Positions 1-64,000 of a DNA stretch of 64,000 nucleotides are shown piece after piece; position 1 is the stretch's first letter, and every line of letters starts with the position of its first letter. Below the pieces are notes generated by a model, which ran no database searches, had not been told where the DNA came from, and saw only the letters and a program-made list of their open reading frames with translations. Both the position numbers and the translations under genes were made by a program. This stretch comes from Flavobacteriales bacterium (GTDB taxonomy: Bacteria; Bacteroidota; Bacteroidia; Flavobacteriales_G; Salibacteraceae). The stretch is taken from assembly GCA_020435995.1 (NCBI GenBank), contig JAGQYO010000001.1:62001-126000 (forward strand). Reading direction: 5' to 3'.

Positions 1-221
1 GCTACAAACTCTTTAACACGAAAATGGTTCAATCTCTCAATTTGAAAGAAAAGCGATTTGGATTTGAACCAGAGGTAACGGCTAAAATCAGCCGAATTCC
101 GCTTATAAGGATTTACGAGGTGGGTATAAGCTACTACGGTAGAACCTACGCTGAGGGAAAAAAAATAAACTGGCGAGATGGATTCGAAGCGCTCAAATGC
201 ATTATTAAATACAATTTGTAA
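1..221 (+). CDS. Glycosyltransferase family 2, C-terminal end (partial)
   Basis: The frame is open from the left edge of the window (first full codon at base 3) and stops at 221, so only about the last 72 residues are present. They contain GFEPEVTAKISR followed by YYGRTYAEGKKINWRDG, a pair of motifs typical of the C-terminal part of dolichol-phosphate-mannose-synthase-like GT2 enzymes, which move a sugar from a nucleotide donor to a lipid or glycan acceptor at the cytoplasmic membrane. The catalytic N-terminal domain lies outside the window, so the substrate cannot be inferred. The first ATG at 24 is internal and not the real start. Confidence 0.75.
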   Translation, partial: YKLFNTKMVQSLNLKEKRFGFEPEVTAKISRIPLIRIYEVGISYYGRTYAEGKKINWRDGFEALKCIIKYNL

Positions 222-305
222 TTCTTCTTTCTAGGGTAAAACACCTAGATTAAATTCATGCAAAATACTGATTAACACATATAGGCTTCGTATCAATTCT
301 TAACA

Positions 306-313
306 TATATTTG
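306..313 (+). promoter_or_regulatory. Candidate -7 box (TATATTTG)
   Basis: TATATTTG matches the Bacteroidota primary-sigma -7 consensus TAnnTTTG and sits 45 bp upstream of the PKD lipoprotein ATG. No clear -33 TTG is visible at the usual distance, so this is a motif match only. Confidence 0.4.
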
Positions 314-358
314 CCCCGTCTAGTCAAATTAAATTTAGAACTTTAAATTTAGAAAATT

Positions 359-1168
359 ATGAAAAAAGTATTATTAATGGCAGCTGTAGGTGGGTTTATT
401 CTTTCTAGCTGTAGTAAAGAACCAGAAGTAAGCTTCACAGCTGATAAGACTTCTGCAAAAATGAATGAGTCTGTAACCTTTACAAATGGTTCGGCTGAGA
501 AAAAAGCGTATAACTTCGAGTGGAGTTTTGGTGATGGTGGATCTGCGGCGACTTTCAATGCGGCTCACGCCTATACTTCTCCTGGAGCATACACGGTAAC
601 GCTTACAGCTTCAAACAAAAAAGGTAACAAATTTGGAACTGCAACTGCAGCTATTACAGTTAGTAAAGAAGATGCTAACTTGAGCACAGATCAAAACACG
701 TACAACAACAATCAAATGGCTTACGATCAAAAGATGAAAGCTATTATGAATGCGATGGTTGGAACTTGGAAAGTATCTGCTGTTAGTGCTTCAGCTACTT
801 ATTGTGCTACATCTAGTTCTACTACAGTTGTTGGTAATGCTGATGCCCTAAAGTCTACCATTACAATGAATGAAGGTGGTAAAATGACTTTTGCTGATTA
901 CAACGGTAACTTAGATCAAGGAAATTGGGATTTAATTGATCCTACTCATGTTCACTTGTACAACAGCTTTGAATTTAGTTATACAAATACTTCTAACAGC
1001 AACCTAGAGGATCACTTTAACATTCCAAGCGGTGTGTATGTAATGACTCAAAGTGGTGCTACAGTAACTCTTTCTAGGTTAGAAACTACTACTACCACTA
1101 CTACTACTGGTACTACTACTACTAACTGTGATAACACAGCATCTTATTCTTTAACATTGTCTAAGTAA
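359..1168 (+). CDS. PKD-domain lipoprotein with lipocalin-like C-terminal part
   Basis: A 269-residue predicted outer-surface or periplasmic lipoprotein. The N-terminus is a lipoprotein signal peptide with lipobox LSSC and the lipidated cysteine at residue 18. Residues about 25-100 form a PKD domain (WSFGDGG and a Y-T-V-T-L-T strand), a beta-sandwich common in Bacteroidota surface proteins. From about residue 135, GTWKVSAVSA starts a region resembling the lipocalin-like domain of many Bacteroidota lipoproteins; this part is inference. Near the C-terminus, ACT/ACC codon repeats encode a threonine-rich tract, a simple-sequence region that could vary in length. The gene stands alone with a -7 box upstream and a strong terminator downstream. 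No enzymatic role is apparent. Confidence 0.8.
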   Translation: MKKVLLMAAVGGFILSSCSKEPEVSFTADKTSAKMNESVTFTNGSAEKKAYNFEWSFGDGGSAATFNAAHAYTSPGAYTVTLTASNKKGNKFGTATAAITVSKEDANLSTDQNTYNNNQMAYDQKMKAIMNAMVGTWKVSAVSASATYCATSSSTTVVGNADALKSTITMNEGGKMTFADYNGNLDQGNWDLIDPTHVHLYNSFEFSYTNTSNSNLEDHFNIPSGVYVMTQSGATVTLSRLETTTTTTTTGTTTTNCDNTASYSLTLSK

Positions 1169-1190
1169 TCCTTAGGTAAATCATAATTAA

Positions 1191-1225
1191 AAAGCCCGCT
1201 CTCGAAAGAGAAGCGGGCTTTTTTT
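1191..1225. terminator. Bidirectional rho-independent terminator
   Basis: An AGCCCGCT/AGCGGGCT stem (1193-1200 and 1212-1219) is flanked by an A-run on the left and a T-run on the right. It lies between the convergent PKD lipoprotein and scoB genes and can terminate both. Confidence 0.9.
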
Positions 1226-1244
1226 ATTCCATAAACTAAATTAA

Positions 1245-1904
1245 TCAGAATACCATTTCTGGAATATCACCTTCGATAGTTAACTTGCCTTGAGTGGCGT
1301 TTTTAATTTCTTCAACGCTAACTCCTGGAGCTCGCTCAATCAATTTGAATCCACCTTGTGGCAGTACATCCAAAACCGCCAAATCTGTTACAATCTTTTT
1401 AACACAATTCACACCCGTTAAAGGAAGAGTACACTCTTTTAAAATCTTCGATTCTCCTGCTTTATTGGCGTGCATCATAGCCACAATTATATTATCGGCT
1501 GAGGCTACCAAATCCATGGCACCACCCATGCCCTTCACCATACGACCAGGAATCTTCCAATTGGCGATATCTCCACGCTCCGAAACCTCCATAGCTCCCA
1601 AAATAGTAAGCTGCACATGTTGTCCCCGAATCATTGCAAAAGATGTTGCCGAATCGAAAAGTACGGCGCCTTTTTCAAGAGTTACCGTTTGCTTGCCAGC
1701 GTTAATCAAATCAGCATCTTCCTCTCCTTCGAAGGGAAATGGGCCCATGCCCAAAATGCCATTCTCTGATTGAAATTCTACATTAATGCCATCTGGAATG
1801 TAATTAGCTACCAATGTTGGAATCCCAATTCCTAAGTTAACGTATTGCCCATCCTTCACTTCTCTAGCTATGCGTTGGGCTATTTGAGTTTTATTCAATG
1901 CCAT
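1245..1904 (-). CDS. scoB: 3-oxoacid CoA-transferase, subunit B
   Basis: Beta subunit of succinyl-CoA:3-ketoacid (acetoacetate) CoA-transferase, which moves CoA between succinyl-CoA and acetoacetate in the cytoplasm for ketone-body or branched-chain breakdown. Its 219 residues match the family length. The SENGILG motif (residues 46-52) carries the catalytic glutamate, E47, which forms the enzyme-CoA thioester. GIGIPTLVANYIPDG near the N-terminus and MGGAMDLVA in the middle are also typical. It follows scoA with only 2 bp between them and so is almost certainly co-transcribed and co-folded with it. A close relative such as acetate CoA-transferase beta (AtoA) cannot be excluded on sequence alone. 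Confidence 0.92.
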   Translation of the reverse strand: MALNKTQIAQRIAREVKDGQYVNLGIGIPTLVANYIPDGINVEFQSENGILGMGPFPFEGEEDADLINAGKQTVTLEKGAVLFDSATSFAMIRGQHVQLTILGAMEVSERGDIANWKIPGRMVKGMGGAMDLVASADNIIVAMMHANKAGESKILKECTLPLTGVNCVKKIVTDLAVLDVLPQGGFKLIERAPGVSVEEIKNATQGKLTIEGDIPEMVF

Positions 1905-1906
1905 AA

Positions 1907-2611
1907 TTATCCCCTTTGTCTTACTGTACGTTGTTCAATCCTCTTTTCGTAGTTAACGCCCTTAAATATCCTCTGAACAAATATTCCAGGGGTGTGTATT
2001 TGGTTAGGGTCCAATTCACCAGCCGGGACAAGTTCTTCTACTTCAGCCACTGTGATTTTACCAGCCATAGCCATCATAGGGTTGAAATTACGAGCAGTTG
2101 CCTTATAAATTAAGTTACCCGCCGTATCTCCTTTCCACGCCTTTACGAAAGCAAAATCCGCAGTGAGAGCCGATTCTAAAATGTGTGGCTTACCATTAAA
2201 CTCTCTGACCTCCTTGCCCTCAGCTACCTCCGTTCCATAGCCCGCAGGAGTGTAGAACGCGGGTATACCCGCTCCGCCAGCACGACATCTCTCAGCTAAA
2301 GAACCTTGCGGAATTAAGTCTACTTCTAATTCTCCGCTGAGCATTTGTCTCTCAAATTCGTCATTTTCTCCAACATAGCTTGATATCATTTTCTTAATCT
2401 GCCTGTTGTGAAGAAGAAGGCCTAGGCCAAAGTCATCAACACCTGCATTATTGGATATACAAGTAACTCCATTAATTCTTCTCCGAACAAGTTCAGCTAT
2501 TGCGTTTTCAGGAATACCACACAGCCCAAAACCACCGAGCATGAAGGTCATTCCATTTTGTACTCCATCCAAGGCGACTTCCACATTGGCTACTACCTTA
2601 TACATTGCCAT
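1907..2611 (-). CDS. scoA: 3-oxoacid CoA-transferase, subunit A
   Basis: Alpha subunit of the same CoA-transferase, 234 residues. The CoA-transferase family I signature [10 protein letters not shown] lies at about residues 26-35, and [16 protein letters not shown] and GTEVAEGKE are also characteristic of SCOT-type alpha subunits. It is the first gene of the scoA-scoB pair. ATG codons at residues 1 and 3 are both possible starts. PBP1A lies upstream on the same strand across a 69-bp gap, so read-through from PBP1A is possible but not required. Confidence 0.92.
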
Positions 2612-2680
2612 ATTCTAATATTTTTTTCTCGTTGATTCAAATGTACTCAAAGGGTAAAAACTAACAGCTGACTAATAACA

Positions 2681-5032
2681 TCAATCCCATGGATTGTCAT
2701 CTGAATCATAAGGGCTCTTGCCTGTGAGCCCTCCACCCTCTTCGCAATTCAATTTAATATCAATGGGTTCACTAGGTTTTTCAAAGTCACCCTTACTAAT
2801 ATCCAGTGTTTTATCAGCATACACTTTATTCATATAATAACCCCATATTGGTAGCGCCATATTGGTTCCGCTTCCTTTTTCTAAGTTAGAAAAACGAATA
2901 GCTCGGTCTTCACCTCCAACCCAAACGCCAGTAACTAAGTCTGGAGTAATCCCCATAAACCATCCATCCGATTGGTTCTGAGTAGTTCCTGTTTTTCCAG
3001 CAATTGGTATTTCAGCAGGTATTCCACCATAGGGTCTGGTTGCTTTGTCAAACCGCAGCCGAATAGCCGTGCCTCCTTTTCTAGTTCCTAAATCCCTACA
3101 GTAGTTATATGTAGTAGTTCCTTTAAGCAACTCCAGCATAACGTATGCATCTCGTTCACTCATTACGCTATTCGACTTCCTTTTTTGAAGGTTATTAAAA
3201 ATTTCATTACCATCTTTATCTACTATTCTAGTAACAAAAATGGGCTCCAACCATTGACCTTTATTTGCAAAGCTAGCGTAGGCCCCAACCATTTCATAAA
3301 GCGATACATCTGCCACGCCCAAACACAAACTAGGTACAGGGTCCATATCACTATTAATTCCAGCCTTCTTTACAAAATTCACCACAGCTTGAGGACTTAC
3401 TTGGCGCATAACGTAGGCTGTAATCGTATTTAAAGAGTTGGCCAAGCCGTATTTAAGCGTAACAGAATAGCCATAGTCTTTACCTGGGTTATGAGGCGTC
3501 CAATCTTTTAATAAACCATATTCGCCTTTTTCAAAAGTATATGGCACATTAGGTATTTCAGTACAAGGGCTCATTCCTTTGTCCATAATGGCTAGGGCAT
3601 AAACAAAAGGTTTAATGGTTGACCCGATTTGGCGTTTCCCCTGAGCCACGTGATCATAAGCAAAATGCTTGTAGTTGAACCCTCCAACCCATGCCTTTAT
3701 AAAGCCATTCTTGGGATCTACTGACATCATTCCAGTTTGAAGGAAACACTTGTTATATTCTATTAAAGCAAGGGGTGAGAGAATGGTGTCCTTTTCGCCA
3801 GCCCAAGTGAAAACCTTCGTTGGTACGGGTGTATTGAACACTTTCTCAATGGAATCTTTGGACAAACCCTCTCTTTTTAATTCGCTGTACAAATCCGATC
3901 GGGTCATTGCCGTTTTCATCAAGCCCTGTATCTGACTTTCGGACATTTGGTCGCTGAATGGTGGGTGTTTTTTTCTTTTAATATGGTTCCAGAAATCTTT
4001 TTGTAATTCCTTGCCCATGTGTTCATTTACAGCATATTCAGCATACGCTTGGAGCCTCGAATCTATAGTTGTATAGATTTTAAGTCCATCACGGTAGATG
4101 TTGTATGGCTCACCATTAGCTTTAGCTATTTTGTAATGGCCATCCTCATCCTTTTCGCTGGTTAATTTATGCACATAAGCTCTAAGTGCTTCTCGAAAAT
4201 AAGGCGCCACGCCCTCCTTGTGATCCACATTTCTATAATCAAGGATTAAGGGAACTTGTCTTAGCGAATCGTATTCTTCCTCAGTAATCCTCTCGTTTCG
4301 TTTCATTTGATATAGCACTACATTTCTTCGATCCGTAGTTAATTCCAACCTTCTCCGTGGATTAAATAGCGAAGGATTTTTTGCCATTCCAACTAATACA
4401 GCAGATTCCACAATGTTCAATGAATCTGAAGGCTTATTGAAATACACTTGTGCTGCAGATTTAATTCCAACCGCATTATTTACAAAATCAAATTTATTGA
4501 GGTACATAGTTAGAATTTCCTTCTTGGTATATTGCCTCTCTAGCCGCACCGAAATAATCCATTCTTGAAGTTTTTGAATGACCCTCATCAATTTATTGGA
4601 AGGACGTTCGTGAAATAGCATTTTTGCCAATTGCTGTGTTATGGTACTTGCACCTCCCTTGGTGCCGGCAAACATCACAGCCCGAACAAGTCCTCGGAAA
4701 TCTATTCCCGAATGTTCAAAAAACCGCTCATCTTCAGTTGAAACAAGTGCATCAATCACAAAAGGAGAGATTTCTGAATAGGATGCATTAGATCTATTTT
4801 CTTGAAAATACTTACCCAATAAGCGACCATCAGAAGTGTAAATCTCAGTTGCAAGGTTGCTTTTGGGGTTTTCCAGCTCCTCAAATGATGGCAGCTGACC
4901 AAATAAACCCAAGGATATTAAGTACATGAATAAACCAAAAAGCACAATAGGGCCAAATAGAAAAGCCCACAGAATAAGCATCTGTTTGCGGTATGATTTC
5001 TTTTTTTTGTTTTTTGGATTATTCTCTATCAT
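2681..5032 (-). CDS. Class A penicillin-binding protein 1A (transglycosylase/transpeptidase)
   Basis: Bifunctional peptidoglycan synthase of 783 residues, anchored in the cytoplasmic membrane by one helix (about 18-45) after a Lys-rich cytoplasmic start. The GT51 glycosyltransferase domain shows EDERFFEH (catalytic Glu about residue 100), GGASTITQQLAK (126-137) and RQYTKKEILTMYLN (166-179). The transpeptidase domain has all three active-site motifs: STIK with nucleophile Ser471, SLN (533-535) and KTGTTQ (680-685). It polymerises lipid II and cross-links the stem peptides. The long linker between the domains (about 260-420) is typical of Bacteroidota PBP1A. It is divergent from the marR-like gene. 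No key residue is missing. Confidence 0.95.
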   Translation of the reverse strand: MIENNPKNKKKKSYRKQMLILWAFLFGPIVLFGLFMYLISLGLFGQLPSFEELENPKSNLATEIYTSDGRLLGKYFQENRSNASYSEISPFVIDALVSTEDERFFEHSGIDFRGLVRAVMFAGTKGGASTITQQLAKMLFHERPSNKLMRVIQKLQEWIISVRLERQYTKKEILTMYLNKFDFVNNAVGIKSAAQVYFNKPSDSLNIVESAVLVGMAKNPSLFNPRRRLELTTDRRNVVLYQMKRNERITEEEYDSLRQVPLILDYRNVDHKEGVAPYFREALRAYVHKLTSEKDEDGHYKIAKANGEPYNIYRDGLKIYTTIDSRLQAYAEYAVNEHMGKELQKDFWNHIKRKKHPPFSDQMSESQIQGLMKTAMTRSDLYSELKREGLSKDSIEKVFNTPVPTKVFTWAGEKDTILSPLALIEYNKCFLQTGMMSVDPKNGFIKAWVGGFNYKHFAYDHVAQGKRQIGSTIKPFVYALAIMDKGMSPCTEIPNVPYTFEKGEYGLLKDWTPHNPGKDYGYSVTLKYGLANSLNTITAYVMRQVSPQAVVNFVKKAGINSDMDPVPSLCLGVADVSLYEMVGAYASFANKGQWLEPIFVTRIVDKDGNEIFNNLQKRKSNSVMSERDAYVMLELLKGTTTYNYCRDLGTRKGGTAIRLRFDKATRPYGGIPAEIPIAGKTGTTQNQSDGWFMGITPDLVTGVWVGGEDRAIRFSNLEKGSGTNMALPIWGYYMNKVYADKTLDISKGDFEKPSEPIDIKLNCEEGGGLTGKSPYDSDDNPWD

Positions 5033-5132
5033 AATGAAAGGTAAAAGTAAAAATACCTTGTTAGCAGTATAGCAATATTAATGGGCTTTTTGAAACCACC
5101 TGTGTCAATAAAGCCTAATTTATTTTTGGAGG

Positions 5133-5149
5133 CAGACTATTCAAGTCTG
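5133..5149. promoter_or_regulatory. Candidate MarR operator (inverted repeat)
   Basis: CAGACT-ATTCA-AGTCTG is a perfect 6-5-6 inverted repeat in the 141-bp divergent region between PBP1A and the MarR gene, directly upstream of the gene's -7 box. A repressor bound there would block that promoter. Autoregulation is the usual MarR arrangement; binding here is inference. Confidence 0.5.
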
Positions 5150-5152
5150 TTA

Positions 5153-5160
5153 TAAGTTTG
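5153..5160 (+). promoter_or_regulatory. Candidate -7 box for the MarR gene (TAAGTTTG)
   Basis: TAAGTTTG matches TAnnTTTG 14 bp before the ATG. A TTG lies at 5126-5128, 24 bp upstream, somewhat longer than the usual spacing. The candidate operator fills the spacer. Confidence 0.45.
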
Positions 5161-5173
5161 TGACGAACAAAAA

Positions 5174-5614
5174 ATGATATCAATGGGCACTGCGAATCTT
5201 GATCTATTCTTTTATACCCTAGACAAAGCACATCGTTTGGCAAAACGAATGATCTCTAACGAACTGAAAAATTCGGGAATTGATTTAACCGCGGACCAAT
5301 GGGTTTTACTTTGTGGTATTTCTGAAAACAGCAACCAATCACAGGCAAATCTGGCAAACGATATCTTTAAGGATACCGCCTCTGTTACCCGAATTTTAGA
5401 TCTTCTACATGAAAAAGACTTTGTGCGTAGGATACCCAACCACAAGGACAAACGCAAAAGCGCTTTGAAGCTAACTGAAGCGGGTAAAGAAGCCTTGAAA
5501 AGAGCAAACGCATTGGTAGACGAAGTTCGAAAAAAATCACTTGCACGAGCCAGTGAAAACCAAATAGATACCACTATCAAAACCCTGAATGAATTAATCT
5601 ACGAGGCCACATAA
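5174..5614 (+). CDS. MarR-family winged-helix transcriptional regulator
   Basis: A 146-residue dimeric DNA-binding regulator. The order of elements is typical: N-terminal dimerisation helix (AHRLAKRMISNELKNSGIDL), a recognition region (QSQANLANDIFKDTASVTRI), the beta-wing (RIPNHKDKRKSALKLTEAGK, where D-x-R-K contacts the minor groove) and a long C-terminal dimerisation helix. MarR proteins usually repress their own promoter and neighbours and respond to small aromatic ligands; the ligand here is unknown. A perfect inverted repeat just upstream is a good operator candidate. ATG codons at 5174 and 5183 are both possible; the first is chosen. The gene ends 17 bp from the convergent AsmA-like gene. 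Confidence 0.88.
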   Translation: MISMGTANLDLFFYTLDKAHRLAKRMISNELKNSGIDLTADQWVLLCGISENSNQSQANLANDIFKDTASVTRILDLLHEKDFVRRIPNHKDKRKSALKLTEAGKEALKRANALVDEVRKKSLARASENQIDTTIKTLNELIYEAT

Positions 5615-5631
5615 GACTTTAATCAACTCGA

Positions 5632-8600
5632 TCAATCGGCGATGGGCAACGATTCAAGTTGTAACCCATCCTCCTCGTCTCGCAATATGGCGTTTTCCTT
5701 TCTTATTTGCTCCTTTTTGAGTTTTTTTATCCGCTTATCTCGCACACCCATTCCGCTTACCACACCCGACATACTTAGTTTTGCCCAATAATTAAAAATA
5801 GCTCTAGTGGAATCTCTTCTGCTAAAAATATCTCCTTTTTTGGTTATAAAAAAATGTGGGTTCTTGGTGTTAACAACCCTATTGGCCAGAAAATTTTTCA
5901 TAATTACTCCCATACCCTGCTTATCCGGATCTGATTTGTTAAGAAAATCGATGTACAAATTATCGTATAGAATAACAGCATCGCCCATTCCATAGTGCCG
6001 GTTTGCTGTGAAGGATAAATTACCCTCTTTTACATACCCACTCCTTATTCTAACAAAGGCGATGTTCTCAGTAAAATTATTAATCAATGTCGGGTCAAAG
6101 TCTATCAACTTAGCTTCGCCAGAATAGGCACTGTGCTCACTATTTAGGTTAAAGTCGAAGTTCGCTTTAATTAAACCCGTTCCCATCAATTTGGTTGATG
6201 CCGCCAGCTTCATACTTTGATCCTTCTTTTTTTCTGATTCAATGTTGGTGATGTTACTCAAATTCGCATTTAGGTCGGTAAAAATTATTCTTCCTGGTCG
6301 GATGCCATTTTTTGCAAGTTGGTTGTGTTGAACATAACCCCTAGTCAACGTAGCCGAATCTAGTTTTAATGGGAAAGGGGTGCCCAACAGTAACTCCTGA
6401 GGCATGGGCATATATCGTTCAATCATAGGCAGTTGTTTGTTTTTAAACGACCTTACCCACATGCTATCAACCAACAATTGTCTGGCTCGCATTTCGTGGT
6501 TATTAACAGATTTCATGAGGTCCCAATCCAATAGTTTAATATTTTCAACGTACAACTCCAGCCGTGTTCTTTCCCAACCAGCTTCTCTGGCAAATTCAAA
6601 AATGCCAAACTGAGGCTCCATTCGAGCGTGTGATATGTGCAGTGTTTGCTGTGTCGAACTGTATGCTAGCTGCTCGAAACTCAATTCGTAAAACCCTTTG
6701 AGAACCTCATGGCGAAAATCGCCAAAACTCAATTCCATGGTTTGAAATTGTGGGAGTGTGTTTTTAGCAATTGCCAGTTGTTCTGACTTTACGTCTACCC
6801 GTTTAAACCTAAGGGGCTGCTTCAATGTATCGCTAAAAGTCCATTTTACATCACCTTCTTTTAATCTAAACTCTTTGATTAATAGTTTAGAAACAGCATT
6901 AGAATCCATATTCCCTTCCGAATTGAGTGCCATTTCTCTACTCACAACGGGTGTTTCTTTATGAAACTGGGTAATATCGAGATTAGGAGATTCAAGGTAA
7001 ATTCGGTCTAATTGTAACCTTCTATTTTTAATAATGTCGATTGGCTTGAGTCCTTTGATTCCTATTTCCGAAAACTGACCTTCCACAAATAGTTTGTTGT
7101 TTTTGTTCTCATCCTTGAGCATGTAGGCAAGATCGACCCCCGTTAAAGTCACTTCGCCATTTCTTGATCCATATTGAAAATGATCCGCCTTAAAGCTATT
7201 GAGCGAGTCGGAGAAAAGGTGTTGCACGAAATAAGCATCTAGGCTTACATTTTTAGAAAAGAACAGGTTACGATTCGCCAGGGGTGTTTTTGAGCCCAAT
7301 TGGAATCCATGAATAGCAAGCGAATATTGTGGAACCTGAAGCGTGTTTTTTTCACCCGTCTGATGATTCAAGGTGGTCAGCCTAAAGGTTCCCTTTTCAA
7401 CTTTGAGCGTATCGAATTTACCAACATTCCATCCTAATTTTTCGAGCAATTCAACGTGTATTTGGTTCAGCTTTTCTTTTAAATGAGATGGATTATCACC
7501 CGTTATCAAACTAATAAATGACTCGGCTTCGCAAATGCTTCCTTTCGAAAACCTGAACATTTTTTCATTGTCTGGGTCAAAATTGAAATTTTTAAACTCC
7601 CCGTTCAGCAGTTTCGTTTTTACAACTGTTTTTTCATCTGGATCGCGGTTGCGCAGAAGGGGTTCCATTACAATTTCATCAAATAAAAAGTCTTGAGAGT
7701 CATAACTAACATTCTTCAAATCAAGTGAGTGCCTTCCTTTGTCTACCAAAAAACGCCCGTTCTTTAACTTCCCAGATATGGTTTCATGTCCAACGCGGTT
7801 GGAATTGGCCGTTTTGGTAAAATCGGTTGCATTAAAGAATAGGTTTTCAAATAGAACGGGAACCTCTTCGTCTCTTTCTAGTTTGAGACTTGCATTAGCA
7901 ATTTTCAAAGAGTCGATTTTATAGCTTTCAAAGGTGAAGCCTGTAGCAACGTTGCCTTGAGTATTAGGTATTTTAACGGTCACCTTTGGATTCACAAGTA
8001 CTGCCTTCTTTAAGTTGAGCTGGCGTTTATTGATAATTTCATCCCAGTTTAACCCTTTGGTGTCAAACTCACTTACCTCCAACACAACTTCGGTTTGTTG
8101 GTCTTTATATTTTGATCTCAAGTTGGCAATGAAGAGCTTGTTTCGAGAAGATGAGTAGTCAAATTTTGAAAAATTAAATCGTTCGTTTGCTTGAGGAAAA
8201 TTCCAAATTGTATTACCGGCCGAAAGGGCAGAATGGCTCATTAAGTCTATGAGGTATTTCCTTCCATATTTAAATTTCAGTGTGTTAAGATCGTCTACCC
8301 AAATATCGATGTTTGTTGATGAGCAAAAAACATTCTCCTCCTTTCTAGTATTAACAATATCGACCTTCGCCCCCAATACTTTAATAAAGCCCACTTGACC
8401 TGTATCGATATATTGACTCAGAATATCATTAAAAGTTTTTGAGCTCATCTTCATTTGGTTGGCCAAATGCGCTGTATCATAACCCATTTTTAGATAGGGG
8501 CGCAATACCTCAAGACGTTTAATTCTTAATGAGTTATCCCTTTCTAACTCTTCTAAATCTAACCGAGTAGCATGAATAGCCTTCACACTAAACTCTTCGA

Positions 8601-10068
8601 GATACCACTTTTTTTCTCTCTTTTCGAGCAGTTTCTTTTTAATTTTTTCATTGGGAATAATTCGAATTCCGGCGCAATCCAATACCTTGGTCAAGCTCGA
8701 ATATTCTGTTCGTCCAATTTTTACTGACAGACCCTCCTCTGGAATCTCATGAGAAATTTCATCGACCGAAATTCTAAAGTTTCGCCTCGCATCGAAATAG
8801 CGGTTTTCATTTATGATGTTGCTATCCAAGAAAAAATCTTGAAGCCTAAAACTGATTCCTTTTACAGTATAATTATCTGTTTTAATTTTTGAGAATCGAT
8901 TGACGGATATGCTTCCGCGATTGAGCATAAGTTGGTGAACTTTAGTAGTGGTGAGCACATTAAAAAGTTTGATTTTGGACGTGTCTGGTGTTTCCTTTTT
9001 TGCTGCTTTTAGCGTGAATATATCGTATTTTCCAACAGGTCGATCTACAAACAACCTCGCAATAATCAATTCATTTTTTAGGTAGAACCGTTCAAAATCA
9101 ACATCTGATAACTTGATTTCAGGTGCAAATAAAGTCAGGTGATTCACTTTGGGATTTGAATCAGGCTCATTAGGAGAAATTCTCAGGTTGTTAAAAGAGA
9201 GCTGCTTTTTGCGAATACTAACATGGAACTTATCGAAGGATACCGAATGGGTACTGTCTTCTAAATAAAAAGATTGGTGTTTAGATGTAAGTTCGAAATC
9301 ATCCGCGAATAATATTCTATTCTGATTTTTTCTCCTTTCTTCTGAAATATCAAGATCTCGAATTTTAATAGAAAACTCATTAAAACGAAGCACCCGAAAA
9401 AACTCCTTGGTGTTGAGGTAATAGTCCATTCTCGCATCGATAAAATCAACATCAGAAAGCCGAAAAGCACTTAAATAACTAGTAACGGCATCATACAGCT
9501 CTCCTGAAATTTCTCCCATTTCATAGTGCATTTTTTGCACGCGTTGGTTAAGCACTTTTACGCGGGGATTTCTAAAAGTGGCCTGATGTACCGAAAGCTC
9601 CTTAGAAATAAAAATATCCCACTCTCGATTTAGCTCAAGTTCAAACTCTTCAATGGAAATCCCATAATAAAATTTGTTCTTTGTTGCGTTGGTATCGAGT
9701 GTTAGGTTACTCGTATCCTTAGGATACATATTGAAATCGTAAAGCTTGAGTTTTTGGGTAAAAACGTTAAACTTGAGTGATTTGTAATTCACATAATACA
9801 CCCCTTTGGATTGGGTTTCTACCAAGTTGGTAAGGATCTCTCGCACCAGCTTGTCGGTGTATCTCAAAAAAGCACGCTCGACGGGAAGGTACAGCACAGC
9901 CAGAACTCCTGCTATAAGAAGAGCTAAGAGCCATTTTCTGTACCTTATATAAAAGCGTTTCAAGTGGGATGCTATTAGGGCAACATACGAATGTAAAGAA
10001 CGCACCAACCTCGAATCTTTCCAAAAAAAGTAGTTACCAATAAACTGGTATTGAAAAGATTTAACCAA
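5632..10068 (-). CDS. Giant AsmA/TamB-like envelope protein
   Basis: A 1478-residue protein with a basic N-terminus, one transmembrane helix (about residues 46-62, WLLALLIAGVLAVLYL) and a very long remainder made almost wholly of short alternating strands. This architecture, including the N-terminal anchor and repeated 'LxLxNVxF' type strands, resembles the AsmA/DUF748/TamB group, membrane-anchored bridges proposed to carry phospholipid between inner and outer membranes. The assignment is by architecture only; I see no diagnostic motif. No internal Met occurs before the helix, so the ATG at 10068 is kept, leaving 24 bp to the divergent aroA start. The C-terminus is charged (KKLKKEQIRKE). It is encoded alone. 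Confidence 0.6.
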   Translation of the reverse strand: MVKSFQYQFIGNYFFWKDSRLVRSLHSYVALIASHLKRFYIRYRKWLLALLIAGVLAVLYLPVERAFLRYTDKLVREILTNLVETQSKGVYYVNYKSLKFNVFTQKLKLYDFNMYPKDTSNLTLDTNATKNKFYYGISIEEFELELNREWDIFISKELSVHQATFRNPRVKVLNQRVQKMHYEMGEISGELYDAVTSYLSAFRLSDVDFIDARMDYYLNTKEFFRVLRFNEFSIKIRDLDISEERRKNQNRILFADDFELTSKHQSFYLEDSTHSVSFDKFHVSIRKKQLSFNNLRISPNEPDSNPKVNHLTLFAPEIKLSDVDFERFYLKNELIIARLFVDRPVGKYDIFTLKAAKKETPDTSKIKLFNVLTTTKVHQLMLNRGSISVNRFSKIKTDNYTVKGISFRLQDFFLDSNIINENRYFDARRNFRISVDEISHEIPEEGLSVKIGRTEYSSLTKVLDCAGIRIIPNEKIKKKLLEKREKKWYLEEFSVKAIHATRLDLEELERDNSLRIKRLEVLRPYLKMGYDTAHLANQMKMSSKTFNDILSQYIDTGQVGFIKVLGAKVDIVNTRKEENVFCSSTNIDIWVDDLNTLKFKYGRKYLIDLMSHSALSAGNTIWNFPQANERFNFSKFDYSSSRNKLFIANLRSKYKDQQTEVVLEVSEFDTKGLNWDEIINKRQLNLKKAVLVNPKVTVKIPNTQGNVATGFTFESYKIDSLKIANASLKLERDEEVPVLFENLFFNATDFTKTANSNRVGHETISGKLKNGRFLVDKGRHSLDLKNVSYDSQDFLFDEIVMEPLLRNRDPDEKTVVKTKLLNGEFKNFNFDPDNEKMFRFSKGSICEAESFISLITGDNPSHLKEKLNQIHVELLEKLGWNVGKFDTLKVEKGTFRLTTLNHQTGEKNTLQVPQYSLAIHGFQLGSKTPLANRNLFFSKNVSLDAYFVQHLFSDSLNSFKADHFQYGSRNGEVTLTGVDLAYMLKDENKNNKLFVEGQFSEIGIKGLKPIDIIKNRRLQLDRIYLESPNLDITQFHKETPVVSREMALNSEGNMDSNAVSKLLIKEFRLKEGDVKWTFSDTLKQPLRFKRVDVKSEQLAIAKNTLPQFQTMELSFGDFRHEVLKGFYELSFEQLAYSSTQQTLHISHARMEPQFGIFEFAREAGWERTRLELYVENIKLLDWDLMKSVNNHEMRARQLLVDSMWVRSFKNKQLPMIERYMPMPQELLLGTPFPLKLDSATLTRGYVQHNQLAKNGIRPGRIIFTDLNANLSNITNIESEKKKDQSMKLAASTKLMGTGLIKANFDFNLNSEHSAYSGEAKLIDFDPTLINNFTENIAFVRIRSGYVKEGNLSFTANRHYGMGDAVILYDNLYIDFLNKSDPDKQGMGVIMKNFLANRVVNTKNPHFFITKKGDIFSRRDSTRAIFNYWAKLSMSGVVSGMGVRDKRIKKLKKEQIRKENAILRDEEDGLQLESLPIAD

Positions 10069-10092
10069 ATCGGCTTTCTTTGGCTTCTAAAA

Positions 10093-11322
10093 ATGGACTC
10101 ACTTAGAATTGTCTCCGCCCCTACGAAATTGAATTGTTCCATTCAATTGCCTCACTCAAAGAGCCAGAGTAATAGAGCATTGATCATTCAGGCGCTTTCA
10201 GGTGGTCAAGTTCATGGGCTTTCGGAATCCACGGATACACAGGTTCTAAAAAAAACTTTGTCAGAAAACCAAGTAACTTACTATGGTGGCAGTGCTGGTA
10301 CTGCATGTCGTTTTCTTATTGCGCTAGCATGTTTTCAAAATAAAAACAAGGTGGTAGATGGTAGCCCACAAATGAAAACAAGGCCCATTGAGGGTTTGAT
10401 AAATGCGCTCAATAAGTTGGGATTTAAGATAGAATACATCGAAAACCATGGTCGTCTTCCAGTCAAAATCACACCAATAGATTTTTCTAACCTTAAAAAC
10501 TCTGTTCAGCTCGACCCCTCAACTAGTAGTCAATTTGTATCGGCCTTAATGCTCATTGCGCCTATGCTTCCAAATGGCCTCATTATTCAACTCACTAAAA
10601 CACTCACTAGCGCTCCCTACGTGAATTTGACAAAAGAAGTGATGGAACAATCGGGTGCCCAAGTTTCGTTCAACGCAAATGAAATATCCATTAAGCCCAA
10701 GCCATACAAGAATGTAGATATTAGCATCGAACCCGACTGGAGTGCCGCTTCTTATTGGTTCGAGATGGCTGCTTTTAGCTTAGAATCCGAAATTCGTCTT
10801 ATTGGGTTAAACTTAAATTCAACGCAGGGCGACAGAGCAGCAACCCAATTCTTTAAAAAATTTGGTGTAGAAACGCACAGTGAAAACAATGATACCGTCC
10901 TAAGAAAAAAAACAGGCAAACCACGCGATTTACAACTCAAACTCGACCTTAAAAACACACCAGACCTCGCTCAAACATTATGGGCTACATGTGCAGGCCT
11001 TCATGTTAGTTCGCAGTTTTCGGGTTTAAAAACACTTGTAAATAAGGAAACCGATCGCGTTTTTGCCATGAAATCGGAGCTAAAAAAAATAGGGTATGTG
11101 CTTTCAGAAAGAGGAGTAGGCGTTGTATGTGGAAATTATCATCAAATAGATGTAAGCTCGGCTAGCTTTCAGACTTATGATGATCATCGAATGGCTATGT
11201 CATTGGCGCCTTTGTCTATGTTAAACACTGGTATCTCCATTGAAAACCCAATTGTTGTTCAAAAATCTTATCCCCATTATTGGCGGGATTTGGAAACTGC
11301 AGGATTTATTTTTGAATCATGA
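10093..11322 (+). CDS. aroA: 3-phosphoshikimate 1-carboxyvinyltransferase (EPSP synthase)
   Basis: Cytoplasmic enzyme of the shikimate pathway: joins PEP to shikimate-3-phosphate to give EPSP. The 409 residues from ATG 10093 show PHSKSQSNRAL (substrate-binding Lys/Ser/Arg), GTACRFL, STSSQFVSALML and YDDHRMAMSLAPL near the C-terminus, in the correct order. A longer frame begins at 10051, but the extra 14 residues are not part of the fold and would overlap the divergent gene, so 10093 is preferred. The family is usually about 410-430 residues. The last four bases (ATGA) overlap the next gene, implying translational coupling in an aroA-pabA/trpG operon. The residue pattern is of a divergent, Bacteroidota-type AroA. 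Confidence 0.92.
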   Translation: MDSLRIVSAPTKLNCSIQLPHSKSQSNRALIIQALSGGQVHGLSESTDTQVLKKTLSENQVTYYGGSAGTACRFLIALACFQNKNKVVDGSPQMKTRPIEGLINALNKLGFKIEYIENHGRLPVKITPIDFSNLKNSVQLDPSTSSQFVSALMLIAPMLPNGLIIQLTKTLTSAPYVNLTKEVMEQSGAQVSFNANEISIKPKPYKNVDISIEPDWSAASYWFEMAAFSLESEIRLIGLNLNSTQGDRAATQFFKKFGVETHSENNDTVLRKKTGKPRDLQLKLDLKNTPDLAQTLWATCAGLHVSSQFSGLKTLVNKETDRVFAMKSELKKIGYVLSERGVGVVCGNYHQIDVSSASFQTYDDHRMAMSLAPLSMLNTGISIENPIVVQKSYPHYWRDLETAGFIFES

Positions 11323-11894
11323 AAATATTAGTTGTCGATAATTTCGATTCTTTCACTTACAACCTTGTTCATTACATTGAGCAGTTTACTGATGTTCCCG
11401 TGGTGGTTAAAAGAAATCATGAAATTAAACTGGCAGAACTAGAAAGCTACGACAAAATTGTATTATCACCAGGGCCTGGATTACCGAATGAGTCGATAAA
11501 TTTGATGGCAATTACTGAATATTGTATTGAAAACAACAAACCCCTATTGGGCGTCTGTCTAGGGCTTCAGGCTATTGTTGAATGTATGGGCGGAAAGCTA
11601 TTACAACTAAATACTGTATTACATGGAACGGCCTCACTAGCTCATTTAACTACCACAAACAACAGGCTTTTTACAAACATCTCAAGTCAATTTAAAGTTG
11701 GTCATTATCATTCGTGGGCGGCTGACCCTTCAACCCTTTCCAAGGGAGTTGAAGTTCTAGCAACTGACCAATACAACAATGTAATGGCGATTAAGCTTAA
11801 GTCGAAACCTGTTTACGGCGTCCAGTTTCATCCAGAATCCGTACTTACCCCAGATGGTTTAAAAATGATAGAAAATTGGGTAGCCAGATGTTGA
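11319..11894 (+). CDS. Glutamine amidotransferase of anthranilate/aminodeoxychorismate synthase
   Basis: Component II (TrpG/PabA), which releases ammonia from glutamine and channels it to a chorismate-binding partner (TrpE or PabB) to make anthranilate or 4-amino-4-deoxychorismate. All class I amidotransferase elements are visible in its 191 residues: DNFDSFTYNL at the start, SPGPGLP, the nucleophile elbow GVCLGLQAI with Cys80, and the catalytic His171/Glu173 in QFHPESVLTPDG. It overlaps aroA by 4 bp. No TrpE/PabB gene is adjacent, so whether it serves tryptophan, folate or both cannot be decided. Downstream, about 200 bp to the tRNA-Val contain nothing I recognise. Confidence 0.9.
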   Translation: MKILVVDNFDSFTYNLVHYIEQFTDVPVVVKRNHEIKLAELESYDKIVLSPGPGLPNESINLMAITEYCIENNKPLLGVCLGLQAIVECMGGKLLQLNTVLHGTASLAHLTTTNNRLFTNISSQFKVGHYHSWAADPSTLSKGVEVLATDQYNNVMAIKLKSKPVYGVQFHPESVLTPDGLKMIENWVARC

Positions 11895-12101
11895 ATGTAA
11901 GTCCTGTTTTAGGTTTTTATAAAAAATATGATTGGATTTCTTGTTAACATGGATTGTTAAAACCGCGCTAGCAACAGAGTGATTTAACCTTTCCAGAGTT
12001 GTGTTCCTCCAATCGCCGTTGAGGATTTTTGGACATCCCGACGTATTGGTTTTGGTTAATTAAACTTTGCAAAACGTAAGCCTTCATTCTTGTTAGAAAA
12101 C

Positions 12102-12211
12102 TGGTGAGACATACTGGATTCGAACCAGTGACCCCTACCCTGTCAAGGTAGTGCTCCCCGCCCGAACGTACCGTACGGTACGGGCAGGTAAACCAACTGA
12201 GCTAATATCTC
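12102..12211 (-). tRNA. tRNA-Val (GAC) with a hairpin insertion in the D-loop
   Basis: Read on the minus strand, the acceptor GAGATAT pairs with ATGTCTC (one U-G wobble), followed by discriminator A and an encoded CCA (12104-12102). The D-stem is GCTC/GAGC, the anticodon arm CTACC-TTGACAG-GGTAG gives anticodon GAC, and the T-arm ACTGG-TTCGAAT-CCAGT is perfect. The gene is 107 nt without CCA instead of about 74. The excess is all in the D-loop, which is 42 nt rather than 8-9 (see the repeat at 12157-12189). All cloverleaf stems are kept, so it may still be functional if the insert is tolerated or processed; it could equally be a fresh pseudogene. Confidence 0.85.
12157..12189 (-). repeat. Palindromic element inserted in tRNA-Val D-loop
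   Basis: The extra roughly 33 nt is itself a hairpin. Its core, CGTACCGTACGGTACG (12167-12182), is a perfect 16-nt palindrome. Arms 12157-12164 and 12181-12188 pair over 8 bp with one wobble in RNA. I found no second copy of the core in this window. Confidence 0.75.
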
Positions 12212-12229
12212 GGAAAAAGGCAAATTTAT

Positions 12230-12700
12230 TTATTCGCTCTGTTTATCAAGTATTAAACCTACTTCCATAGTGAAATAAAGCTTATCGTTAGGCATTAAGT
12301 GTGTTAACGTGTAGGTATAGGTTCCTGGCTCAGTAAAAGTGATTCCTTCTTTCACTATCGTTTCTAAATCCCAAATATCTAACGAAGGTTCTCCCAAATA
12401 CTTCCCGTTTGCATCAACTATACTTATCGAATAAACTTCATTTGTTTTATATTCATTTGGTCCAATTACATTTGAATTAAGTTGAATTGCCAAGTTCTGA
12501 AAACCTGAAGCATAGCGCACGCCAACTATTAAATCATAACTTGCTTTTATGTCCGTGATTTCAACCTCAAACGATTGGGGATTATTCTTTTCCCAGACAT
12601 AGTCAGGCAGCTCATTAAACTCGCGAAACACCCTATTTGGGTGACATGATGACAATAAAAACGCAACAATTACAACAAGAAAGATGGAGCTGTTTTTCAT
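12230..12700 (-). CDS. gldH: Probable gliding-motility lipoprotein GldH
   Basis: A 156-residue lipoprotein. The start at 12700 is chosen because it begins directly with a signal peptide (MKNSSIFLVVIVAFLLSSC) whose lipobox LSSC puts the lipidated Cys at residue 19; upstream in-frame codons run through a tRNA-like remnant and are not coding. The mature part starts CHPNRVFREFNELPDYVW and continues with YDLIVGVRYASGFQNLAI, a VDANGKYLGEP segment and a FTEPGTYTYTLTH strand, the order of conserved features in GldH of gliding Bacteroidota. GldH is needed for gliding and is thought to act at the cell envelope. The match is from remembered family features; another small immunoglobulin-like lipoprotein is the alternative. 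Confidence 0.65.
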   Translation of the reverse strand: MKNSSIFLVVIVAFLLSSCHPNRVFREFNELPDYVWEKNNPQSFEVEITDIKASYDLIVGVRYASGFQNLAIQLNSNVIGPNEYKTNEVYSISIVDANGKYLGEPSLDIWDLETIVKEGITFTEPGTYTYTLTHLMPNDKLYFTMEVGLILDKQSE

Positions 12701-12836
12701 AACAATGAAGATGAATAATTGCCAACCAAGGTAAGCTTTATTCCAAAAATATTGAAGGAGAATTCTGATACATCCTTTAGAAATATATAGTTCGCTTTTG
12801 GACTCAATAAAAGGCTTGCTCTGGCAAACCTTCTTA

Positions 12837-12850
12837 TGGGCCCACCTGGG
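12837..12850 (-). repeat. Partial copy of the tRNA(CAT) 3' end
   Basis: TGGGCCCACCTGGG here is identical to 12951-12964, the acceptor and T-arm end of the neighbouring tRNA, in the same orientation and 114 bp downstream in the tRNA's transcription direction. The rest of the cloverleaf is absent, so this is a tRNA tail remnant or att-like direct repeat, not a gene. An imperfect inverted repeat (CCCG/CGGG at 12853-12856 and 12875-12878) follows it. Confidence 0.55.
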
Positions 12851-12910
12851 ACCCCGTTTGCCGCTCCGCTGCATCGGGATAAACTTCTCGCCAGATCTGT
12901 GCCTTTCAAA

Positions 12911-12942
12911 TAAAAAAAGCCTCACTTACGTGAAGCTTTTTT
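12911..12942 (-). terminator. Terminator downstream of tRNA(CAT)
   Basis: GC-c-TCAC/GTGA-a-GC flanked by A-run and T-run (stem arms 12919-12925 and 12930-12936) lies 9 bp past the tRNA 3' end. The U-rich flank is present on both strands. Confidence 0.75.
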
Positions 12943-12950
12943 CATTTGAG

Positions 12951-13024
12951 TGGGCCCACCTGGGCTCGAACCAGGGACCACCTGATTATGAGTCAGGTGC
13001 TCTAACCAACTGAGCTATAGGCCC
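12951..13024 (-). tRNA. tRNA with CAT anticodon, probably Ile2 (lysidine), possibly elongator Met
   Basis: A regular 74-nt cloverleaf: acceptor GGGCCTA/TGGGCCC, D-stem GCTC/GAGC, anticodon arm CCTGA-CTCATAA-TCAGG, T-arm CCTGG-TTCGAGC-CCAGG, discriminator A. No CCA is encoded. The C4-G69 and C5-G68 acceptor pairs are those reported as positive signals for TilS, favouring tRNA-Ile2 over elongator tRNA-Met, but the two cannot be separated with certainty by eye. It is followed by a terminator. Confidence 0.85.
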
Positions 13025-13117
13025 CGATACCAGTTACAGTATCAAGTCTTTTTTTGTCCTTACGCTCTCATTCCGAAAAAAATAAAATCTATGATTTTTC
13101 CTTTTTTCGAGGACTCT

Positions 13118-13152
13118 CGAAATTGCTACCAAGCGCAGCTTGGGTAATTTCG
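13118..13152. repeat. 35-bp palindromic element
   Basis: Arms CGAAATT/AATTTCG and TACCAAGC/GCTTGGGTA form an almost perfect inverted repeat around a GCA loop in the otherwise featureless 253-bp gap between the tRNA and the HAD gene. No T-run follows, so it is not an ordinary terminator. No second copy was seen in the window. Confidence 0.6.
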
Positions 13153-13277
13153 GATCCAATTAAGCTTTAGGCCCTATTCTTCATAGAACATCCTTCACTA
13201 ATAAAGGGGCTGCAAATTTATTTTTTTTCTTCACACATAACACAACGCTTTTTGATTGATTGGTTTTCTTTGCTACC

Positions 13278-13892
13278 ATGAATTTAGACGGAATAAAAAA
13301 TATCATTTTCGACCTAGGCGGAGTGGTTCTGAACATAGATTATCACCTTACTGAAGAGGCTTTCTATATGCTTGGTATTTCTAAAGAGCAAATTATGTAC
13401 TCCAAACTAGAGCAGGGCGGACTGTTCGACGATCTCGAAACGGGTCGCATATCCCCTTCAGAATTTAGAAACGAACTTCGCGAATTCAGCTTTTTGGGCT
13501 TAACCGATCTTGAAATTGACAATGCTTGGAACGCGCTCCTTTTGGATTTGCCAAAGAAGAGAATAGACCTTTTGAAAAGCCTTAAGCCTAAGTACCGCAC
13601 GTTTCTGTTAAGCAACACGAATAAAATTCATTTTAATGCTTACTCAAGCAATTTAAAACAAGAACACGGAATGGATGGGCTGGAGTCTTTGTTCGAGAAA
13701 ACCTACTATTCCCACAATTTAGGTTTAAGAAAACCTCAACCTGAAATATTTAAATTGGTACTTGACGAAAATGGTTTAAAAGCCGATGAAACACTGTTTA
13801 TCGACGACAGCGAGCAACACATCAAGGCCGCACAATCATTAGGAATTCGAACTCATCACATTACAGGTGAAGAGGTTGTAAGTCTATTCTAA
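13278..13892 (+). CDS. HAD-superfamily hydrolase (HAD-IA, YihX/epoxide-hydrolase-like group)
   Basis: A 204-residue soluble hydrolase. Motif I is IIFDLGGVVLN: the nucleophilic Asp is present and the second DxD position is Gly, as in the YihX-type subgroup of sugar-phosphate phosphatases. Motif II is LLSNTN, the motif III lysine lies in LGLRKPQPEIF, and motif IV is LFIDDSEQHI. The helical cap sits between motifs I and II. The substrate is unknown but is probably a phosphorylated sugar or nucleotide by family precedent. The start at ATG 13278 is preferred over an upstream codon that adds six non-conserved residues. Its TAA overlaps the TAG of the convergent epimerase gene. Confidence 0.85.
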   Translation: MNLDGIKNIIFDLGGVVLNIDYHLTEEAFYMLGISKEQIMYSKLEQGGLFDDLETGRISPSEFRNELREFSFLGLTDLEIDNAWNALLLDLPKKRIDLLKSLKPKYRTFLLSNTNKIHFNAYSSNLKQEHGMDGLESLFEKTYYSHNLGLRKPQPEIFKLVLDENGLKADETLFIDDSEQHIKAAQSLGIRTHHITGEEVVSLF

Positions 13893-14296
13893 CCTCGTTC
13901 CTGACAAAGCTCCAATAGTATTCCATTGGCACTTTTTGGATGTATAAAAGCAATTAGTTTATTATCCGCTCCTTCTTTTGGCCGCTCGTTAATGAACACA
14001 AACCCTTCCTTTTTAAGCCTTTCCATTTCAGCGTAAATATCATCAACAGCCACAGCTAAGTGATGAATTCCTTCTCGGTTTTTCTCAAGATACTTTGCGA
14101 TGGCACTTTCGGGATGAGATGCTTCCAAAAGCTCTAACTTGCTTTCTCCTAGTTTGTAAAAAATGGTGTTAACACCTTCGCTAGCAACCTCCTCTTCTTT
14201 ATAGGCAGAAGTGCCTAATAGTTTATCAAAAACTGTCTTTGAAGCTGTTGCATCTTTTGTGGCTATGCCTAGATGTTCAATTTTTAGTATTGCCAT
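13889..14296 (-). CDS. mce: Methylmalonyl-CoA epimerase
   Basis: A 135-residue VOC-fold metalloenzyme that interconverts (R)- and (S)-methylmalonyl-CoA, linking propionyl-CoA and succinyl-CoA metabolism. The paired beta-alpha-beta modules are visible: IEHLGIAT with metal-ligand His8, a second module GIHHLAVAVDDI, and the C-terminal ILLELCQE carrying the last Glu ligand. Length matches the family. It overlaps the 3' end of the upstream flavoenzyme gene by 20 bp, so the two are probably co-transcribed, although no functional link is obvious. Methylmalonyl-CoA mutase is not in the window. A glyoxalase-like paralogue is the alternative, but ERPKEGADNKLIAFIHPKSANG is characteristic of Mce. Confidence 0.9.
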   Translation of the reverse strand: MAILKIEHLGIATKDATASKTVFDKLLGTSAYKEEEVASEGVNTIFYKLGESKLELLEASHPESAIAKYLEKNREGIHHLAVAVDDIYAEMERLKKEGFVFINERPKEGADNKLIAFIHPKSANGILLELCQERG

Positions 14297-15359
14297 AGTG
14301 TTTCAAATATCGATGAATACTTACTTCCTTTTCGATTGGTATGTTGTTAAAAATGTGGTCAGTTAAGTGATTTGCGTAATAAGGGGCTAATAATACACCC
14401 TTTGAGCCTAGTCCGTTGAAAATATACAAGCCTTCAAACTTAGGATGCGCGCCCATTACGGGTCTTCTATCGCCTGTGGTAGGCCTCATTCCTGTAAGTT
14501 GGTCGATCACTTCAAAAGGGACTTTTAATAACCCCTTTAATTTTCCTTCTAATTCGTGCCTTGCGGCGATTGAAATTTCGTGGCTGTGGTTATTCCATTC
14601 AAATGAGGCACCCACTCGATAATAATCATTTCCCAGTGGCATAATAAAAAACCCCGCGTTCACCACATCATCGCAAATCATTTCGGGGCACTTAATGGTT
14701 AATACATCGCCTTTTGTGCCTGTGATGGGTAAATAATTGAAATATGGGTTATTCATTGATTGATGACCTTCACAAAAAATAATTCGTTGAGCTAAAATTG
14801 TTTTTCCCTCCTCCAAGATGCATTTCCAATGCTCATCCTGAGGTTCTACCTTCTTGAGTCTATCATTTAATATGCTCGATTCGGCAATAAAATAATCTCG
14901 ACTCTTGCTAAGAAAAACAGGGACGTCTAATCCCCCAGCAGATTGCACCTGCGAAGCTTGAAAAGGTGCATTGAATAACTGAGGGTTAGGCCTAACGAGT
15001 CCTGATTTCATATACATTGAATGTGGCACTCGGCTCGATTTAGAAAGCCAGTCATTTTGTTCTTCTACACTACTAAACACTCTGGTAAACACACGCTCTT
15101 TGTGAACTTCAACACCATGCGCGCGCTCCCATTCCGCATAGTATGCCTTGGTGAAAGGAATGAGTTTCTCTGCATTAAATGAAAGCGTTTGCTTATAGAA
15201 AACAATGGGATTGTAAAGTCCGGCCGCAACAATTGATGAGGAAAGGTGGTGTTGGTTGTCAACAACCAAAAAATCCCGGTTTTGTTGTTTCAAGGCGAGC
15301 GCTATACAGGTTCCTGCCATGCCCTGGCCTACAACTAATGTTTCTGTTTTAATAGACAT
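14277..15359 (-). CDS. FAD-dependent oxidoreductase, DAO family (MnmC2/ThiO-like)
   Basis: A 360-residue flavoenzyme with an N-terminal Rossmann motif LVVGQGMAGTCIALALKQQ that binds the FAD adenylate. A conserved C-terminal segment, GMRPTTGDRRPVMG followed by FNGLGSKGVLLAPYYA, places it in the D-amino-acid-oxidase (DAO) superfamily. That C-terminal pattern most resembles the oxidase domain of MnmC, which acts on a modified uridine in tRNA, and glycine-oxidase-like enzymes; the substrate is not decided. The start at 15359 is chosen because the terminator of the upstream gene ends right before it and a longer frame would run through that stem-loop. It overlaps mce by 20 bp. Confidence 0.78.
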   Translation of the reverse strand: MSIKTETLVVGQGMAGTCIALALKQQNRDFLVVDNQHHLSSSIVAAGLYNPIVFYKQTLSFNAEKLIPFTKAYYAEWERAHGVEVHKERVFTRVFSSVEEQNDWLSKSSRVPHSMYMKSGLVRPNPQLFNAPFQASQVQSAGGLDVPVFLSKSRDYFIAESSILNDRLKKVEPQDEHWKCILEEGKTILAQRIIFCEGHQSMNNPYFNYLPITGTKGDVLTIKCPEMICDDVVNAGFFIMPLGNDYYRVGASFEWNNHSHEISIAARHELEGKLKGLLKVPFEVIDQLTGMRPTTGDRRPVMGAHPKFEGLYIFNGLGSKGVLLAPYYANHLTDHIFNNIPIEKEVSIHRYLKHYGNTKN

Positions 15360-15364
15360 AAATA

Positions 15365-15394
15365 AAAAAGCCACACTTTTCAGTGTGGCTTTCA
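15365..15394 (-). terminator. Rho-independent terminator of the lamin-tail/T9SS gene
   Basis: AAAGCCACAC (15367-15376), loop TTTTCA, GTGTGGCTTT (15383-15392); on the minus strand a T-run follows. It lies 24 bp beyond the stop at 15418 and directly before the next start codon. Confidence 0.9.
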
Positions 15395-15417
15395 AAATTA
15401 CGTTAGATGTTTTGTTT

Positions 15418-18093
15418 TTACTCTACAATCAATCTTACTGTATCACCATCCTTTGATTGGATAATGTACATTCCTGATTCTAGATTAGAAACACTAAATG
15501 AATTGCTTTGCGTTTTTTCTAAAACAGGCTGACCTACTATGTTTACCACAACAAAGTCAACTGTTTTGTTCAATTTCACCATTCCCGTATTATTTGGATT
15601 TGGATAAGCTTTTAAGCTAATTCTGTTTGCGAAAGCTTCTTCAATTGCATTTGCACCTGGAAGTGTTGTAAACATAACTGGTCCAACCCACGCACTTGGG
15701 GGACCTGCAGGGCATACATCCTGAATCCAAATGTGATAATGCTGGTTAGAATCTAAACCAGAAATCATGTGTGGATTAGTTGTAACTCCCATTGTTGAAT
15801 CGGTGGGTTTTGTTGCGGTATGATGTTTTGCCCATCCAACATTCCAAGAAGTACCACCACCAGCTGTCCACGCAACTTTAACTGAGTTTTTTGTAATATC
15901 AGAAGTCGCTAAGTCCGCAGAAGGTGTACATGGCGCCGGTGGAGCTGCTGTATCAATATCAGTAAAATATCTAGGGAAAACTTGGTATCCTCCTAAATAA
16001 GGGCTTGAATTATCAAACTGCCCACCAACTCCCTTTAAAGTAAACGGACCAGCTGGTGCAACTGGCCAGTTCGCAGCAACATTGGTGTGCTGATCAATTC
16101 TCATATCAAGCGTATCACCTTTCATGTTGACAATCTTCAATGTTCTATCAGTACCTGCAGAGGGCCATTGTGATGGGTCTACTAGTCTTACACCTCTTAG
16201 TTCAATAAACCTAGACTCAGTAAGTTCACCTAAGGTATCTGTAACAAATGGCATAGGTACTCTCACCATTCTCTTAAGGATTATCACAGAGTCTATTTCA
16301 AATTGAGCAAGGCCATTGTACTGGCTTACTTTTCCATAAACTCTTACACTGTCTCCTAAGTGTGGGGCATAATTGATTGCGGCAGTGTCAACAAACGAAA
16401 CTGCAGTTAAACCAGTCCTGTTCATAAGATCAACTACAACAAATGAAACATCTGGTCCACTAACACCTGAAGCAGAGAAATTGTCATTAACAACGATACC
16501 TTCGATGCCACATCGCACAAAATTTGAATCTAAAACACCAGAAGCATTTACAGTTCGCAATGCCTGTATAGGATAAATTGGAATTGGTTTTGGAGCAGCT
16601 AGGGTTTTGAACGAACTAGCTCCAGCCCATCCACTCACACCTAATCCAGCACAACTGTCCTGAACGTAGAAATCGTAATCCGTGCTCAAGGTCAATCCTG
16701 TAAGCATATAAGGATTCATAGTAACTGTTATTTTAGTACCTGAACCCTGTGTAAAACCCTTAGTTCCGTATTCAATATTCCATGTGTTTGAACCTCCCGA
16801 AGTCCAGCTTAACTCAGCCGAAACATCAGTAATTTTAGAAGAGCTCAAGGCACTTGGCGTATTACAAGTTGCAACTGGATGAACATTGATGTCCGATTTT
16901 AATTGCGGTTGTATTTGATACCCAGAATTATGAGGTGAAGTGTTGTCGAACTGTCCGCCGTATCCAATTACATCGAACATTCCGGCAGGAGCCGTAACGC
17001 TATCATCTACATGACCATCTCTATCAATTCTAAGTGTAACAGTATCTCCCAATAAAGTCTTTATAGCCACATTAGCGTTGTTGTTTGGTGATGGCCATTG
17101 GCTAGAGTTAATCAACACTACTGAATCCAATCTAATGTATTTATTTTCGGTAGTCTCATCTATTTTAGACACTCGTGTGTAAGCCATTGTCGTAGCTCCA
17201 GTAGAATGTAATTTGATGGAGTCTGGCTCAAATTGCATCATACCAGCATATTGTCCAACCGTACCCCACAAGGTAACCGAATCGCTTTGCAAAACAGTAT
17301 ATGCCGGAGAAAACCCACCCGACTTATATACTTGAATAACACCACTTGCATCATATAATTGGAATGTGTTGCTTGAAGAGCTTAAACCACTCATGTCTAA
17401 CCCGTGAACCACACCAGAAATTGAGCATTTCACTCCTAGAGAATCAGATACCCCATTGGCATCAATACCAATAATTGATGAAATTGTGTAGTGAGGAATA
17501 GGAGCTGGGGGCGGAGGAGTAGTAGTACACGCAGAATCAATAGCTCCTGGCGATCCATAAAGCTGTTTTCCGTTTATTATTTTACTGGTAACTGTGTGAG
17601 TTGATGCCATCCAGTTTGCTCCATCAGCATTATCCTTTGTTGGATCACAAAAAACAAGTGAAGACCCGTTTCCATTTGCGCTAGATGGCCAAGGTGAAGA
17701 GCTTGAATATCTTACACTATCAATTACTGCATTAGCAGCATTGGTCACTATTACCTCCCTACCAGAGTTGCTTAAGGCACCAATTCCACCATAAAAAGTC
17801 GAACCAAAATAAGATTGAACTGCTAGTGAATCGTTACAAACTACAACTGAGGACCCAGGAAGAAGCATCATGCTTGGAAACGTAAATGTAGAATTAGGTG
17901 AAGACCTTACCCCAATATACAATTTGTACCCTCCAATATTCACAGAACTCATACTGGTGTTAGTAATTTCAACATACTCAGTTGAATCGACACCTGACTC
18001 TGGTGGATTGTACATGATTTCTGAAATAGTCAACTGACTAAATCCTGCCATGTAAATGGCCAACGTTAGTGATAGCGTAATTAGTTTTTTCAT
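15418..18093 (-). CDS. Secreted T9SS cargo: lamin-tail, duplicated OB-like and fibronectin-III modules
   Basis: An 891-residue exported protein. The signal peptide ends at about residue 19 (MAGFSQ). Residues 21-190 are a lamin-tail domain (LTISEIMYNPP, STEYVEITN), then a proline-rich hinge. Two tandem copies of a roughly 290-residue unit follow (about 200-500 and 505-805). Each consists of an OB-like beta-barrel region, a terminal GGQFDNTSPHNSGYQIQP-type motif and a fibronectin type III domain. The C-terminus (about 815-891, AYPNPNNTG ... LESGMYII) is a T9SS type A sorting domain. It is therefore exported through the T9SS and attached to the surface or released. OB-like modules of this kind often accompany secreted nucleases, but no catalytic domain is visible; an adhesive or structural role is inferred. 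Confidence 0.85.
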   Translation of the reverse strand: MKKLITLSLTLAIYMAGFSQLTISEIMYNPPESGVDSTEYVEITNTSMSSVNIGGYKLYIGVRSSPNSTFTFPSMMLLPGSSVVVCNDSLAVQSYFGSTFYGGIGALSNSGREVIVTNAANAVIDSVRYSSSSPWPSSANGNGSSLVFCDPTKDNADGANWMASTHTVTSKIINGKQLYGSPGAIDSACTTTPPPPAPIPHYTISSIIGIDANGVSDSLGVKCSISGVVHGLDMSGLSSSSNTFQLYDASGVIQVYKSGGFSPAYTVLQSDSVTLWGTVGQYAGMMQFEPDSIKLHSTGATTMAYTRVSKIDETTENKYIRLDSVVLINSSQWPSPNNNANVAIKTLLGDTVTLRIDRDGHVDDSVTAPAGMFDVIGYGGQFDNTSPHNSGYQIQPQLKSDINVHPVATCNTPSALSSSKITDVSAELSWTSGGSNTWNIEYGTKGFTQGSGTKITVTMNPYMLTGLTLSTDYDFYVQDSCAGLGVSGWAGASSFKTLAAPKPIPIYPIQALRTVNASGVLDSNFVRCGIEGIVVNDNFSASGVSGPDVSFVVVDLMNRTGLTAVSFVDTAAINYAPHLGDSVRVYGKVSQYNGLAQFEIDSVIILKRMVRVPMPFVTDTLGELTESRFIELRGVRLVDPSQWPSAGTDRTLKIVNMKGDTLDMRIDQHTNVAANWPVAPAGPFTLKGVGGQFDNSSPYLGGYQVFPRYFTDIDTAAPPAPCTPSADLATSDITKNSVKVAWTAGGGTSWNVGWAKHHTATKPTDSTMGVTTNPHMISGLDSNQHYHIWIQDVCPAGPPSAWVGPVMFTTLPGANAIEEAFANRISLKAYPNPNNTGMVKLNKTVDFVVVNIVGQPVLEKTQSNSFSVSNLESGMYIIQSKDGDTVRLIVE

Positions 18094-18143
18094 AATTATT
18101 ATTTTTTTACTGTTAAGATTTACCCTAGATTAAGGTTGCAAAA

Positions 18144-21100
18144 TTAAAACTTTACGGCTAGCACAGCAGCCTTTTTAAATTGCTGCGTTTCGCCGTCTGG
18201 ATGATACATTTCAAAGAAAATGACATAAATACCAGAATTTGCCCTCAGGCCATTGTCCGAAGTGCCTTCCCAGCTTATCGTTCCCTTTGTTTCTAAAAGT
18301 TGGCTTTTGATTAAGTCCTTCACTTTTCGCCCTTCTGCATCAAAAATGGAAATACTGGCTACATATCCACTTTTATCCAACTCGTAATTTATGTTGAGCA
18401 CATCGTCGAAACCATCGTTGTCTGGCGAAAAGGTTTGGGGCTCGAGTGTTACCATTGAAGAAAAATCGGCCGATTGAAAAAATTGAGAATTTGGTAAGCC
18501 GGGTGTTCCGAACCCCACCGTTTGGGCCGCTGAATGCCAATTTGTAGGGTCTTGGGTTGAGCGCTCATAATCTAATCTTTCGAGAGCTACACCATCGGGG
18601 TCTTTGATAAGTGCATTATGCATATCCGCATTGTAGTCGAATCGGTCAATAATTACACCTGAGTCGTTTATTAAAATAACTACTCCCTCGTCGTTTGAAA
18701 ACGTTGGTAGGGTTTCCATTTTTAGGAATGCCTTTGGGTTATTTTTAGGGTAGAGTTGTTGAATTTCGCTGTTGTTTTTATTCATCAACTTCATCCCTTC
18801 TGGTAAAAGATCTGTGGCTTCTAATGTTAGTTTTTTACATCCAGATAGGGTGTCTTTGAGAGGGTCGTATGTGCATAAAGACCAATTGTTTAGATTCAGC
18901 ACCTTGGGCGAACGGTTATAAATTTCTACGTAGTCAGAGCTATATCCTGTATATGAGTCAAATAGCACTTCGTTGATAACCACATCATTGTTTTCAGCTG
19001 CTTCTGGCAGGCCAAATCGACCTTTTTGGGTTGGTGAAGAATTTCCTGAACAATCATATAAACCAGAAATTCGTACTTCATAAATTGTTCGCAGTTGCAG
19101 CTTCGTTACCAAATACACAAGTACCGAGTTGCTGCCCGAAAAAGTCAATCGAGATAACGACAAGGTTGGCTCAAATCCCAAAACAACTTTCGTGACATCG
19201 GTTGAAGTAATGTTCTCAGAAAAAGAAAGCAATAAAGTGGTGTCGTTCAAGGCATTTGTTGCCAACAATTCGGGACTTTCCTTATCCGGGTTCTCACCAT
19301 TTATGGAGTTTATTTTGCCCGGGGTTCCTCCAATGGCGTTTTCCGAAGATTTCCAGTTGCTACTTCCCCCACAAGGATTTTTGGGGTCAATCATTTCTAA
19401 AGACCACCCGCCAGCCTTTTTTTCGGTAGTGCTGTGCCATGCATCCAAATAATTCACCCTATGTATTTCAGTGGAATCGGGCATTTTTAAGGTCATATCG
19501 TCACCTGAGTTATTCAATGATGGCCAAGAGGAAACACCATAAGTTTTTCCAAAAGGTTTAAATTCGTTTACCGCCTTTTGCTCACATAAAATCACGTATT
19601 CTTTGGGCTGGATAACAATATTACTCAGTTTCGCATGTGTCGTTTTATCGGCCAGAAAGCAATTCTGAAGAGTAATAAGTTTGTTAGTTGGGTTATAAAT
19701 TTCTAAAAATTCAAATTCGGGCATTTGGGTTTTGGTTTGATCTGGATTTGAAAATATTTCAGTAATTAAAACCTCAAATTTGCCAGGTGTTTCACCCAAA
19801 CCAAATGGAAACGGAGTAGCATCTACCACATTTCCAAAACAATCTTTTACGCCAGAAACCGAAACAGTATAAATAATTCCCTTTGGCAAATTGGCGCTAA
19901 ATTTCAACGTCACTTTATCAGAAAAATCATTCGAAATAGGATTTATAGAAAATGCCAAAACTGGGTTAAGGGCATACACTCCGCCAAGCAACTCCACTTG
20001 TGGCAACGAGCGACTAAAATGTAGGGTTAATGCACTATCACCTTCTAATTCGGCTTTGATAATGGTAGGTGAGCCTGTTGGAAGACTGGTGTTGTAAACT
20101 GAATTTAGTTTTCCTGGAGTTCCTCCATCAATGCTATTCGAGCCTGTCCAATTATCCGAACCAGGGCAGGGGTGATTTGGGTTGATAAGTTCCAACGTAA
20201 ATCCCCCATCTGATTTCTCCGAGCTACCATACCATGATTTGTAATAATGTACTTGGTCAATGATTTTTCCAGAACTGTCTTTTAAGGTGAGTACCTCATC
20301 ATCTACATTCAAAGCAGGAAACTTGGATAAAGCCAATACTTTACCAAAAGGCGCAAGGGATGCGCTGTCGTTTTGGTGGCAAAGAACTACGTGTTCGTTT
20401 GGTTTTATGAGATAGTCTGGTAACTTCACTTGACCTGTAGACGAAGCATCAGAAAACTCCCAGTTTTTAAGGCTTATAGTTTTGTTCGATTTATTAAAAA
20501 TCTCTGTCCAATCGGTATTTGGTAATGCAACCGGTGGACTTGGGTCGCACATAATTTCATTGATAATAATGTCGCCTTTTATAGCGGAGTCAACTCTAAA
20601 CCACGGAATTCTATGAGCAGATGTATCCTGTTTATTTCCTGACCGATCAAAAACATTTTCCACATAAATAAAATTCATTAAAACCTCATTTAACGCAGTG
20701 GCTAAATGAATTTCTACTACAGTACTGTCCGTCCCTAAAAAATTAATTATCGAGTCTTTTATCGTTCTACCTACCGCATCATAAACCCTATAATTGACCG
20801 TATCTAAGGCAGTAGCCGGATCAACGCGTTCCGACCAATTTACGCGGATTGTTTTTTGGCCAACAGCCGCAGCTGAAAGAACTCTTGGCTTGGTTGTATC
20901 CGAATAAAAACTCCCGGTAACCGTAATGTCATCAAAGTAAATCAGGGAATTTCTTGTGGAGGTATAAACACATACAGCACCTACATACTCTGAAGAAATT
21001 ATGTCGGTGTTAAGTATCGTACCTTCTGAAATATACCCGGATCTGATAAGGCTGGTATCTGAAAAAACCTCCCAATTGCCCAAACTATCTCGTGTTACTT

Positions 21101-21584
21101 TTATCCAGCCCATAGGGTTGGTGGCCACCGCACCTTGCCTTCCTGTAGTTAACCTTGTTTTAGTTGTTCCAGATTGCTTGTACAACCCTATATCATCAAC
21201 AGAACCTGTTTGCCCCCCTATACGAATAAAATACCCCTGCAAGCTCCCCAAAAGATCTTGCTTGTCTGAAGCCAAATAAAAACTCGCATAATTGGTCGAA
21301 GAAGGCGCAAAATCGAGTTTAAAAAAGAACTCCCAAGTTGCATTACTTATAGCCTTAGAACTTGTGCTTATGTAGGTCGATGCTTTAGTAGAGCCCGTAT
21401 CCCACAACTGAAGCTGCATGCTTGGATTAACCCTAAACAAAGCGGTATCCCCCAGCCACGTTGGGTTGGTGTGTAAATTTCCATCTGTAAAATTATCAGA
21501 CGTTTGTCCGAAAACAGCGCCAAAACAGAAGATACATACAGCAATTAAAGCGTGTTTCAAGGGTCCTTGTTGAGATTCAAACAA
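18144..21584 (-). CDS. Large secreted protein with three lamin-tail domains and FlgD-like C-terminus
   Basis: An 1146-residue exported protein with a signal peptide ending near residue 26 (GAVFGQ). Residues about 30-220 look like a concanavalin/LamG-like beta-sandwich (YASFYLASDKQD, GYFIRIGG). Then Ig-like interdomains alternate with three lamin-tail domains beginning at about 336 (IIINEIMCDP), 605 (VLITEIFSNPD) and 865 (VVINEVLFDS). The C-terminal 90 residues (FSPDNDGFDDVLNINYELD ... GIYVIFFEMY) resemble the FlgD-Ig/gliding-associated domain found at the ends of Bacteroidota surface proteins. It lies 50 bp upstream of the other lamin-tail gene and in the same direction, so they may be co-expressed. 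Function is unknown; cell-surface adhesion or scaffold is a guess from the architecture. Confidence 0.8.
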   Translation of the reverse strand: MFESQQGPLKHALIAVCIFCFGAVFGQTSDNFTDGNLHTNPTWLGDTALFRVNPSMQLQLWDTGSTKASTYISTSSKAISNATWEFFFKLDFAPSSTNYASFYLASDKQDLLGSLQGYFIRIGGQTGSVDDIGLYKQSGTTKTRLTTGRQGAVATNPMGWIKVTRDSLGNWEVFSDTSLIRSGYISEGTILNTDIISSEYVGAVCVYTSTRNSLIYFDDITVTGSFYSDTTKPRVLSAAAVGQKTIRVNWSERVDPATALDTVNYRVYDAVGRTIKDSIINFLGTDSTVVEIHLATALNEVLMNFIYVENVFDRSGNKQDTSAHRIPWFRVDSAIKGDIIINEIMCDPSPPVALPNTDWTEIFNKSNKTISLKNWEFSDASSTGQVKLPDYLIKPNEHVVLCHQNDSASLAPFGKVLALSKFPALNVDDEVLTLKDSSGKIIDQVHYYKSWYGSSEKSDGGFTLELINPNHPCPGSDNWTGSNSIDGGTPGKLNSVYNTSLPTGSPTIIKAELEGDSALTLHFSRSLPQVELLGGVYALNPVLAFSINPISNDFSDKVTLKFSANLPKGIIYTVSVSGVKDCFGNVVDATPFPFGLGETPGKFEVLITEIFSNPDQTKTQMPEFEFLEIYNPTNKLITLQNCFLADKTTHAKLSNIVIQPKEYVILCEQKAVNEFKPFGKTYGVSSWPSLNNSGDDMTLKMPDSTEIHRVNYLDAWHSTTEKKAGGWSLEMIDPKNPCGGSSNWKSSENAIGGTPGKINSINGENPDKESPELLATNALNDTTLLLSFSENITSTDVTKVVLGFEPTLSLSRLTFSGSNSVLVYLVTKLQLRTIYEVRISGLYDCSGNSSPTQKGRFGLPEAAENNDVVINEVLFDSYTGYSSDYVEIYNRSPKVLNLNNWSLCTYDPLKDTLSGCKKLTLEATDLLPEGMKLMNKNNSEIQQLYPKNNPKAFLKMETLPTFSNDEGVVILINDSGVIIDRFDYNADMHNALIKDPDGVALERLDYERSTQDPTNWHSAAQTVGFGTPGLPNSQFFQSADFSSMVTLEPQTFSPDNDGFDDVLNINYELDKSGYVASISIFDAEGRKVKDLIKSQLLETKGTISWEGTSDNGLRANSGIYVIFFEMYHPDGETQQFKKAAVLAVKF

Positions 21585-21597
21585 ATGTAATGATTCA

Positions 21598-21605
21598 TAC
21601 TTTTG
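21598..21605 (+). promoter_or_regulatory. Candidate -7 box for asd (TACTTTTG)
   Basis: TACTTTTG matches TAnnTTTG and ends 21 bp before the asd ATG, within the 42-bp gap between divergent genes. TTG trinucleotides lie 25 bp upstream, which is longer than usual spacing. Confidence 0.4.
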
Positions 21606-21626
21606 CGCAGCATTAAGAAATAGATA

Positions 21627-22619
21627 ATGAAAGTTGCAGTTGTAGGAGCCACTGGAATGGTGGGTGAGGTAATGTTGAAGGTATTGGCGGAATTCAATTT
21701 TCCAGTTACGGAATTAATCCCTGTAGCTTCAGAAAAGTCTGTTGGAAGGGAAATACTGTACAAAGGAAAAAACTATAAAGTGGTGTCGCTTTCCACCGCA
21801 GTTACTAAGAAACCTCAGTTAGCGCTGTTTTCCGCTGGGGGCGAAACCTCGCTCGAATGGGCACCAAAATTTGCGGCTGTAGGTTGTACGGTAGTCGATA
21901 ATTCTTCTGCATGGCGAATGAATCCTGATTGTAAATTAATAGTTCCTGAAATAAACGCACACGAACTTACGGCCACAGATAAAATTATTGCCAACCCAAA
22001 TTGCTCGACCATTCAAATGGTACTTGCATTAAGTGAATTGCGAAAGGTTTATGGCATCAAACGCATTGTGATAAGTACATACCAGTCGATTACCGGAACA
22101 GGTGTAAAAGCAGTGAAACAACTGGAAAACGAACGTCATAAAATTGAAGGGGAAAAGGCCTATCATTATCCCATCGACAAAAACTGTATACCGCAATGTG
22201 ATGTGTTTTTGGAAAATGGATACACCAAAGAAGAAATGAAATTGGTGAACGAAACAAAAAAAATATTTAACGATGAGTCTATTCAAGTAACAGCAACTGC
22301 AGTTCGTGTTCCTGTGGTGGGCGGGCATAGCGAAGCCTTGAATGTTGAATTTAATCGTGATTTTGATTTGACGGAGGTGCGGAATATTTTGGCAAAAACC
22401 CCTGGAATTGTTCTTCAAGATAACCTCAAGGAGTTTGACTACCCCATGCCCCGATTTGCCGAAGGCAAGAACGACGTGTTTGTTGGAAGAATCAGAAGGG
22501 ATGAAAGCCAAGCAAATACACTCAACCTTTGGGTAGTTGCTGATAATTTGCGAAAAGGCGCTGCCACCAACGCTGTTCAGATTGCTTTGTACCTCAATCG
22601 AAAAGGATTGTTGAGTTGA
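21627..22619 (+). CDS. asd: Aspartate-semialdehyde dehydrogenase
   Basis: Cytoplasmic NADPH-dependent enzyme that reduces aspartyl-4-phosphate to aspartate semialdehyde, the branch point for lysine/diaminopimelate, threonine and methionine. Its 330 residues show the Rossmann start VAVVGATGMVGE, the active-site Cys126 in IANPNCSTIQ, the substrate-binding SAWRM and the catalytic His in VVGGHSEALN. Length and motif order match the bacterial family. Its TGA overlaps the TTG start of the next gene, so the Crp/Fnr regulator is probably translated from the same message. It is divergent from the lamin-tail gene. Confidence 0.96.
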   Translation: MKVAVVGATGMVGEVMLKVLAEFNFPVTELIPVASEKSVGREILYKGKNYKVVSLSTAVTKKPQLALFSAGGETSLEWAPKFAAVGCTVVDNSSAWRMNPDCKLIVPEINAHELTATDKIIANPNCSTIQMVLALSELRKVYGIKRIVISTYQSITGTGVKAVKQLENERHKIEGEKAYHYPIDKNCIPQCDVFLENGYTKEEMKLVNETKKIFNDESIQVTATAVRVPVVGGHSEALNVEFNRDFDLTEVRNILAKTPGIVLQDNLKEFDYPMPRFAEGKNDVFVGRIRRDESQANTLNLWVVADNLRKGAATNAVQIALYLNRKGLLS

Positions 22620-23182
22620 GTATTGGCCCCTTGAACATCATTCAACGCTATGTAACTCTGAGTGAAGCAGAGAGGGATTTGGTGTCATCAAAGTGGGACT
22701 CGGTTTCAATAAACAAGGGGGAGTACCTGTGTAAAGCTGGCCAAGTTGAGCATTATTTCTATATCGTTGATTCCGGCGTTCTTCGACTTTATTTTGAAAA
22801 TGGATTGGAGGAAATTTGTTTGGGTTTTTCGTATGATCACAGTTGGAGTGGCTGCTACGATTCCTTTCTGAGCCGAATGCCTTCGCGGTTTTTTGTTCAA
22901 GCTTTATCAGATTGTAAACTCCACCGAATCTCTTATAATTCCCTTCAAGAACTCTACAATGAAGTTTCGGCAATGGAGCGTTTTGGTCGTTTGATTCTCG
23001 AAGAGCTTTTGGTGGCACGCTCGCAGCGCGAAATTGAAATGATGTCGCTCAGCAGCGAAGAGCGGTTTGATGTGTTTATGAATCGAAGCAGCCACCTATT
23101 GCAACTTGTGGCACAAAAACATCTAGCCTCCTACTTGCGAATGACCCCCGAAACATTCAGCCGACTTAGGGCAAAAAAATAA
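22616..23182 (+). CDS. Crp/Fnr-family transcriptional regulator
   Basis: A 188-residue regulator. Residues about 25-120 form a cyclic-nucleotide-binding-type beta-roll (NKGEYLCKAGQVEHYFYIV, SGVLRLYF), followed by a long dimerisation helix and a short winged helix. The recognition helix ends MTPETFSRLRAKK and contains E-x-x-S-R, the residues that read TTGAT half-sites in Fnr. It lacks the N-terminal cysteine cluster of true Fnr, so it is unlikely to sense oxygen through an Fe-S cluster; the ligand is unknown. The TTG start overlaps the asd stop as TTGA and no better upstream ATG exists. A perfect TTGAT-N4-ATCAA palindrome lies just past the stop codon. Confidence 0.85.
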   Translation: MSIGPLNIIQRYVTLSEAERDLVSSKWDSVSINKGEYLCKAGQVEHYFYIVDSGVLRLYFENGLEEICLGFSYDHSWSGCYDSFLSRMPSRFFVQALSDCKLHRISYNSLQELYNEVSAMERFGRLILEELLVARSQREIEMMSLSSEERFDVFMNRSSHLLQLVAQKHLASYLRMTPETFSRLRAKK

Positions 23183-23190
23183 GTTGGGTT

Positions 23191-23208
23191 TCTTGATGTA
23201 CATCAAGA
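23191..23208. promoter_or_regulatory. FNR-type operator palindrome TCTTGATGTACATCAAGA
   Basis: A perfect 18-bp palindrome containing TTGAT-GTAC-ATCAA, the textbook Fnr half-site arrangement. It is bracketed by an 11-bp direct repeat AAGTTGGGTTT (23181-23191 and 23208-23218). It sits between the Crp/Fnr gene, whose recognition helix carries ExxSR, and the DinB-like gene, 43 bp before the latter's ATG. It probably controls the DinB-like gene. Confidence 0.65.
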
Positions 23209-23250
23209 AGTTGGGTTTAAGGAGCCTGTACTTTTGTCAAAAATTAAAAA

Positions 23251-23820
23251 ATGGATAGCCTAAAACTCATTCATACTCTCCAAAAGGACACACAAGAAAT
23301 TATTGATTTTTGCGAATCGCATTTATCCAAACTCAATGATGAGCAATTACTTCAAAGGCCCGAACCTAGCAGATGGTCAATCTTAGAGTGTCTTGAACAC
23401 ATGAATCTTAGCTCAGGTCATTATATCAATCGCCTTGAAATTTCCATCCCAAAAGCAATAAGTAAAAACCAAAAATTCAATCCTAATTTCACCCCAGGTT
23501 TTTTTGGAAATAAATTTTCTATAGGGATGCTCCCCGATGACAAAGGGAACTTGAGCAATTCGATGAAAACCTTTTTCTTTTTTGAACCCAAAAAAGCGCC
23601 CAGTAAAAAACGAAATTCGTATTCAGAGTTTATACAATTACAACATAGAACAGTTGCCCTCCTTGAAGATTGCAAGCAATTGGATTTGAATAAAAACAAA
23701 GTTGTTTCTACCCTCGGCCCTATTCTAATATTTAAGGCCGGTGATGCCTTTCGTTTTGCGATTGCGCATAATATTCGGCACATACTGCAAGTAAAACGGG
23801 TGCTGGAAAAAGTAATTTAA
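23251..23820 (+). CDS. DinB-like (DinB_2 superfamily) protein
   Basis: A 189-residue four-helix protein of the DinB/YfiT fold. The N-terminal helix is followed by RWSILECLEHMNLSSGHYI, with the first metal-ligand His, and the C-terminal helix by AIAHNIRHILQVKRVLE, with the two others. This gives the three-His metal site of the fold. Family members include thiol-dependent transferases (for example bacillithiol S-transferases) and many unknowns, so no substrate is assigned. The FNR-type palindrome 43 bp upstream suggests control by the neighbouring Crp/Fnr protein. It is convergent with the PLP-enzyme gene. Confidence 0.78.
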   Translation: MDSLKLIHTLQKDTQEIIDFCESHLSKLNDEQLLQRPEPSRWSILECLEHMNLSSGHYINRLEISIPKAISKNQKFNPNFTPGFFGNKFSIGMLPDDKGNLSNSMKTFFFFEPKKAPSKKRNSYSEFIQLQHRTVALLEDCKQLDLNKNKVVSTLGPILIFKAGDAFRFAIAHNIRHILQVKRVLEKVI

Positions 23821-23890
23821 AAGGTGCTTGTGTGTCAAATCATAAGCAACCGAACTCACATAGGTAGAAATTGCAAGCCTTTTTATGGGC

Positions 23891-25735
23891 CTAAATACTT
23901 CTAACAAACTCCAAAAAAACTTTTTTATGCCGTTCCAAATCCATTTCTGGAGATAGGGCAACTCGAGCAATATAATCTTTATCGCCTTCTTTGGTGGTGC
24001 CCTGAGTAGATGTAGCGGGAATCGTCCAGTAACAACCTTTTAATTGTCCATAACTCACACAATACTTGCTTTCATTGGGTATTTCGGTAATCATAAGGTT
24101 GATGAGCTTGTGATTCAACTCCCTTTTGTATCTCTCTTTTTCTTCATCCGAGTTCCCTTTTGTGGGTAAGTCCAAGGAAAAAACCGATGGCGTAAATCCT
24201 TGTTTTGCCAATTCTTCTGAAACAAAATTGATTTTTGCGTTTGGCAATGTTTCGTGTATAAAATTCACAAACTCACGTGTGTTTCTATAAGCATTCGCAA
24301 TTCTCTGGTTCATGGAAGGCAGTTGTTGAGCTAAAATTTCATATTGAAGATGTGTAGCTTCATTATTACATAACGAAAGATGCAATTCAATTTTTTGCAT
24401 CAATGTATCTGTTTTTTCGTTTCCCACTACATAACCCGCGGTGCATTTCCCGCCACTTGGGAATTTGGAACCACTGGCGTATGAAATTGCCCTGACTTTA
24501 GAAAGAATTTCACCTTCACCCAAGAACAACACGTTCGGACAAAATGTTTGATCCAAAATAAACACAGGATCTATTGCCGCTTCACCTGTCGCTGTTTTAC
24601 GTTTTTTCGCCAAGGCATTTTTTAGTAGTATAAGATCTGGAACCTCTACTCGTGGGTTGGTTGGAATCTCAGCTATGATATAGGGAATAGCATCTTCATT
24701 TGCAATTTGAGTTAATACTGCTTCTATACTTTGTACCATATCGTTATCTCCATCAACTGGTAAGTCCACTACTTCGACATTAGTAAGACAAGCGGCCACC
24801 CGACGTGCTTGGTCATTTGTTCCACCATAACAATTTGGCGGTACCACAAATTTGATGGCCTTTTCTTTATGGTTTTCTTGCGCATGATGTACAAGCCCCA
24901 TCATTATGGCATATTGAACTGACAATCCACTAGAACCAACAAGGGGTTTTGAGGTTACGCCAGTAATTTTTTTAACTGAATTTTGAACGCTTGTTTTATG
25001 AACCGTAAAATTCTCCGCTTTTACATCAAAAGCTGTCTGCGCTGAAATCGATTTTAAAGCTGCATAACAATTGGCCGGTGTCATTGCGATGGTTTCTCTG
25101 CGACGAACATGTTGAATTTCAGATATATAATTTTTATTCTTTTCGCCGTTTACCAACAAAATACTACCGAGATGGGCGTATAGATTAATATAAAAATCAA
25201 TGTTTTCAGAAGGCGCAACTTTGGAAACATGAGGTTCATGAGATATTAATATTGTGCTTCCTTCGTGGTCAGGAATATCACTTACATCTTCAACCTGTTT
25301 TAAATCAAAATTATAACCATATACATTTTTTAAAATTTCACTATCAAATGAATCGGGCAATTGGTCCTTATAAAAAATTTTGGTGTTTTTATTTTCCAGA
25401 AGATTTTTTCTGAGAATAGCTAATGTAGGGGTAGTCTGCGACGAAAAACTGATGACGTTTTCTGATTTTAAATCATTCTGGTAAGCTATTGCCCATTCTA
25501 GAATGCATGACAAAGGATGACCTAGTCGAATATAGTCGTAGGCCGTGGGCAGCTCTTTAAGCGATAGAGAATTAGAATTGTTCCTTTTAAACAAAGCATC
25601 AAATTGATCAATAAATTGGGTTTTGGCTCGTTTTTCATCATATATATCAAGCCGATGTGTTGTTAAATTCAACCAGCCGCTAGGCATATTTTCTAACACA
25701 CCTTTGAGGTAATTTCGCATTTTATTATCTTCCAT
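23891..25735 (-). CDS. PLP-dependent enzyme, Cys/Met-metabolism (cystathionine gamma-synthase) fold, extended
   Basis: A 614-residue fold-type I PLP enzyme, longer than the usual 380-430 residues of the Cys/Met family. The extra length is an N-terminal region of roughly 230 residues (about 1-230) before the PLP domain. Visible PLP-domain elements are VGSSGLSVQYAIMMGLVHHA (cofactor phosphate region), VVPPNCYGGTNDQARRVA, AEIPTNPRVEVPD, the Asp in FILDQTFCPN, and YASGSKFPSGGKCTAGYVVGN around residue 420, where one of two lysines should form the Schiff base. The cystathionine-family assignment is from this C-terminal pattern; the reaction is unknown. It is encoded alone. Confidence 0.75.
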   Translation of the reverse strand: MEDNKMRNYLKGVLENMPSGWLNLTTHRLDIYDEKRAKTQFIDQFDALFKRNNSNSLSLKELPTAYDYIRLGHPLSCILEWAIAYQNDLKSENVISFSSQTTPTLAILRKNLLENKNTKIFYKDQLPDSFDSEILKNVYGYNFDLKQVEDVSDIPDHEGSTILISHEPHVSKVAPSENIDFYINLYAHLGSILLVNGEKNKNYISEIQHVRRRETIAMTPANCYAALKSISAQTAFDVKAENFTVHKTSVQNSVKKITGVTSKPLVGSSGLSVQYAIMMGLVHHAQENHKEKAIKFVVPPNCYGGTNDQARRVAACLTNVEVVDLPVDGDNDMVQSIEAVLTQIANEDAIPYIIAEIPTNPRVEVPDLILLKNALAKKRKTATGEAAIDPVFILDQTFCPNVLFLGEGEILSKVRAISYASGSKFPSGGKCTAGYVVGNEKTDTLMQKIELHLSLCNNEATHLQYEILAQQLPSMNQRIANAYRNTREFVNFIHETLPNAKINFVSEELAKQGFTPSVFSLDLPTKGNSDEEKERYKRELNHKLINLMITEIPNESKYCVSYGQLKGCYWTIPATSTQGTTKEGDKDYIARVALSPEMDLERHKKVFLEFVRSI

Positions 25736-25869
25736 TATTTCCGCAATTCGATCGGCCGGAAATCTACGTTAATTAGATTTATTTTAAAAGAATTGTTGGT
25801 GGTATTGTCTGTTTTAATGGTTTAATTACTGCATCAAAACTAATAGATTGTTTTACCCTTTTAAGTTTT

Positions 25870-26343
25870 TCATTGAATCATCTTTTGCAAATAATCACCA
25901 AGCAAATCTTCTAAGTTCTCTTGGTCTTGAAGTTGGTCGTATCTTACGTCCTGAGAAAAAAGTTGAGCTTTTTGTTCTTCTGAAAGAGTGAGTTCGAATA
26001 CAAACTCTTTGTATTTTTCATCTAACAGTCCGCTAGGGTTAATTATTCGCATGGAGGCAGAAAGAATTTCGGCCGAATCCAATGCTTTGATTTCATTTAG
26101 TGCATGAACCATTTCTGGAGCAAATATGCCAAACGAAGATTCGTAAAACTCTGAAAAACCTCCGTTAGTAACGGCTTGATTTAACCTCACTATAACGTAA
26201 ACCATTTTCTCGGGCACAGTAAGTTGCTGAACCACTTCATACCATTGTGTCCAGCTTTCCATATCGTATTCTGCGCCTTCCAGTCGTTGGTTGGCTGAAG
26301 TGAACAATCGGCTTACTAAGGCCCTATTAGAAATTTTCTCCAT
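25870..26343 (-). CDS. DMP19 family protein (DUF4375)
   Basis: A 157-residue soluble protein from ATG 26343 (an upstream ATG at 26370 would add nine residues). The core VYVIVRLNQAVTNGGFSEFYESSFG matches the V-N-G-G-F-x-x-F-Y signature of the DUF4375/DMP19 family, followed by an all-helical C-terminus. The family is named for DMP19, described as a DNA mimic, but most bacterial members have no known role. No catalytic residues are evident. It has its own divergent promoter region shared with the adjacent MORN-type gene. Base usage is ordinary. Confidence 0.72.
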   Translation of the reverse strand: MEKISNRALVSRLFTSANQRLEGAEYDMESWTQWYEVVQQLTVPEKMVYVIVRLNQAVTNGGFSEFYESSFGIFAPEMVHALNEIKALDSAEILSASMRIINPSGLLDEKYKEFVFELTLSEEQKAQLFSQDVRYDQLQDQENLEDLLGDYLQKMIQ

Positions 26344-26465
26344 TACCTTGTTTAGGATGTTGATGATCAATTTTCAACAGTTTCAAAACTACACCAAATG
26401 GCATCAGTGTATTCTGGTATGGCCATACGTTTTAACAGGCATAAAAACTGATAAATTTACCCGCT

Positions 26466-27356
26466 ATGACATTTCGAATTATATTGCACTCATTGGTTGT
26501 TATCAACTCATTAGTAGTAGTAGCACAAAATGATTCGATTCCTTTTAAATCTCGCCACCTTCAACAGGCATTAGCCAACTTAGATACACTAAACCACATT
26601 CCATATTTATATCCATGGGACTATCAGAGCCACAGTGAGGGGTTTGGAAAACCAGGAGAAAATGCCCTGCCCTATGTTGTAAAACAAGCTTACAGGCAAT
26701 ACCGACTTTTAGCTATTCCTGAACCTTTTCAACTAACAGGTAAACCTAGTTATCCACCTAATCTAGCAGATGGAACCTGGGGAATATTTAACGAAAGTGG
26801 ACGTGAAGCTGGAGCTCAGTTTAGTGTAAAAAACAACCTACTGCATGGAAAGTACAAAGCCTATTTTAGCGGAGCTGTACTTCGTTTTTTAATTGCGCCC
26901 TATTTTATCGATACCAATGCCGTTGTTGACTCCAGTATCTATACCATATATGGGCAATTTATAGGCGGTAAAAAAACGGGCAATTGGAAGTTAAAAACCA
27001 ACAAAGGAAAGAGTATGTTGACTTGGACTTATGATTCTTTGGGTGATTTTGTTTCTGACGATCCGGTTTTACAAAAACATTTCTTTCCCCAACTTATTCG
27101 CTACCAGTATGTATCCCAAGACTATAAAAAAATCATTCAAGGTTTTCCAAAGGAGATATATTTTGCTTTTAAAAATAACCCGAAAGGAAAACTACTGAAG
27201 GAGGGCCTGTATATGAAATATCATCCTAACGAAAAACTCGCCATCAAAGGAAAATATGAGAAAGGCATACAAACCGGAATTTGGAAATACTGGGACGAGA
27301 AAGGTAGGCTCATCCGCCAAGAAACTTGGAACGATGGACGATTAGAGGAAAAATGA
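26466..27356 (+). CDS. Secreted MORN-type (YwqK-like) repeat protein
   Basis: A 296-residue protein with an N-terminal signal peptide that appears to end at VVVAQ (about residue 21). The remainder has scattered MORN-variant strands: ADGTWGIFNESGREAG and, near the C-terminus, KYEKGIQTGIWKYWDEKGR, the G-x-W-x-x-Y-x-x-x-G pattern of YwqK-like proteins. In Bacteroidota such repeats form long beta-sheet tracks at the cell surface or in the periplasm; no activity is known. A second and larger MORN protein follows convergently, 31 bp after its stop, hinting at local duplication or a shared function. Confidence 0.75.
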   Translation: MTFRIILHSLVVINSLVVVAQNDSIPFKSRHLQQALANLDTLNHIPYLYPWDYQSHSEGFGKPGENALPYVVKQAYRQYRLLAIPEPFQLTGKPSYPPNLADGTWGIFNESGREAGAQFSVKNNLLHGKYKAYFSGAVLRFLIAPYFIDTNAVVDSSIYTIYGQFIGGKKTGNWKLKTNKGKSMLTWTYDSLGDFVSDDPVLQKHFFPQLIRYQYVSQDYKKIIQGFPKEIYFAFKNNPKGKLLKEGLYMKYHPNEKLAIKGKYEKGIQTGIWKYWDEKGRLIRQETWNDGRLEEK

Positions 27357-27387
27357 TAGTTTTTTTTTGTAAGGGTGTTTTATTAAG

Positions 27388-28944
27388 TTAATCTAATTCT
27401 GGTTTCACCCGCATACCATCCAATTTAATTTCCTTACCGTCTTTGTATTGAAATTTTAGTAGTGTGGTTCCGTCTTCATTATACCTCACCCACGTACCCT
27501 TTTTTAATCCGTATTCATGTTTACCTTCTAAGCTTTTTTCACCATTTGAATAGTAGTAAATGTGTTTTCCAATCGGCTGTCCATTTTCGTATTTACCTTT
27601 AAAACGCAAGGTTCCATCAAAATAATAATGCAGCCATTCTCCATCCATTTGCCCATTTACAAACTTTCCAATTTCACGATGATCGTTGAGTTGAAATTCC
27701 CAAGGACCGTCTTCCATTCCTTCTACATACTCACCTTGAGAAACCACTGTGCCCGAATCTGAATATTCTATAAATGGCCCATTTTCAATACCATAATAAT
27801 AATATTCGTCTCTCCATATTTTTCCTCCTTTAAAATACCATACCCAATGACCATCGTACAATTCGTTTTTAGTGTATGACCCTTTTTGTTCTACTTCGCC
27901 ATTGAGGTAGTAAAATATCCATTCTCCAAACCTTAGTCCCGCCTGATAATCTCCTTCTGCCCTCAAACTTCCATCCTCAAAATACTCCTTCCAATGGCCT
28001 GTTTTAATACCATCTTTGTCAGCAATTCCTTCTCCCATCAATTTTCCATCTTGATATACATAAGCGGCTACCACATTACCTGATGTATCAAAATCACGGC
28101 AAATTCCTTCTCGTTTTCCTGCTTTATTGTAATTACATATACTAGCCACCGATCCATCTTCATGAAATGTTTTTCTTATGTCTAAAAAATCAATTTCTTC
28201 AGCATTTTCAATGAGTTCACCACCAATGTATTTCACCGTATTAATCAACAAACCTTTTTCATTGTATTCTTTCCAATAGCCATCCTTGCGGCCAGCTATA
28301 TATCGTCCTTCCGTTTTTACTTGTTCGTTTTCGTAAAAATCTTTCCAAATACCCTGTTTTTCTCCTTTCGAATTTTTTCTGTTTATTTTTTCTCGTTTGT
28401 AAACAAAGCCATTTTTATATTCTATAATCTCCACTATTTTACCCATTTCATCATAGCCTATAGCAGTACCTTCTTGCCTTCCTTTCGAATAGGGTATTTT
28501 CTCTTTTATCCTTCCATTTTCATGATAGAAAAATACCCACCCATCAATGGTATCATTCACATAAGGCATTGATTTTTGTAAAAATCCTTCTATCGTATAT
28601 TCCTTGGTTTGACCTTGGCGTATGTTGTTTTTATAGGTTATTTCTTTTTGAAGCACTCCCTCAGCTGAATAAAATTTCCAAAGTCCAGACAACACATGGT
28701 TAAGTCTATTTCCCTCGCTTTTTAATACCCCTCCTTCGTAGTAGGTTTTCCAGTAACCTTCTGGTTTTCCATTTTTTAAATAACCCTCGCTGCTTTTTTC
28801 ACCGCTAGGAAATGTATACTCCACCTTTTCCATACCATTCGCATTGATGGTATCCTGAGCTTCACATTTATTCCACACCAAAACGCATAAAAACACACCA
28901 CTAAGTGCAAACCTTAAAAAATGGCTTTTTGAAGTAATGAACAT
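27388..28944 (-). CDS. Secreted MORN-repeat (YwqK-like) protein
   Basis: A 518-residue protein. The signal peptide runs to about residue 29 (VWNKCEAQ). Nearly the whole mature chain is tandem MORN-variant repeats of about 20-25 residues, with the recurring pattern G-x-W-x-x-Y-x-x-x-G-x-x-x-x-x-x-G-x-Y, as in EGYWKTYYEGGVLKSEG, GHWKEYFEDGSLRAEG and GEWIFYYLNGEVEQKG. About 18-20 units can be counted. MORN tracks form elongated beta-sheets that bind partners or membranes; the partner here is unknown. The start is clear because the signal peptide begins at the ATG. The gene is followed downstream (plus-strand left) by the convergent 26466 gene. Confidence 0.85.
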   Translation of the reverse strand: MFITSKSHFLRFALSGVFLCVLVWNKCEAQDTINANGMEKVEYTFPSGEKSSEGYLKNGKPEGYWKTYYEGGVLKSEGNRLNHVLSGLWKFYSAEGVLQKEITYKNNIRQGQTKEYTIEGFLQKSMPYVNDTIDGWVFFYHENGRIKEKIPYSKGRQEGTAIGYDEMGKIVEIIEYKNGFVYKREKINRKNSKGEKQGIWKDFYENEQVKTEGRYIAGRKDGYWKEYNEKGLLINTVKYIGGELIENAEEIDFLDIRKTFHEDGSVASICNYNKAGKREGICRDFDTSGNVVAAYVYQDGKLMGEGIADKDGIKTGHWKEYFEDGSLRAEGDYQAGLRFGEWIFYYLNGEVEQKGSYTKNELYDGHWVWYFKGGKIWRDEYYYYGIENGPFIEYSDSGTVVSQGEYVEGMEDGPWEFQLNDHREIGKFVNGQMDGEWLHYYFDGTLRFKGKYENGQPIGKHIYYYSNGEKSLEGKHEYGLKKGTWVRYNEDGTTLLKFQYKDGKEIKLDGMRVKPELD

Positions 28945-29436
28945 CTAATAATATTAAATAAAATAATTTTTTAAAAGTTTTAGTGTCTTTATTATGCTGT
29001 TCATACTGTTAGAAAAGAAAGCTCAAATCTATTGGTTTTATCGGTTGTCAATTTTTGATAACAACGAATGAACAATTGTATTTTGTTAATGATTTGAAAC
29101 CTAAATATTTGTTGAGGATATTAACAAACCCATTTTTTTAAATTAACAGAGAAATGACTCATAACTAAATTTAGATTTTTACTCTTTTTGGTCAACATTG
29201 TTGTCAATATGTTATCCTAAAATACATGCTAACTTTTAGTGCTTAATCCAATAAAAAAATCATCCAAAATCATTTTGATTAATGCAAGCAAAAGATGCAA
29301 GCATTTATCAACCTATATCAACAACTCAAAAAGGTGAAATACTCATAACTTGTTAAGTTATTAATAATCAGATATAAGATAAATTTAAGAGCGTAAGACC
29401 AACAGTATCTTTTAATTTTGACAAAAATAGGTGCTT
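28945..29436. other. AT-rich intergenic region with short repeats, no gene seen
   Basis: This 492-bp gap between divergent genes is the longest untranslated stretch in the window. It holds a hairpin-like repeat (GTTGTCAA ... TTGATAACAAC, 29044-29065), a second copy of GTTGTCAAT at 29200-29208, and a tandem direct repeat of ATGCAAGCA (29282-29290 and 29295-29303). Short TATCAAC-like tracts also occur. I see no ORF, tRNA or recognised ncRNA. It probably contains the promoters of both flanking genes. Confidence 0.6.
29413..29420 (+). promoter_or_regulatory. Candidate -7 box for rpiB (TAATTTTG)
   Basis: TAATTTTG matches TAnnTTTG 16 bp before the rpiB ATG, implying a very short 5' leader. No -33 TTG is seen at the normal distance. 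Confidence 0.35.
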
Positions 29437-29865
29437 ATGAAAATAGCTGTAGGAAGTGATCACGCTGGTTTTGATTTAAAAGTGGAAATACTTGAATTTT
29501 TGAGGCAAAAGGGAGTAGAAGTTGTTGATTTTGGACCAAGTAGTGCCGAAAGATGTGACTACCCAGATTTTGCTCATCCTGTTGCGAATGCCGTAGAAAG
29601 CGGCAAAGTAGATTTTGGACTGCTTATGTGTGGAAGTGGAAATGGAATTAATATGGCAGCTAACAAACATCAAGGAATACGATCTGCACTTTGTTGGGAA
29701 GAAGAAATTGCAGCTTTGGCTCGGCAGCACAACGATGCTAATATTTGTGCGCTTCCAGCTAGATATTTAAGTGTTGAAAAATCAAAGGCCATAGTGCAGT
29801 CGTTTATTAGCGAAAAATTTGAAGGTGGGAGACACCAACAGCGTATAAACAAGATTCCTGTTTAG
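29437..29865 (+). CDS. rpiB: Ribose-5-phosphate isomerase B
   Basis: Cytoplasmic pentose-phosphate enzyme interconverting ribose 5-phosphate and ribulose 5-phosphate (LacAB/RpiB family). The 142-residue chain from ATG 29437 shows the N-terminal VGSDHAGFDLK, the active-site MCGSGNGINMAANK with Cys65 as the proton-transfer residue, and RQHNDAN with His98, then a typical RHQQRINKI tail. A GTG at 29431 adds only two residues and is less likely. The next gene starts 5 bp after its stop, forming a short operon whose second product is an unrelated exported nuclease-like protein. Confidence 0.93.
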   Translation: MKIAVGSDHAGFDLKVEILEFLRQKGVEVVDFGPSSAERCDYPDFAHPVANAVESGKVDFGLLMCGSGNGINMAANKHQGIRSALCWEEEIAALARQHNDANICALPARYLSVEKSKAIVQSFISEKFEGGRHQQRINKIPV

Positions 29866-29870
29866 TTGAT

Positions 29871-30914
29871 GTGAAAAGTTTAGCATTTATTTATGTGAGT
29901 TTCTTATGCTCGTTAGGATTATTTGGACAAGACGATTTTGATGCAAAAGCAAGAGGGGATAAAGGAATTCGTGTAGTTTTTTACAACACAGAGAATTTTT
30001 TTGATATGCGTGACGACCCAAACAAACGCGACGATGAATTTACTCCAAGTGGAGACAAACATTGGGATCAGTGGAAATATAGAGAAAAAACAAGTAACCT
30101 AGCAAAGGTTATCACAGCTGTTGGTGGATGGGAGGCTCCTGAAATTGTTGCGTTTTGCGAGCTAGAAAATGCAGATGTACTTCAAACCCTTATTTTCGAA
30201 AAACTTTTGATTGATAAAAAATATAAAATTGTTCACTATGAATCTCCAGATCGCCGTGGAATTGATGTGGGTTTAATTTATCGCACTGATAAAATTAATA
30301 TAGTGCACTCGGAACCTATAGCAATTCATTTTCCCTGGAGTGAAAATCATAAAACCCGTGATATACTATACACCACATTTACTAGCAATATCGCTGATAC
30401 CATTCATTTTTTTGTGAATCATTGGCCGAGCAGATGGGGTGGACAACTAGAAAGCGAGCCAGGAAGAAAATTTGTAGCTAGCGTGTTAAAATCAAAGGTG
30501 GATTCAATTCAACATGCGCTACCAAATGCAAAGATTTTAATAGTTGGAGATTTTAATGATACACCAGTCAATGAAAGCTTAACCTTGGTTTTGGAAGCTA
30601 AAAAAGACACTACATCAACAAATTCTACTGATTTAATCAACCTTATGTATGCTTATGAAGGAATTACCGGAACTCATAAATACCAGGGTCAATGGGGTGT
30701 TTTGGATCAAATAATTGTTTCTAAATCGTTTTTTATTTCTCATCACGGATGGACAATAAAAGATGGAAAAGGCAGAATTTTTAATGCTCCATTTTTACTC
30801 GAACCCGATGAAAAATACCACGGCAATACAGTTAGCCGCACTTATCAAGGTATGAAATATATAGGTGGGTATAGCGATCATTTACCTATCTATATTGATT
30901 TATTGAAGGAATAA
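29871..30914 (+). CDS. Exported endonuclease/exonuclease/phosphatase-family protein
   Basis: A 347-residue EEP-fold metal-dependent phosphodiesterase with a signal peptide ending near SLGLFGQ (residue 20), so it is exported. Catalytic landmarks are YNTENFFD at the start of the fold, the acidic ELEN that binds metal, NHWPSRW, GDFNDTPVNES, and the terminal YSDHLPIYIDL with the catalytic Asp-His pair. The family includes nucleases and lipid phosphatases; extracellular or periplasmic DNA or RNA hydrolysis is the inferred role. It starts with GTG five bases after rpiB and ends before a bidirectional terminator and tRNA-Cys. Confidence 0.85.
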   Translation: MKSLAFIYVSFLCSLGLFGQDDFDAKARGDKGIRVVFYNTENFFDMRDDPNKRDDEFTPSGDKHWDQWKYREKTSNLAKVITAVGGWEAPEIVAFCELENADVLQTLIFEKLLIDKKYKIVHYESPDRRGIDVGLIYRTDKINIVHSEPIAIHFPWSENHKTRDILYTTFTSNIADTIHFFVNHWPSRWGGQLESEPGRKFVASVLKSKVDSIQHALPNAKILIVGDFNDTPVNESLTLVLEAKKDTTSTNSTDLINLMYAYEGITGTHKYQGQWGVLDQIIVSKSFFISHHGWTIKDGKGRIFNAPFLLEPDEKYHGNTVSRTYQGMKYIGGYSDHLPIYIDLLKE

Positions 30915-30946
30915 AAAAAATCTCCACCCTTTCGAGTGAAGATTTT
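30913..30946. terminator. Bidirectional terminator
   Basis: A-run, TCTcCAC, loop, GTGaAGA, T-run. It serves the exported EEP gene on the plus strand and tRNA-Cys on the minus strand. Confidence 0.85.
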
Positions 30947-30952
30947 TAGAAG

Positions 30953-31023
30953 AGGTTCCGAGCGGATTCGAACCGCTGTAGATGGTTTTGCAGACCACTG
31001 CCTAGCCACTCGGCCACGGAACC
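30953..31023 (-). tRNA. tRNA-Cys (GCA)
   Basis: The minus strand folds as a cloverleaf: acceptor GGTTCCG/CGGAACC, anticodon loop TCTGCAA giving GCA, T-loop TTCGAAT, discriminator U as in tRNA-Cys. No CCA is encoded. It is 71 nt, with a short variable loop typical of tRNA-Cys. Confidence 0.95.
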
Positions 31024-31073
31024 TTTTATGCGGCTGCAAATGTATATAAAACCGCCGCTAATGGAACAAGCTT

Positions 31074-31424
31074 TTATCCATCTATTGTGATACTCACCGC
31101 GTCAAATTTTGCATCTATGCGAGCTGTAAGCTTTTTGATGGTCACTTTTACTCGGTTAATATCTCCTGATTCAGACCTTATTGCTTTTATTAATCTGAGC
31201 GCTACGTGTTCTAATAACTTAGATCTGATAGCCATTTCTCTTTTGGCAATGTCAATAATTTTTGAATAGTCCAAGGTGTCATCAATATCATCGGAATTGG
31301 CTGCATGATACAAATCCATTGAAATATCAATGTCCAACTCAAATTCGTTTCCTTCTTGCTCTTCAATAGGATACATGCCGTGAAATCCATGAATTTTTAA
31401 TCCATGTACCGATATTTTGTGCAT
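31074..31424 (-). CDS. folB: Dihydroneopterin aldolase
   Basis: Folate-pathway enzyme of 116 residues that cleaves 7,8-dihydroneopterin to 6-hydroxymethyldihydropterin and glycolaldehyde. The HGFHGMYPIEEQEGNEFELD segment carries the substrate-binding Glu at about residue 22, and KLTARIDAKFDAVSITI near the C-terminus has the strand and Lys expected of this octameric fold. Its ATG overlaps the gltX stop as TAATG, so the two are translationally coupled, with gltX first in the operon. It ends 50 bp from the tRNA-Cys gene on the same strand. Confidence 0.88.
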   Translation of the reverse strand: MHKISVHGLKIHGFHGMYPIEEQEGNEFELDIDISMDLYHAANSDDIDDTLDYSKIIDIAKREMAIRSKLLEHVALRLIKAIRSESGDINRVKVTIKKLTARIDAKFDAVSITIDG

Positions 31425-32947
31425 TATCTCAGTTTTTTTAATCCCGATTCAATTCTAGAAATAACTTCATCTTTACCAATCAAAGCACAGATAGCAGACA
31501 TGGATGGTCCCATACCTTTTCCCGTTACGAGAAGTCTAAATCCTGGCATTACCTTACCAAAGCCATATCCATTTGAATCCAAAAACTTTTTGAATTCCAT
31601 TTCAATATGATCTTCATTAAAATCCGCGATGTTTAATAGAATAACCTTCAATTGTTCGATAATGGCAGCGGTATCGGGCTTCCATTTTTTGGCAACCGTA
31701 TCAGAGTCTAATTCTTTAGGAGCCTCAAAATAAAAGGATTCATCTACCATTTCTTCAATAAAGGTGGCTCGTTCTTTTTGTAAACCACAAAAGGTTTCGA
31801 GAAAGGATTGCGATGCAGAATATCCCTTTTTATCCAAATACGGTTTAACCAATTCCGCTAATTCTTGATTTGATTTGGCTCGCAAGTATTGTTGGTTAAA
31901 CCACTTGGTTTTGTCTGCATCGAATTTTGCACCTGCCTTACCCACTCTTTCTAAGGTAAAATCAGCAATTAACTCATCAATGGTATATAATTCTTTTTCT
32001 GTACCAGGGTTCCATCCCAAAAAAGCCAACATATTAATGAATGCTTCTGGAAAATATCCCTTCTGACGATAACCCGAAGAAACTTCACCACTTTCGGGAT
32101 CCGTCCATTCTAATGGAAAAACAGGAAAACCCAAGCGATCGCCATCTCGCTTGCTGAGTTTACCATTGCCATCGGGTTTTAGTATAAGTGGTAAGTGTGC
32201 AAACGAAGGCATGGAATCTTCCCAACCCAAAGCCCTATAAAGCAATACATGTGTAGGAGCTGATGGCAGCCATTCCTCACCTCTGATGACGTGTGTGATT
32301 CGCATGGCATGGTCATCTACCACATTAGCCAAATGGTAGGTAGGCATTCCATCTCCCTTGAACAACACCTTATCATCAATATTAGAGGTATTTACAACCA
32401 CCCATCCGCGTATTAAATCATGGAGGCGCAATTCCTCATTTCTTGGAGCTTTTAATCGCACTACATAAGGATCACCGTTGGCTAAACGTTGTTTTACCTC
32501 GTCTTCAGATAGAGTAAGGGAGTTTTTCATCGCCGATCGGGTAATAGAATTGTATTGCCAATTAGGCATTTTCATTTCCTTAGCCCGGTTTCGTACTTCG
32601 TCAAGCTCTTCGGGTGTGTCGAAAGCATAATAACCCCAGCCCGAATCAATGAGTTGCTGCGCATATTTTTTATAAAAATCTTTTCTTTCACTTTGACGAT
32701 ATGGGCCACAATCACCAGGATTTTCTGGACCTTCATCAGCAGTTAAACCAACCCATTTTAGCGAGTCGAGAATATATTGTTCAGCTCCTGGAACATATCG
32801 TGTTTGGTCGGTATCTTCTATTCTTATAAGAAAATCACCACCATTGTGCTTGGCAAAAAGGTAATTGTATAGGGCTGTTCTCACTCCGCCCATGTGTAGA
32901 GGTCCTGTGGGACTGGGGGCAAATCGAACACGTACTTTTTCTGACAT
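31424..32947 (-). CDS. gltX: Glutamate--tRNA ligase
   Basis: Class I aminoacyl-tRNA synthetase, 507 residues from ATG 32947. VRFAPSPTGPLHMGGVRTAL contains the HIGH-type ATP site (HMGG), LIRIEDTDQTR the glutamate-binding region, and KLSKRDGDRLGFPVF the KMSKS-type loop (LSKRDG). The C-terminal helical anticodon-binding region follows. The size is normal for a bacterial GluRS. An upstream in-frame codon at 33034 would add 29 residues of no known fold, so the internal ATG is chosen. folB is coupled downstream. If the genome lacks GlnRS, this could be a nondiscriminating enzyme; that cannot be seen here. Confidence 0.95.
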   Translation of the reverse strand: MSEKVRVRFAPSPTGPLHMGGVRTALYNYLFAKHNGGDFLIRIEDTDQTRYVPGAEQYILDSLKWVGLTADEGPENPGDCGPYRQSERKDFYKKYAQQLIDSGWGYYAFDTPEELDEVRNRAKEMKMPNWQYNSITRSAMKNSLTLSEDEVKQRLANGDPYVVRLKAPRNEELRLHDLIRGWVVVNTSNIDDKVLFKGDGMPTYHLANVVDDHAMRITHVIRGEEWLPSAPTHVLLYRALGWEDSMPSFAHLPLILKPDGNGKLSKRDGDRLGFPVFPLEWTDPESGEVSSGYRQKGYFPEAFINMLAFLGWNPGTEKELYTIDELIADFTLERVGKAGAKFDADKTKWFNQQYLRAKSNQELAELVKPYLDKKGYSASQSFLETFCGLQKERATFIEEMVDESFYFEAPKELDSDTVAKKWKPDTAAIIEQLKVILLNIADFNEDHIEMEFKKFLDSNGYGFGKVMPGFRLLVTGKGMGPSMSAICALIGKDEVISRIESGLKKLR

Positions 32948-33077
32948 TATAAGCTTGTTTTTAAAGGAGTGCAAAAATACATTTTTGAGGTAGAGAGGGT
33001 TAAAAACGTTTAAAAGGTGAAGGGGTAAAACCAATAGCTAGTAATGTCTTTATCTTCGCCAGTTCTAAGAGCAATTA

Positions 33078-36000
33078 ATGAGCTACGATATCCTCAATCA
33101 AAAAATTGATAAATTCATCCGGAAATACTACTTGAATAAGTTGATTTCTGGGGGAATTTATTTTCTTGGACTTTTTGTTGCGTTTACAATTCTCGTTTCT
33201 GTGTTGGAGCATTTTGGCCGATTCGGAAGCACGGTTCGTGGTGTGTTTTTATTTTCGTTTATTACGCTCAACTTAGTTGTATTGGCGAGGTTCGTGGTCA
33301 TTCCAGTACTCAAAATGTACCATCTTGGCGGTGTTATTTCCAATGAGCAGGCCGCCGATATTATTGGAAGGCATTTTTCTAATGTGGGAGATAAGTTAAA
33401 AAACACATTAGAACTAAAAAAATTGAGTGATCTTAATCCGGAATCAAAAAATTTGATTTTAGCGAGTATCGATCAACGCACAACTCTTTTAAAACCTGTC
33501 CTTTTTGATCAAGCCATTGATTTATCAAGTAATAAGAAATATGCAAAATATGCACTTATTCCTATAGGAGTATTAGTGAGTATTTTATTAGCAAGTCCAG
33601 GAGTTATAAGCGAAAGTACAACCAGAATTGTGGATTTTGATTCAACTTACTCTAAGCCACTTCCTTTCCACTTTTTAATAGAAAACCATGAGAGACATGC
33701 CGTAAAAAATGACGACGTAGTATGTGAAGTAAAACTTGAAGGTAAATCAATTCCGTCCGAATGTTTTGTTGTGTTCGACGGGGTTAAGTTTAAAATGGAT
33801 AAAAGTTCAGAAGGGGGTTATAAGTACCTTATTCGAAACATTCAATCCACCACTGAATTAAACTATTTAGCTGGTGGATATACATCTGAAAATATAATCA
33901 TCAACGTAAAGCCTAAACCTACCATTAAAAGCATGGAGATTGACCCAAAATACCCAAAGTATTTAAGTCTTGAAGACAATGTGATTAGAGATCTTTCAGA
34001 ATTAACGGTACCAGAGGGAACTGTGTTAAACTGGCAATTTGATGTGGAAGAATCCGATGAAGTATGGATTAACGCCAACGATAGTGCGCTAGTTGGCCAA
34101 TCGATGGGAAGAAATAGGTTCTCAGCCCAGTTCTCTCCCAAAAAGAGTGAAATGATTTACATAAAAGCCAGAAATGCTGATGGCCTTGAGTCAGACAGCT
34201 TGGCTATAAAACTCACTGTAATTAACGATGCACTTCCAAAAATTAATGTGGATACTGAAGTAGATTCTTCTATGGGCAGAGCCTTATTTTTCAGAGGAAC
34301 AATTTCAGATGATTATGGGTTTACGGCCCTTGAATTTAATGTAACGCTGCCTGATGGAAAAAAAATAAGTGAACGCATATCGGTTTCGAAGCAGGTTCAA
34401 AAGCAGGTGTTTAATCACATGCTTGACTTAAAAGAAATTGATTTGAATTTTGACCAAACAATTGAATATTATTTCGAGGTGTGGGATAACGATGGTGTTA
34501 ATGGTCCGAAAAGCGCCAAAACCAGCTACAAGAATTATAAGCTACCTTCAAAAAAAGAATTTGAAAAATCGAATGATAAAAAGTCAGAGGAAATAAAAAA
34601 CGATTTGCAGGCTAACGTAGAAAAGGCACGGGCTATTCAAAAAGAATTGGATAAACTGAACAAAAAGTTACTCGAAAAAAAGAATGTGACTTGGGAAGAT
34701 AAAAAGCAACTGGAGGAAATTCTAAAACAGCAGAAAAACCTGAGAAGTGAGTTCGAGAAAATGAAGACCGAAAACCGTAAGAATAATGAAAAGCGAAATC
34801 AATTTGGCAAGCAGAATGAGGAGCTTATTAAAAAGCAAGAACAACTAGAAGAGTTGATGGAAAAAGTTATGGATGAAGACATGAAAAAACTCATGGAAGA
34901 AATTCAGAAAATGATGGATGCCATGAACAAAGAACAAATGCAAGACAAGGTCGATAAATTAGAGCTTTCGAACAAAGACCTCGAAAAAGAGTTAGATCGC
35001 TCCCTAGAATTATTTGAGCAGTTAGAGTTTGAGAAAAAACTTCAGGAAACCATTGACGATGTGAAGGAGCTGGAGAAAAAGCAAAATGAGCTCGCCAAAC
35101 AATCGGATGATAAGTCGAAAACCGATGAAGAGTTAAAGCAAAAGCAACAGAATCTTCAAAAGGAAATGGATGACCTAAAGAAGAAAATGGATGATTTAAG
35201 AAAGAAAAACGAAGATTTAGAAAACAAACAGGATATCCCAAAAACGGAGCAAAACGAGAAAAAGGCTGAAGAAGAAATGAAGAAGGCTTCTGAGGAAATG
35301 GGTAAAGGGGATCGAAAGAGCTCCAAACAATCGCAGCAAAAGGCCGCAGAAGAACTCGAACAAATGAGCAAGAGTCTATCTGGTTTACAAGAAAAGATGG
35401 CGGAAGAGCAGCAAACGGAGGATATAGAGGCGCTTAGAAGATTGCGGCAAAACCTTATGTCCCTTTCCTTCAACCAAGAGGATTTAATTACTGAGGTTAC
35501 AAAAACACAGGCTAACGACCCTTCATTTGTTGAATTGACGAGGAGTCAGAAAAGGCTAGCTGACAATTCCAAAATGATAGAGGATTCTTTGTTCGCTTTG
35601 TCAAAAAGAAATGCTGAGATTTCATCGATGGTAAACAAAGAAATATCAGCAATTAATCTCAATTTAGATAAGGCTATTGCTGACATGGCCAACCGCAATG
35701 TAAGTGAAAGTTTAAAACGGCAACAATATGTTATGACGGCATATAACAACCTTGCACTGATGTTGGATGAGAGTATTCAAAAGTCACAAAAGAACCAAGC
35801 TAGCAAAAAATTTGGTAATAAAAGTTGCTCTAAACCAGGTTCAGGCAAGCCCAACATGGGCCAAATGAAACAAAAACAAAAAGCGCTAAGTGAACAACTT
35901 AAGAAGCTCCAGGGTGAAATGGAAAAGGGAAAAGAAGGCTCAAACAAGCCAGGCCAAAAACCCGGACAAAAGCCCGGACGGGGATCTCAAATGAGTGAGC

Positions 36001-36404
36001 AGGTGGCAAAAATGGCGGCAGAACAGTCGGCTATACGAAACGAACTTAGAAAACTGAGTGAGTCTATGGAAGGAGGCTCAGGAGGAAATGAAGGATTAAA
36101 AAAACTTCAGGATTTAATGGAGAAAAACGAGGAAGATCTTGTAAACATGAGACTTACGCAGGAAACTATAAAGCGTCAAGAAGAGATTATGACCAAATTG
36201 CTTGAATCTGATAAGGCAGAACGTGAGCGGGAACAAGATGATAAAAGAGAATCTCAAAGTGGGTTGAATAAGAGTCAACAGAGCGAGCTATTTCTGGAAT
36301 ATCAATTAGAAAAGGAAAGGCAATCAGAGCTTCTTGAAACTATTCCATTAAATTTGAAACCTTTTTACCGTAATAAAGTTAACGAGTACTACAAGAACCT
36401 TTAA
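33078..36404 (+). CDS. DUF4175-type membrane protein with long coiled coil
   Basis: A 1108-residue protein. Three membrane segments lie near residues 22-43, 53-78 and 157-176. A beta-rich region of roughly 300 residues follows (for example WINANDSALVGQS and FFRGTISDDYGFTALEF). Residues about 490-800 are an extended Lys/Glu/Gln-rich coiled coil, and the last 300 residues include Gly/Pro/Lys-rich linkers and further helices. The order matches DUF4175 proteins of Bacteroidota, whose role is unknown. The HATPase, ybeY and mnmG follow directly with no more than 30 bp between them, so they are probably co-transcribed; this order is common in Bacteroidota. Confidence 0.8.
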   Translation: MSYDILNQKIDKFIRKYYLNKLISGGIYFLGLFVAFTILVSVLEHFGRFGSTVRGVFLFSFITLNLVVLARFVVIPVLKMYHLGGVISNEQAADIIGRHFSNVGDKLKNTLELKKLSDLNPESKNLILASIDQRTTLLKPVLFDQAIDLSSNKKYAKYALIPIGVLVSILLASPGVISESTTRIVDFDSTYSKPLPFHFLIENHERHAVKNDDVVCEVKLEGKSIPSECFVVFDGVKFKMDKSSEGGYKYLIRNIQSTTELNYLAGGYTSENIIINVKPKPTIKSMEIDPKYPKYLSLEDNVIRDLSELTVPEGTVLNWQFDVEESDEVWINANDSALVGQSMGRNRFSAQFSPKKSEMIYIKARNADGLESDSLAIKLTVINDALPKINVDTEVDSSMGRALFFRGTISDDYGFTALEFNVTLPDGKKISERISVSKQVQKQVFNHMLDLKEIDLNFDQTIEYYFEVWDNDGVNGPKSAKTSYKNYKLPSKKEFEKSNDKKSEEIKNDLQANVEKARAIQKELDKLNKKLLEKKNVTWEDKKQLEEILKQQKNLRSEFEKMKTENRKNNEKRNQFGKQNEELIKKQEQLEELMEKVMDEDMKKLMEEIQKMMDAMNKEQMQDKVDKLELSNKDLEKELDRSLELFEQLEFEKKLQETIDDVKELEKKQNELAKQSDDKSKTDEELKQKQQNLQKEMDDLKKKMDDLRKKNEDLENKQDIPKTEQNEKKAEEEMKKASEEMGKGDRKSSKQSQQKAAEELEQMSKSLSGLQEKMAEEQQTEDIEALRRLRQNLMSLSFNQEDLITEVTKTQANDPSFVELTRSQKRLADNSKMIEDSLFALSKRNAEISSMVNKEISAINLNLDKAIADMANRNVSESLKRQQYVMTAYNNLALMLDESIQKSQKNQASKKFGNKSCSKPGSGKPNMGQMKQKQKALSEQLKKLQGEMEKGKEGSNKPGQKPGQKPGRGSQMSEQVAKMAAEQSAIRNELRKLSESMEGGSGGNEGLKKLQDLMEKNEEDLVNMRLTQETIKRQEEIMTKLLESDKAEREREQDDKRESQSGLNKSQQSELFLEYQLEKERQSELLETIPLNLKPFYRNKVNEYYKNL

Positions 36405-36407
36405 GAA

Positions 36408-36824
36408 GTGAAAAAGACACTAAGTTTTTCTTCGGAATCTAGCAGTTTAGAAATCGTAGAACGGTTTGTAAATAATATATGTGAGTTCGAGGAAGTGGAT
36501 GAGCGATTTTATGGCAACATTCTACTAGCACTTACCGAAGCTGTGAACAACGCCATCGAGCACGGAAATTCTGGCAACCGAGAAAAGTTGGTTTTTCTTG
36601 ATTATTCCAAGGAAAAGGAAATACTTCAATTTGTAATCAAAGACGAAGGACCAGGTTTTGATTTTAAAAACGTACCAGACCCTACACTTCCCGAAAACAT
36701 AGAGAAACTAACTGGTCGGGGCATCTATCTTATCAAGCAACTTTCTGATGGAGTAGAGTATAGTGAAAATGGATCTGTTTTATCGATTCGATTTCTCGTC
36801 GGACAAGAGGTTTTAGTTGATTAA
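36408..36824 (+). CDS. Anti-sigma-regulatory-type HATPase (RsbW-like)
   Basis: A 138-residue single-domain GHKL ATPase. The N-box is ALTEAVNNAIEHGNSG, the G1 box DEGPGFDF and the G2 box GRGIYLIKQL, as in RsbW/SpoIIAB serine kinases that bind sigma factors or anti-anti-sigma proteins. No STAS partner or sigma factor is adjacent, so its target is unknown. It begins with GTG three bases after the DUF4175 gene and overlaps ybeY by 8 bp, so it is part of the same operon. Confidence 0.85.
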   Translation: MKKTLSFSSESSSLEIVERFVNNICEFEEVDERFYGNILLALTEAVNNAIEHGNSGNREKLVFLDYSKEKEILQFVIKDEGPGFDFKNVPDPTLPENIEKLTGRGIYLIKQLSDGVEYSENGSVLSIRFLVGQEVLVD

Positions 36825-37233
36825 TTTTTTCATCGAAGATACTGACTATCAGTTGAATAACGATAGTTTAATTGCTGAATGGTTGATAAGAGTGGCCAAG
36901 GAAGAAACACATTCCATCGAAAATATTAATTATATTTTTTGTTCTGATGAGTACCTACTTAACGTAAACCAAGAACACCTCCAGCACGACTATTATACCG
37001 ATATAATTACCTTCGATCTTTCGGATGTGAAGGGACAAATAGTGGCGGACATTTTTATAAGTGTAGACCGCGTACGGGAAAATTCCTTGGATGCGAAAAC
37101 AACATTTGATAACGAAATGCATCGTGTTCTGGTTCATGGTCTACTACATTTAATAGGCTATAACGACAAAACTGAAAGCGAGCAAAGTGTGATGCGCAGC
37201 AAGGAGAACTATTATATTTCAGCTCTAGAATAG
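36817..37233 (+). CDS. ybeY: Endoribonuclease YbeY (rRNA maturation factor)
   Basis: A 138-residue UPF0054 metalloprotein that processes the 3' end of 16S rRNA and takes part in ribosome quality control. The motif HGLLHLIGYND keeps the first two metal-binding histidines of H-G-x-L-H-L-x-G-x-x-H, but the third position is Asp instead of His, a change I recall in many Bacteroidota YbeY. A YTDIITFDLSD segment upstream is typical. It starts with TTG, overlapping the HATPase by 8 bp. The stop is followed immediately by a parS-like site. Confidence 0.88.
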   Translation: MINFFIEDTDYQLNNDSLIAEWLIRVAKEETHSIENINYIFCSDEYLLNVNQEHLQHDYYTDIITFDLSDVKGQIVADIFISVDRVRENSLDAKTTFDNEMHRVLVHGLLHLIGYNDKTESEQSVMRSKENYYISALE

Positions 37234-37238
37234 AGCTT

Positions 37239-37254
37239 GGTTTCACGTGGAACA
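37239..37254. promoter_or_regulatory. parS-like site (GGTTTCACGTGGAACA)
   Basis: Within 37240-37253, GTTTCACGTGGAAC matches the bacterial parS core GTTnCACGTGnAAC exactly, the ParB chromosome-partition site. It lies between the ybeY stop (37233) and the mnmG ATG (37264). If real, it places the locus in the origin-proximal domain. ParA/ParB genes are not in the window. Confidence 0.65.
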
Positions 37255-37263
37255 AAGAAGAGA

Positions 37264-39135
37264 ATGTTACAAGAATACGATGTAATTGTTGTAGGTGCGG
37301 GGCATGCTGGATCAGAAGCTGCAGCTTCTGCTGCGAACCTAGGCTCCAAAGTTTTGCTCATTACTATGGACATGGGGAGAATTGCTCAAATGTCATGCAA
37401 CCCTGCAATGGGTGGTATTGCCAAGGGTCAAATTATTCGAGAAATTGATGCGCTGGGCGGTTACAGTGGTATTGTAAGTGATAGGTCTGCAATCCAATTC
37501 AGGATGCTTAATAGATCTAAGGGCCCCGCGATGTGGAGTCCAAGAACACAAAATGACCGACAGCTTTTTAACCAAGAATGGCGTATAATGTTGGAGAACA
37601 CACCTAACGTTGATTTTTGGCAGGATACAGTTACTTCTGTTAAGGTAAGGAATGATAAGGTTGTTGGTGTCGTTACTGGACTAGGTTTAGAAATAAATTG
37701 TAAAAGCGTTGTACTCACATGTGGGACTTTTTTAAATGGATTAATTCACATTGGGGAAAAGAATTTCGGCGGAGGTCGAGCAGGAGAAAAAGCATCGTAT
37801 GGCATTACGGAATGTCTTCACGAATTAGGATTCGAAAGTGGTAGAATGAAAACTGGAACCCCGCCAAGGGTTGATGGAAGAAGCTTGGATTATACCAAGA
37901 TGGAAGAACAAAAGGGAGATGAATTACCTAGTAAATTTAGTTATTCTGATACAAAGCCCCTTTCAAAACAAAGAAGTTGCCACATTACTTATACAAATAG
38001 CGATGTACATGAATTATTAAAAACTGGATTTGATAGATCCCCGATGTTCAATGGAAGAATACAATCTCTTGGTCCGAGATATTGTCCATCCATAGAAGAT
38101 AAAATAAACCGCTTTTCAGAACGTGATCGTCATCAGTTGTTTGTAGAACCTGAAGGATGGAACACTGTTGAAATTTATGTAAATGGTTTTAGTACGAGTT
38201 TACCAGAAGATGTTCAGCTTAATGCGATGAAACAAATTAAAGGTTTTGAGAATGTGAAGGTGTTTCGCCCAGGGTATGCCATCGAGTATGATTATTTTCC
38301 ACCACTTCAGCTAAAAAGGAATCTTGAAACAAAACTGGTAAAAAACCTGTTTTTTGCAGGCCAGATAAATGGAACTACTGGATATGAAGAGGCGGCATGC
38401 CAAGGTTTAATGGCTGGTATAAACGCACACTTGGCTATTCGTGATTTGGAACCTTTTGTTTTGGAACGAAAGGAAGCTTATATCGCGGTGCTTATTGATG
38501 ACCTAATTACGAAAGGAACTGAAGAGCCGTATCGAATGTTTACATCACGGGCAGAATACCGAATTTTATTGCGACAAGATAATGCGGATTTGCGTTTGTC
38601 GGAAAAATCTCACAAGTTGGGTTTGGCATCTTTGCAACGTGTAAAAAATGTAGAAAGTAAGAATTTAGGTACTTCTCAAATTTTGCAGTATTTGAAATCA
38701 ACCAGTGCAGAGCCCCAGAATTATAACAAAATCTTAGAAGAGCGTTTATCCAGTAAATTAACGCAAAAACAAAAATTGAATACTTTAATCAGTCGTCCTC
38801 ATTTTGGGATACACGATGTGCTTAATGTTGATGCCGGACTAAAGGAAATTTCTTCGGCCTATGGAGAATTAGAAGAAGATATTTTATTGCAGGCAGAAAT
38901 TGATATCAAGTACGAAGGTTATATTCAAAAGGAAAAGGATCTGGCGGATCGAATGAACCAGCTGGATCATATTAAGATTCCTCACGGAATTGATTACCAT
39001 AAGTTTTCTTCGCTTTCCATGGAGGCTCGACAAAAGCTTACTGAGGTTAAGCCATCAAACTTAGGACAAGGTAGTCGTATTTCGGGGGTTTCTCCAGCCG
39101 ATATCTCTGTTCTTCTTGTTCATTTGAGTAAGTAG
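37264..39135 (+). CDS. mnmG: tRNA uridine-5-carboxymethylaminomethyl modification enzyme
   Basis: FAD-dependent subunit of the MnmE-MnmG complex that modifies wobble U34 of several tRNAs. Its 623 residues carry YDVIVVGAGHAGSEAAASAA (FAD Rossmann motif), CNPAMGGIAKGQIIREIDALGG (active-site region) and GTPPRVDGRSLDYTKMEEQ, all typical of GidA/MnmG. ATG 37264 is chosen over a TTG at 37237 since the latter would encode nine extra residues inside a parS-like site. Another parS-like sequence with one core mismatch begins at the last base of the stop codon. The gene commonly lies near the replication origin in bacteria. Confidence 0.96.
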   Translation: MLQEYDVIVVGAGHAGSEAAASAANLGSKVLLITMDMGRIAQMSCNPAMGGIAKGQIIREIDALGGYSGIVSDRSAIQFRMLNRSKGPAMWSPRTQNDRQLFNQEWRIMLENTPNVDFWQDTVTSVKVRNDKVVGVVTGLGLEINCKSVVLTCGTFLNGLIHIGEKNFGGGRAGEKASYGITECLHELGFESGRMKTGTPPRVDGRSLDYTKMEEQKGDELPSKFSYSDTKPLSKQRSCHITYTNSDVHELLKTGFDRSPMFNGRIQSLGPRYCPSIEDKINRFSERDRHQLFVEPEGWNTVEIYVNGFSTSLPEDVQLNAMKQIKGFENVKVFRPGYAIEYDYFPPLQLKRNLETKLVKNLFFAGQINGTTGYEEAACQGLMAGINAHLAIRDLEPFVLERKEAYIAVLIDDLITKGTEEPYRMFTSRAEYRILLRQDNADLRLSEKSHKLGLASLQRVKNVESKNLGTSQILQYLKSTSAEPQNYNKILEERLSSKLTQKQKLNTLISRPHFGIHDVLNVDAGLKEISSAYGELEEDILLQAEIDIKYEGYIQKEKDLADRMNQLDHIKIPHGIDYHKFSSLSMEARQKLTEVKPSNLGQGSRISGVSPADISVLLVHLSK

Positions 39136-39148
39136 TTTCACGGGGAAC
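39135..39148. promoter_or_regulatory. Degenerate parS-like site (GTTTCACGGGGAAC)
   Basis: Same as the 37240 site except CACGTG has become CACGGG. It starts on the mnmG stop codon, so the two flank mnmG 1.9 kb apart. It could be a weak ParB site or chance. Confidence 0.35.
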
Positions 39149-39204
39149 AAACTTTGTAACTACTTATGTATCAAAAAAATAGCGACTAAAAAGCCGCTAA
39201 ATAG

Positions 39205-39278
39205 TGCACTCGGAAGGATTCGAACCCTCAACCCTCAGAGCCGAAATCTGATATTCTATCCAGTTGAACTACGAGTGC
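39205..39278 (-). tRNA. tRNA-Arg (TCG)
   Basis: Regular cloverleaf on the minus strand: acceptor GCACTCG/CGAGTGC, D-stem beginning GTTC, anticodon loop TTTCGGC giving TCG, T-loop TTCGAAT, discriminator A. It reads CGA codons. No CCA is encoded. Confidence 0.94.
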
Positions 39279-39436
39279 CTGAATCGGCTGCGAAAGTACT
39301 ACTTTCAATGTTGAATATTATCATATTGAATCTGGTTTTTGATTGAGTTTTTGTGAGTTTTACTTTTCATATTTACATGAGTAAATCCCAGAATGCTGAT
39401 TTAGTACTTGATAGCTAAAAAACATAGCCAATTAAC

Positions 39437-39444
39437 TACTTTTG
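39437..39444 (+). promoter_or_regulatory. Candidate -7 box for ileS (TACTTTTG)
   Basis: TACTTTTG matches TAnnTTTG and ends 12 bp before the ileS ATG. A TTG lies 26 bp upstream (39408-39410), longer than normal. Confidence 0.4.
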
Positions 39445-39456
39445 CCGGCCTTAAAA

Positions 39457-42400
39457 ATGAGTGAAAAAATGCCAAAGTATCCGGAAGAAAAAAACCTTGA
39501 TTTACCTAAAATAGGCCAAGATTTATTGGACAAGTGGAGAGCGGAAGGAACATTTGAAAGAAGTGTATCCGAAAGAGAAGGTTGTCCTGATTTTGTCTTT
39601 TATGAAGGGCCTCCATCCGCGAATGGTTTACCTGGAATTCATCACATGATGGCTAGAACGGTAAAAGACTTGTTCTGCAGATACAAAACATTGAAAGGCT
39701 TTAGGGTTGAACGAAAAGCCGGTTGGGATACGCACGGATTGCCTGTGGAACTGGGAGTGGAAAAGGAACTCGGAATCACAAAGGAGGATATTGGAAAATC
39801 AATTAGTGTTGAAGATTACAACAGAGCTTGTCGAGAAGCTGTAATGCGGTACACTGATAAGTGGAACAACCTCACTGAGCGAATGGGATATTGGGTTGAT
39901 ATGGACACACCGTATATCACCTATGAAAACAAGTACATAGAATCTGTTTGGTGGATTCTTAAAGACCTTTATCAAAAGGACCTTATATACAAAGGGTATA
40001 CAATTCAACCGTACTCTCCTAAAGCCGGAACAGGATTAAGCACACATGAGTTAAATCAGCCAGGTACTTATCGCGATGTGAAAGACACAACTGTTATTGC
40101 TCAATTCAAAGCCATACGAGATGGCCGTTCTGAGTTTATTTTTGAGCAAACAGAACTAGAAGTATTCTTCTTGGCGTGGACAACCACACCATGGACGCTT
40201 CCATCCAACACGGCTCTTACAGTTGGACGGGACATAAAGTACTCTTTGATAGAAACTTTTAACCAATATACGGGGCTACCCATTGCGGTGGTTTTAGCCA
40301 GTAACTTAATAGGCAAATATTTTAAACCAGAAAACGAGGCCTTAGAGTTTCAATTGTATCAGTTGGGGGCGAAAGAGATACCTCATAAGGTGATTACAGA
40401 ATTTACTGGAGCACAACTTTTGGACATTAGATTTGAGCAGCTTATGCCCTATGCGAGTCCTATGAATGACGCGGATAAAGCTTTTAGAATTATTGCTGGC
40501 CAATTTGTTACTACAGAAGATGGAACGGGTATAGTTCACACAGCTCCTACATTTGGTGCCGATGACGCGATGGTGGCTAAAGCCGCAGGTGTTCCCCCTC
40601 TATTGGTAGAGGATGCCGATGGAAATCCGACGCCATTAGTTGACTTACAGGGTCGTTTTATCGCACAAATGGGGGAGTTTGCCGGTAGGTATGTCAAAAA
40701 CGAATATTATGAACCTGAAGAGACACCCGATAAATCTGTTGACGTTGAAATAGCCATTAAACTAAAGGAAGAAAATAAGGCGTTTAAGGTGGAGAAGTAT
40801 GAGCATAGTTATCCACATTGCTGGCGCACGGATAAACCGATATTATACTATCCACTCGATTCATGGTTTGTAAAGACTACCAAGGTAAAAGAAGAGTTAA
40901 TCGAAAACAACAAGAAAATTAACTGGAAGCCTGAATCAACCGGAAGTGGCCGGTTTGGAAATTGGTTAGAAAACTTGCAAGATTGGAATTTATCACGATC
41001 TCGGTATTGGGGAATTCCAATTCCAATTTGGATGAGTGAAGATGGAACCGAACGAAAGGTTATAGGAAGTGTTGAGGAGTTAAAAACTGAAGTTGAAAAA
41101 GCTATTTCAAAAGGAATTCAACAAAACAATCCGTTCGAAAAATTCGAAATTGGAAACATGGATTCAGCGAATTATGAATTGTTTGATCTCCACAAACACG
41201 TGGTAGACGACTTAACTTTAATTTCTGATTCTGGAAAAGAGCTGAGACGCGAGTCGGATCTTATTGATGTTTGGTTCGATTCAGGCTCGATGCCTTACGC
41301 ACAATGGCACTATCCATTTGAAAACAAAGAAAAATTTCAAAAAAGCTTTCCTGCGGATTTTATTGCTGAGGGTGTTGATCAAACACGGGGATGGTTTTTT
41401 ACCCTGCACGCTATCTCTACCATGACACAAGGTAGCGTAGCTTTCAAAAATGTGGTTTCTAATGGTTTGGTCTTAGACAAAAATGGCCAAAAAATGTCTA
41501 AAAGATTAGGCAATGCCGTTGATCCGTTCATTACTATGGATGACTTTGGCTCTGATGCAACTCGCTGGTACATGATCACAAACGCTCAGCCTTGGGACAA
41601 TTTAAAATTTGATACTGAGGGTATTATCGAGGTGCAGCGCAAGTTCTTTAGAGCACTTCATAACACCTATTCTTTCTTTGCGCTCTACGCGAATGTTGAC
41701 GGTTTCTCGTGCGAGGAAAAAGTTGTTCCTGTGGGTGATAGACCGGAAATAGACCGTTGGATTTTGAGTAAACTAAACTCACTTCAACTAGCTGTAGGAA
41801 GAGCCTATGATGAATATGAGCCCACTAAGGCTGGAAGGTTGATTCAAGATTTTGTAGTGGATGATTTGTCCAATTGGTGGGTTAGACTTTGTCGCAAAAG
41901 ATTTTGGCGAGGCGATTATTCGGAAGATAAAATAGCAGCTTATCAAACACTTCATACCTGTTTAAGTGTTATAGCCCAATTAGCATCACCAATAGCCCCG
42001 TTTTATACCGACAAGCTTTACCGTGATCTTTATCCTGAGAAACAGAATAGCGTGCATTTGAGTTTTTTAGCCGATGGAGATAAAAACCAAATTGATAAGG
42101 ATTTAGAAGTTAGAATGGATTTAGCCCAAAAGACATCTTCCTTGGTTCTAGCCTTGAGAAAAAAGGAAAACATTAAAGTTCGACAGCCCCTGGCTAAGAT
42201 TCTAATTCCCGTAAAAAATGATTCATTTCAATCCGACCTTGAGGCGGTTAAAGATTTAATAATCAATGAGGTAAACATTAAGGATATTGAATATATTTCT
42301 CCGTCTGATTCACTTTTGGTGAAAGAAATTAAACCCGATTTTAAGGCCCTCGGTCCAAAGTTTGGCAAAAACATGAAGGAAGTCGCCCGTTTAATTTCAA

Positions 42401-42849
42401 ATTGGGATCAAGCTGAGATTAATGATTTAGAGAAAAATGGGGTTATAGATATTAAAATCGATGAAAGCCCCTATCAGATAGAGGTTGGCGATGTTAATAT
42501 TTCATTTAAAGACGTGCCGGGGTGGTTGGTAGCCTCTAACGATGACGTAACAGTGGCCTTAGATGTTCAAATTACCGAGGCTCTTAAATCTGAGGGAATA
42601 GCTCGTGAATTGGTTAATCGAATTCAAAATTTGCGTAAGGATAGTGGGTTTGAAGTTACAGATCGAATTGAGATTAAACTTTTGAATGGGGAGCTTATTG
42701 AATCTAGCACTAACAAGAATTTGGAGTATATTCGCGCCGAGACATTGGCTGATAGGTTGACTCTCGTTGATGCCAATGAAATGAAGGCAGGAATTGAGGT
42801 TGAGCTTGATGTAGATTTAAAAACCGTTTTAGAGATCAAAAAAGTATAA
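39457..42849 (+). CDS. ileS: Isoleucine--tRNA ligase
   Basis: Class I synthetase that charges tRNA-Ile; 1130 residues from ATG 39457, at the long end of the family. The ATP-binding HIGH-type motif is GLPGIHHMMARTVKD, the editing domain has AWTTTPWTLPSNTAL and EDGTGIVHTAPTFGADDA, and the KMSKS-type loop is KMSKRLGNAVDP. No C-terminal zinc-binding cysteines are evident. The order ileS, dksA-like, lspA is conserved in many Bacteroidota. A TTG five codons upstream is possible but the ATG is preferred. The gene lies just after tRNA-Arg on the opposite strand. Confidence 0.96.
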   Translation: MSEKMPKYPEEKNLDLPKIGQDLLDKWRAEGTFERSVSEREGCPDFVFYEGPPSANGLPGIHHMMARTVKDLFCRYKTLKGFRVERKAGWDTHGLPVELGVEKELGITKEDIGKSISVEDYNRACREAVMRYTDKWNNLTERMGYWVDMDTPYITYENKYIESVWWILKDLYQKDLIYKGYTIQPYSPKAGTGLSTHELNQPGTYRDVKDTTVIAQFKAIRDGRSEFIFEQTELEVFFLAWTTTPWTLPSNTALTVGRDIKYSLIETFNQYTGLPIAVVLASNLIGKYFKPENEALEFQLYQLGAKEIPHKVITEFTGAQLLDIRFEQLMPYASPMNDADKAFRIIAGQFVTTEDGTGIVHTAPTFGADDAMVAKAAGVPPLLVEDADGNPTPLVDLQGRFIAQMGEFAGRYVKNEYYEPEETPDKSVDVEIAIKLKEENKAFKVEKYEHSYPHCWRTDKPILYYPLDSWFVKTTKVKEELIENNKKINWKPESTGSGRFGNWLENLQDWNLSRSRYWGIPIPIWMSEDGTERKVIGSVEELKTEVEKAISKGIQQNNPFEKFEIGNMDSANYELFDLHKHVVDDLTLISDSGKELRRESDLIDVWFDSGSMPYAQWHYPFENKEKFQKSFPADFIAEGVDQTRGWFFTLHAISTMTQGSVAFKNVVSNGLVLDKNGQKMSKRLGNAVDPFITMDDFGSDATRWYMITNAQPWDNLKFDTEGIIEVQRKFFRALHNTYSFFALYANVDGFSCEEKVVPVGDRPEIDRWILSKLNSLQLAVGRAYDEYEPTKAGRLIQDFVVDDLSNWWVRLCRKRFWRGDYSEDKIAAYQTLHTCLSVIAQLASPIAPFYTDKLYRDLYPEKQNSVHLSFLADGDKNQIDKDLEVRMDLAQKTSSLVLALRKKENIKVRQPLAKILIPVKNDSFQSDLEAVKDLIINEVNIKDIEYISPSDSLLVKEIKPDFKALGPKFGKNMKEVARLISNWDQAEINDLEKNGVIDIKIDESPYQIEVGDVNISFKDVPGWLVASNDDVTVALDVQITEALKSEGIARELVNRIQNLRKDSGFEVTDRIEIKLLNGELIESSTNKNLEYIRAETLADRLTLVDANEMKAGIEVELDVDLKTVLEIKKV

Positions 42850-42863
42850 TTAATACAAATGTT

Positions 42864-43247
42864 ATGAGCGAAGAAAGAACCAGGTTTTCCGATGACGAAT
42901 TGGAAGAATTTCGTGTAATTATCGACGCTAAATTAGCGGAGGCAAAAGAGGATTTAGAGTTGTTGACGAGTACCATGTCGCACAAGGATGACAATGGAAC
43001 CGATGATACCTCTCCTACATTTAAACTTGTGGAAGATGGGGGAGATGTGATGTCGCGAGAAGAAACTGCACAACTAGCCTTAAGACAACAAAAGTTTATC
43101 AAACACTTAGAGGATGCTTTAAATAGGATTCGCAATAAAACTTACGGAATTTGTAGGGTAACCGGAAAGCTAATTAACAAAGAGCGATTAAAGGTGGTGC
43201 CGCACGCTACTTTGAGTATTGAAGCAAAAAACGCTCAGCAAGGTTAA
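42864..43247 (+). CDS. DksA/TraR-family protein with degenerate zinc finger
   Basis: A 127-residue protein with an N-terminal coiled-coil hairpin (RFSDDELEEFRVIIDAKLAE) and a C-terminal globular domain. In DksA the latter carries a four-cysteine zinc finger; here only the first cysteine survives (YGICRVTGKLI and ATLSIEAKN instead of C-x-x-C pairs). Similar cysteine-poor DksA-like proteins are common in Bacteroidota and are thought to work without zinc. DksA binds RNA polymerase through the secondary channel, which makes a transcriptional role plausible here. It sits between ileS (14 bp) and lspA, and a terminator follows it. Confidence 0.82.
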   Translation: MSEERTRFSDDELEEFRVIIDAKLAEAKEDLELLTSTMSHKDDNGTDDTSPTFKLVEDGGDVMSREETAQLALRQQKFIKHLEDALNRIRNKTYGICRVTGKLINKERLKVVPHATLSIEAKNAQQG

Positions 43248-43270
43248 AATTTAGAGCTAACAAATAAATG

Positions 43271-43297
43271 GCCCTTCTTTTTGGAGGGCTTTTTTTT
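43271..43297 (+). terminator. Terminator after dksA-like gene, abutting lspA
   Basis: GCCCTTC, T-rich loop, GGAGGGC and eight T's (43290-43297). The T-run ends only 3 bp before the lspA ATG, so it may attenuate lspA expression. Confidence 0.75.
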
Positions 43298-43300
43298 AGG

Positions 43301-43930
43301 ATGAACAGAAAGTCAATAATCGCCACAGCGGTCATTTTAGTTATTCTTCTCGGAGATCAAATTTTTAAGATTTGGGTAAAAACCAACATGTATTTGGGTC
43401 AAGAATATCAGATTCTTGGCAACTGGTTTTATATTCATTTTACTGAAAACAATGGCATGGCGTTCGGAATGGAGTTCGCAGGAGAATATGGAAAATTATT
43501 TCTAACTCTGTTTCGGGTATTAGCGGTCAGCGGGCTTTTGTACTACTTAATTAAAATTATTCGAGAGGGTGCTCCTACGGGATTTATTATTTCCATTGCT
43601 ATGATTTTTTCGGGAGCCATGGGAAACATCATTGACTCGGTTTTTTATGGAGTAATATTTAATGATTCGTATCATCAAATAGCATCCTTTTTCCCTGAAT
43701 CGGGCGGGTATTCCTCATTGTTCCATGGGAGAGTTGTGGATATGCTGTACTTTCCAATGTATAGCGGTCATTACCCTGATTGGTTTCCGTTTTTAGGAGG
43801 CGATCCGTTTTTGTTTTTTAGGCCAGTGTTTAATATTGCGGACACTTCAATTTCACTTGGAGTTGGTCTTATTGTATTATTTCAAAACGACCACCTTTCT
43901 CAGAAGGAAGTAAAAAAAAGTGAAGTTTAG
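43301..43930 (+). CDS. lspA: Lipoprotein signal peptidase (signal peptidase II)
   Basis: Cytoplasmic-membrane aspartyl protease that cleaves the signal peptide of diacylglyceryl prolipoproteins. The 209-residue protein has four membrane segments and both active-site Asp motifs: GAMGNIIDSVFYG and FNIADTSISLG. The two are separated by a loop about 30-40 residues longer than in E. coli LspA (SSLFHGRVVDMLYFP and following), a known Bacteroidota trait. The start at ATG 43301 directly follows a terminator; a start at 43268 would place coding sequence through that stem-loop and is less likely. Client lipoproteins in the window include gldH and the PKD lipoprotein. Confidence 0.92.
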   Translation: MNRKSIIATAVILVILLGDQIFKIWVKTNMYLGQEYQILGNWFYIHFTENNGMAFGMEFAGEYGKLFLTLFRVLAVSGLLYYLIKIIREGAPTGFIISIAMIFSGAMGNIIDSVFYGVIFNDSYHQIASFFPESGGYSSLFHGRVVDMLYFPMYSGHYPDWFPFLGGDPFLFFRPVFNIADTSISLGVGLIVLFQNDHLSQKEVKKSEV

Positions 43931-43970
43931 AACTTAGGTAGTAATATCCTTAATATTGAAATTTAGAAAG

Positions 43971-44321
43971 ATGAAACAACTAGATGACGTAAAAGCAGAG
44001 TACAAGAAGTCGGGACTCGAAAATGGCAAAGTAGTAGAGTTGCTAAAAGTTTTGCGAGAGCAGTACAAGGAAATGAGCGATCCAACCCTTACAAAGGTTA
44101 CGCGCCTTATGTACGAACATATTGAAGCAAACAAGGCTTTTTTGGTAGATACTTTTGAAGAAGAAAGAGGAGCTGATGAGGAAACTAGCTTCGAATATTT
44201 GTTGAGCATTATGAGCGACGCTGATAATAAATTCAATCGCGAAGAAATTCAAGAATACAAGGTACTTCTTTTGGTAGATCTAGGATATCAAGAAAAGGCT
44301 GAGGTTGTAGAAGAAGACTAA
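43971..44321 (+). CDS. Small conserved protein of unknown function
   Basis: A 116-residue soluble, highly charged, helical protein (ADEETSFEYLLSIMSDADNKFNREEI is one segment). I do not recognise a family; no signal peptide, metal motif or active site is visible. The ATG at 43971 is preferred over an upstream TTG (43956) that adds five residues. It lies 40 bp after lspA in the same direction and 61 bp before the YfhO-like gene, so it may be part of the lspA transcript. Confidence 0.65.
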   Translation: MKQLDDVKAEYKKSGLENGKVVELLKVLREQYKEMSDPTLTKVTRLMYEHIEANKAFLVDTFEEERGADEETSFEYLLSIMSDADNKFNREEIQEYKVLLLVDLGYQEKAEVVEED

Positions 44322-44382
44322 ATACCATCTCTTTACGTTATTAGCGATTCTGATTTACTTTAGAAGTTTATAAGTAGATGAT

Positions 44383-46449
44383 TTGATCGCAAAACTAAAA
44401 CCCTATTTTTTCATTTTAGGAGTTACACTCCTTTGCTTTTGGCAAATAACATTTGGCCAAAACATGATGAAATGGGATATAATTGATATCGCCCTGCCGT
44501 GGCGATATTTTGTTGTAGAAAGTTTACATGCCGGCCAATTTCCTTTTTGGAACCCATTTAATCACCTTGGTTTTCCTCAAATGGGCGACCCCTCTTCTTG
44601 GTATCCCATCACGTGGTTGCTGTCTTTATTTGGGCGCTATACTGTTTCACACATTCAGTTTGAATACCTACTTCATTTGGTTTTGGCTGCCTTTGGTGCT
44701 TATAAGCTTTTTTTATTTGAACTTACAAATAGCCCGAGCACTACTAAAACAAAGCGGTGGATCTCACTCACGCTAGCTATATGCTACGCCTGTAGTGGGT
44801 TTATGGTCAGCAATGCGCAACATTTAGGTTGGGTTATTTCTGCAGCATGGATTCCATATTGTATTTATTTTTTTAGAGCATTTCTTGTAACTGGCAAATG
44901 GTATTACGCCTTTGCACTTCCAACGGTTCTTTTTATGCTTTTAACAGGTGGCTATCCAGGGTTCTTCATAACTTGTATGTACGTATTGTTGGGAATTTTT
45001 ATAGTGCATCTATTTAGAATTAGGAAGCAACTGGCGGAAATAAAATCACTTTGGAAATTGACTGTCCCCGCAGTATTATTCATACTTCAAGCCGCTGTTG
45101 TTCTGTATTGCTCGTTCGAAATGAGTAAGTACATCAACCGAGGTGAAGATCTCGTGTTGGATACCTCCAAATGGGGTGTTTTGTTTGGAGCTTTTCCATG
45201 GGAAGCTTCTATTTCTTTTTTATTTCCAATGGCCACTACTACCCCCGGAACGGTGTGGCCCTCAGATGTTTCCATGCTCAATGCATACTTTGGAATTGTA
45301 TCGGCGACCTTGGCTCTGGGTTCCTTGTATTTGACTAAAAACAACCTAAGAGGCATCTTATACTTTATCCTAGGCCTTGTCTTTTTATTGTCTTCTTATG
45401 GCGATGGATTTATTGTCAGGGCATTATGGTATCACATCTTACCTTTCATGGATTTGTTTCGTTTTCCAGCATTATTTCGTTTATTTTCTCTCCTGTTTTT
45501 ACTCATGGCAGGTGTGCTTACATTAGATAAAGTGTGGAATATGAAACTACCCATAAAACAGGTGAATACCATGTTTCTGACCACGGGCTTAGCCTTACTA
45601 TTTGGTTTGTTTTATTATACGGCTGTTCCAAAGGAAGCCATAGCGGAAACCCCAGATGTAGGTTCTTTTTTTAACACGTGGTCTTTCAATAAAAGAATAG
45701 TTATTCAGGCTATTTCTGGTTTGCTTTTTTTAGTTCTTTCTTGGTTATTAATACAAAAACGCCAGCTTGTCGCGCTCGCCTTATTGGTGGGATTAGAGCT
45801 TTTTATATATACCCAGCTCAACGTATACTCTACGGTAGTAGATGCAGAAAACGATTTTAAGAAAACTGAATTAGCCCTCACGCGGGCTCCTATTGGTTTT
45901 CCTTTAGAAAGCTTATATGACACGGTGCGCTTAAAAACGGATGAAGGCAATAAAAATTACCCTTACCTATGGAAAAACCTTTCCGCGTTTCAAAAGGAAA
46001 TTTCGGCCGATGGCGTTAGCCCTTATGGCTTAAAATCTATGGCGGTAAGTATCGAAAGGGATGAATTTACCAAAGCGATAAATCACCCAAGCATTTATTT
46101 TGAGCCGGAAGCTGACAGCCCCAACCAGGCCTATCAATTAAAAATATTGAGCTATTCAGGTAATGAGCTAACCTTTGAAATAAACACAGAATCAAATGGA
46201 AAAATAGTGTTTCTCCAAAACACATATCCAAATTGGAAAGTAGAGGTTGATGGTGAAGAACATGAGATTCAAATTGAGGCTTCGACTTTTTTAGCAACAT
46301 CCATTGAGGTTGGAAAAAGTAAAGTGAGGTTTTATTTTGATTCAAATAAAGAACAAAAACTCTTTTGGGTAACTGCGGTCTCTTTTTTGATTTCTATAGG
46401 TGCTTTCCTTTTGCTATTTTTTAAAGAGAATATGTTATCGAAGAAATAG
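44383..46449 (+). CDS. YfhO-like polytopic membrane protein
   Basis: A 688-residue membrane protein with a first transmembrane helix at about 8-25, an extracytoplasmic loop WRYFVVESLHAGQFPFWNPF, then about ten further helices and a soluble C-terminal domain before a final helix. This arrangement, with an N-terminal loop ending in FPFWNP, is that of YfhO-family (GT-C-like) proteins, which are implicated in glycosylating lipid or teichoic-type polymers; the substrate here is unknown. The TTG start at 44383 keeps the first helix; the next ATG (44464) would lose it. It overlaps the convergent porZ gene by 15 bp. Confidence 0.72.
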   Translation: MIAKLKPYFFILGVTLLCFWQITFGQNMMKWDIIDIALPWRYFVVESLHAGQFPFWNPFNHLGFPQMGDPSSWYPITWLLSLFGRYTVSHIQFEYLLHLVLAAFGAYKLFLFELTNSPSTTKTKRWISLTLAICYACSGFMVSNAQHLGWVISAAWIPYCIYFFRAFLVTGKWYYAFALPTVLFMLLTGGYPGFFITCMYVLLGIFIVHLFRIRKQLAEIKSLWKLTVPAVLFILQAAVVLYCSFEMSKYINRGEDLVLDTSKWGVLFGAFPWEASISFLFPMATTTPGTVWPSDVSMLNAYFGIVSATLALGSLYLTKNNLRGILYFILGLVFLLSSYGDGFIVRALWYHILPFMDLFRFPALFRLFSLLFLLMAGVLTLDKVWNMKLPIKQVNTMFLTTGLALLFGLFYYTAVPKEAIAETPDVGSFFNTWSFNKRIVIQAISGLLFLVLSWLLIQKRQLVALALLVGLELFIYTQLNVYSTVVDAENDFKKTELALTRAPIGFPLESLYDTVRLKTDEGNKNYPYLWKNLSAFQKEISADGVSPYGLKSMAVSIERDEFTKAINHPSIYFEPEADSPNQAYQLKILSYSGNELTFEINTESNGKIVFLQNTYPNWKVEVDGEEHEIQIEASTFLATSIEVGKSKVRFYFDSNKEQKLFWVTAVSFLISIGAFLLLFFKENMLSKK

Positions 46450-48741
46450 AATTTTGGTTACAATCTTCTCATCGCCTTCGTTTCCAGAGGCAACAACAAG
46501 GTATACGCCAGTAGCTGCACGTTGGCCATTTAATATGCTACCATTCCAAGTAGCTTGTCCGCCCTGAGAAGTAGTTTCGTAAACCAAACTACCCCCTACA
46601 TCGGTTATTTTCACTACTGACCCATCCACAAGCCCAGTTATGGCTATTAAGCCTGTATAGTCAGGACGTACAGGATTTGGAAACACGTATACTTCTGAAA
46701 AGCTTTCTCCGCCATCAGTCACTGCACCTCTAAAACCAATTAATCCTTTATCTGTGGCCATTAATACCTCTCCTGTTTTGCTGTTAAGCGCAAGGCTGGT
46801 TACATAGTCTGAAAAAAGAGGGGAATTCTCCTTGGTAAAATGCGCTAGTTCTTTGGTGCCATCAGAGGAAAGATAAAAGACACCAGAGCTTCGAGTTGAA
46901 AGCCATTTTTTATTGGAACCATCTGACAGAATCCAGGATACATTCTCGTTTTCGAGCAAAATCTTTGTTTGTCCGTCTTGCTGTATGTAAATATCTTGAG
47001 CATCAGGAAACGTAGAGTTGAAGGCGTTAGAAGCATTATAAAATACCCGTAACCCCACTCGGGTTCCAACCCACATGTGTCCATCTGCATCTTCAGATAC
47101 ACAATAAACTTCATTGTCGGGCAGGTTGCCCCCGTTAGGCGCTGTAGTAAATTGTTTGCTTCGGTCATCAGAAGGTGAGGTAAGGTTATCTCCTGGATCG
47201 TAAACTACAACTCCGCCATTAGGGCTTGTTATCCATAGGTAGCCTTCCTTTGAAATAGTTAGTCTACCTGTTTGAAACCCATCTCCAATGCCAGGTAATG
47301 GAAAGCTATGCCAAGTTCCATCTGTAGTTAATATTACAATGGGTTTTTGAGATAATGAGTTCAAGATCCACAAGTTTCCATTATTATCAAATTTAATATC
47401 AGAGACAAAGCAAATTCCTTTTGCGGTATCGAGAATGCTGTTGTATTGGTTATAATTCTTAATTAAATTATCAGATTGAAATTGAAAAATCCCTTCATTT
47501 AGGGAGCTTACAAAGTAATGATCTGCATTTTTTGGGTCAACGGTTACTGAGGTAATATCCGAAACCACTTCAAATTCCGGAACCGTTTTTTTATTAAAGA
47601 TCGACCATAAGTTATCCTTCATATAAGAAAATTCCGCCGGTTGTTTTAGGGTAAACCAGTTCTCGGCATTCGCACCGCCCGTCACAATAGTTTTTTCCTG
47701 ATCATAAAAAACATTGAATGCTCGATTTGATGATGGGCCTCCGAGGTTGGTTACTTGGTTATGCCCCGTGCCCGAATTTTTTCCTAATCCGGCAAATTCA
47801 TCACCAATCCATAGAATATCATTTTTGCCAAATATGGCAATGTTGGGGTTTAATCCCGTTGAGGCATTAAATGCAAACTCTCGTCTTATTACGCTCCAAT
47901 CGGTGCTGTAAACCTCCACACTTGTACTAGCACTTATTACTACTTTATCACCATACGAGGTTATGGAGTTGTTTGACTCTCCCAATACAAATGGGTTAAT
48001 TCCCCATTTTCCGTTAATTCTGCTATACAAAGTGTCGCTTCGGAATCCATTGGATTTTACATTCACCATTAACTCTGCCCCCATAGATGTAACAATATTG
48101 TATGCCTTCGCAGAGTCGGGTAGGGTTTGGTCGGCAGCCCAGCTTCTTGGGTCGTATAAATCACTTTTAATCGAGGCCCTGTACAGGCCCTCGCGCGTGG
48201 CCGCCCAAAGTGTGTCTGAATAAAAGTGTGTTTGGTTTACAAACAAGTTAGCACCTTTAGGCCCAATGAAGTAGGTTTCTTTGGTTTCGATTTTTGTGTA
48301 ATTAAAAGCAACAATTCCAAATCCGGTTGAGATGTAACAAAGGTCGTTTTGGAACATAAAGTGATTGATTGATTTATCCCCAATAACATTGCTTCTGTAA
48401 ATATCATATACATGCACAATACCATTCTCCTTTACAATATCCAACACGCCGCTTTCATAACCAACCATTAATACCGAGCCATCTGGACTGGCTCCCATCG
48501 CCGTTACACCTACTTCGGCAAGTCCATCTACGGTGGAAAAACGCTGAGCAACATCATCGTCTAATCCTACACGAAAAACACCAGCATCACTCGCTGCATA
48601 TACGTGCGTATTGGTTTCTGCAATGTGTTTAATACTTCGGTAAGGCAGATGATCTCGCCAATTTCCAATGGGCACTTCTTGTGCTGTTGTTGCCGTTAAA
48701 ATGGCCAAGGCCAGAAGAAAGCTGAGAGATCTTGGAGTCAT
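46435..48741 (-). CDS. porZ: PorZ-like T9SS surface protein (beta-propeller plus C-terminal domain)
   Basis: A 768-residue exported protein. The signal peptide ends near TATTAQ (residue 21). Residues about 30-670 form two-component-regulator-type propeller repeats (for example DGHMWVGTRVGLRVF and GNLWILNSL), and the final 80 residues (YVFPNPVRPDYTGLIAITG and YLVVASGNEGDEK) form an Ig-like sorting-type domain. This order matches PorZ of Porphyromonas gingivalis, an attachment-complex component that handles A-LPS delivery to T9SS cargo. The propeller with VFPNPVRPDYTG is its distinctive signature; a generic T9SS propeller protein is the alternative. It is encoded alone; its 3' end overlaps the membrane-protein gene. 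Confidence 0.8.
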   Translation of the reverse strand: MTPRSLSFLLALAILTATTAQEVPIGNWRDHLPYRSIKHIAETNTHVYAASDAGVFRVGLDDDVAQRFSTVDGLAEVGVTAMGASPDGSVLMVGYESGVLDIVKENGIVHVYDIYRSNVIGDKSINHFMFQNDLCYISTGFGIVAFNYTKIETKETYFIGPKGANLFVNQTHFYSDTLWAATREGLYRASIKSDLYDPRSWAADQTLPDSAKAYNIVTSMGAELMVNVKSNGFRSDTLYSRINGKWGINPFVLGESNNSITSYGDKVVISASTSVEVYSTDWSVIRREFAFNASTGLNPNIAIFGKNDILWIGDEFAGLGKNSGTGHNQVTNLGGPSSNRAFNVFYDQEKTIVTGGANAENWFTLKQPAEFSYMKDNLWSIFNKKTVPEFEVVSDITSVTVDPKNADHYFVSSLNEGIFQFQSDNLIKNYNQYNSILDTAKGICFVSDIKFDNNGNLWILNSLSQKPIVILTTDGTWHSFPLPGIGDGFQTGRLTISKEGYLWITSPNGGVVVYDPGDNLTSPSDDRSKQFTTAPNGGNLPDNEVYCVSEDADGHMWVGTRVGLRVFYNASNAFNSTFPDAQDIYIQQDGQTKILLENENVSWILSDGSNKKWLSTRSSGVFYLSSDGTKELAHFTKENSPLFSDYVTSLALNSKTGEVLMATDKGLIGFRGAVTDGGESFSEVYVFPNPVRPDYTGLIAITGLVDGSVVKITDVGGSLVYETTSQGGQATWNGSILNGQRAATGVYLVVASGNEGDEKIVTKILFLR

Positions 48742-48821
48742 AATTTACTTAAACAAAAGTATCCCGATTTTATTTCACAGGGCAATCAATATTTACTGTG
48801 CTGCCTTGCCGCTGCTGTATT

Positions 48822-48829
48822 TACATTTG
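48822..48829 (+). promoter_or_regulatory. Candidate -7 box for dxr (TACATTTG)
   Basis: TACATTTG matches TAnnTTTG but ends only 4 bp before the dxr ATG, so the transcript would be leaderless or nearly so. Confidence 0.35.
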
Positions 48830-48833
48830 TGCG

Positions 48834-50006
48834 ATGGAAGAAAAAAAGAAAGGAGTAGCAATTCTCGGTTCTTCTGGGTCTATCGGAACCCAAGCATTGG
48901 ATGTAATTAGGGCAAATTCCGATCGTTTTAGTGTTGAGTTACTTACGGTAAATAAGAGTGCAGATTTACTTATAAAACAGGCCATTGAATTTAAACCCAA
49001 TGCAGTTGTAATCGCATCGGAGTCTGAATATCAAAAAGTTTCTGATGCGCTTTTTTCTCATGGTATTAAGGTTTACTGTGGAGAAGAAGCTATAGCGCAA
49101 GCAGTAAGTCAGCATTCGATTGATATAGTACTTACCGCAATGGTGGGATATGCGGGCTTAAAACCTACGATGGCGGCGATTGAGGCGGGCAAATCAATTG
49201 CCCTAGCTAATAAAGAAACCTTGGTAGTTGCTGGTGAAATAATTACAGAACTCGCACGTAAAAACGCGGTTAATATTTACCCGGTCGACTCAGAACATTC
49301 TGCAATTTTTCAATGTTTGGCCGGAGAGTGGGAGAACCCCATTGAAAAAATTTACCTCACCGCCTCAGGGGGGCCGTTTAGAGGTTGGGCAACCAAAGAG
49401 CTTGAAAAGGTGACTGTGGAGCAGGCTCTTAAGCATCCCAATTGGGACATGGGTGCAAAAATTACCATAGATTCCGCTACCTTAATGAACAAGGGACTTG
49501 AGGTGATAGAGGCGAAATGGCTATTTGGTCTAAAAACCGAACAAATTGATGTAATTGTCCATCCCCAGTCAATCATTCATTCTGTGGTTCAGTTTGAAGA
49601 TGGAAGTATGAAGGCTCAGATGGGTTTACCCGATATGAAGTTGCCCATTCAATATGCGCTGGGATATCCAGAAAGATTGAAGAGCTATTTTCCGAGATTT
49701 AATTTTTTAAAGTATCCATCGCTAACATTTGAAAAGGCCGATACGGCAACCTTTAAGAATTTGGATTTAGCTTTTCATGCTTTGCACAAAGGAGGTAATA
49801 CTGCATGTGTTTTAAATGCTGCGAATGAAGTAGCCGTGGCGTCTTTTTTGAAAAAGAAAATCAGCTTTCTTGATATTGCTAGACTTAATGAAAGTTGTAT
49901 GGAAAAGGTTCATTTTGTTCAAAAACCTACTTATGAAGATTATATGACCACTGACAAAGAAACCAGAATAATTGCTCATGAAACAGCTCTTCAACTCCAA
50001 TCTTAA
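48834..50006 (+). CDS. dxr: 1-deoxy-D-xylulose 5-phosphate reductoisomerase
   Basis: First committed enzyme of the MEP isoprenoid pathway: converts DXP to MEP with NADPH and a divalent metal. The 390-residue protein shows the NADPH-binding LGSSGSIGTQALDVI, NKETLVVAGE, the metal site around YPVDSEHSAIFQCLAG, the loop TASGGPFRGW, and HPNWDMGAKITIDSATLMNKGLEVIEA-like substrate residues. Length is normal. ATG 48834 is chosen because an extended upstream frame has no homology-like motifs. rseP follows in the same direction 93 bp later, a common neighbour in Bacteroidota. Confidence 0.95.
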   Translation: MEEKKKGVAILGSSGSIGTQALDVIRANSDRFSVELLTVNKSADLLIKQAIEFKPNAVVIASESEYQKVSDALFSHGIKVYCGEEAIAQAVSQHSIDIVLTAMVGYAGLKPTMAAIEAGKSIALANKETLVVAGEIITELARKNAVNIYPVDSEHSAIFQCLAGEWENPIEKIYLTASGGPFRGWATKELEKVTVEQALKHPNWDMGAKITIDSATLMNKGLEVIEAKWLFGLKTEQIDVIVHPQSIIHSVVQFEDGSMKAQMGLPDMKLPIQYALGYPERLKSYFPRFNFLKYPSLTFEKADTATFKNLDLAFHALHKGGNTACVLNAANEVAVASFLKKKISFLDIARLNESCMEKVHFVQKPTYEDYMTTDKETRIIAHETALQLQS

Positions 50007-50099
50007 CCTTTTTTACACCCTAAGTTTTTATTAAATACACATTTCGCGTTAATAGGTGGGCTCAAATCACCAAATTTGCGCGCTTATCAAATAATTCTA

Positions 50100-51446
50100 A
50101 TGGAAGACATTCTAATCAAAGGAAGCCAGTTTTTATTAAGCTTATCCATCCTGGTTATTTTACACGAATTTGGGCATTTTATTCCGGCTAAATTATTCAA
50201 AACCAGGGTCGAAAAATTCTACCTTTTTTTCGACTGGAAATTTTCCCTCTTTAAGTTTAACATGAGAGGTACAGAATATGGCATTGGCTGGATTCCTTTA
50301 GGCGGTTATGTAAAAATATCCGGAATGATTGATGAGTCAATGGATACTGATCAAATGAAAACACCTCCACAGCCATGGGAATTCAGATCAAAACCAGCTT
50401 GGCAACGATTGATTATTATGCTCGGAGGTGTTACGGTAAACTTCCTTTTGGCCATGGTAATTTATTCGGCAGTATTATTTGTTTGGGGTGAAAAGTATTT
50501 GCCAAACGAAAATTTAACTGGCGGTATTTGGGTTCGCGATTCTTTAGCCATGGACATGGGTTTTAGAAATGGTGATAAAATCGTTGATATAAACGGAAAG
50601 CGCATCGAGCGGTTTTCTGAAATAATGCCAGAAATGATTTATGGAGGTAGTGTAAAGGTGCTTCGCGAATCGGGAGAAGAAGAGTTTATAGACATTCCAA
50701 AAGATTTTATTGAACAATTGGTAGACAAAGAGAGCAGGCTTCTTTTTATTTACAGAATGCCGTTTTTGGTGTCTGAACTTCCCGCCGAATCGCACAATTT
50801 GAACTCGGGACTACAAACCAAGGACATTATTGTAGGCATAAATGGCAAAGAAGTGCTGTATTGGGATCAATACGAAAAGGAACTTGCAGAAGTAGCAGGT
50901 CAACGAGTGGAATTGAATGTGAGGCGCGGCGATGAAAAATTAGTTGTACAAGCTGATGTGAACGAGCATGGAAAAATTGGGGTTGGTTTTGCTGGTACTT
51001 CCTTGATCGATCTAGATAAGTTGGGTTTCTATAAATTAGAAACCAACAAGTTTGGGCTTCTCGAATCGATTCCCGCAGGAATAGGTTTGGCCTATGATCG
51101 TTTTTCTAGTTATTTGAGACAACTCAAACTTATTTTTAATCCAAGTACCGGAGCGTACAAGGGAGTTGGTGGATTCGCGGCAATTGGCAACTTGTTTCCG
51201 GCCGAATGGAACTGGCAAATATTCTGGGAAATGACGGCCTTTCTATCTATCATGCTAGGGGTGTTAAATTTATTGCCCATTCCCGCGCTTGACGGCGGCC
51301 ACGTTATGTTTACCCTTTATGAAATCGTTTCTGGCAGAAAACCAAGCGATAAGTTTTTGGAGTATGCACAAATGATAGGCTTGGTCTTATTGCTTTCTTT
51401 ATTTGTATTTGCAAACGGAAACGATTTGTTTAAGGCATTTAAATAA
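50100..51446 (+). CDS. rseP: RseP-type site-2 protease (RIP metalloprotease)
   Basis: Intramembrane zinc metalloprotease, 448 residues from ATG 50100. The first membrane helix carries HEFGH at residues 22-26 (HExxH zinc motif), residues around 60-90 hold YGIGWIPLGGYVKI, one or two PDZ-like domains follow in the periplasm (about 140-330), and the C-terminal helices carry LNLLPIPALDGGHVMF with the third zinc-ligand Asp. RseP proteases cut membrane-anchored anti-sigma factors and signal peptides. The dual-membrane anti-sigma factor encoded at 57-58.6 kb is a conceivable client, but that is only inference. Confidence 0.92.
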   Translation: MEDILIKGSQFLLSLSILVILHEFGHFIPAKLFKTRVEKFYLFFDWKFSLFKFNMRGTEYGIGWIPLGGYVKISGMIDESMDTDQMKTPPQPWEFRSKPAWQRLIIMLGGVTVNFLLAMVIYSAVLFVWGEKYLPNENLTGGIWVRDSLAMDMGFRNGDKIVDINGKRIERFSEIMPEMIYGGSVKVLRESGEEEFIDIPKDFIEQLVDKESRLLFIYRMPFLVSELPAESHNLNSGLQTKDIIVGINGKEVLYWDQYEKELAEVAGQRVELNVRRGDEKLVVQADVNEHGKIGVGFAGTSLIDLDKLGFYKLETNKFGLLESIPAGIGLAYDRFSSYLRQLKLIFNPSTGAYKGVGGFAAIGNLFPAEWNWQIFWEMTAFLSIMLGVLNLLPIPALDGGHVMFTLYEIVSGRKPSDKFLEYAQMIGLVLLLSLFVFANGNDLFKAFK

Positions 51447-51520
51447 GTGTCCGCACACCTTTTTTGACGCATTTGTCAAGGAATAACCCTTGCGTTTTCT
51501 GTTTTGTCGATTTGGCTAGT

Positions 51521-51528
51521 TAGATTTG
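51521..51528 (+). promoter_or_regulatory. Candidate -7 box for the PNGase F-like gene (TAGATTTG)
   Basis: TAGATTTG matches TAnnTTTG 16 bp before the ATG. No clear -33 partner. Confidence 0.35.
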
Positions 51529-51544
51529 TTTTAAATAGAATCTC

Positions 51545-53824
51545 ATGAAAAAAATTGCCATTATAACTTTATTCGCTTGCCTAATTTTAGAGGCGAGTTC
51601 GCAATGCGATACGGCGCTTATCGACCCATTAAATTACAGCCTAATTAAGGAGAGTTCAAAGACAGGGAATAATGATGGGTCACTGGTTTTTGATGGTGAT
51701 AACAACAGCCGATGGAGAACATCAGGCAATGGCCCTCATGAAATTTGGATAGATCTAGGTTCGGTAAACAATGTTACGGGAATGGCTGTTCGCACCAGAT
51801 GGCAAAAGGATGGTAGGGTTTCTTCTTACCAGGTTTTTGTAACAAATGATACGGCAACATGGAGCCTTGGCGAACGATTCGATGTGTTCCACTATGCTAG
51901 CAATCCCAATGAAGACACGGCTTATTTTGGTGGCGTTTCGGGTAGGTATGTAAAATTAATTGCGGAGTCTGAAAAAGGAGATTTACAACTTTCTGAACTT
52001 CGTTTTTTTAGGGATACCTGTGCCAATAATGGAAAAACAAATCAACCTATAAATTTCCCTGAAATCGCCAAAACAACCACAACCGCTCCTACTATTACAT
52101 TGGGTGCGAGTTCTGTTTCTGGCAACCCAATTACCTATACCATTTCATCTGGTCCAGCTACGGTTTCGGGTAATCAGGTTACCCTTACAAAGTCAGCGGG
52201 TGAAGTAAGGGTGAGAGCTACTGCCGCGGCCACGTCATTGTTGTATTCCTCAACAAGAGATATTCAATTTACGGTAGTTGATCTATCAACGTATTTGCCT
52301 ATAGTAACAACCCGGTTGATTGAGGATTTTCCAGTCGAAGTTGTAGATACTTCTTGTTTTTATCCAATTTATATCAATGCAAAAATTGAAGAACCTTCAT
52401 TTCTTTCTATTTCAAAAGTATCGTTGAATATTGATGGCCATGAGGTAAATGCAATTCAGAAAAACGGATTTTACTATTTTGGGTGGCAACCTAAAGAATT
52501 GAAGAGGTACAACATAGAGATTACAGCGCACGGAAGTAATGGGAAAACTACCACAATAACCAGAAATATTGAAGTAAAGGATAAGGCCACAGCTCAAACT
52601 GTTACCGGATTTAAAGATGCTATAATTCAATATGGAACAACTAACAGCAGGGATTTTTATGGAACCTATAAATTTCCACAGCATGTAGGGGTTTATAAGC
52701 AATTATATGCAAAGCTCGAAGTGGAGTGTCCAAATGGAAACTGCGATGATTGGGATAGATGGGCGTATATTGACATCAAAGCTCCAGATGGAAATTGGAT
52801 TCAAATTATAAGATACATTACCCCTTATAATGTTGCTTGCAACCACGAAATCGATTTATCGGATTATGCTTCACTACTTCAAGGAGAAGTTGAGATGCAC
52901 ATTTTTATCGATACATGGGGAACTGGTGGCTGGCAGTTAACCCTCGATGTGGATTACATTTTAGGAAAGCCAACGTACAAATACAGTGTTGTGGATGAAG
53001 TTTGGGATGGGGCTTATGACTTTGGCAACCCTCAAAATCTCCAACCTGTTCCTGATCGCACCTTAGTATTGCACGATGCTACGGCCGCCATGAAACTTTC
53101 ATTATCTACTACTGGACATGGATGGGGAGCTAACAATACGGGAAATGCCGCTGAATTTTATCACGCTAAACACGACATAATGTGGGCGGGAACGAGGATT
53201 TACGAACAAGACTTGTGGCGAAAATGTAATCCAAATCCAGATAATTGTACAGGGCAGCAAGGTACTTGGCAATACGATAGAGCTGGATGGTGTCCTGGTG
53301 CTATTTCACCACCTGATTTTTTTGATTTTGATAATTATGTGGAAAGTGGTACAGCCACCTTGGGTTATAAGTTTCAGGCTTCGTACAAAGATGAATGTCA
53401 CCCCAATAATCCGGCTTGTCAATCGGGGGTTACTTGCGCTGATTGCAATGCGGGTTCTAACCCACAATATTTTGTTGATGGTCACCTCATTTCATATAGC
53501 AACGAGGGTTTGGTTTATGGCGATCCTAGCAACCTTTTAAATACCCAAGAGCATTCACTGGGTGAAGAAGAAGTGGTGCTTCATGTGTTTCCCAACCCAT
53601 CTAAAGGCCGTTTTAAGCTTTCCGTATCGAGTTTTGAAGGTTCCGCGCACCTGGCCATTTTTTCGGTTGATGGGGTTCAACACAGAAGGTTTTTTGTGGA
53701 ATCTGATCGAGATCTAGAAAACCAAGAATTGAATTTAGAGAACCTCCCCTCAGGAATATATTTTATCGAGCTGGTTGTCAATACTGGAAATAGGGTGAGC
53801 CAAAAATTAGTTTTAGAGAAATAA
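51545..53824 (+). CDS. PNGase F-like secreted protein with T9SS sorting domain
   Basis: A 759-residue exported protein. After a signal peptide (to about residue 18), residues 25-155 form a discoidin/F5-8 type C-like domain (DNNSRWRTSGNGPHEIWIDLG, a carbohydrate- or ligand-binding sandwich). A linker with IPFPEI-type Ig-like repeats follows. Residues about 345-530 match the PNGase F fold: CDDWDRWAYIDIKAPDGNW, RYITPYNVACNHEIDLSDYA, HIFIDTWGTGGWQLTLDV and KYSVVDEVW. PNGase F releases N-glycans from asparagine. The C-terminal 75 residues (FPNPSKGRFKLSV) are a T9SS sorting domain. Whether it is an active amidase cannot be decided. The gene stands alone with a terminator after it. Confidence 0.72.
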   Translation: MKKIAIITLFACLILEASSQCDTALIDPLNYSLIKESSKTGNNDGSLVFDGDNNSRWRTSGNGPHEIWIDLGSVNNVTGMAVRTRWQKDGRVSSYQVFVTNDTATWSLGERFDVFHYASNPNEDTAYFGGVSGRYVKLIAESEKGDLQLSELRFFRDTCANNGKTNQPINFPEIAKTTTTAPTITLGASSVSGNPITYTISSGPATVSGNQVTLTKSAGEVRVRATAAATSLLYSSTRDIQFTVVDLSTYLPIVTTRLIEDFPVEVVDTSCFYPIYINAKIEEPSFLSISKVSLNIDGHEVNAIQKNGFYYFGWQPKELKRYNIEITAHGSNGKTTTITRNIEVKDKATAQTVTGFKDAIIQYGTTNSRDFYGTYKFPQHVGVYKQLYAKLEVECPNGNCDDWDRWAYIDIKAPDGNWIQIIRYITPYNVACNHEIDLSDYASLLQGEVEMHIFIDTWGTGGWQLTLDVDYILGKPTYKYSVVDEVWDGAYDFGNPQNLQPVPDRTLVLHDATAAMKLSLSTTGHGWGANNTGNAAEFYHAKHDIMWAGTRIYEQDLWRKCNPNPDNCTGQQGTWQYDRAGWCPGAISPPDFFDFDNYVESGTATLGYKFQASYKDECHPNNPACQSGVTCADCNAGSNPQYFVDGHLISYSNEGLVYGDPSNLLNTQEHSLGEEEVVLHVFPNPSKGRFKLSVSSFEGSAHLAIFSVDGVQHRRFFVESDRDLENQELNLENLPSGIYFIELVVNTGNRVSQKLVLEK

Positions 53825-53854
53825 AAAACCCCAATCTTTCAAAAGGGGTTTTTA
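53825..53854. terminator. Bidirectional rho-independent terminator
   Basis: AAAAACCCC, loop, GGGGTTTTT. It lies between the convergent PNGase F-like and EF-hand genes, 1 bp after one stop and about 22 bp from the other. Confidence 0.85.
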
Positions 53855-53876
53855 AATCTTTCAAATTAAACCCGGC

Positions 53877-54422
53877 CTATAACGAACCGAAGAAATCTTT
53901 GCTCGCATCGTTTTGATCTTCACTCATGTGAAAGTTGTAGTACATGGTATATAACTCATAATGTGAAATAACGCCATCGTTGTTTAAGTCCATTCTCTTG
54001 AAAGCTGCCTCAGCCTCTGCGTCAGAGTTCCTGTAAGACCTAAAGAATGCGGTATAATCCTTTTTAGATAATACCCCATCGTCATCCGAGTCTATTATTG
54101 GAAAAATATCGTCGAAAAACGGCTTGATATAGCGGTAATAACCAACATCATCTTTTAATGCAGCCGTATAGTGCGCGATAAACTCTTCAGCCGAAACCAC
54201 GCCATCCTTGTTATCATCAGCTACATGTATAAGTTTATTCCAGTGAAAAGTGAACGCCTTTCTAAAGTGGCTATCTCGCTCTCCGCCTTTACTCCAGTTA
54301 AACTGCTCTGCAAAATGGTCACAGATACTACTAATATCTCCGAGATCAAGAACGCCATTTTTATTGGCATCGTAGAAATCAAAGACCTTTCTTACTTTTT
54401 TTAGTCTAAAATCGCTTAACAT
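53877..54422 (-). CDS. Four-EF-hand calcium-binding protein (calerythrin/SCP-like)
   Basis: A 181-residue soluble protein with no signal peptide. It has four canonical EF-hand loops: DANKNGVLDLGD (18-29), DDNKDGVVSAEE (69-80), DSDDDGVLSKKD (111-122) and DLNNDGVISHYE (145-156). Each keeps Asp at position 1, Gly at 6 and an acidic residue at 12, so all four should bind calcium. The arrangement resembles calerythrin and sarcoplasmic calcium-binding proteins, cytosolic calcium buffers known from Actinobacteria and invertebrates. Such a complete four-loop protein is uncommon in Bacteroidota as far as I recall. Its target is unknown. It has a separate terminator and no operon partner. Confidence 0.85.
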   Translation of the reverse strand: MLSDFRLKKVRKVFDFYDANKNGVLDLGDISSICDHFAEQFNWSKGGERDSHFRKAFTFHWNKLIHVADDNKDGVVSAEEFIAHYTAALKDDVGYYRYIKPFFDDIFPIIDSDDDGVLSKKDYTAFFRSYRNSDAEAEAAFKRMDLNNDGVISHYELYTMYYNFHMSEDQNDASKDFFGSL

Positions 54423-54643
54423 AATTCATTAAAGTTTTGATTTGAATCCGAAAGGTAATACTAAATCGGTGATTGTTATTCATTTAACGAATATTAGTTT
54501 CTGATAAGGTACTAACGGTAGGCGTCTAAGGGTATATGCGTGAGAGTCCACACATGTAAATGTTTAAAAACCAAGAAACCTAACCGAGATGGTATCTAGC
54601 GTCCCTCTATTTTTACTGCTAATAGAAAAATCGCATATCAAAA

Positions 54644-55483
54644 ATGAAAAAACTCATTTTGTTTTTAATCATTGGATCTGGTTTTAGCTCATGGGCCCAG
54701 GAGGATGAAACCATGAGAATATTAGAAACAGATCGCTCCAAATTAATGGGAGACACACTTTGGACACCACACGACCAGCCGACCCTAATGATAGTTCCAT
54801 TTGAACCCATCATGTACAAATCGCAAATTGACCGCTCTATCGGAGCCGTAGACGGAACCAACTTTGACCAGATTCGTGAAAACTTCAGACGTGGTTTAGA
54901 TAACTTGCTTTACATCGAAACCGATCAGCAATATTCAGTAATAAAATTACTGGGGGATGATGCTGAAAAAAAAGTTGATTTATTTAAAATATATGCTTCA
55001 AGTGCCCCCGAATATCGAATATTACCAAAAGAAAAGGCGCCGCCTAAAAAAGTAAAACTAAACTTCTTGAACAAGGCGGAAGAAGATAAACCAAAGAAGG
55101 CTCACGGAACAAAGATGGAGTCGGGTCAAATAAAATCAGAAAATGATGGCGAAGAGCGTTTTATGGCCAGAGCCATTAGAGACTCTTCTATATTCGATAT
55201 TATGTACGAGAAATATGGAACCGTACTCTATTTGTTTATCAACCAATTTGATCTTGGGCCAATGCCTGGCCTCGACTATCGATCGTTTGAGTCGGAAGAA
55301 TACCAGCGCGAAATCAAAATACATTACTCTATTTATACCCATAAAAAAGAAATCTACTCCGGTGTCTCTAAGGCTTGGTTTTCTTCTACCTTGAACAGTC
55401 AGAAGGATATTATATTACAAGCTATGCCCGCATTATCGTCCGAGATTGCTAAAAACTTACCTGTGTTAATTTCTGAACAATAG
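54644..55483 (+). CDS. Exported conserved hypothetical protein
   Basis: A 279-residue protein with an N-terminal signal peptide ending near SSWAQ (residue 19), so it is exported to the periplasm or outside. A segment around residues 45-90 (MIVPFEPIMYKSQIDRSI, RENFRRGLDNLLYIE) looks well conserved in character and is followed by a Lys-rich linker and a second folded region. I do not recognise the family. No lipobox, transmembrane helix or catalytic motif is visible. It is preceded by a 221-bp gap with no clear regulatory signal and followed by an aldehyde dehydrogenase. Confidence 0.6.
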   Translation: MKKLILFLIIGSGFSSWAQEDETMRILETDRSKLMGDTLWTPHDQPTLMIVPFEPIMYKSQIDRSIGAVDGTNFDQIRENFRRGLDNLLYIETDQQYSVIKLLGDDAEKKVDLFKIYASSAPEYRILPKEKAPPKKVKLNFLNKAEEDKPKKAHGTKMESGQIKSENDGEERFMARAIRDSSIFDIMYEKYGTVLYLFINQFDLGPMPGLDYRSFESEEYQREIKIHYSIYTHKKEIYSGVSKAWFSSTLNSQKDIILQAMPALSSEIAKNLPVLISEQ

Positions 55484-55630
55484 AAACCGAGCTTATTTAT
55501 ATTGCTGGGCGGAAAACTCCACTAAGATTAACTAATAATAAGGCCATGTACTGTATTTGCTTTGGTACTTTTGCTCCACCAAAAAACAAAATTGAAAGCT
55601 AGGTTCCTAGCTAATGATAAACATTTCAAT

Positions 55631-57166
55631 ATGAGTGATTTAAAATCTGTTTTAACATCCTTAGGGATTCAAGAAAAAAATGAAGGCACGTCAACAGGAA
55701 AAAATTGGCTTAAATCCAAGGACTATTTGGATTCGGTTTCGCCAATTGATGGCTCCTTGATCGGACGTGTAGGTGTTACGAGCAAAGAAGATTATGAAAA
55801 AGTAATGGCTACGGCTCAGGAGGCCTTTAAAATTTGGCGTGAGGTGCCGGCTCCAAAACGCGGTGAAATTGTTAGGCAATTTGGCGATAAGTTGAGAAAA
55901 CACAAAAGCGCGTTGGGTAAATTGGTGACCTATGAGATGGGCAAATCTTATCAAGAAGGATTGGGCGAGGTTCAGGAAATGATTGACATCTGTGACTTTG
56001 CGGTAGGCTTGTCTCGCCAGCTTTACGGTTTAACCATGCCGTCCGAAAGACCAGGCCATAGAATGTATGAGCAGTGGCATCCCATTGGTGTGGTAGGCAT
56101 TATTTCTGCCTTTAATTTTCCAGTTGCCGTATGGTGTTGGAATAGCGCATTAGCTTGGGTTAGCGGCGATGTATGTGTGTGGAAGGGAAGCGAGAAAACA
56201 CCGCTTTGCTCTATTGCTTGTCAGCATATTTTTGAGGAGGTTTTGGTCGAGAACAATTTGCCGGAAGGAATTAGTTGTATTGTGAATGGTAACTACGAGG
56301 TTGGCGAATACATGACCAAGGATACCAGAATTCCTTTGGTTTCGGCTACTGGTTCCATTCGAATGGGCAAAATAGTAGGTACTGAAGTAGCTCAAAGGTT
56401 GGGGAAAACATTGTTGGAACTGGGAGGTAACAATGCCATAATTATTACGCCTGATGCTGATTTGAAAATGACCATCATAGGTGCGGTTTTCGGTGCAGTT
56501 GGTACTGCGGGTCAGCGTTGTACCAGTACCCGTAGGTTAATTGTTCACGAAGATGTGTATGATGAGGTAAAGGAAAAACTGAGTGCTGCTTATGGTCAAA
56601 TTAAGATTGGAAACCCACTTAATGAAGAAAACCACATGGGGCCACTTATTGATCATCAATCAGTTAGTGCTTATTGCAAAGCGCTTGAAGAAGTGAAAAA
56701 GGAAGGAGGCTCCTTTGTAGTAGAGGGTGGTGTACTATCTGGTAAGGGCTATGAAAGTGGTAATTATGTGAAACCAGCAATTGCGGAGGTTCAAAACCAT
56801 TTTAAAATAGTTCAAGAAGAGACCTTTGCCCCTATTCTTTATTTGATGAAGTACAAAACAATTGACCAAGCAATTGATTTACAAAATGGAGTAAAGCAAG
56901 GCTTGTCATCGGCAATAATGACCAACAATATGAGAGAGGCTGAGCGTTTTCTTTCCTATAAAGGATCGGATTGTGGTATCGCTAATGTGAATATTGGGAC
57001 CAGCGGCGCTGAAATTGGTGGTGCTTTTGGAGGAGAAAAGGAAACAGGAGGTGGTCGAGAGTCTGGTTCTGATGCTTGGAAAATATACATGAGAAGGCAA
57101 ACGAATACAATTAATTATTCAGATTCGCTACCTCTAGCTCAAGGGATAAAGTTCGATTTTAACTAA
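55631..57166 (+). CDS. Aldehyde dehydrogenase, ALDH7 (antiquitin) type
   Basis: Cytoplasmic NAD(P)-dependent aldehyde dehydrogenase of 511 residues. The cofactor/active-site pattern includes GIISAFNFPVAVWCWNSALA, the Glu in LLELGGNNAII, the catalytic Cys in GTAGQRCTSTRR, and GAEIGGAFGGEKETGGGRE near the C-terminus, a region characteristic of ALDH7A1 (alpha-aminoadipic semialdehyde dehydrogenase). This suggests a role in lysine breakdown, converting aminoadipate semialdehyde to aminoadipate, though related semialdehydes are possible. ATG 55631 is chosen over an upstream in-frame codon because the longer leader is not part of the fold. Confidence 0.9.
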   Translation: MSDLKSVLTSLGIQEKNEGTSTGKNWLKSKDYLDSVSPIDGSLIGRVGVTSKEDYEKVMATAQEAFKIWREVPAPKRGEIVRQFGDKLRKHKSALGKLVTYEMGKSYQEGLGEVQEMIDICDFAVGLSRQLYGLTMPSERPGHRMYEQWHPIGVVGIISAFNFPVAVWCWNSALAWVSGDVCVWKGSEKTPLCSIACQHIFEEVLVENNLPEGISCIVNGNYEVGEYMTKDTRIPLVSATGSIRMGKIVGTEVAQRLGKTLLELGGNNAIIITPDADLKMTIIGAVFGAVGTAGQRCTSTRRLIVHEDVYDEVKEKLSAAYGQIKIGNPLNEENHMGPLIDHQSVSAYCKALEEVKKEGGSFVVEGGVLSGKGYESGNYVKPAIAEVQNHFKIVQEETFAPILYLMKYKTIDQAIDLQNGVKQGLSSAIMTNNMREAERFLSYKGSDCGIANVNIGTSGAEIGGAFGGEKETGGGRESGSDAWKIYMRRQTNTINYSDSLPLAQGIKFDFN

Positions 57167-57178
57167 ACGAGAGGGCAT

Positions 57179-58636
57179 TTAAAACCCGAACCGAAGCGAG
57201 CTTCGTACGCCGTAAGAAGTATAGTTATAGTTGAGTTTAGATTCTTGTTTAAAAGGACCGTTTAATGCGTGAATGATGGTTGGGTTGATCGAGAATGCTA
57301 AACGAGGTGTTATCTGATATCCAAACCCAGCTTCAAGGTTGTACTTTAAAGTTACGGGGTTAAGTTTATCCTTTTCTACCAAACCTTTCAAGGCGCCGGT
57401 TTCCTCATCAAAAACGTTTCCAGAGAATTTAGCTAATATACCGATTGATATACCTGTATTAAGTTCAACAAAAAACTTTTTGAACTGAATTTGATATCCG
57501 GCCATCACAGGCACTTGTAAATATTGAAGTTGGTAAGCTGCTTTTTCCTCATGTGTAATTTTTTTTGTTTGTACAGTCAGACTTGTGTCATAAACTGTTT
57601 TCCACAGAGTGTCTACTTGGTAAACTGAGTTTACGATTTGCAGCCGTTGTTTTCCACCAACCTCATTAATGCCATATTCGTGCTTTACAAAGGTGCTATC
57701 AAAGCCATTAGATTCATAGCGAGAATTGACTGTTGACGAAACCTCATCAAATGATTCTGTGTATTTCGCTATGTAGGTCTGGTTGAGGGTATTTAATTGA
57801 ATACCAGTATAAAATCGTAAATTATTAGTTTGATAGCCAATGTTTAAACCAATTTCAGATTCGCTTTGACTGGTTATTTCTACCAAAAGATCTTTAAAGT
57901 TACCGCTGGTTTGCAAATCATTTAGTCCATCGGAATCTATGTAGTGATACCCACCCACCAAATCAACAAATACCCTGCTGAGGTTCGCTTTTGGTACCGT
58001 GTGGTTAAATTCCGTCGAGTATTCTTTACTGAATCCATTCATATCTGCCAGCACCATAGATGCAAGTGGCAATTGTTTTAGCTGTTCATTTTCTGCGCCT
58101 ATTTCTTCCTTATTAATCTTTGAATCAATACCTATGTTGTCACGTTTTTTGGTTGTTTCGCTCTTAGCTAGTTCGGGATTTAGATTAGAATTTTCTTTCT
58201 GATAATTGCTCGGTGAGTTGCTTTGCTTGATCTGAGTAGTTTGGCGATCACCAACACTTTTTAATTCAGAATTTTCGTGTTCGTGTTCTGTTTTTTGATT
58301 CATAAAAACCTCAGGAGCAAGCTCCAGGGTGCTGTTATTTTTAAGTTTTTGGGTTTCTTGGGCTGTTTCTTTTGTTAGTAATTGTTTATTTACTTGGTGA
58401 ACAACCGCTATTTGTTCCTTTCCTGAGTCATTAAGAAATAAAGCACCCAGTCCAACCATTCCTGCTGTGGCAACTGCGGCAAGGCCAACCTTAGCACTTG
58501 TAGATGAAAGAAGTGCTTTAAAGCCACTGGGTGCAGGAGGGAGTCCAGCCTCAAAACGAGTCCAGTATTCTTCTTTAAAGGGAATATCCTTTTTGGAAAA
58601 TGCCCGGTTAAATAGGTCATCAATCGGGTCGATCAT
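57179..58636 (-). CDS. Dual-membrane anti-sigma factor with C-terminal outer-membrane beta-barrel
   Basis: A 485-residue protein. The N-terminal 45 residues (MIDPIDDLFNRAFSKKDIPF) form a cytoplasmic anti-sigma-type segment, then one helix (about 48-68, VGLAAVATAGMVGLGALFL) crosses the inner membrane. A 150-residue Gln/Asn/Lys/Glu-rich, disordered-looking linker follows, then a C-terminal beta-barrel (about 225-485) ending in aromatic SLRFGF as OM proteins do. This matches the Bacteroidota family in which an anti-sigma factor spans both membranes (the Dma proteins of Bacteroides thetaiotaomicron, linked to vesiculation, as I recall). Its ATG overlaps the ECF sigma gene stop by 4 bp, so the two are a sigma/anti-sigma pair. 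Confidence 0.8.
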   Translation of the reverse strand: MIDPIDDLFNRAFSKKDIPFKEEYWTRFEAGLPPAPSGFKALLSSTSAKVGLAAVATAGMVGLGALFLNDSGKEQIAVVHQVNKQLLTKETAQETQKLKNNSTLELAPEVFMNQKTEHEHENSELKSVGDRQTTQIKQSNSPSNYQKENSNLNPELAKSETTKKRDNIGIDSKINKEEIGAENEQLKQLPLASMVLADMNGFSKEYSTEFNHTVPKANLSRVFVDLVGGYHYIDSDGLNDLQTSGNFKDLLVEITSQSESEIGLNIGYQTNNLRFYTGIQLNTLNQTYIAKYTESFDEVSSTVNSRYESNGFDSTFVKHEYGINEVGGKQRLQIVNSVYQVDTLWKTVYDTSLTVQTKKITHEEKAAYQLQYLQVPVMAGYQIQFKKFFVELNTGISIGILAKFSGNVFDEETGALKGLVEKDKLNPVTLKYNLEAGFGYQITPRLAFSINPTIIHALNGPFKQESKLNYNYTSYGVRSSLRFGF

Positions 58637-59214
58637 GAGGCGTTACTTCTAACTATATTGTACTTTTCTTTAAGGAGGGCTTTGAGGATTTTTCTTGCGT
58701 TGTTCAAATGCCACTTGCTTGTGCCTTCCGAAATACCCAAAATGCTACCAATTTCCATGTGATTATACCCCTCAAGTACATAGAGTTGAAATACTTCTTG
58801 CGAACTATTGGGAAGCTTATCTAGAAGCGCCCTTAAGCTCTCCATAGAAATTCTGGGCACCGCTACTTCGTTGTCTCCATGTTGGTAGAGTGGTAGGTAA
58901 TAATCCATTGGCACATTAGGGTCGAACAGCAGAAACTCTGGGTTTCGTTTGTTTTTTCGGTATTCATTGATACAACAATTAATGGTGATTCTTTTTGCCC
59001 ATGGTTCAAAGGGTACGTGTGGTTTAAGCTCAGGTAGGTTATGAAGTATTTTTAAAAATGCATCGTTTAGAATGGCAATTCCATCTTCCTGGTTGTTTTT
59101 ATAGCGCATGCAAATACCCATAAGTGGAGAAAAGCAAGCTTTGTAAAGGTCATGTTGCGCCCTTCGATCGCCTTTGCTGCATTTTTGAATAAGTGCTGGA
59201 TCTATTTTCATCAA
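58633..59214 (-). CDS. ECF-family RNA polymerase sigma factor
   Basis: A 193-residue sigma-70-type factor of the ECF group. Region 2 occupies about residues 20-95 (for example DGIAILNDAFLKILHNL and FEPWAKRITINCCINEYRK) and region 4 about 125-185 (LPNSSQEVFQLYVLEGYNHMEIGSILGISEGTSKWHL). It should redirect RNA polymerase to stress-type promoters. Its stop overlaps the next gene, a dual-membrane anti-sigma factor, and its start lies only 8 bp after the upstream T9SS cargo gene. The three are probably one operon. Starts at residues 1 and 2 (both Met) are equivalent. Confidence 0.92.
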   Translation of the reverse strand: MMKIDPALIQKCSKGDRRAQHDLYKACFSPLMGICMRYKNNQEDGIAILNDAFLKILHNLPELKPHVPFEPWAKRITINCCINEYRKNKRNPEFLLFDPNVPMDYYLPLYQHGDNEVAVPRISMESLRALLDKLPNSSQEVFQLYVLEGYNHMEIGSILGISEGTSKWHLNNARKILKALLKEKYNIVRSNAS

Positions 59215-59222
59215 ACGACCTT

Positions 59223-60716
59223 CTAGTTTTTAATGAGCCTTTTATTGATCAAACCTGCTTCTGTTTGAATTTCAATTATATATACGCCATTTACCCACTC
59301 ATGGGTTGGGATATCACACAAATTTGAGCAATTACTCAACACATAAACTGTTTTTCCCCTAAAATCTATCACTTTAATTTGTAAAAGCTCATTTTCACTT
59401 GAAATGTTGAGCCTTTGGCTAAATGGGTTTGGGTACACCGAGAGAAGCGACTCTCCTTGGTCGGGTAGAGGTTCAACAGACGTGAACGACCCGACATGAA
59501 CGCCCTCGTTGTTTACCATAAAGGATTCTGCGTTTTTTGTTTCGCCGTCGGTTTCTAATACAACAATCGCGGATTCACTTGGAAGACCGATTACATCCAG
59601 GTCGAGTCTGTAAATCCCTAAAGGTAAATTAGAAAAAGAAAAGTCGCCGTTTGCTGTTAAGTTGGTGCTCGAAAGTAGCTTGCCATCTTGGTTAGAGAGT
59701 ACTACTGAAAAATCTGTAGGTATTTTATTTCCGTTAAAATTAATATCAAAGATTCCCTTCCCTTTAATTGTACAATTTCCACTAAGATAAGCCTGATCCT
59801 TTAGTACAATATTTTTATCAATTATTGTTTGCTCTTTTACTTCTATAAGCTCGCTCTCTTCCCAGGTTTCCCCACCGCCATAATAACCCGATATAGCTTG
59901 TGTCACTTGAGAAACCGGAGTGGCTTTAACTATGAAATGGCCCGACGAAGGTGCCTTCAGCTGATATCTTCCATAGTATCCACAAAAAGTGGAATCTACT
60001 TTCTGAATGTCATTATTGTCCACATCGATTTTATACAAATCCAATCGGACTTCTTCTACCCCAAATGAAGTATTAGGTTTGGAAACAAAGCCAACTACCT
60101 GAAGTAAGTTTTCGCTTGAACAATAATTTACATCTACATGGAGGGTGTCCTTAGGGTTGAATCTAATTTTTTTTGAAATAGGGTATCCGTTGCAGTTGAT
60201 ATAGGAAATTCTCGCGGTTCCCCAGTACCTAGTTGGCGACGGAAGGATTAAATTAAACCGCCCTGCTGAATTTGAAACTACAGGGTGAACAGTATTTTCG
60301 CCTACAAATGAAACGTCCATTCTTATATCCGCAATAGGACGCCCTCCCCCTGTAACTTCCCCTTTAATCACCAATGTGTCGGGAGGCTCACAGCTAGAAA
60401 AGTCGGCTACCACGTATGAAAGACCAGGGAAGTAATACACTAACTTACGAAGCGTGTTGCCATTACAGTCGCTCGTGGAAATTGAAAAAACAGTAGATAC
60501 GGTTGGTGTTTTGAGGTAATAATTGTAGCGGCCAAAATAGTTCGTTCTAATTGTGGTATCCGAAATGCCACCGCCAGCTATAGTTACATCTTTCCATGGT
60601 ACAGCGGTACCATATTCTACTACCGTTCCTTTAATCAAGATATATCCCGCTTGAACCGATAGGGACAGAAAAAGACCTACGAAAATGAGAAGACTTTTAT
60701 AGAAATGGAACTTCAT
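59223..60716 (-). CDS. T9SS cargo with carboxypeptidase-regulatory-type domains
   Basis: A 497-residue exported protein with a signal peptide ending near SVQA (residue 23). The mature chain is built of several beta-sandwich units of the carboxypeptidase-regulatory (CarboxypepD_reg) type, with repeats starting IKGTVVEYG, IKGEVTGGGRPIADIRMD and VVGFVSKPNTSFGVEEVRLD. It ends with a T9SS sorting domain (VYPNPFSQRLNI and WVNGVYIIEIQT). It lies 8 bp upstream of an ECF sigma gene, so it is transcribed with the regulator. It may be the regulated product of the sigma factor or a ligand of the signalling system; that is inference. Confidence 0.78.
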   Translation of the reverse strand: MKFHFYKSLLIFVGLFLSLSVQAGYILIKGTVVEYGTAVPWKDVTIAGGGISDTTIRTNYFGRYNYYLKTPTVSTVFSISTSDCNGNTLRKLVYYFPGLSYVVADFSSCEPPDTLVIKGEVTGGGRPIADIRMDVSFVGENTVHPVVSNSAGRFNLILPSPTRYWGTARISYINCNGYPISKKIRFNPKDTLHVDVNYCSSENLLQVVGFVSKPNTSFGVEEVRLDLYKIDVDNNDIQKVDSTFCGYYGRYQLKAPSSGHFIVKATPVSQVTQAISGYYGGGETWEESELIEVKEQTIIDKNIVLKDQAYLSGNCTIKGKGIFDINFNGNKIPTDFSVVLSNQDGKLLSSTNLTANGDFSFSNLPLGIYRLDLDVIGLPSESAIVVLETDGETKNAESFMVNNEGVHVGSFTSVEPLPDQGESLLSVYPNPFSQRLNISSENELLQIKVIDFRGKTVYVLSNCSNLCDIPTHEWVNGVYIIEIQTEAGLINKRLIKN

Positions 60717-60780
60717 AGATTATGGAAATCTTTGTTGCGCATTCTATAACGTATGTTATGGGGATGGGTTGGTAGTCCAG

Positions 60781-61356
60781 TTATTTACCGAATCCAATAC
60801 CTAGGGTAGGTCTAAAAAAGAATCCATAATCAGCATAAAATGCGGATCCAAGATATTGACCAAAGGCACCGTACTTTTCTTCATTATATCGGAACGCTCC
60901 GAAACCAGTTTGTATCCCTAAATCGATTACTACTGAGCCTTGCTGAATAACATACCCAAAGTGTCCACCTAATTCGGTTTGCACCCCTACATCTTTTGGA
61001 ATTCCTATTCCGAGTCCAATTCCAGTATAAGGTCCTTTGAAAGACTTGTCGAAATATTGTCTAAAATAGGGGGTAAAATGGAAAACTTCATTGAAATGAG
61101 GCTCATTTCTTTTTTGATCGGCAGCGTCATCAAATCGCGACATATATTGAAAATTAATACCGAATGTAGAACTGAAACGGATTCGTTTTTCGGCGTTAAT
61201 TCCAAAAGTGCTGCTGTTGGTTCTCATTCCTGAGAAAGAAAAAAACTGATAAGCACCAGTTCCGCGTATACTGAAGTCAAGTTCTTCTTGAGCATGGGCA
61301 TGGATAAAGAAGGAAGCGCAGAGGGCAATCAATAGATATTTTTTCATTTTCATCAA
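60781..61356 (-). CDS. Outer-membrane beta-barrel protein, unknown function
   Basis: A 191-residue protein with a signal peptide ending at about residue 22 (HAHAQ). The mature chain consists of alternating aromatic/glycine strands (for example YTGIGLGIGIPKDVG and QYLGSAFYADYG) ending in GIGFGK, suggesting a small outer-membrane barrel of perhaps 8 strands. No family is recognised. The C-terminal residue is Lys rather than Phe, so a small secreted beta-sandwich is also possible. It lies 64 bp upstream of the T9SS cargo and 39 bp after the YceI-like gene, in the same direction. Confidence 0.68.
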   Translation of the reverse strand: MMKMKKYLLIALCASFFIHAHAQEELDFSIRGTGAYQFFSFSGMRTNSSTFGINAEKRIRFSSTFGINFQYMSRFDDAADQKRNEPHFNEVFHFTPYFRQYFDKSFKGPYTGIGLGIGIPKDVGVQTELGGHFGYVIQQGSVVIDLGIQTGFGAFRYNEEKYGAFGQYLGSAFYADYGFFFRPTLGIGFGK

Positions 61357-61395
61357 TTTTAATTAAAGCAAATATAAGTCGTAATACAATTGCGA

Positions 61396-61956
61396 TTATC
61401 TCAAACTAGCTGACAGAAATTGGGTAAATTCAAAAGCAATTTTGTCACCGATATTTGGAAAAATATCATGGAGTTTGTGATCGTCAACGTTGAGCTCTCC
61501 AGTGCCTGTAATGGAGTAAGTATTGTTGTCATTTGTTTTTTTATTGGTCACAATTAGGGTGATAAGTACATTGGATTCTTGGTTGTTAAAAGTTACAACT
61601 GCCTGTGCTTCTATTACTTCATTATAACGGCTCTGGTACTGGAGTCTGCTTACATCAACTTCTGCAAGCATTTCAATTAGCCCGAGGTTAGATTTTTCCA
61701 ATTGTTGGTTAAATTCAATGTTATCGGTAATTATGGTATGAGGATCTAACGATATAAACATTTGGGTTCCTCCTTGTGAGTAATCGATTTTTGCATCGGT
61801 AGAATTACCCCTAATGGCCACATCGTCTTTGGTGGATGTTTGAATAAAAGTATGGACTTTGCCAGCCTGTGTATAACGCTGGCCCATGGCGTTTGAAACC
61901 AAAAAACCCGCGAAACACCAAAAAAGAATAAGTTTTATTGGATTCATACTCTGCAC
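61396..61956 (-). CDS. Exported protein, YceI-like fold suspected
   Basis: A 186-residue protein with a signal peptide ending near VSNAMG (about residue 25). The remainder, including HTIITDNIEFNQQLEKSNL, MLAEVDVSRLQYQSRY, GTGELNVDDHKLHD and a C-terminal IAFEFTQFLSA strand, resembles the lipocalin-like YceI family, which binds polyisoprenoids or amide ligands in the periplasm. The match is weak and from pattern only. It follows the HupE-like gene with only 3 bp between them, so it is very likely co-transcribed and may act with it. Confidence 0.5.
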   Translation of the reverse strand: MQSMNPIKLILFWCFAGFLVSNAMGQRYTQAGKVHTFIQTSTKDDVAIRGNSTDAKIDYSQGGTQMFISLDPHTIITDNIEFNQQLEKSNLGLIEMLAEVDVSRLQYQSRYNEVIEAQAVVTFNNQESNVLITLIVTNKKTNDNNTYSITGTGELNVDDHKLHDIFPNIGDKIAFEFTQFLSASLR

Positions 61957-61959
61957 TTT

Positions 61960-62526
61960 TTATATGGCATCAAAGATAAAGAAGATACTTCCTAAAATAA
62001 TAAGGACATTAGTTACTTTAAAAAGTAGTCCTGAATTTTCGGGATAGAAATATAAATAGGTTTCACGAATTCCAAGAAATCCAACCACTATTAATAGTTG
62101 TCCAATTTCTAATCCTAAATTGAATGCGAACAATGCGCTTCCAACGCTTGATTCTGACCCCAGCAATGCACTTAAATAATTCGAAAATCCAAGCCCATGA
62201 ACAAGCCCGAATAGCAAAGGAATCCAGTAAATGAATACCGTTTGGGGTGATTCTTTTTTCCACAGATTAAAGCTTGAAGTTAAAAGTATGCTAAGAGGTA
62301 TAAAAAGCTCGACCCAATAACTCGAAATTTGTACAATAGAAAATACTGAAAGCGCTAGACTAATGGAATGGCCCAATGTAAAAGCTGTTACTAAAATAGT
62401 GAGCTGACGAATTTTGTGAAGTGGAAATAGCGTGCAAAGTGAAATAACAAAAAGCATGTGGTCGGCGCCATTAAAATCGAGAATGTGTTCTAAACCAATT
62501 TTGATATATATCCAAAAACTATCCAC
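61960..62526 (-). CDS. HupE/UreJ-like membrane protein
   Basis: A 188-residue integral membrane protein with about five or six helices. The motifs GLEHILDFNGADHMLFVIS near the N-terminus, TAFTLGHSISLALS in the second helix pair and LVHGLGFSNYL in the middle are the metal-binding His/Asp-rich signatures of HupE/UreJ proteins. Those proteins are linked to nickel uptake for hydrogenases or ureases; here no hydrogenase or urease gene is near, and many Bacteroidota members have unknown substrates. It sits between the MORN gene (26 bp) and the YceI-like gene (3 bp) in the same operon-like run. Confidence 0.85.
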   Translation of the reverse strand: MDSFWIYIKIGLEHILDFNGADHMLFVISLCTLFPLHKIRQLTILVTAFTLGHSISLALSVFSIVQISSYWVELFIPLSILLTSSFNLWKKESPQTVFIYWIPLLFGLVHGLGFSNYLSALLGSESSVGSALFAFNLGLEIGQLLIVVGFLGIRETYLYFYPENSGLLFKVTNVLIILGSIFFIFDAI

Positions 62527-62552
62527 TTCCGAAAATAAAATTAGTCCCGAGG

Positions 62553-63494
62553 CTAATTATTTGATTTGAGCCAAAAGTCATGCTCGGTTTCGATTAGGTC
62601 CAGTTCTATTATCAAAGATTGCTCTTCTACTTTATCAGCGCCATGCATCTCCGCTAAGCTGAGATCAAATGTGTTAGATTCTTGATAGATGGTAGAGGCG
62701 AACATGCGCTGCTCAAATAATTGGTCAAGCGACTTTACTTCAACACCCTCAAGGTTGGTAACTACCGCCATTTGGGCTAAATAAGGTTGAATATTGGGGT
62801 AATACAGCCAAAACAGATCGGTTCCGTTACTTACCGGACATATTCCTATAATTTGTGAAAGCATCATGTTCAAGGATTGATCAAAATAATACTCTTCTTT
62901 AATTTTAAATGCGGTAACCTGAATCGACTTTAGTTCATCATGTAGTTCTAAAAGCGAGTCTGCAAATTCGTCATTTCTTGGAGCGTATGCTTGAATCTGC
63001 TTCTGAATAACACCCGAATACAAGGTTTTATATAAATATTCGTCGTTAAAAAGTAGCGGATTGTCTTTTTTGTCGATTGTTCTCCAAATTCGTTTCGACC
63101 ACAAAATATTTTTTTCATCAATTTTAGGATATTCTACATATCCATCAGGATTCATTTGAAAAACGGATTGGAGATAAGCATCGTCTTTTTTTACTGGAAG
63201 TATTTGGGAGAAGTGCAGAGGGGAAGAATAATCTCTTTCAACTTTTTTTTGCCCCGTCTCGTTGTAAATTATCCATTTCCCTGTACGACAATTGGATTTA
63301 AACACGCCTGTTGCTTTAAGTTGTCCTCCCTTGTAAAAAGATTTGTATTCCCCTTGTAGTTTTCCATGGTTAATATGAAATACCACCTCGCCACTTTTTG
63401 ATTTGGCTTTTGTCTTTTCTTGGCCGAGGCAAGGAATATCTACAACCAAAATTGATAAAATTACGAGTGTTGCTGAAGTTATATACGGATTCAT
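62553..63494 (-). CDS. Exported MORN-type repeat protein
   Basis: A 313-residue protein with a signal peptide ending near PCLGQ (about residue 25). A short MORN-variant block follows (GKLQGEYKSFYKGGQLKATGVFKSNCRTGKWIIYNETGQKK), then a larger domain of mixed helices and strands that I do not recognise (for example ILWSKRIWRTIDKKDNPLLFNDE). It is the third YwqK-like protein in the window; the others lie at 26-29 kb. It starts a minus-strand run ending in the sigma/anti-sigma pair, with the HupE-like gene 26 bp downstream. No known activity. Confidence 0.72.
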   Translation of the reverse strand: MNPYITSATLVILSILVVDIPCLGQEKTKAKSKSGEVVFHINHGKLQGEYKSFYKGGQLKATGVFKSNCRTGKWIIYNETGQKKVERDYSSPLHFSQILPVKKDDAYLQSVFQMNPDGYVEYPKIDEKNILWSKRIWRTIDKKDNPLLFNDEYLYKTLYSGVIQKQIQAYAPRNDEFADSLLELHDELKSIQVTAFKIKEEYYFDQSLNMMLSQIIGICPVSNGTDLFWLYYPNIQPYLAQMAVVTNLEGVEVKSLDQLFEQRMFASTIYQESNTFDLSLAEMHGADKVEEQSLIIELDLIETEHDFWLKSNN

Positions 63495-63506
63495 TTTAAG
63501 CGAAAT

Positions 63507-64000
63507 TTATAATGGTTTTACAACCATATCTTGATATGGGTAAATCTCACTAAACAAACGGCTTTCTGTGGCATTAATATTCTTAATAACATGATGCCTG
63601 CGAAGGTCATCGGGATGTTCCAGCCCAATCGCTCCCACGATTTCCATAGCTGCTTTTACCGTGTTTTTCTGAAAATTGGTAACACGTACCGATTTGTCCT
63701 TAACGTCTAGCCCTTTTATCAACTCAGGGTCTTGTGTGGCCACGCCCGTGGGGCAATTATTGGTATTACATCGCTGGGCTTGTATACAACCAATGGCGAG
63801 CATCATGGCACGAGCACTGTTACATAAATCGGCACCAAGAGCTAAGAAACGAACCATTGATGATCCGCTGATAATTTTACCACTGCAAATAATTTTTATA
63901 TGCTCGCGCAAACCCCGCGCAAATAAGGTGTCAACTACAAATACCAACCCTCGCTCCAAGGGAATTCCCATGTGGTCGGCAAATTCGGGAGGGGCAGCCC
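63507..64000 (-). CDS. FMN-binding glutamate synthase-family protein (partial, C-terminal)
   Basis: The frame is open to the right edge, so the N-terminus lies outside the window; 164 residues are visible. They include PPEFADHMGIPLERGL, ICSGKIISGSSMVRFLALGADLCNSARAMMLAIGC, and the cysteine-rich CIQAQRCNTNNCPTGVATQDPEL, which coordinates the 3Fe-4S cluster in GltB-type enzymes. This is the FMN-binding alpha/beta-barrel of glutamate synthase-like proteins. In Bacteroidota this is often a stand-alone roughly 500-residue family member rather than full GltB; which one applies cannot be seen. It lies 12 bp upstream of the MORN gene. Confidence 0.85.
   Translation of the reverse strand, partial: AAPPEFADHMGIPLERGLVFVVDTLFARGLREHIKIICSGKIISGSSMVRFLALGADLCNSARAMMLAIGCIQAQRCNTNNCPTGVATQDPELIKGLDVKDKSVRVTNFQKNTVKAAMEIVGAIGLEHPDDLRRHHVIKNINATESRLFSEIYPYQDMVVKPL

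Follow-up and report, generated by a model that had tools for sequence, protein, structure and literature searches.

Split tRNA-Val(GAC) gene of a Flavobacteriales bacterium: most likely a decayed copy of a GIY-YIG element that homes to tRNA genes

The window, i.e. the whole 64,000-nt stretch of DNA analysed here, carries a tRNA-Val(GAC) gene on the minus strand at positions 12102–12211, on which the sequence, ARAGORN and the Rfam tRNA model agree. The acceptor, D, anticodon and T stems and the CCA end are kept, as the earlier note had read from the letters, and its count of 42 nt for the D-loop is also correct (10 native plus 32 inserted nucleotides). ARAGORN and Rfam both place the D-arm badly, and the gene scores only 30.8 bits with the Rfam tRNA model vs. 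62–73 bits for the other tRNAs of the window. Read on the minus strand from 12211 to 12102, the gene has three parts, namely: GAGATATTAGCTCAGTTGGTTTA; CCTGCCCGTACCGTACGGTACGTTCGGGCGGG; and GAGCACTACCTTGACAGGGTAGGGGTCACTGGTTCGAATCCAGTATGTCTCACCA. The first (12189–12211, minus strand) is the 5′ part, bases 1–23, whose last base is A21 of the D-loop (sequence, ARAGORN and the alignment of relatives). The second (12157–12188, minus strand) is a 32-nt palindrome, CCTGCCCG...CGGGCGGG, that sits precisely between A21 and G22, on the 3′ border of the D-loop; this TA^GA junction is the insertion site of the element family described below. The third (12102–12156, minus strand) runs from G22 to the CCA end (ARAGORN and comparison with relatives).

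Alignment with insert-free relatives, proposed as a check in the earlier note, is informative: in about 30 intact tRNA-Val(GAC) genes there is nothing between A21 and G22, and the sequence reads ...GGTTYAGAG... throughout. Because these genes are uninterrupted at A21/G22, the insert is fixed at 12157–12188 and 32 nt; it is indeed palindromic, while the earlier length of about 33 nt needs correction. Alone, it folds into a strong hairpin (−18.1 kcal/mol), and it occurs once in the window vs. never in 100 shuffles. At the gathering threshold, Rfam matches a tRNA alone at the split locus and no intron or other RNA element, which rules out a group I intron or another known RNA element as the insert. 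A genome-wide search for the core palindrome, likewise proposed earlier, yields in the host genome a single further match of 13 nt with one mismatch, beside tRNA-Arg(CCT) in the T-loop of a broken tRNA-Arg. In that neighbourhood (L060, G000:C152), a palindrome at 532–563 lies in the T-loop of a degenerate tRNA-Arg(CCT) 3′ part with no ORF left, and a further remnant with a different hairpin is found upstream of the intact tRNA.

The split gene does not stand alone. A relic of a GIY-YIG ORF begins 14 bases 3′ of it; a search with the element ORF of a relative matches the window at 11977–12087. The truncated endonuclease ORF (11968–12087, minus strand, 39 aa; PF01541, E=1.4e-7) encodes MKAYVLQSLINQNQYVGMSKNPQRRLEEHNSGKVKSLCC followed by a stop, i.e. 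the N-terminal half of the GIY-YIG domain, and its C-terminal half is missing. It is about 65% identical to the element ORFs over 37 aa. With PF01541, whose curated cut-off is 22.6 bits, the family ORFs score 56.8–60.5 bits and the relic, which covers the N-terminal half only, scores 32.1 bits; both belong to the GIY-YIG nuclease superfamily. Since its ORF is truncated, the element in the window is immobile by its own product. The region at 11895–11967 (no strand) probably holds a deletion junction: neither the C-terminal half of the ORF nor a rebuilt tRNA copy is traceable there, and the stretch from the relic to where the glutamine amidotransferase gene ends has no tRNA-Val match above shuffled sequence. 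The earlier note had likened the locus to a Rickettsia-type palindrome in a lone tRNA gene; the insertion is real, but the reading as a lone element missed the GIY-YIG element to which the palindrome appears to belong.

Searches of 60 relatives by DNA and protein recovered better-preserved copies of the same arrangement, and 80 ORF loci were collected from named genomes. As the queries were tRNA-linked, the figures that follow describe this subfamily and not all GIY-YIG proteins. A same-strand tRNA lies within 500 nt of the ORF at 77 of the 80 loci. As an in-locus control, 85 same-strand tRNAs were counted within 600 nt of an ORF (112 kb in all) vs. none in the remaining 355 kb. All four GIY-YIG matches in the window's own genome adjoin tRNAs, namely: Val-GAC, Val-TAC, Pro-GGG and Leu-TAA. 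The hosts are Bacteroidota (67), Ignavibacteriota (4) and Chlorobiota (3), together with a single Parcubacteria and a single Microgenomates MAG, the last two subject to caution over MAG binning. In the Parcubacteria MAG (L157) the half-tRNA, palindrome and GIY-YIG arrangement is found at tRNA-Glu(CTC), and in the Microgenomates MAG (L174) a similar one is found at tRNA-Ile(GAT).

The main form of the element (59 of 77 loci) consists of tRNA bases 1–22, the palindrome, a copy of the tRNA from base 23 to anywhere between 33 and 76, an ORF for a GIY-YIG protein of about 75 aa, and a complete tRNA, which often begins a few bases past the end of the ORF or overlaps it. The palindrome is usually of the type CCYGCCYG...CRGGCRGG. 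Fifty of 56 aligned broken tRNA halves end in TA where G comes next in the intact gene (TA^G). The sequence that a broken and an intact copy share mostly begins at base 1 of the tRNA, 0–5 bases upstream being common to both; longer shared upstream stretches occur at some loci, in tandem arrays and elsewhere. In these arrays, two or three units repeat about every 317 nt. The other 18 loci have a mirror form, in which an intact tRNA is followed by the ORF and then by a broken 3′ part with the palindrome in its T-loop, anticodon loop or D-loop. As in the window, a long or full 3′ half separates the palindrome from the ORF at L132, L155, L160 and L189.

Three further elements were seen in the window's own genome. 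The one at tRNA-Pro(GGG) (L209, G000:C159, 440–1142) is a second, apparently intact element; its palindrome differs (TCCTGACCGCAGCGTCAGGA), its upstream promoter region is duplicated, and a stretch of Ns spans the repeated unit in the scaffold. The one at tRNA-Val(TAC) (L069, G000:C163) has the mirror form, and the one at tRNA-Leu(TAA) (L078, G000:C170) is interrupted by the contig end. Elsewhere (L094, G045:C65), a GIY-YIG domain of the family type lies in frame within a long ORF resembling the HsdR subunit of type I restriction enzymes, as an intein-like or domain insertion.

Insertion of such an element is seen directly at the yqeY-tRNA-Arg(TCG) site of Flavobacterium, where 29 of 30 loci lack the ORF and one, in F. 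ranwuense (L167/L210), is filled. The bare allele L215 matches the flanks of the filled allele L210 on both sides of GGATA^GAATATC, and the inserted unit consists of the palindrome, a copy of tRNA bases 23–39, the ORF and tRNA bases 1–22. The element has thus entered the D-loop, and the bases 1–22 that it carries have made the tRNA whole again. Among the alleles without an ORF, L229 is a decayed scar with remains of a palindrome, which shows that decayed remnants of elements exist. Presence and absence at one exact site are therefore observed for this relative of the window's element and not for the window's own site: no empty orthologous gldH/tRNA-Val site was found in relatives or sister genomes, which show no synteny here.

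A tree of the ORFs, built from short sequences and with many forks unresolved, places the window relic with the Val/Ala elements of Flavobacteriales. On this tree the anticodon of the target tRNA changes 25 times vs. a mean of 48.1 and a minimum of 42 in 300 shuffles, while host order changes 20 times vs. 24.5 in shuffles. The Arg-CCT clade (SH-aLRT 95) includes members from Chitinophagales, Cytophagales, Flavobacteriales, Bacteroidales and Sphingobacteriales. Anticodon fits the tree better than host order, i.e. the ORF lineages are specialised to their target tRNA and move between hosts.

The palindrome has a wider distribution than the ORF. It is present in 0–20 copies in most genomes searched, and in more in a few, with reversed-pattern controls close to zero; confinement to tRNA elements is ruled out by copies dispersed away from tRNAs. 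At L202, L204, L206, L207 and L208, CCYGCCYG-type palindromes lie in other dispersed repeats or in intergenic DNA away from tRNAs, among them repeats with a nested palindrome of the forms GAGCG/pal/AGTCGAAG and GTTC/pal/CTCGCAATGACG. At L198 (831–850), next to a cluster of Thr-Gly-Tyr-Thr tRNAs, there is a palindrome in what resembles the 3′ end of a broken tRNA, and no ORF accompanies it. Arm positions 3 and 7 alternate between C-G and T-A, which lends weak support to compensatory change across the arms, in counts that include relatives; perfect compensation is ruled out by C-A and T-G combinations that are present too. The palindrome may lie where the broken copy would be cut and protect that copy from cutting or recombination; it could also be an independent repeat drawn to that broken site.

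GIY-YIG homing enzymes cut alleles that lack them and are then copied in by repair. We propose, with high confidence, that a tRNA-homing element of this kind once occupied the window locus and has since decayed, the split tRNA-Val(GAC) being most likely a pseudogene. In this scheme, a small free-standing GIY-YIG endonuclease gene would enter a tRNA gene at the edge of the D-loop (TA^GA, A21/G22), with the palindrome on its left and, on its right, a copy of tRNA bases 1–22 that it brings along. The target tRNA would be broken upstream and rebuilt complete downstream, and the insertion would be harmless because the tRNA is rebuilt from the carried bases 1–22. The enzyme most likely cuts tRNA alleles that lack the element, presumably at TA^G, and homologous repair would then copy the element in. 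A deletion in the window apparently removed the rebuilt tRNA together with the last part of the ORF, and what persists would be the broken copy on the upstream side, with its palindrome and an entire 3′ half. With the split gene a pseudogene, Val codons would be read by tRNA-Val(UAC). Against homing counts the fact that the rebuilt tRNA still has TA^GA, the very site that the donor would have to spare, as does the failure to find a sister genome with an empty gldH-tRNA-Val site.

That the palindrome also occurs outside tRNAs bears on the same proposal, as it may be an independent repeat at these sites. A small palindromic repeat of the REP or nested-palindromic-element type could have entered the tRNA gene with no causal tie to GIY-YIG, and its 0–20 copies in most genomes searched, against controls close to zero, and its nesting in dispersed repeats fit such an origin. 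We consider this improbable, given that a single exact split site recurs in 50 of the 56 broken halves, that, in the Flavobacterium pair of empty and filled alleles, the inserted sequence opens with the palindrome, and that the window copy is accompanied by a GIY-YIG ORF relic. Moreover, the strict pattern TA/palindrome/GA has 12 matches in 395 genomes of the phylum, 7 of which are split tRNAs, and 6 of these 7 lie beside a GIY-YIG ORF; all of the 7 but the window locus are followed by an intact tRNA. More improbable still is an assembly artefact, in which the sequence was joined across the repeats of an element that is in truth whole, its intact tRNA included. The assembly is fragmented (207 contigs), several common tRNA types were not found in it, and the run of N in its tRNA-Pro element spans a repeated unit; yet the junction from the ORF relic to the amidotransferase gene offers no tRNA repeat for a collapse, and the boundary of the palindrome fits the rule of the family exactly.

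Whether the split gene still works is a separate matter. The earlier note had suggested a fresh pseudogene beside a second tRNA-Val(GAC), but no second copy turned up in DNA, tRNA or pattern searches of the assembly, where the single Val(GAC) match is the split gene; one assembly search scored 150 of 286 candidates, and this negative does not rest on it. The proposed count of tRNA-Val genes thus gives one Val(GAC), which is split, and an intact tRNA-Val(UAC). As the sole match, the split gene could be functional and the genome's only GAC reader, its 12-bp hairpin kept as an arm at the edge of the D-loop or removed by processing. All stems pair, bases 56–108 of the 110-nt gene are identical (53 of 53) to an intact gene of another genus (G007), and this perfect 3′ half leaves room for function. 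The cloverleaf with the added hairpin, at −40.1 kcal/mol, is close to the optimum of −42.5 kcal/mol; that optimum, however, pairs the bases differently and opens the D stem. Furthermore, the insertion adjoins A21, a residue of the tRNA core, and nearly all other split copies have an intact copy nearby, so they need no function. Val(GAC) can also be absent from relatives: a pattern search, which could miss diverged genes, found no match in 13 of 45 good-quality relatives, several of them at least 97% complete, and its loss may therefore be tolerable. On balance, we think it unlikely that the split tRNA-Val(GAC) is functional and regard it as probably a pseudogene. The boldest combination, in which a widespread undescribed selfish class cuts and rebuilds tRNA genes and this genome, having lost the rebuilt copy, uses or processes a lone tRNA-Val(GAC) whose D-loop holds the 32-nt hairpin, strikes us as improbable.

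No published description of the element family was found in open-access PMC, a scope that leaves out preprints and most subscription papers; the family is apparently undescribed, within the known free-standing GIY-YIG homing elements. tRNA genes are essential and, in bacteria, are known sites for integrases and group I introns. In Bacteroidota, Ignavibacteriota, Chlorobiota and apparently candidate-phylum MAGs, the tRNA is broken by an element of about 300 bp and restored from the half copy that the element carries. The family would explain odd split tRNAs as well as the ‘GIY-YIG nuclease family proteins’ that are annotated next to tRNAs with no further account of them. It also offers a compact system for how a nuclease spares its own site, and the window locus is a natural experiment on whether a hairpin at the elbow is compatible with a working tRNA.

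Several known systems share parts of this arrangement. Group I introns in tRNA genes are homing elements too, sometimes with GIY-YIG ORFs, but the insert here is 32 nt with no Rfam intron match, the ORF lies outside the tRNA, and splicing is unnecessary because the tRNA is rebuilt. Rickettsia and Wolbachia palindromic elements are likewise short palindromes within genes, whereas the palindrome here goes with a GIY-YIG element at one fixed position in the tRNA, and an intact tRNA normally accompanies the broken copy. In certain mitochondrial endonuclease elements, e.g. in Allomyces atp6, an endonuclease ORF inserted in a gene likewise brings a substitute for the end of that gene, so that part of the gene is duplicated and function is kept; these elements reside in fungal mitochondrial protein genes, in contrast to bacterial chromosomal tRNA genes with palindromes. 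REP elements are GTAG-tagged, short dispersed palindromes with RAYT transposases (PMC3733652). The palindromes here are also short and dispersed, but their neighbour is a GIY-YIG nuclease and not a tyrosine transposase, and their left end is CCYG with no GTAG tag.

The nearest known analogue is SegB of T-even phages. SegB is a free-standing GIY-YIG homing endonuclease whose gene adjoins tRNA genes and which cuts inside them, and it drives tandem amplification via recombination between a tRNA 5′ region and the segB 3′ end (PMC13096335). A phage search gave only matches below 60% identity, none annotated as SegB. The two systems are alike in the GIY-YIG fold, the position of the gene beside a tRNA and the tandem copies. 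SegB is phage-borne, whereas the elements here are chromosomal and bacterial, and they have a D-loop insertion, a half-tRNA duplication that rebuilds the target and a junction palindrome, none of which is reported for SegB in the accessible part of the source (PMC13096335). The elements would fit the SegB scheme by analogy with one addition, namely that the carried bases 1–22 make insertion within the tRNA harmless.
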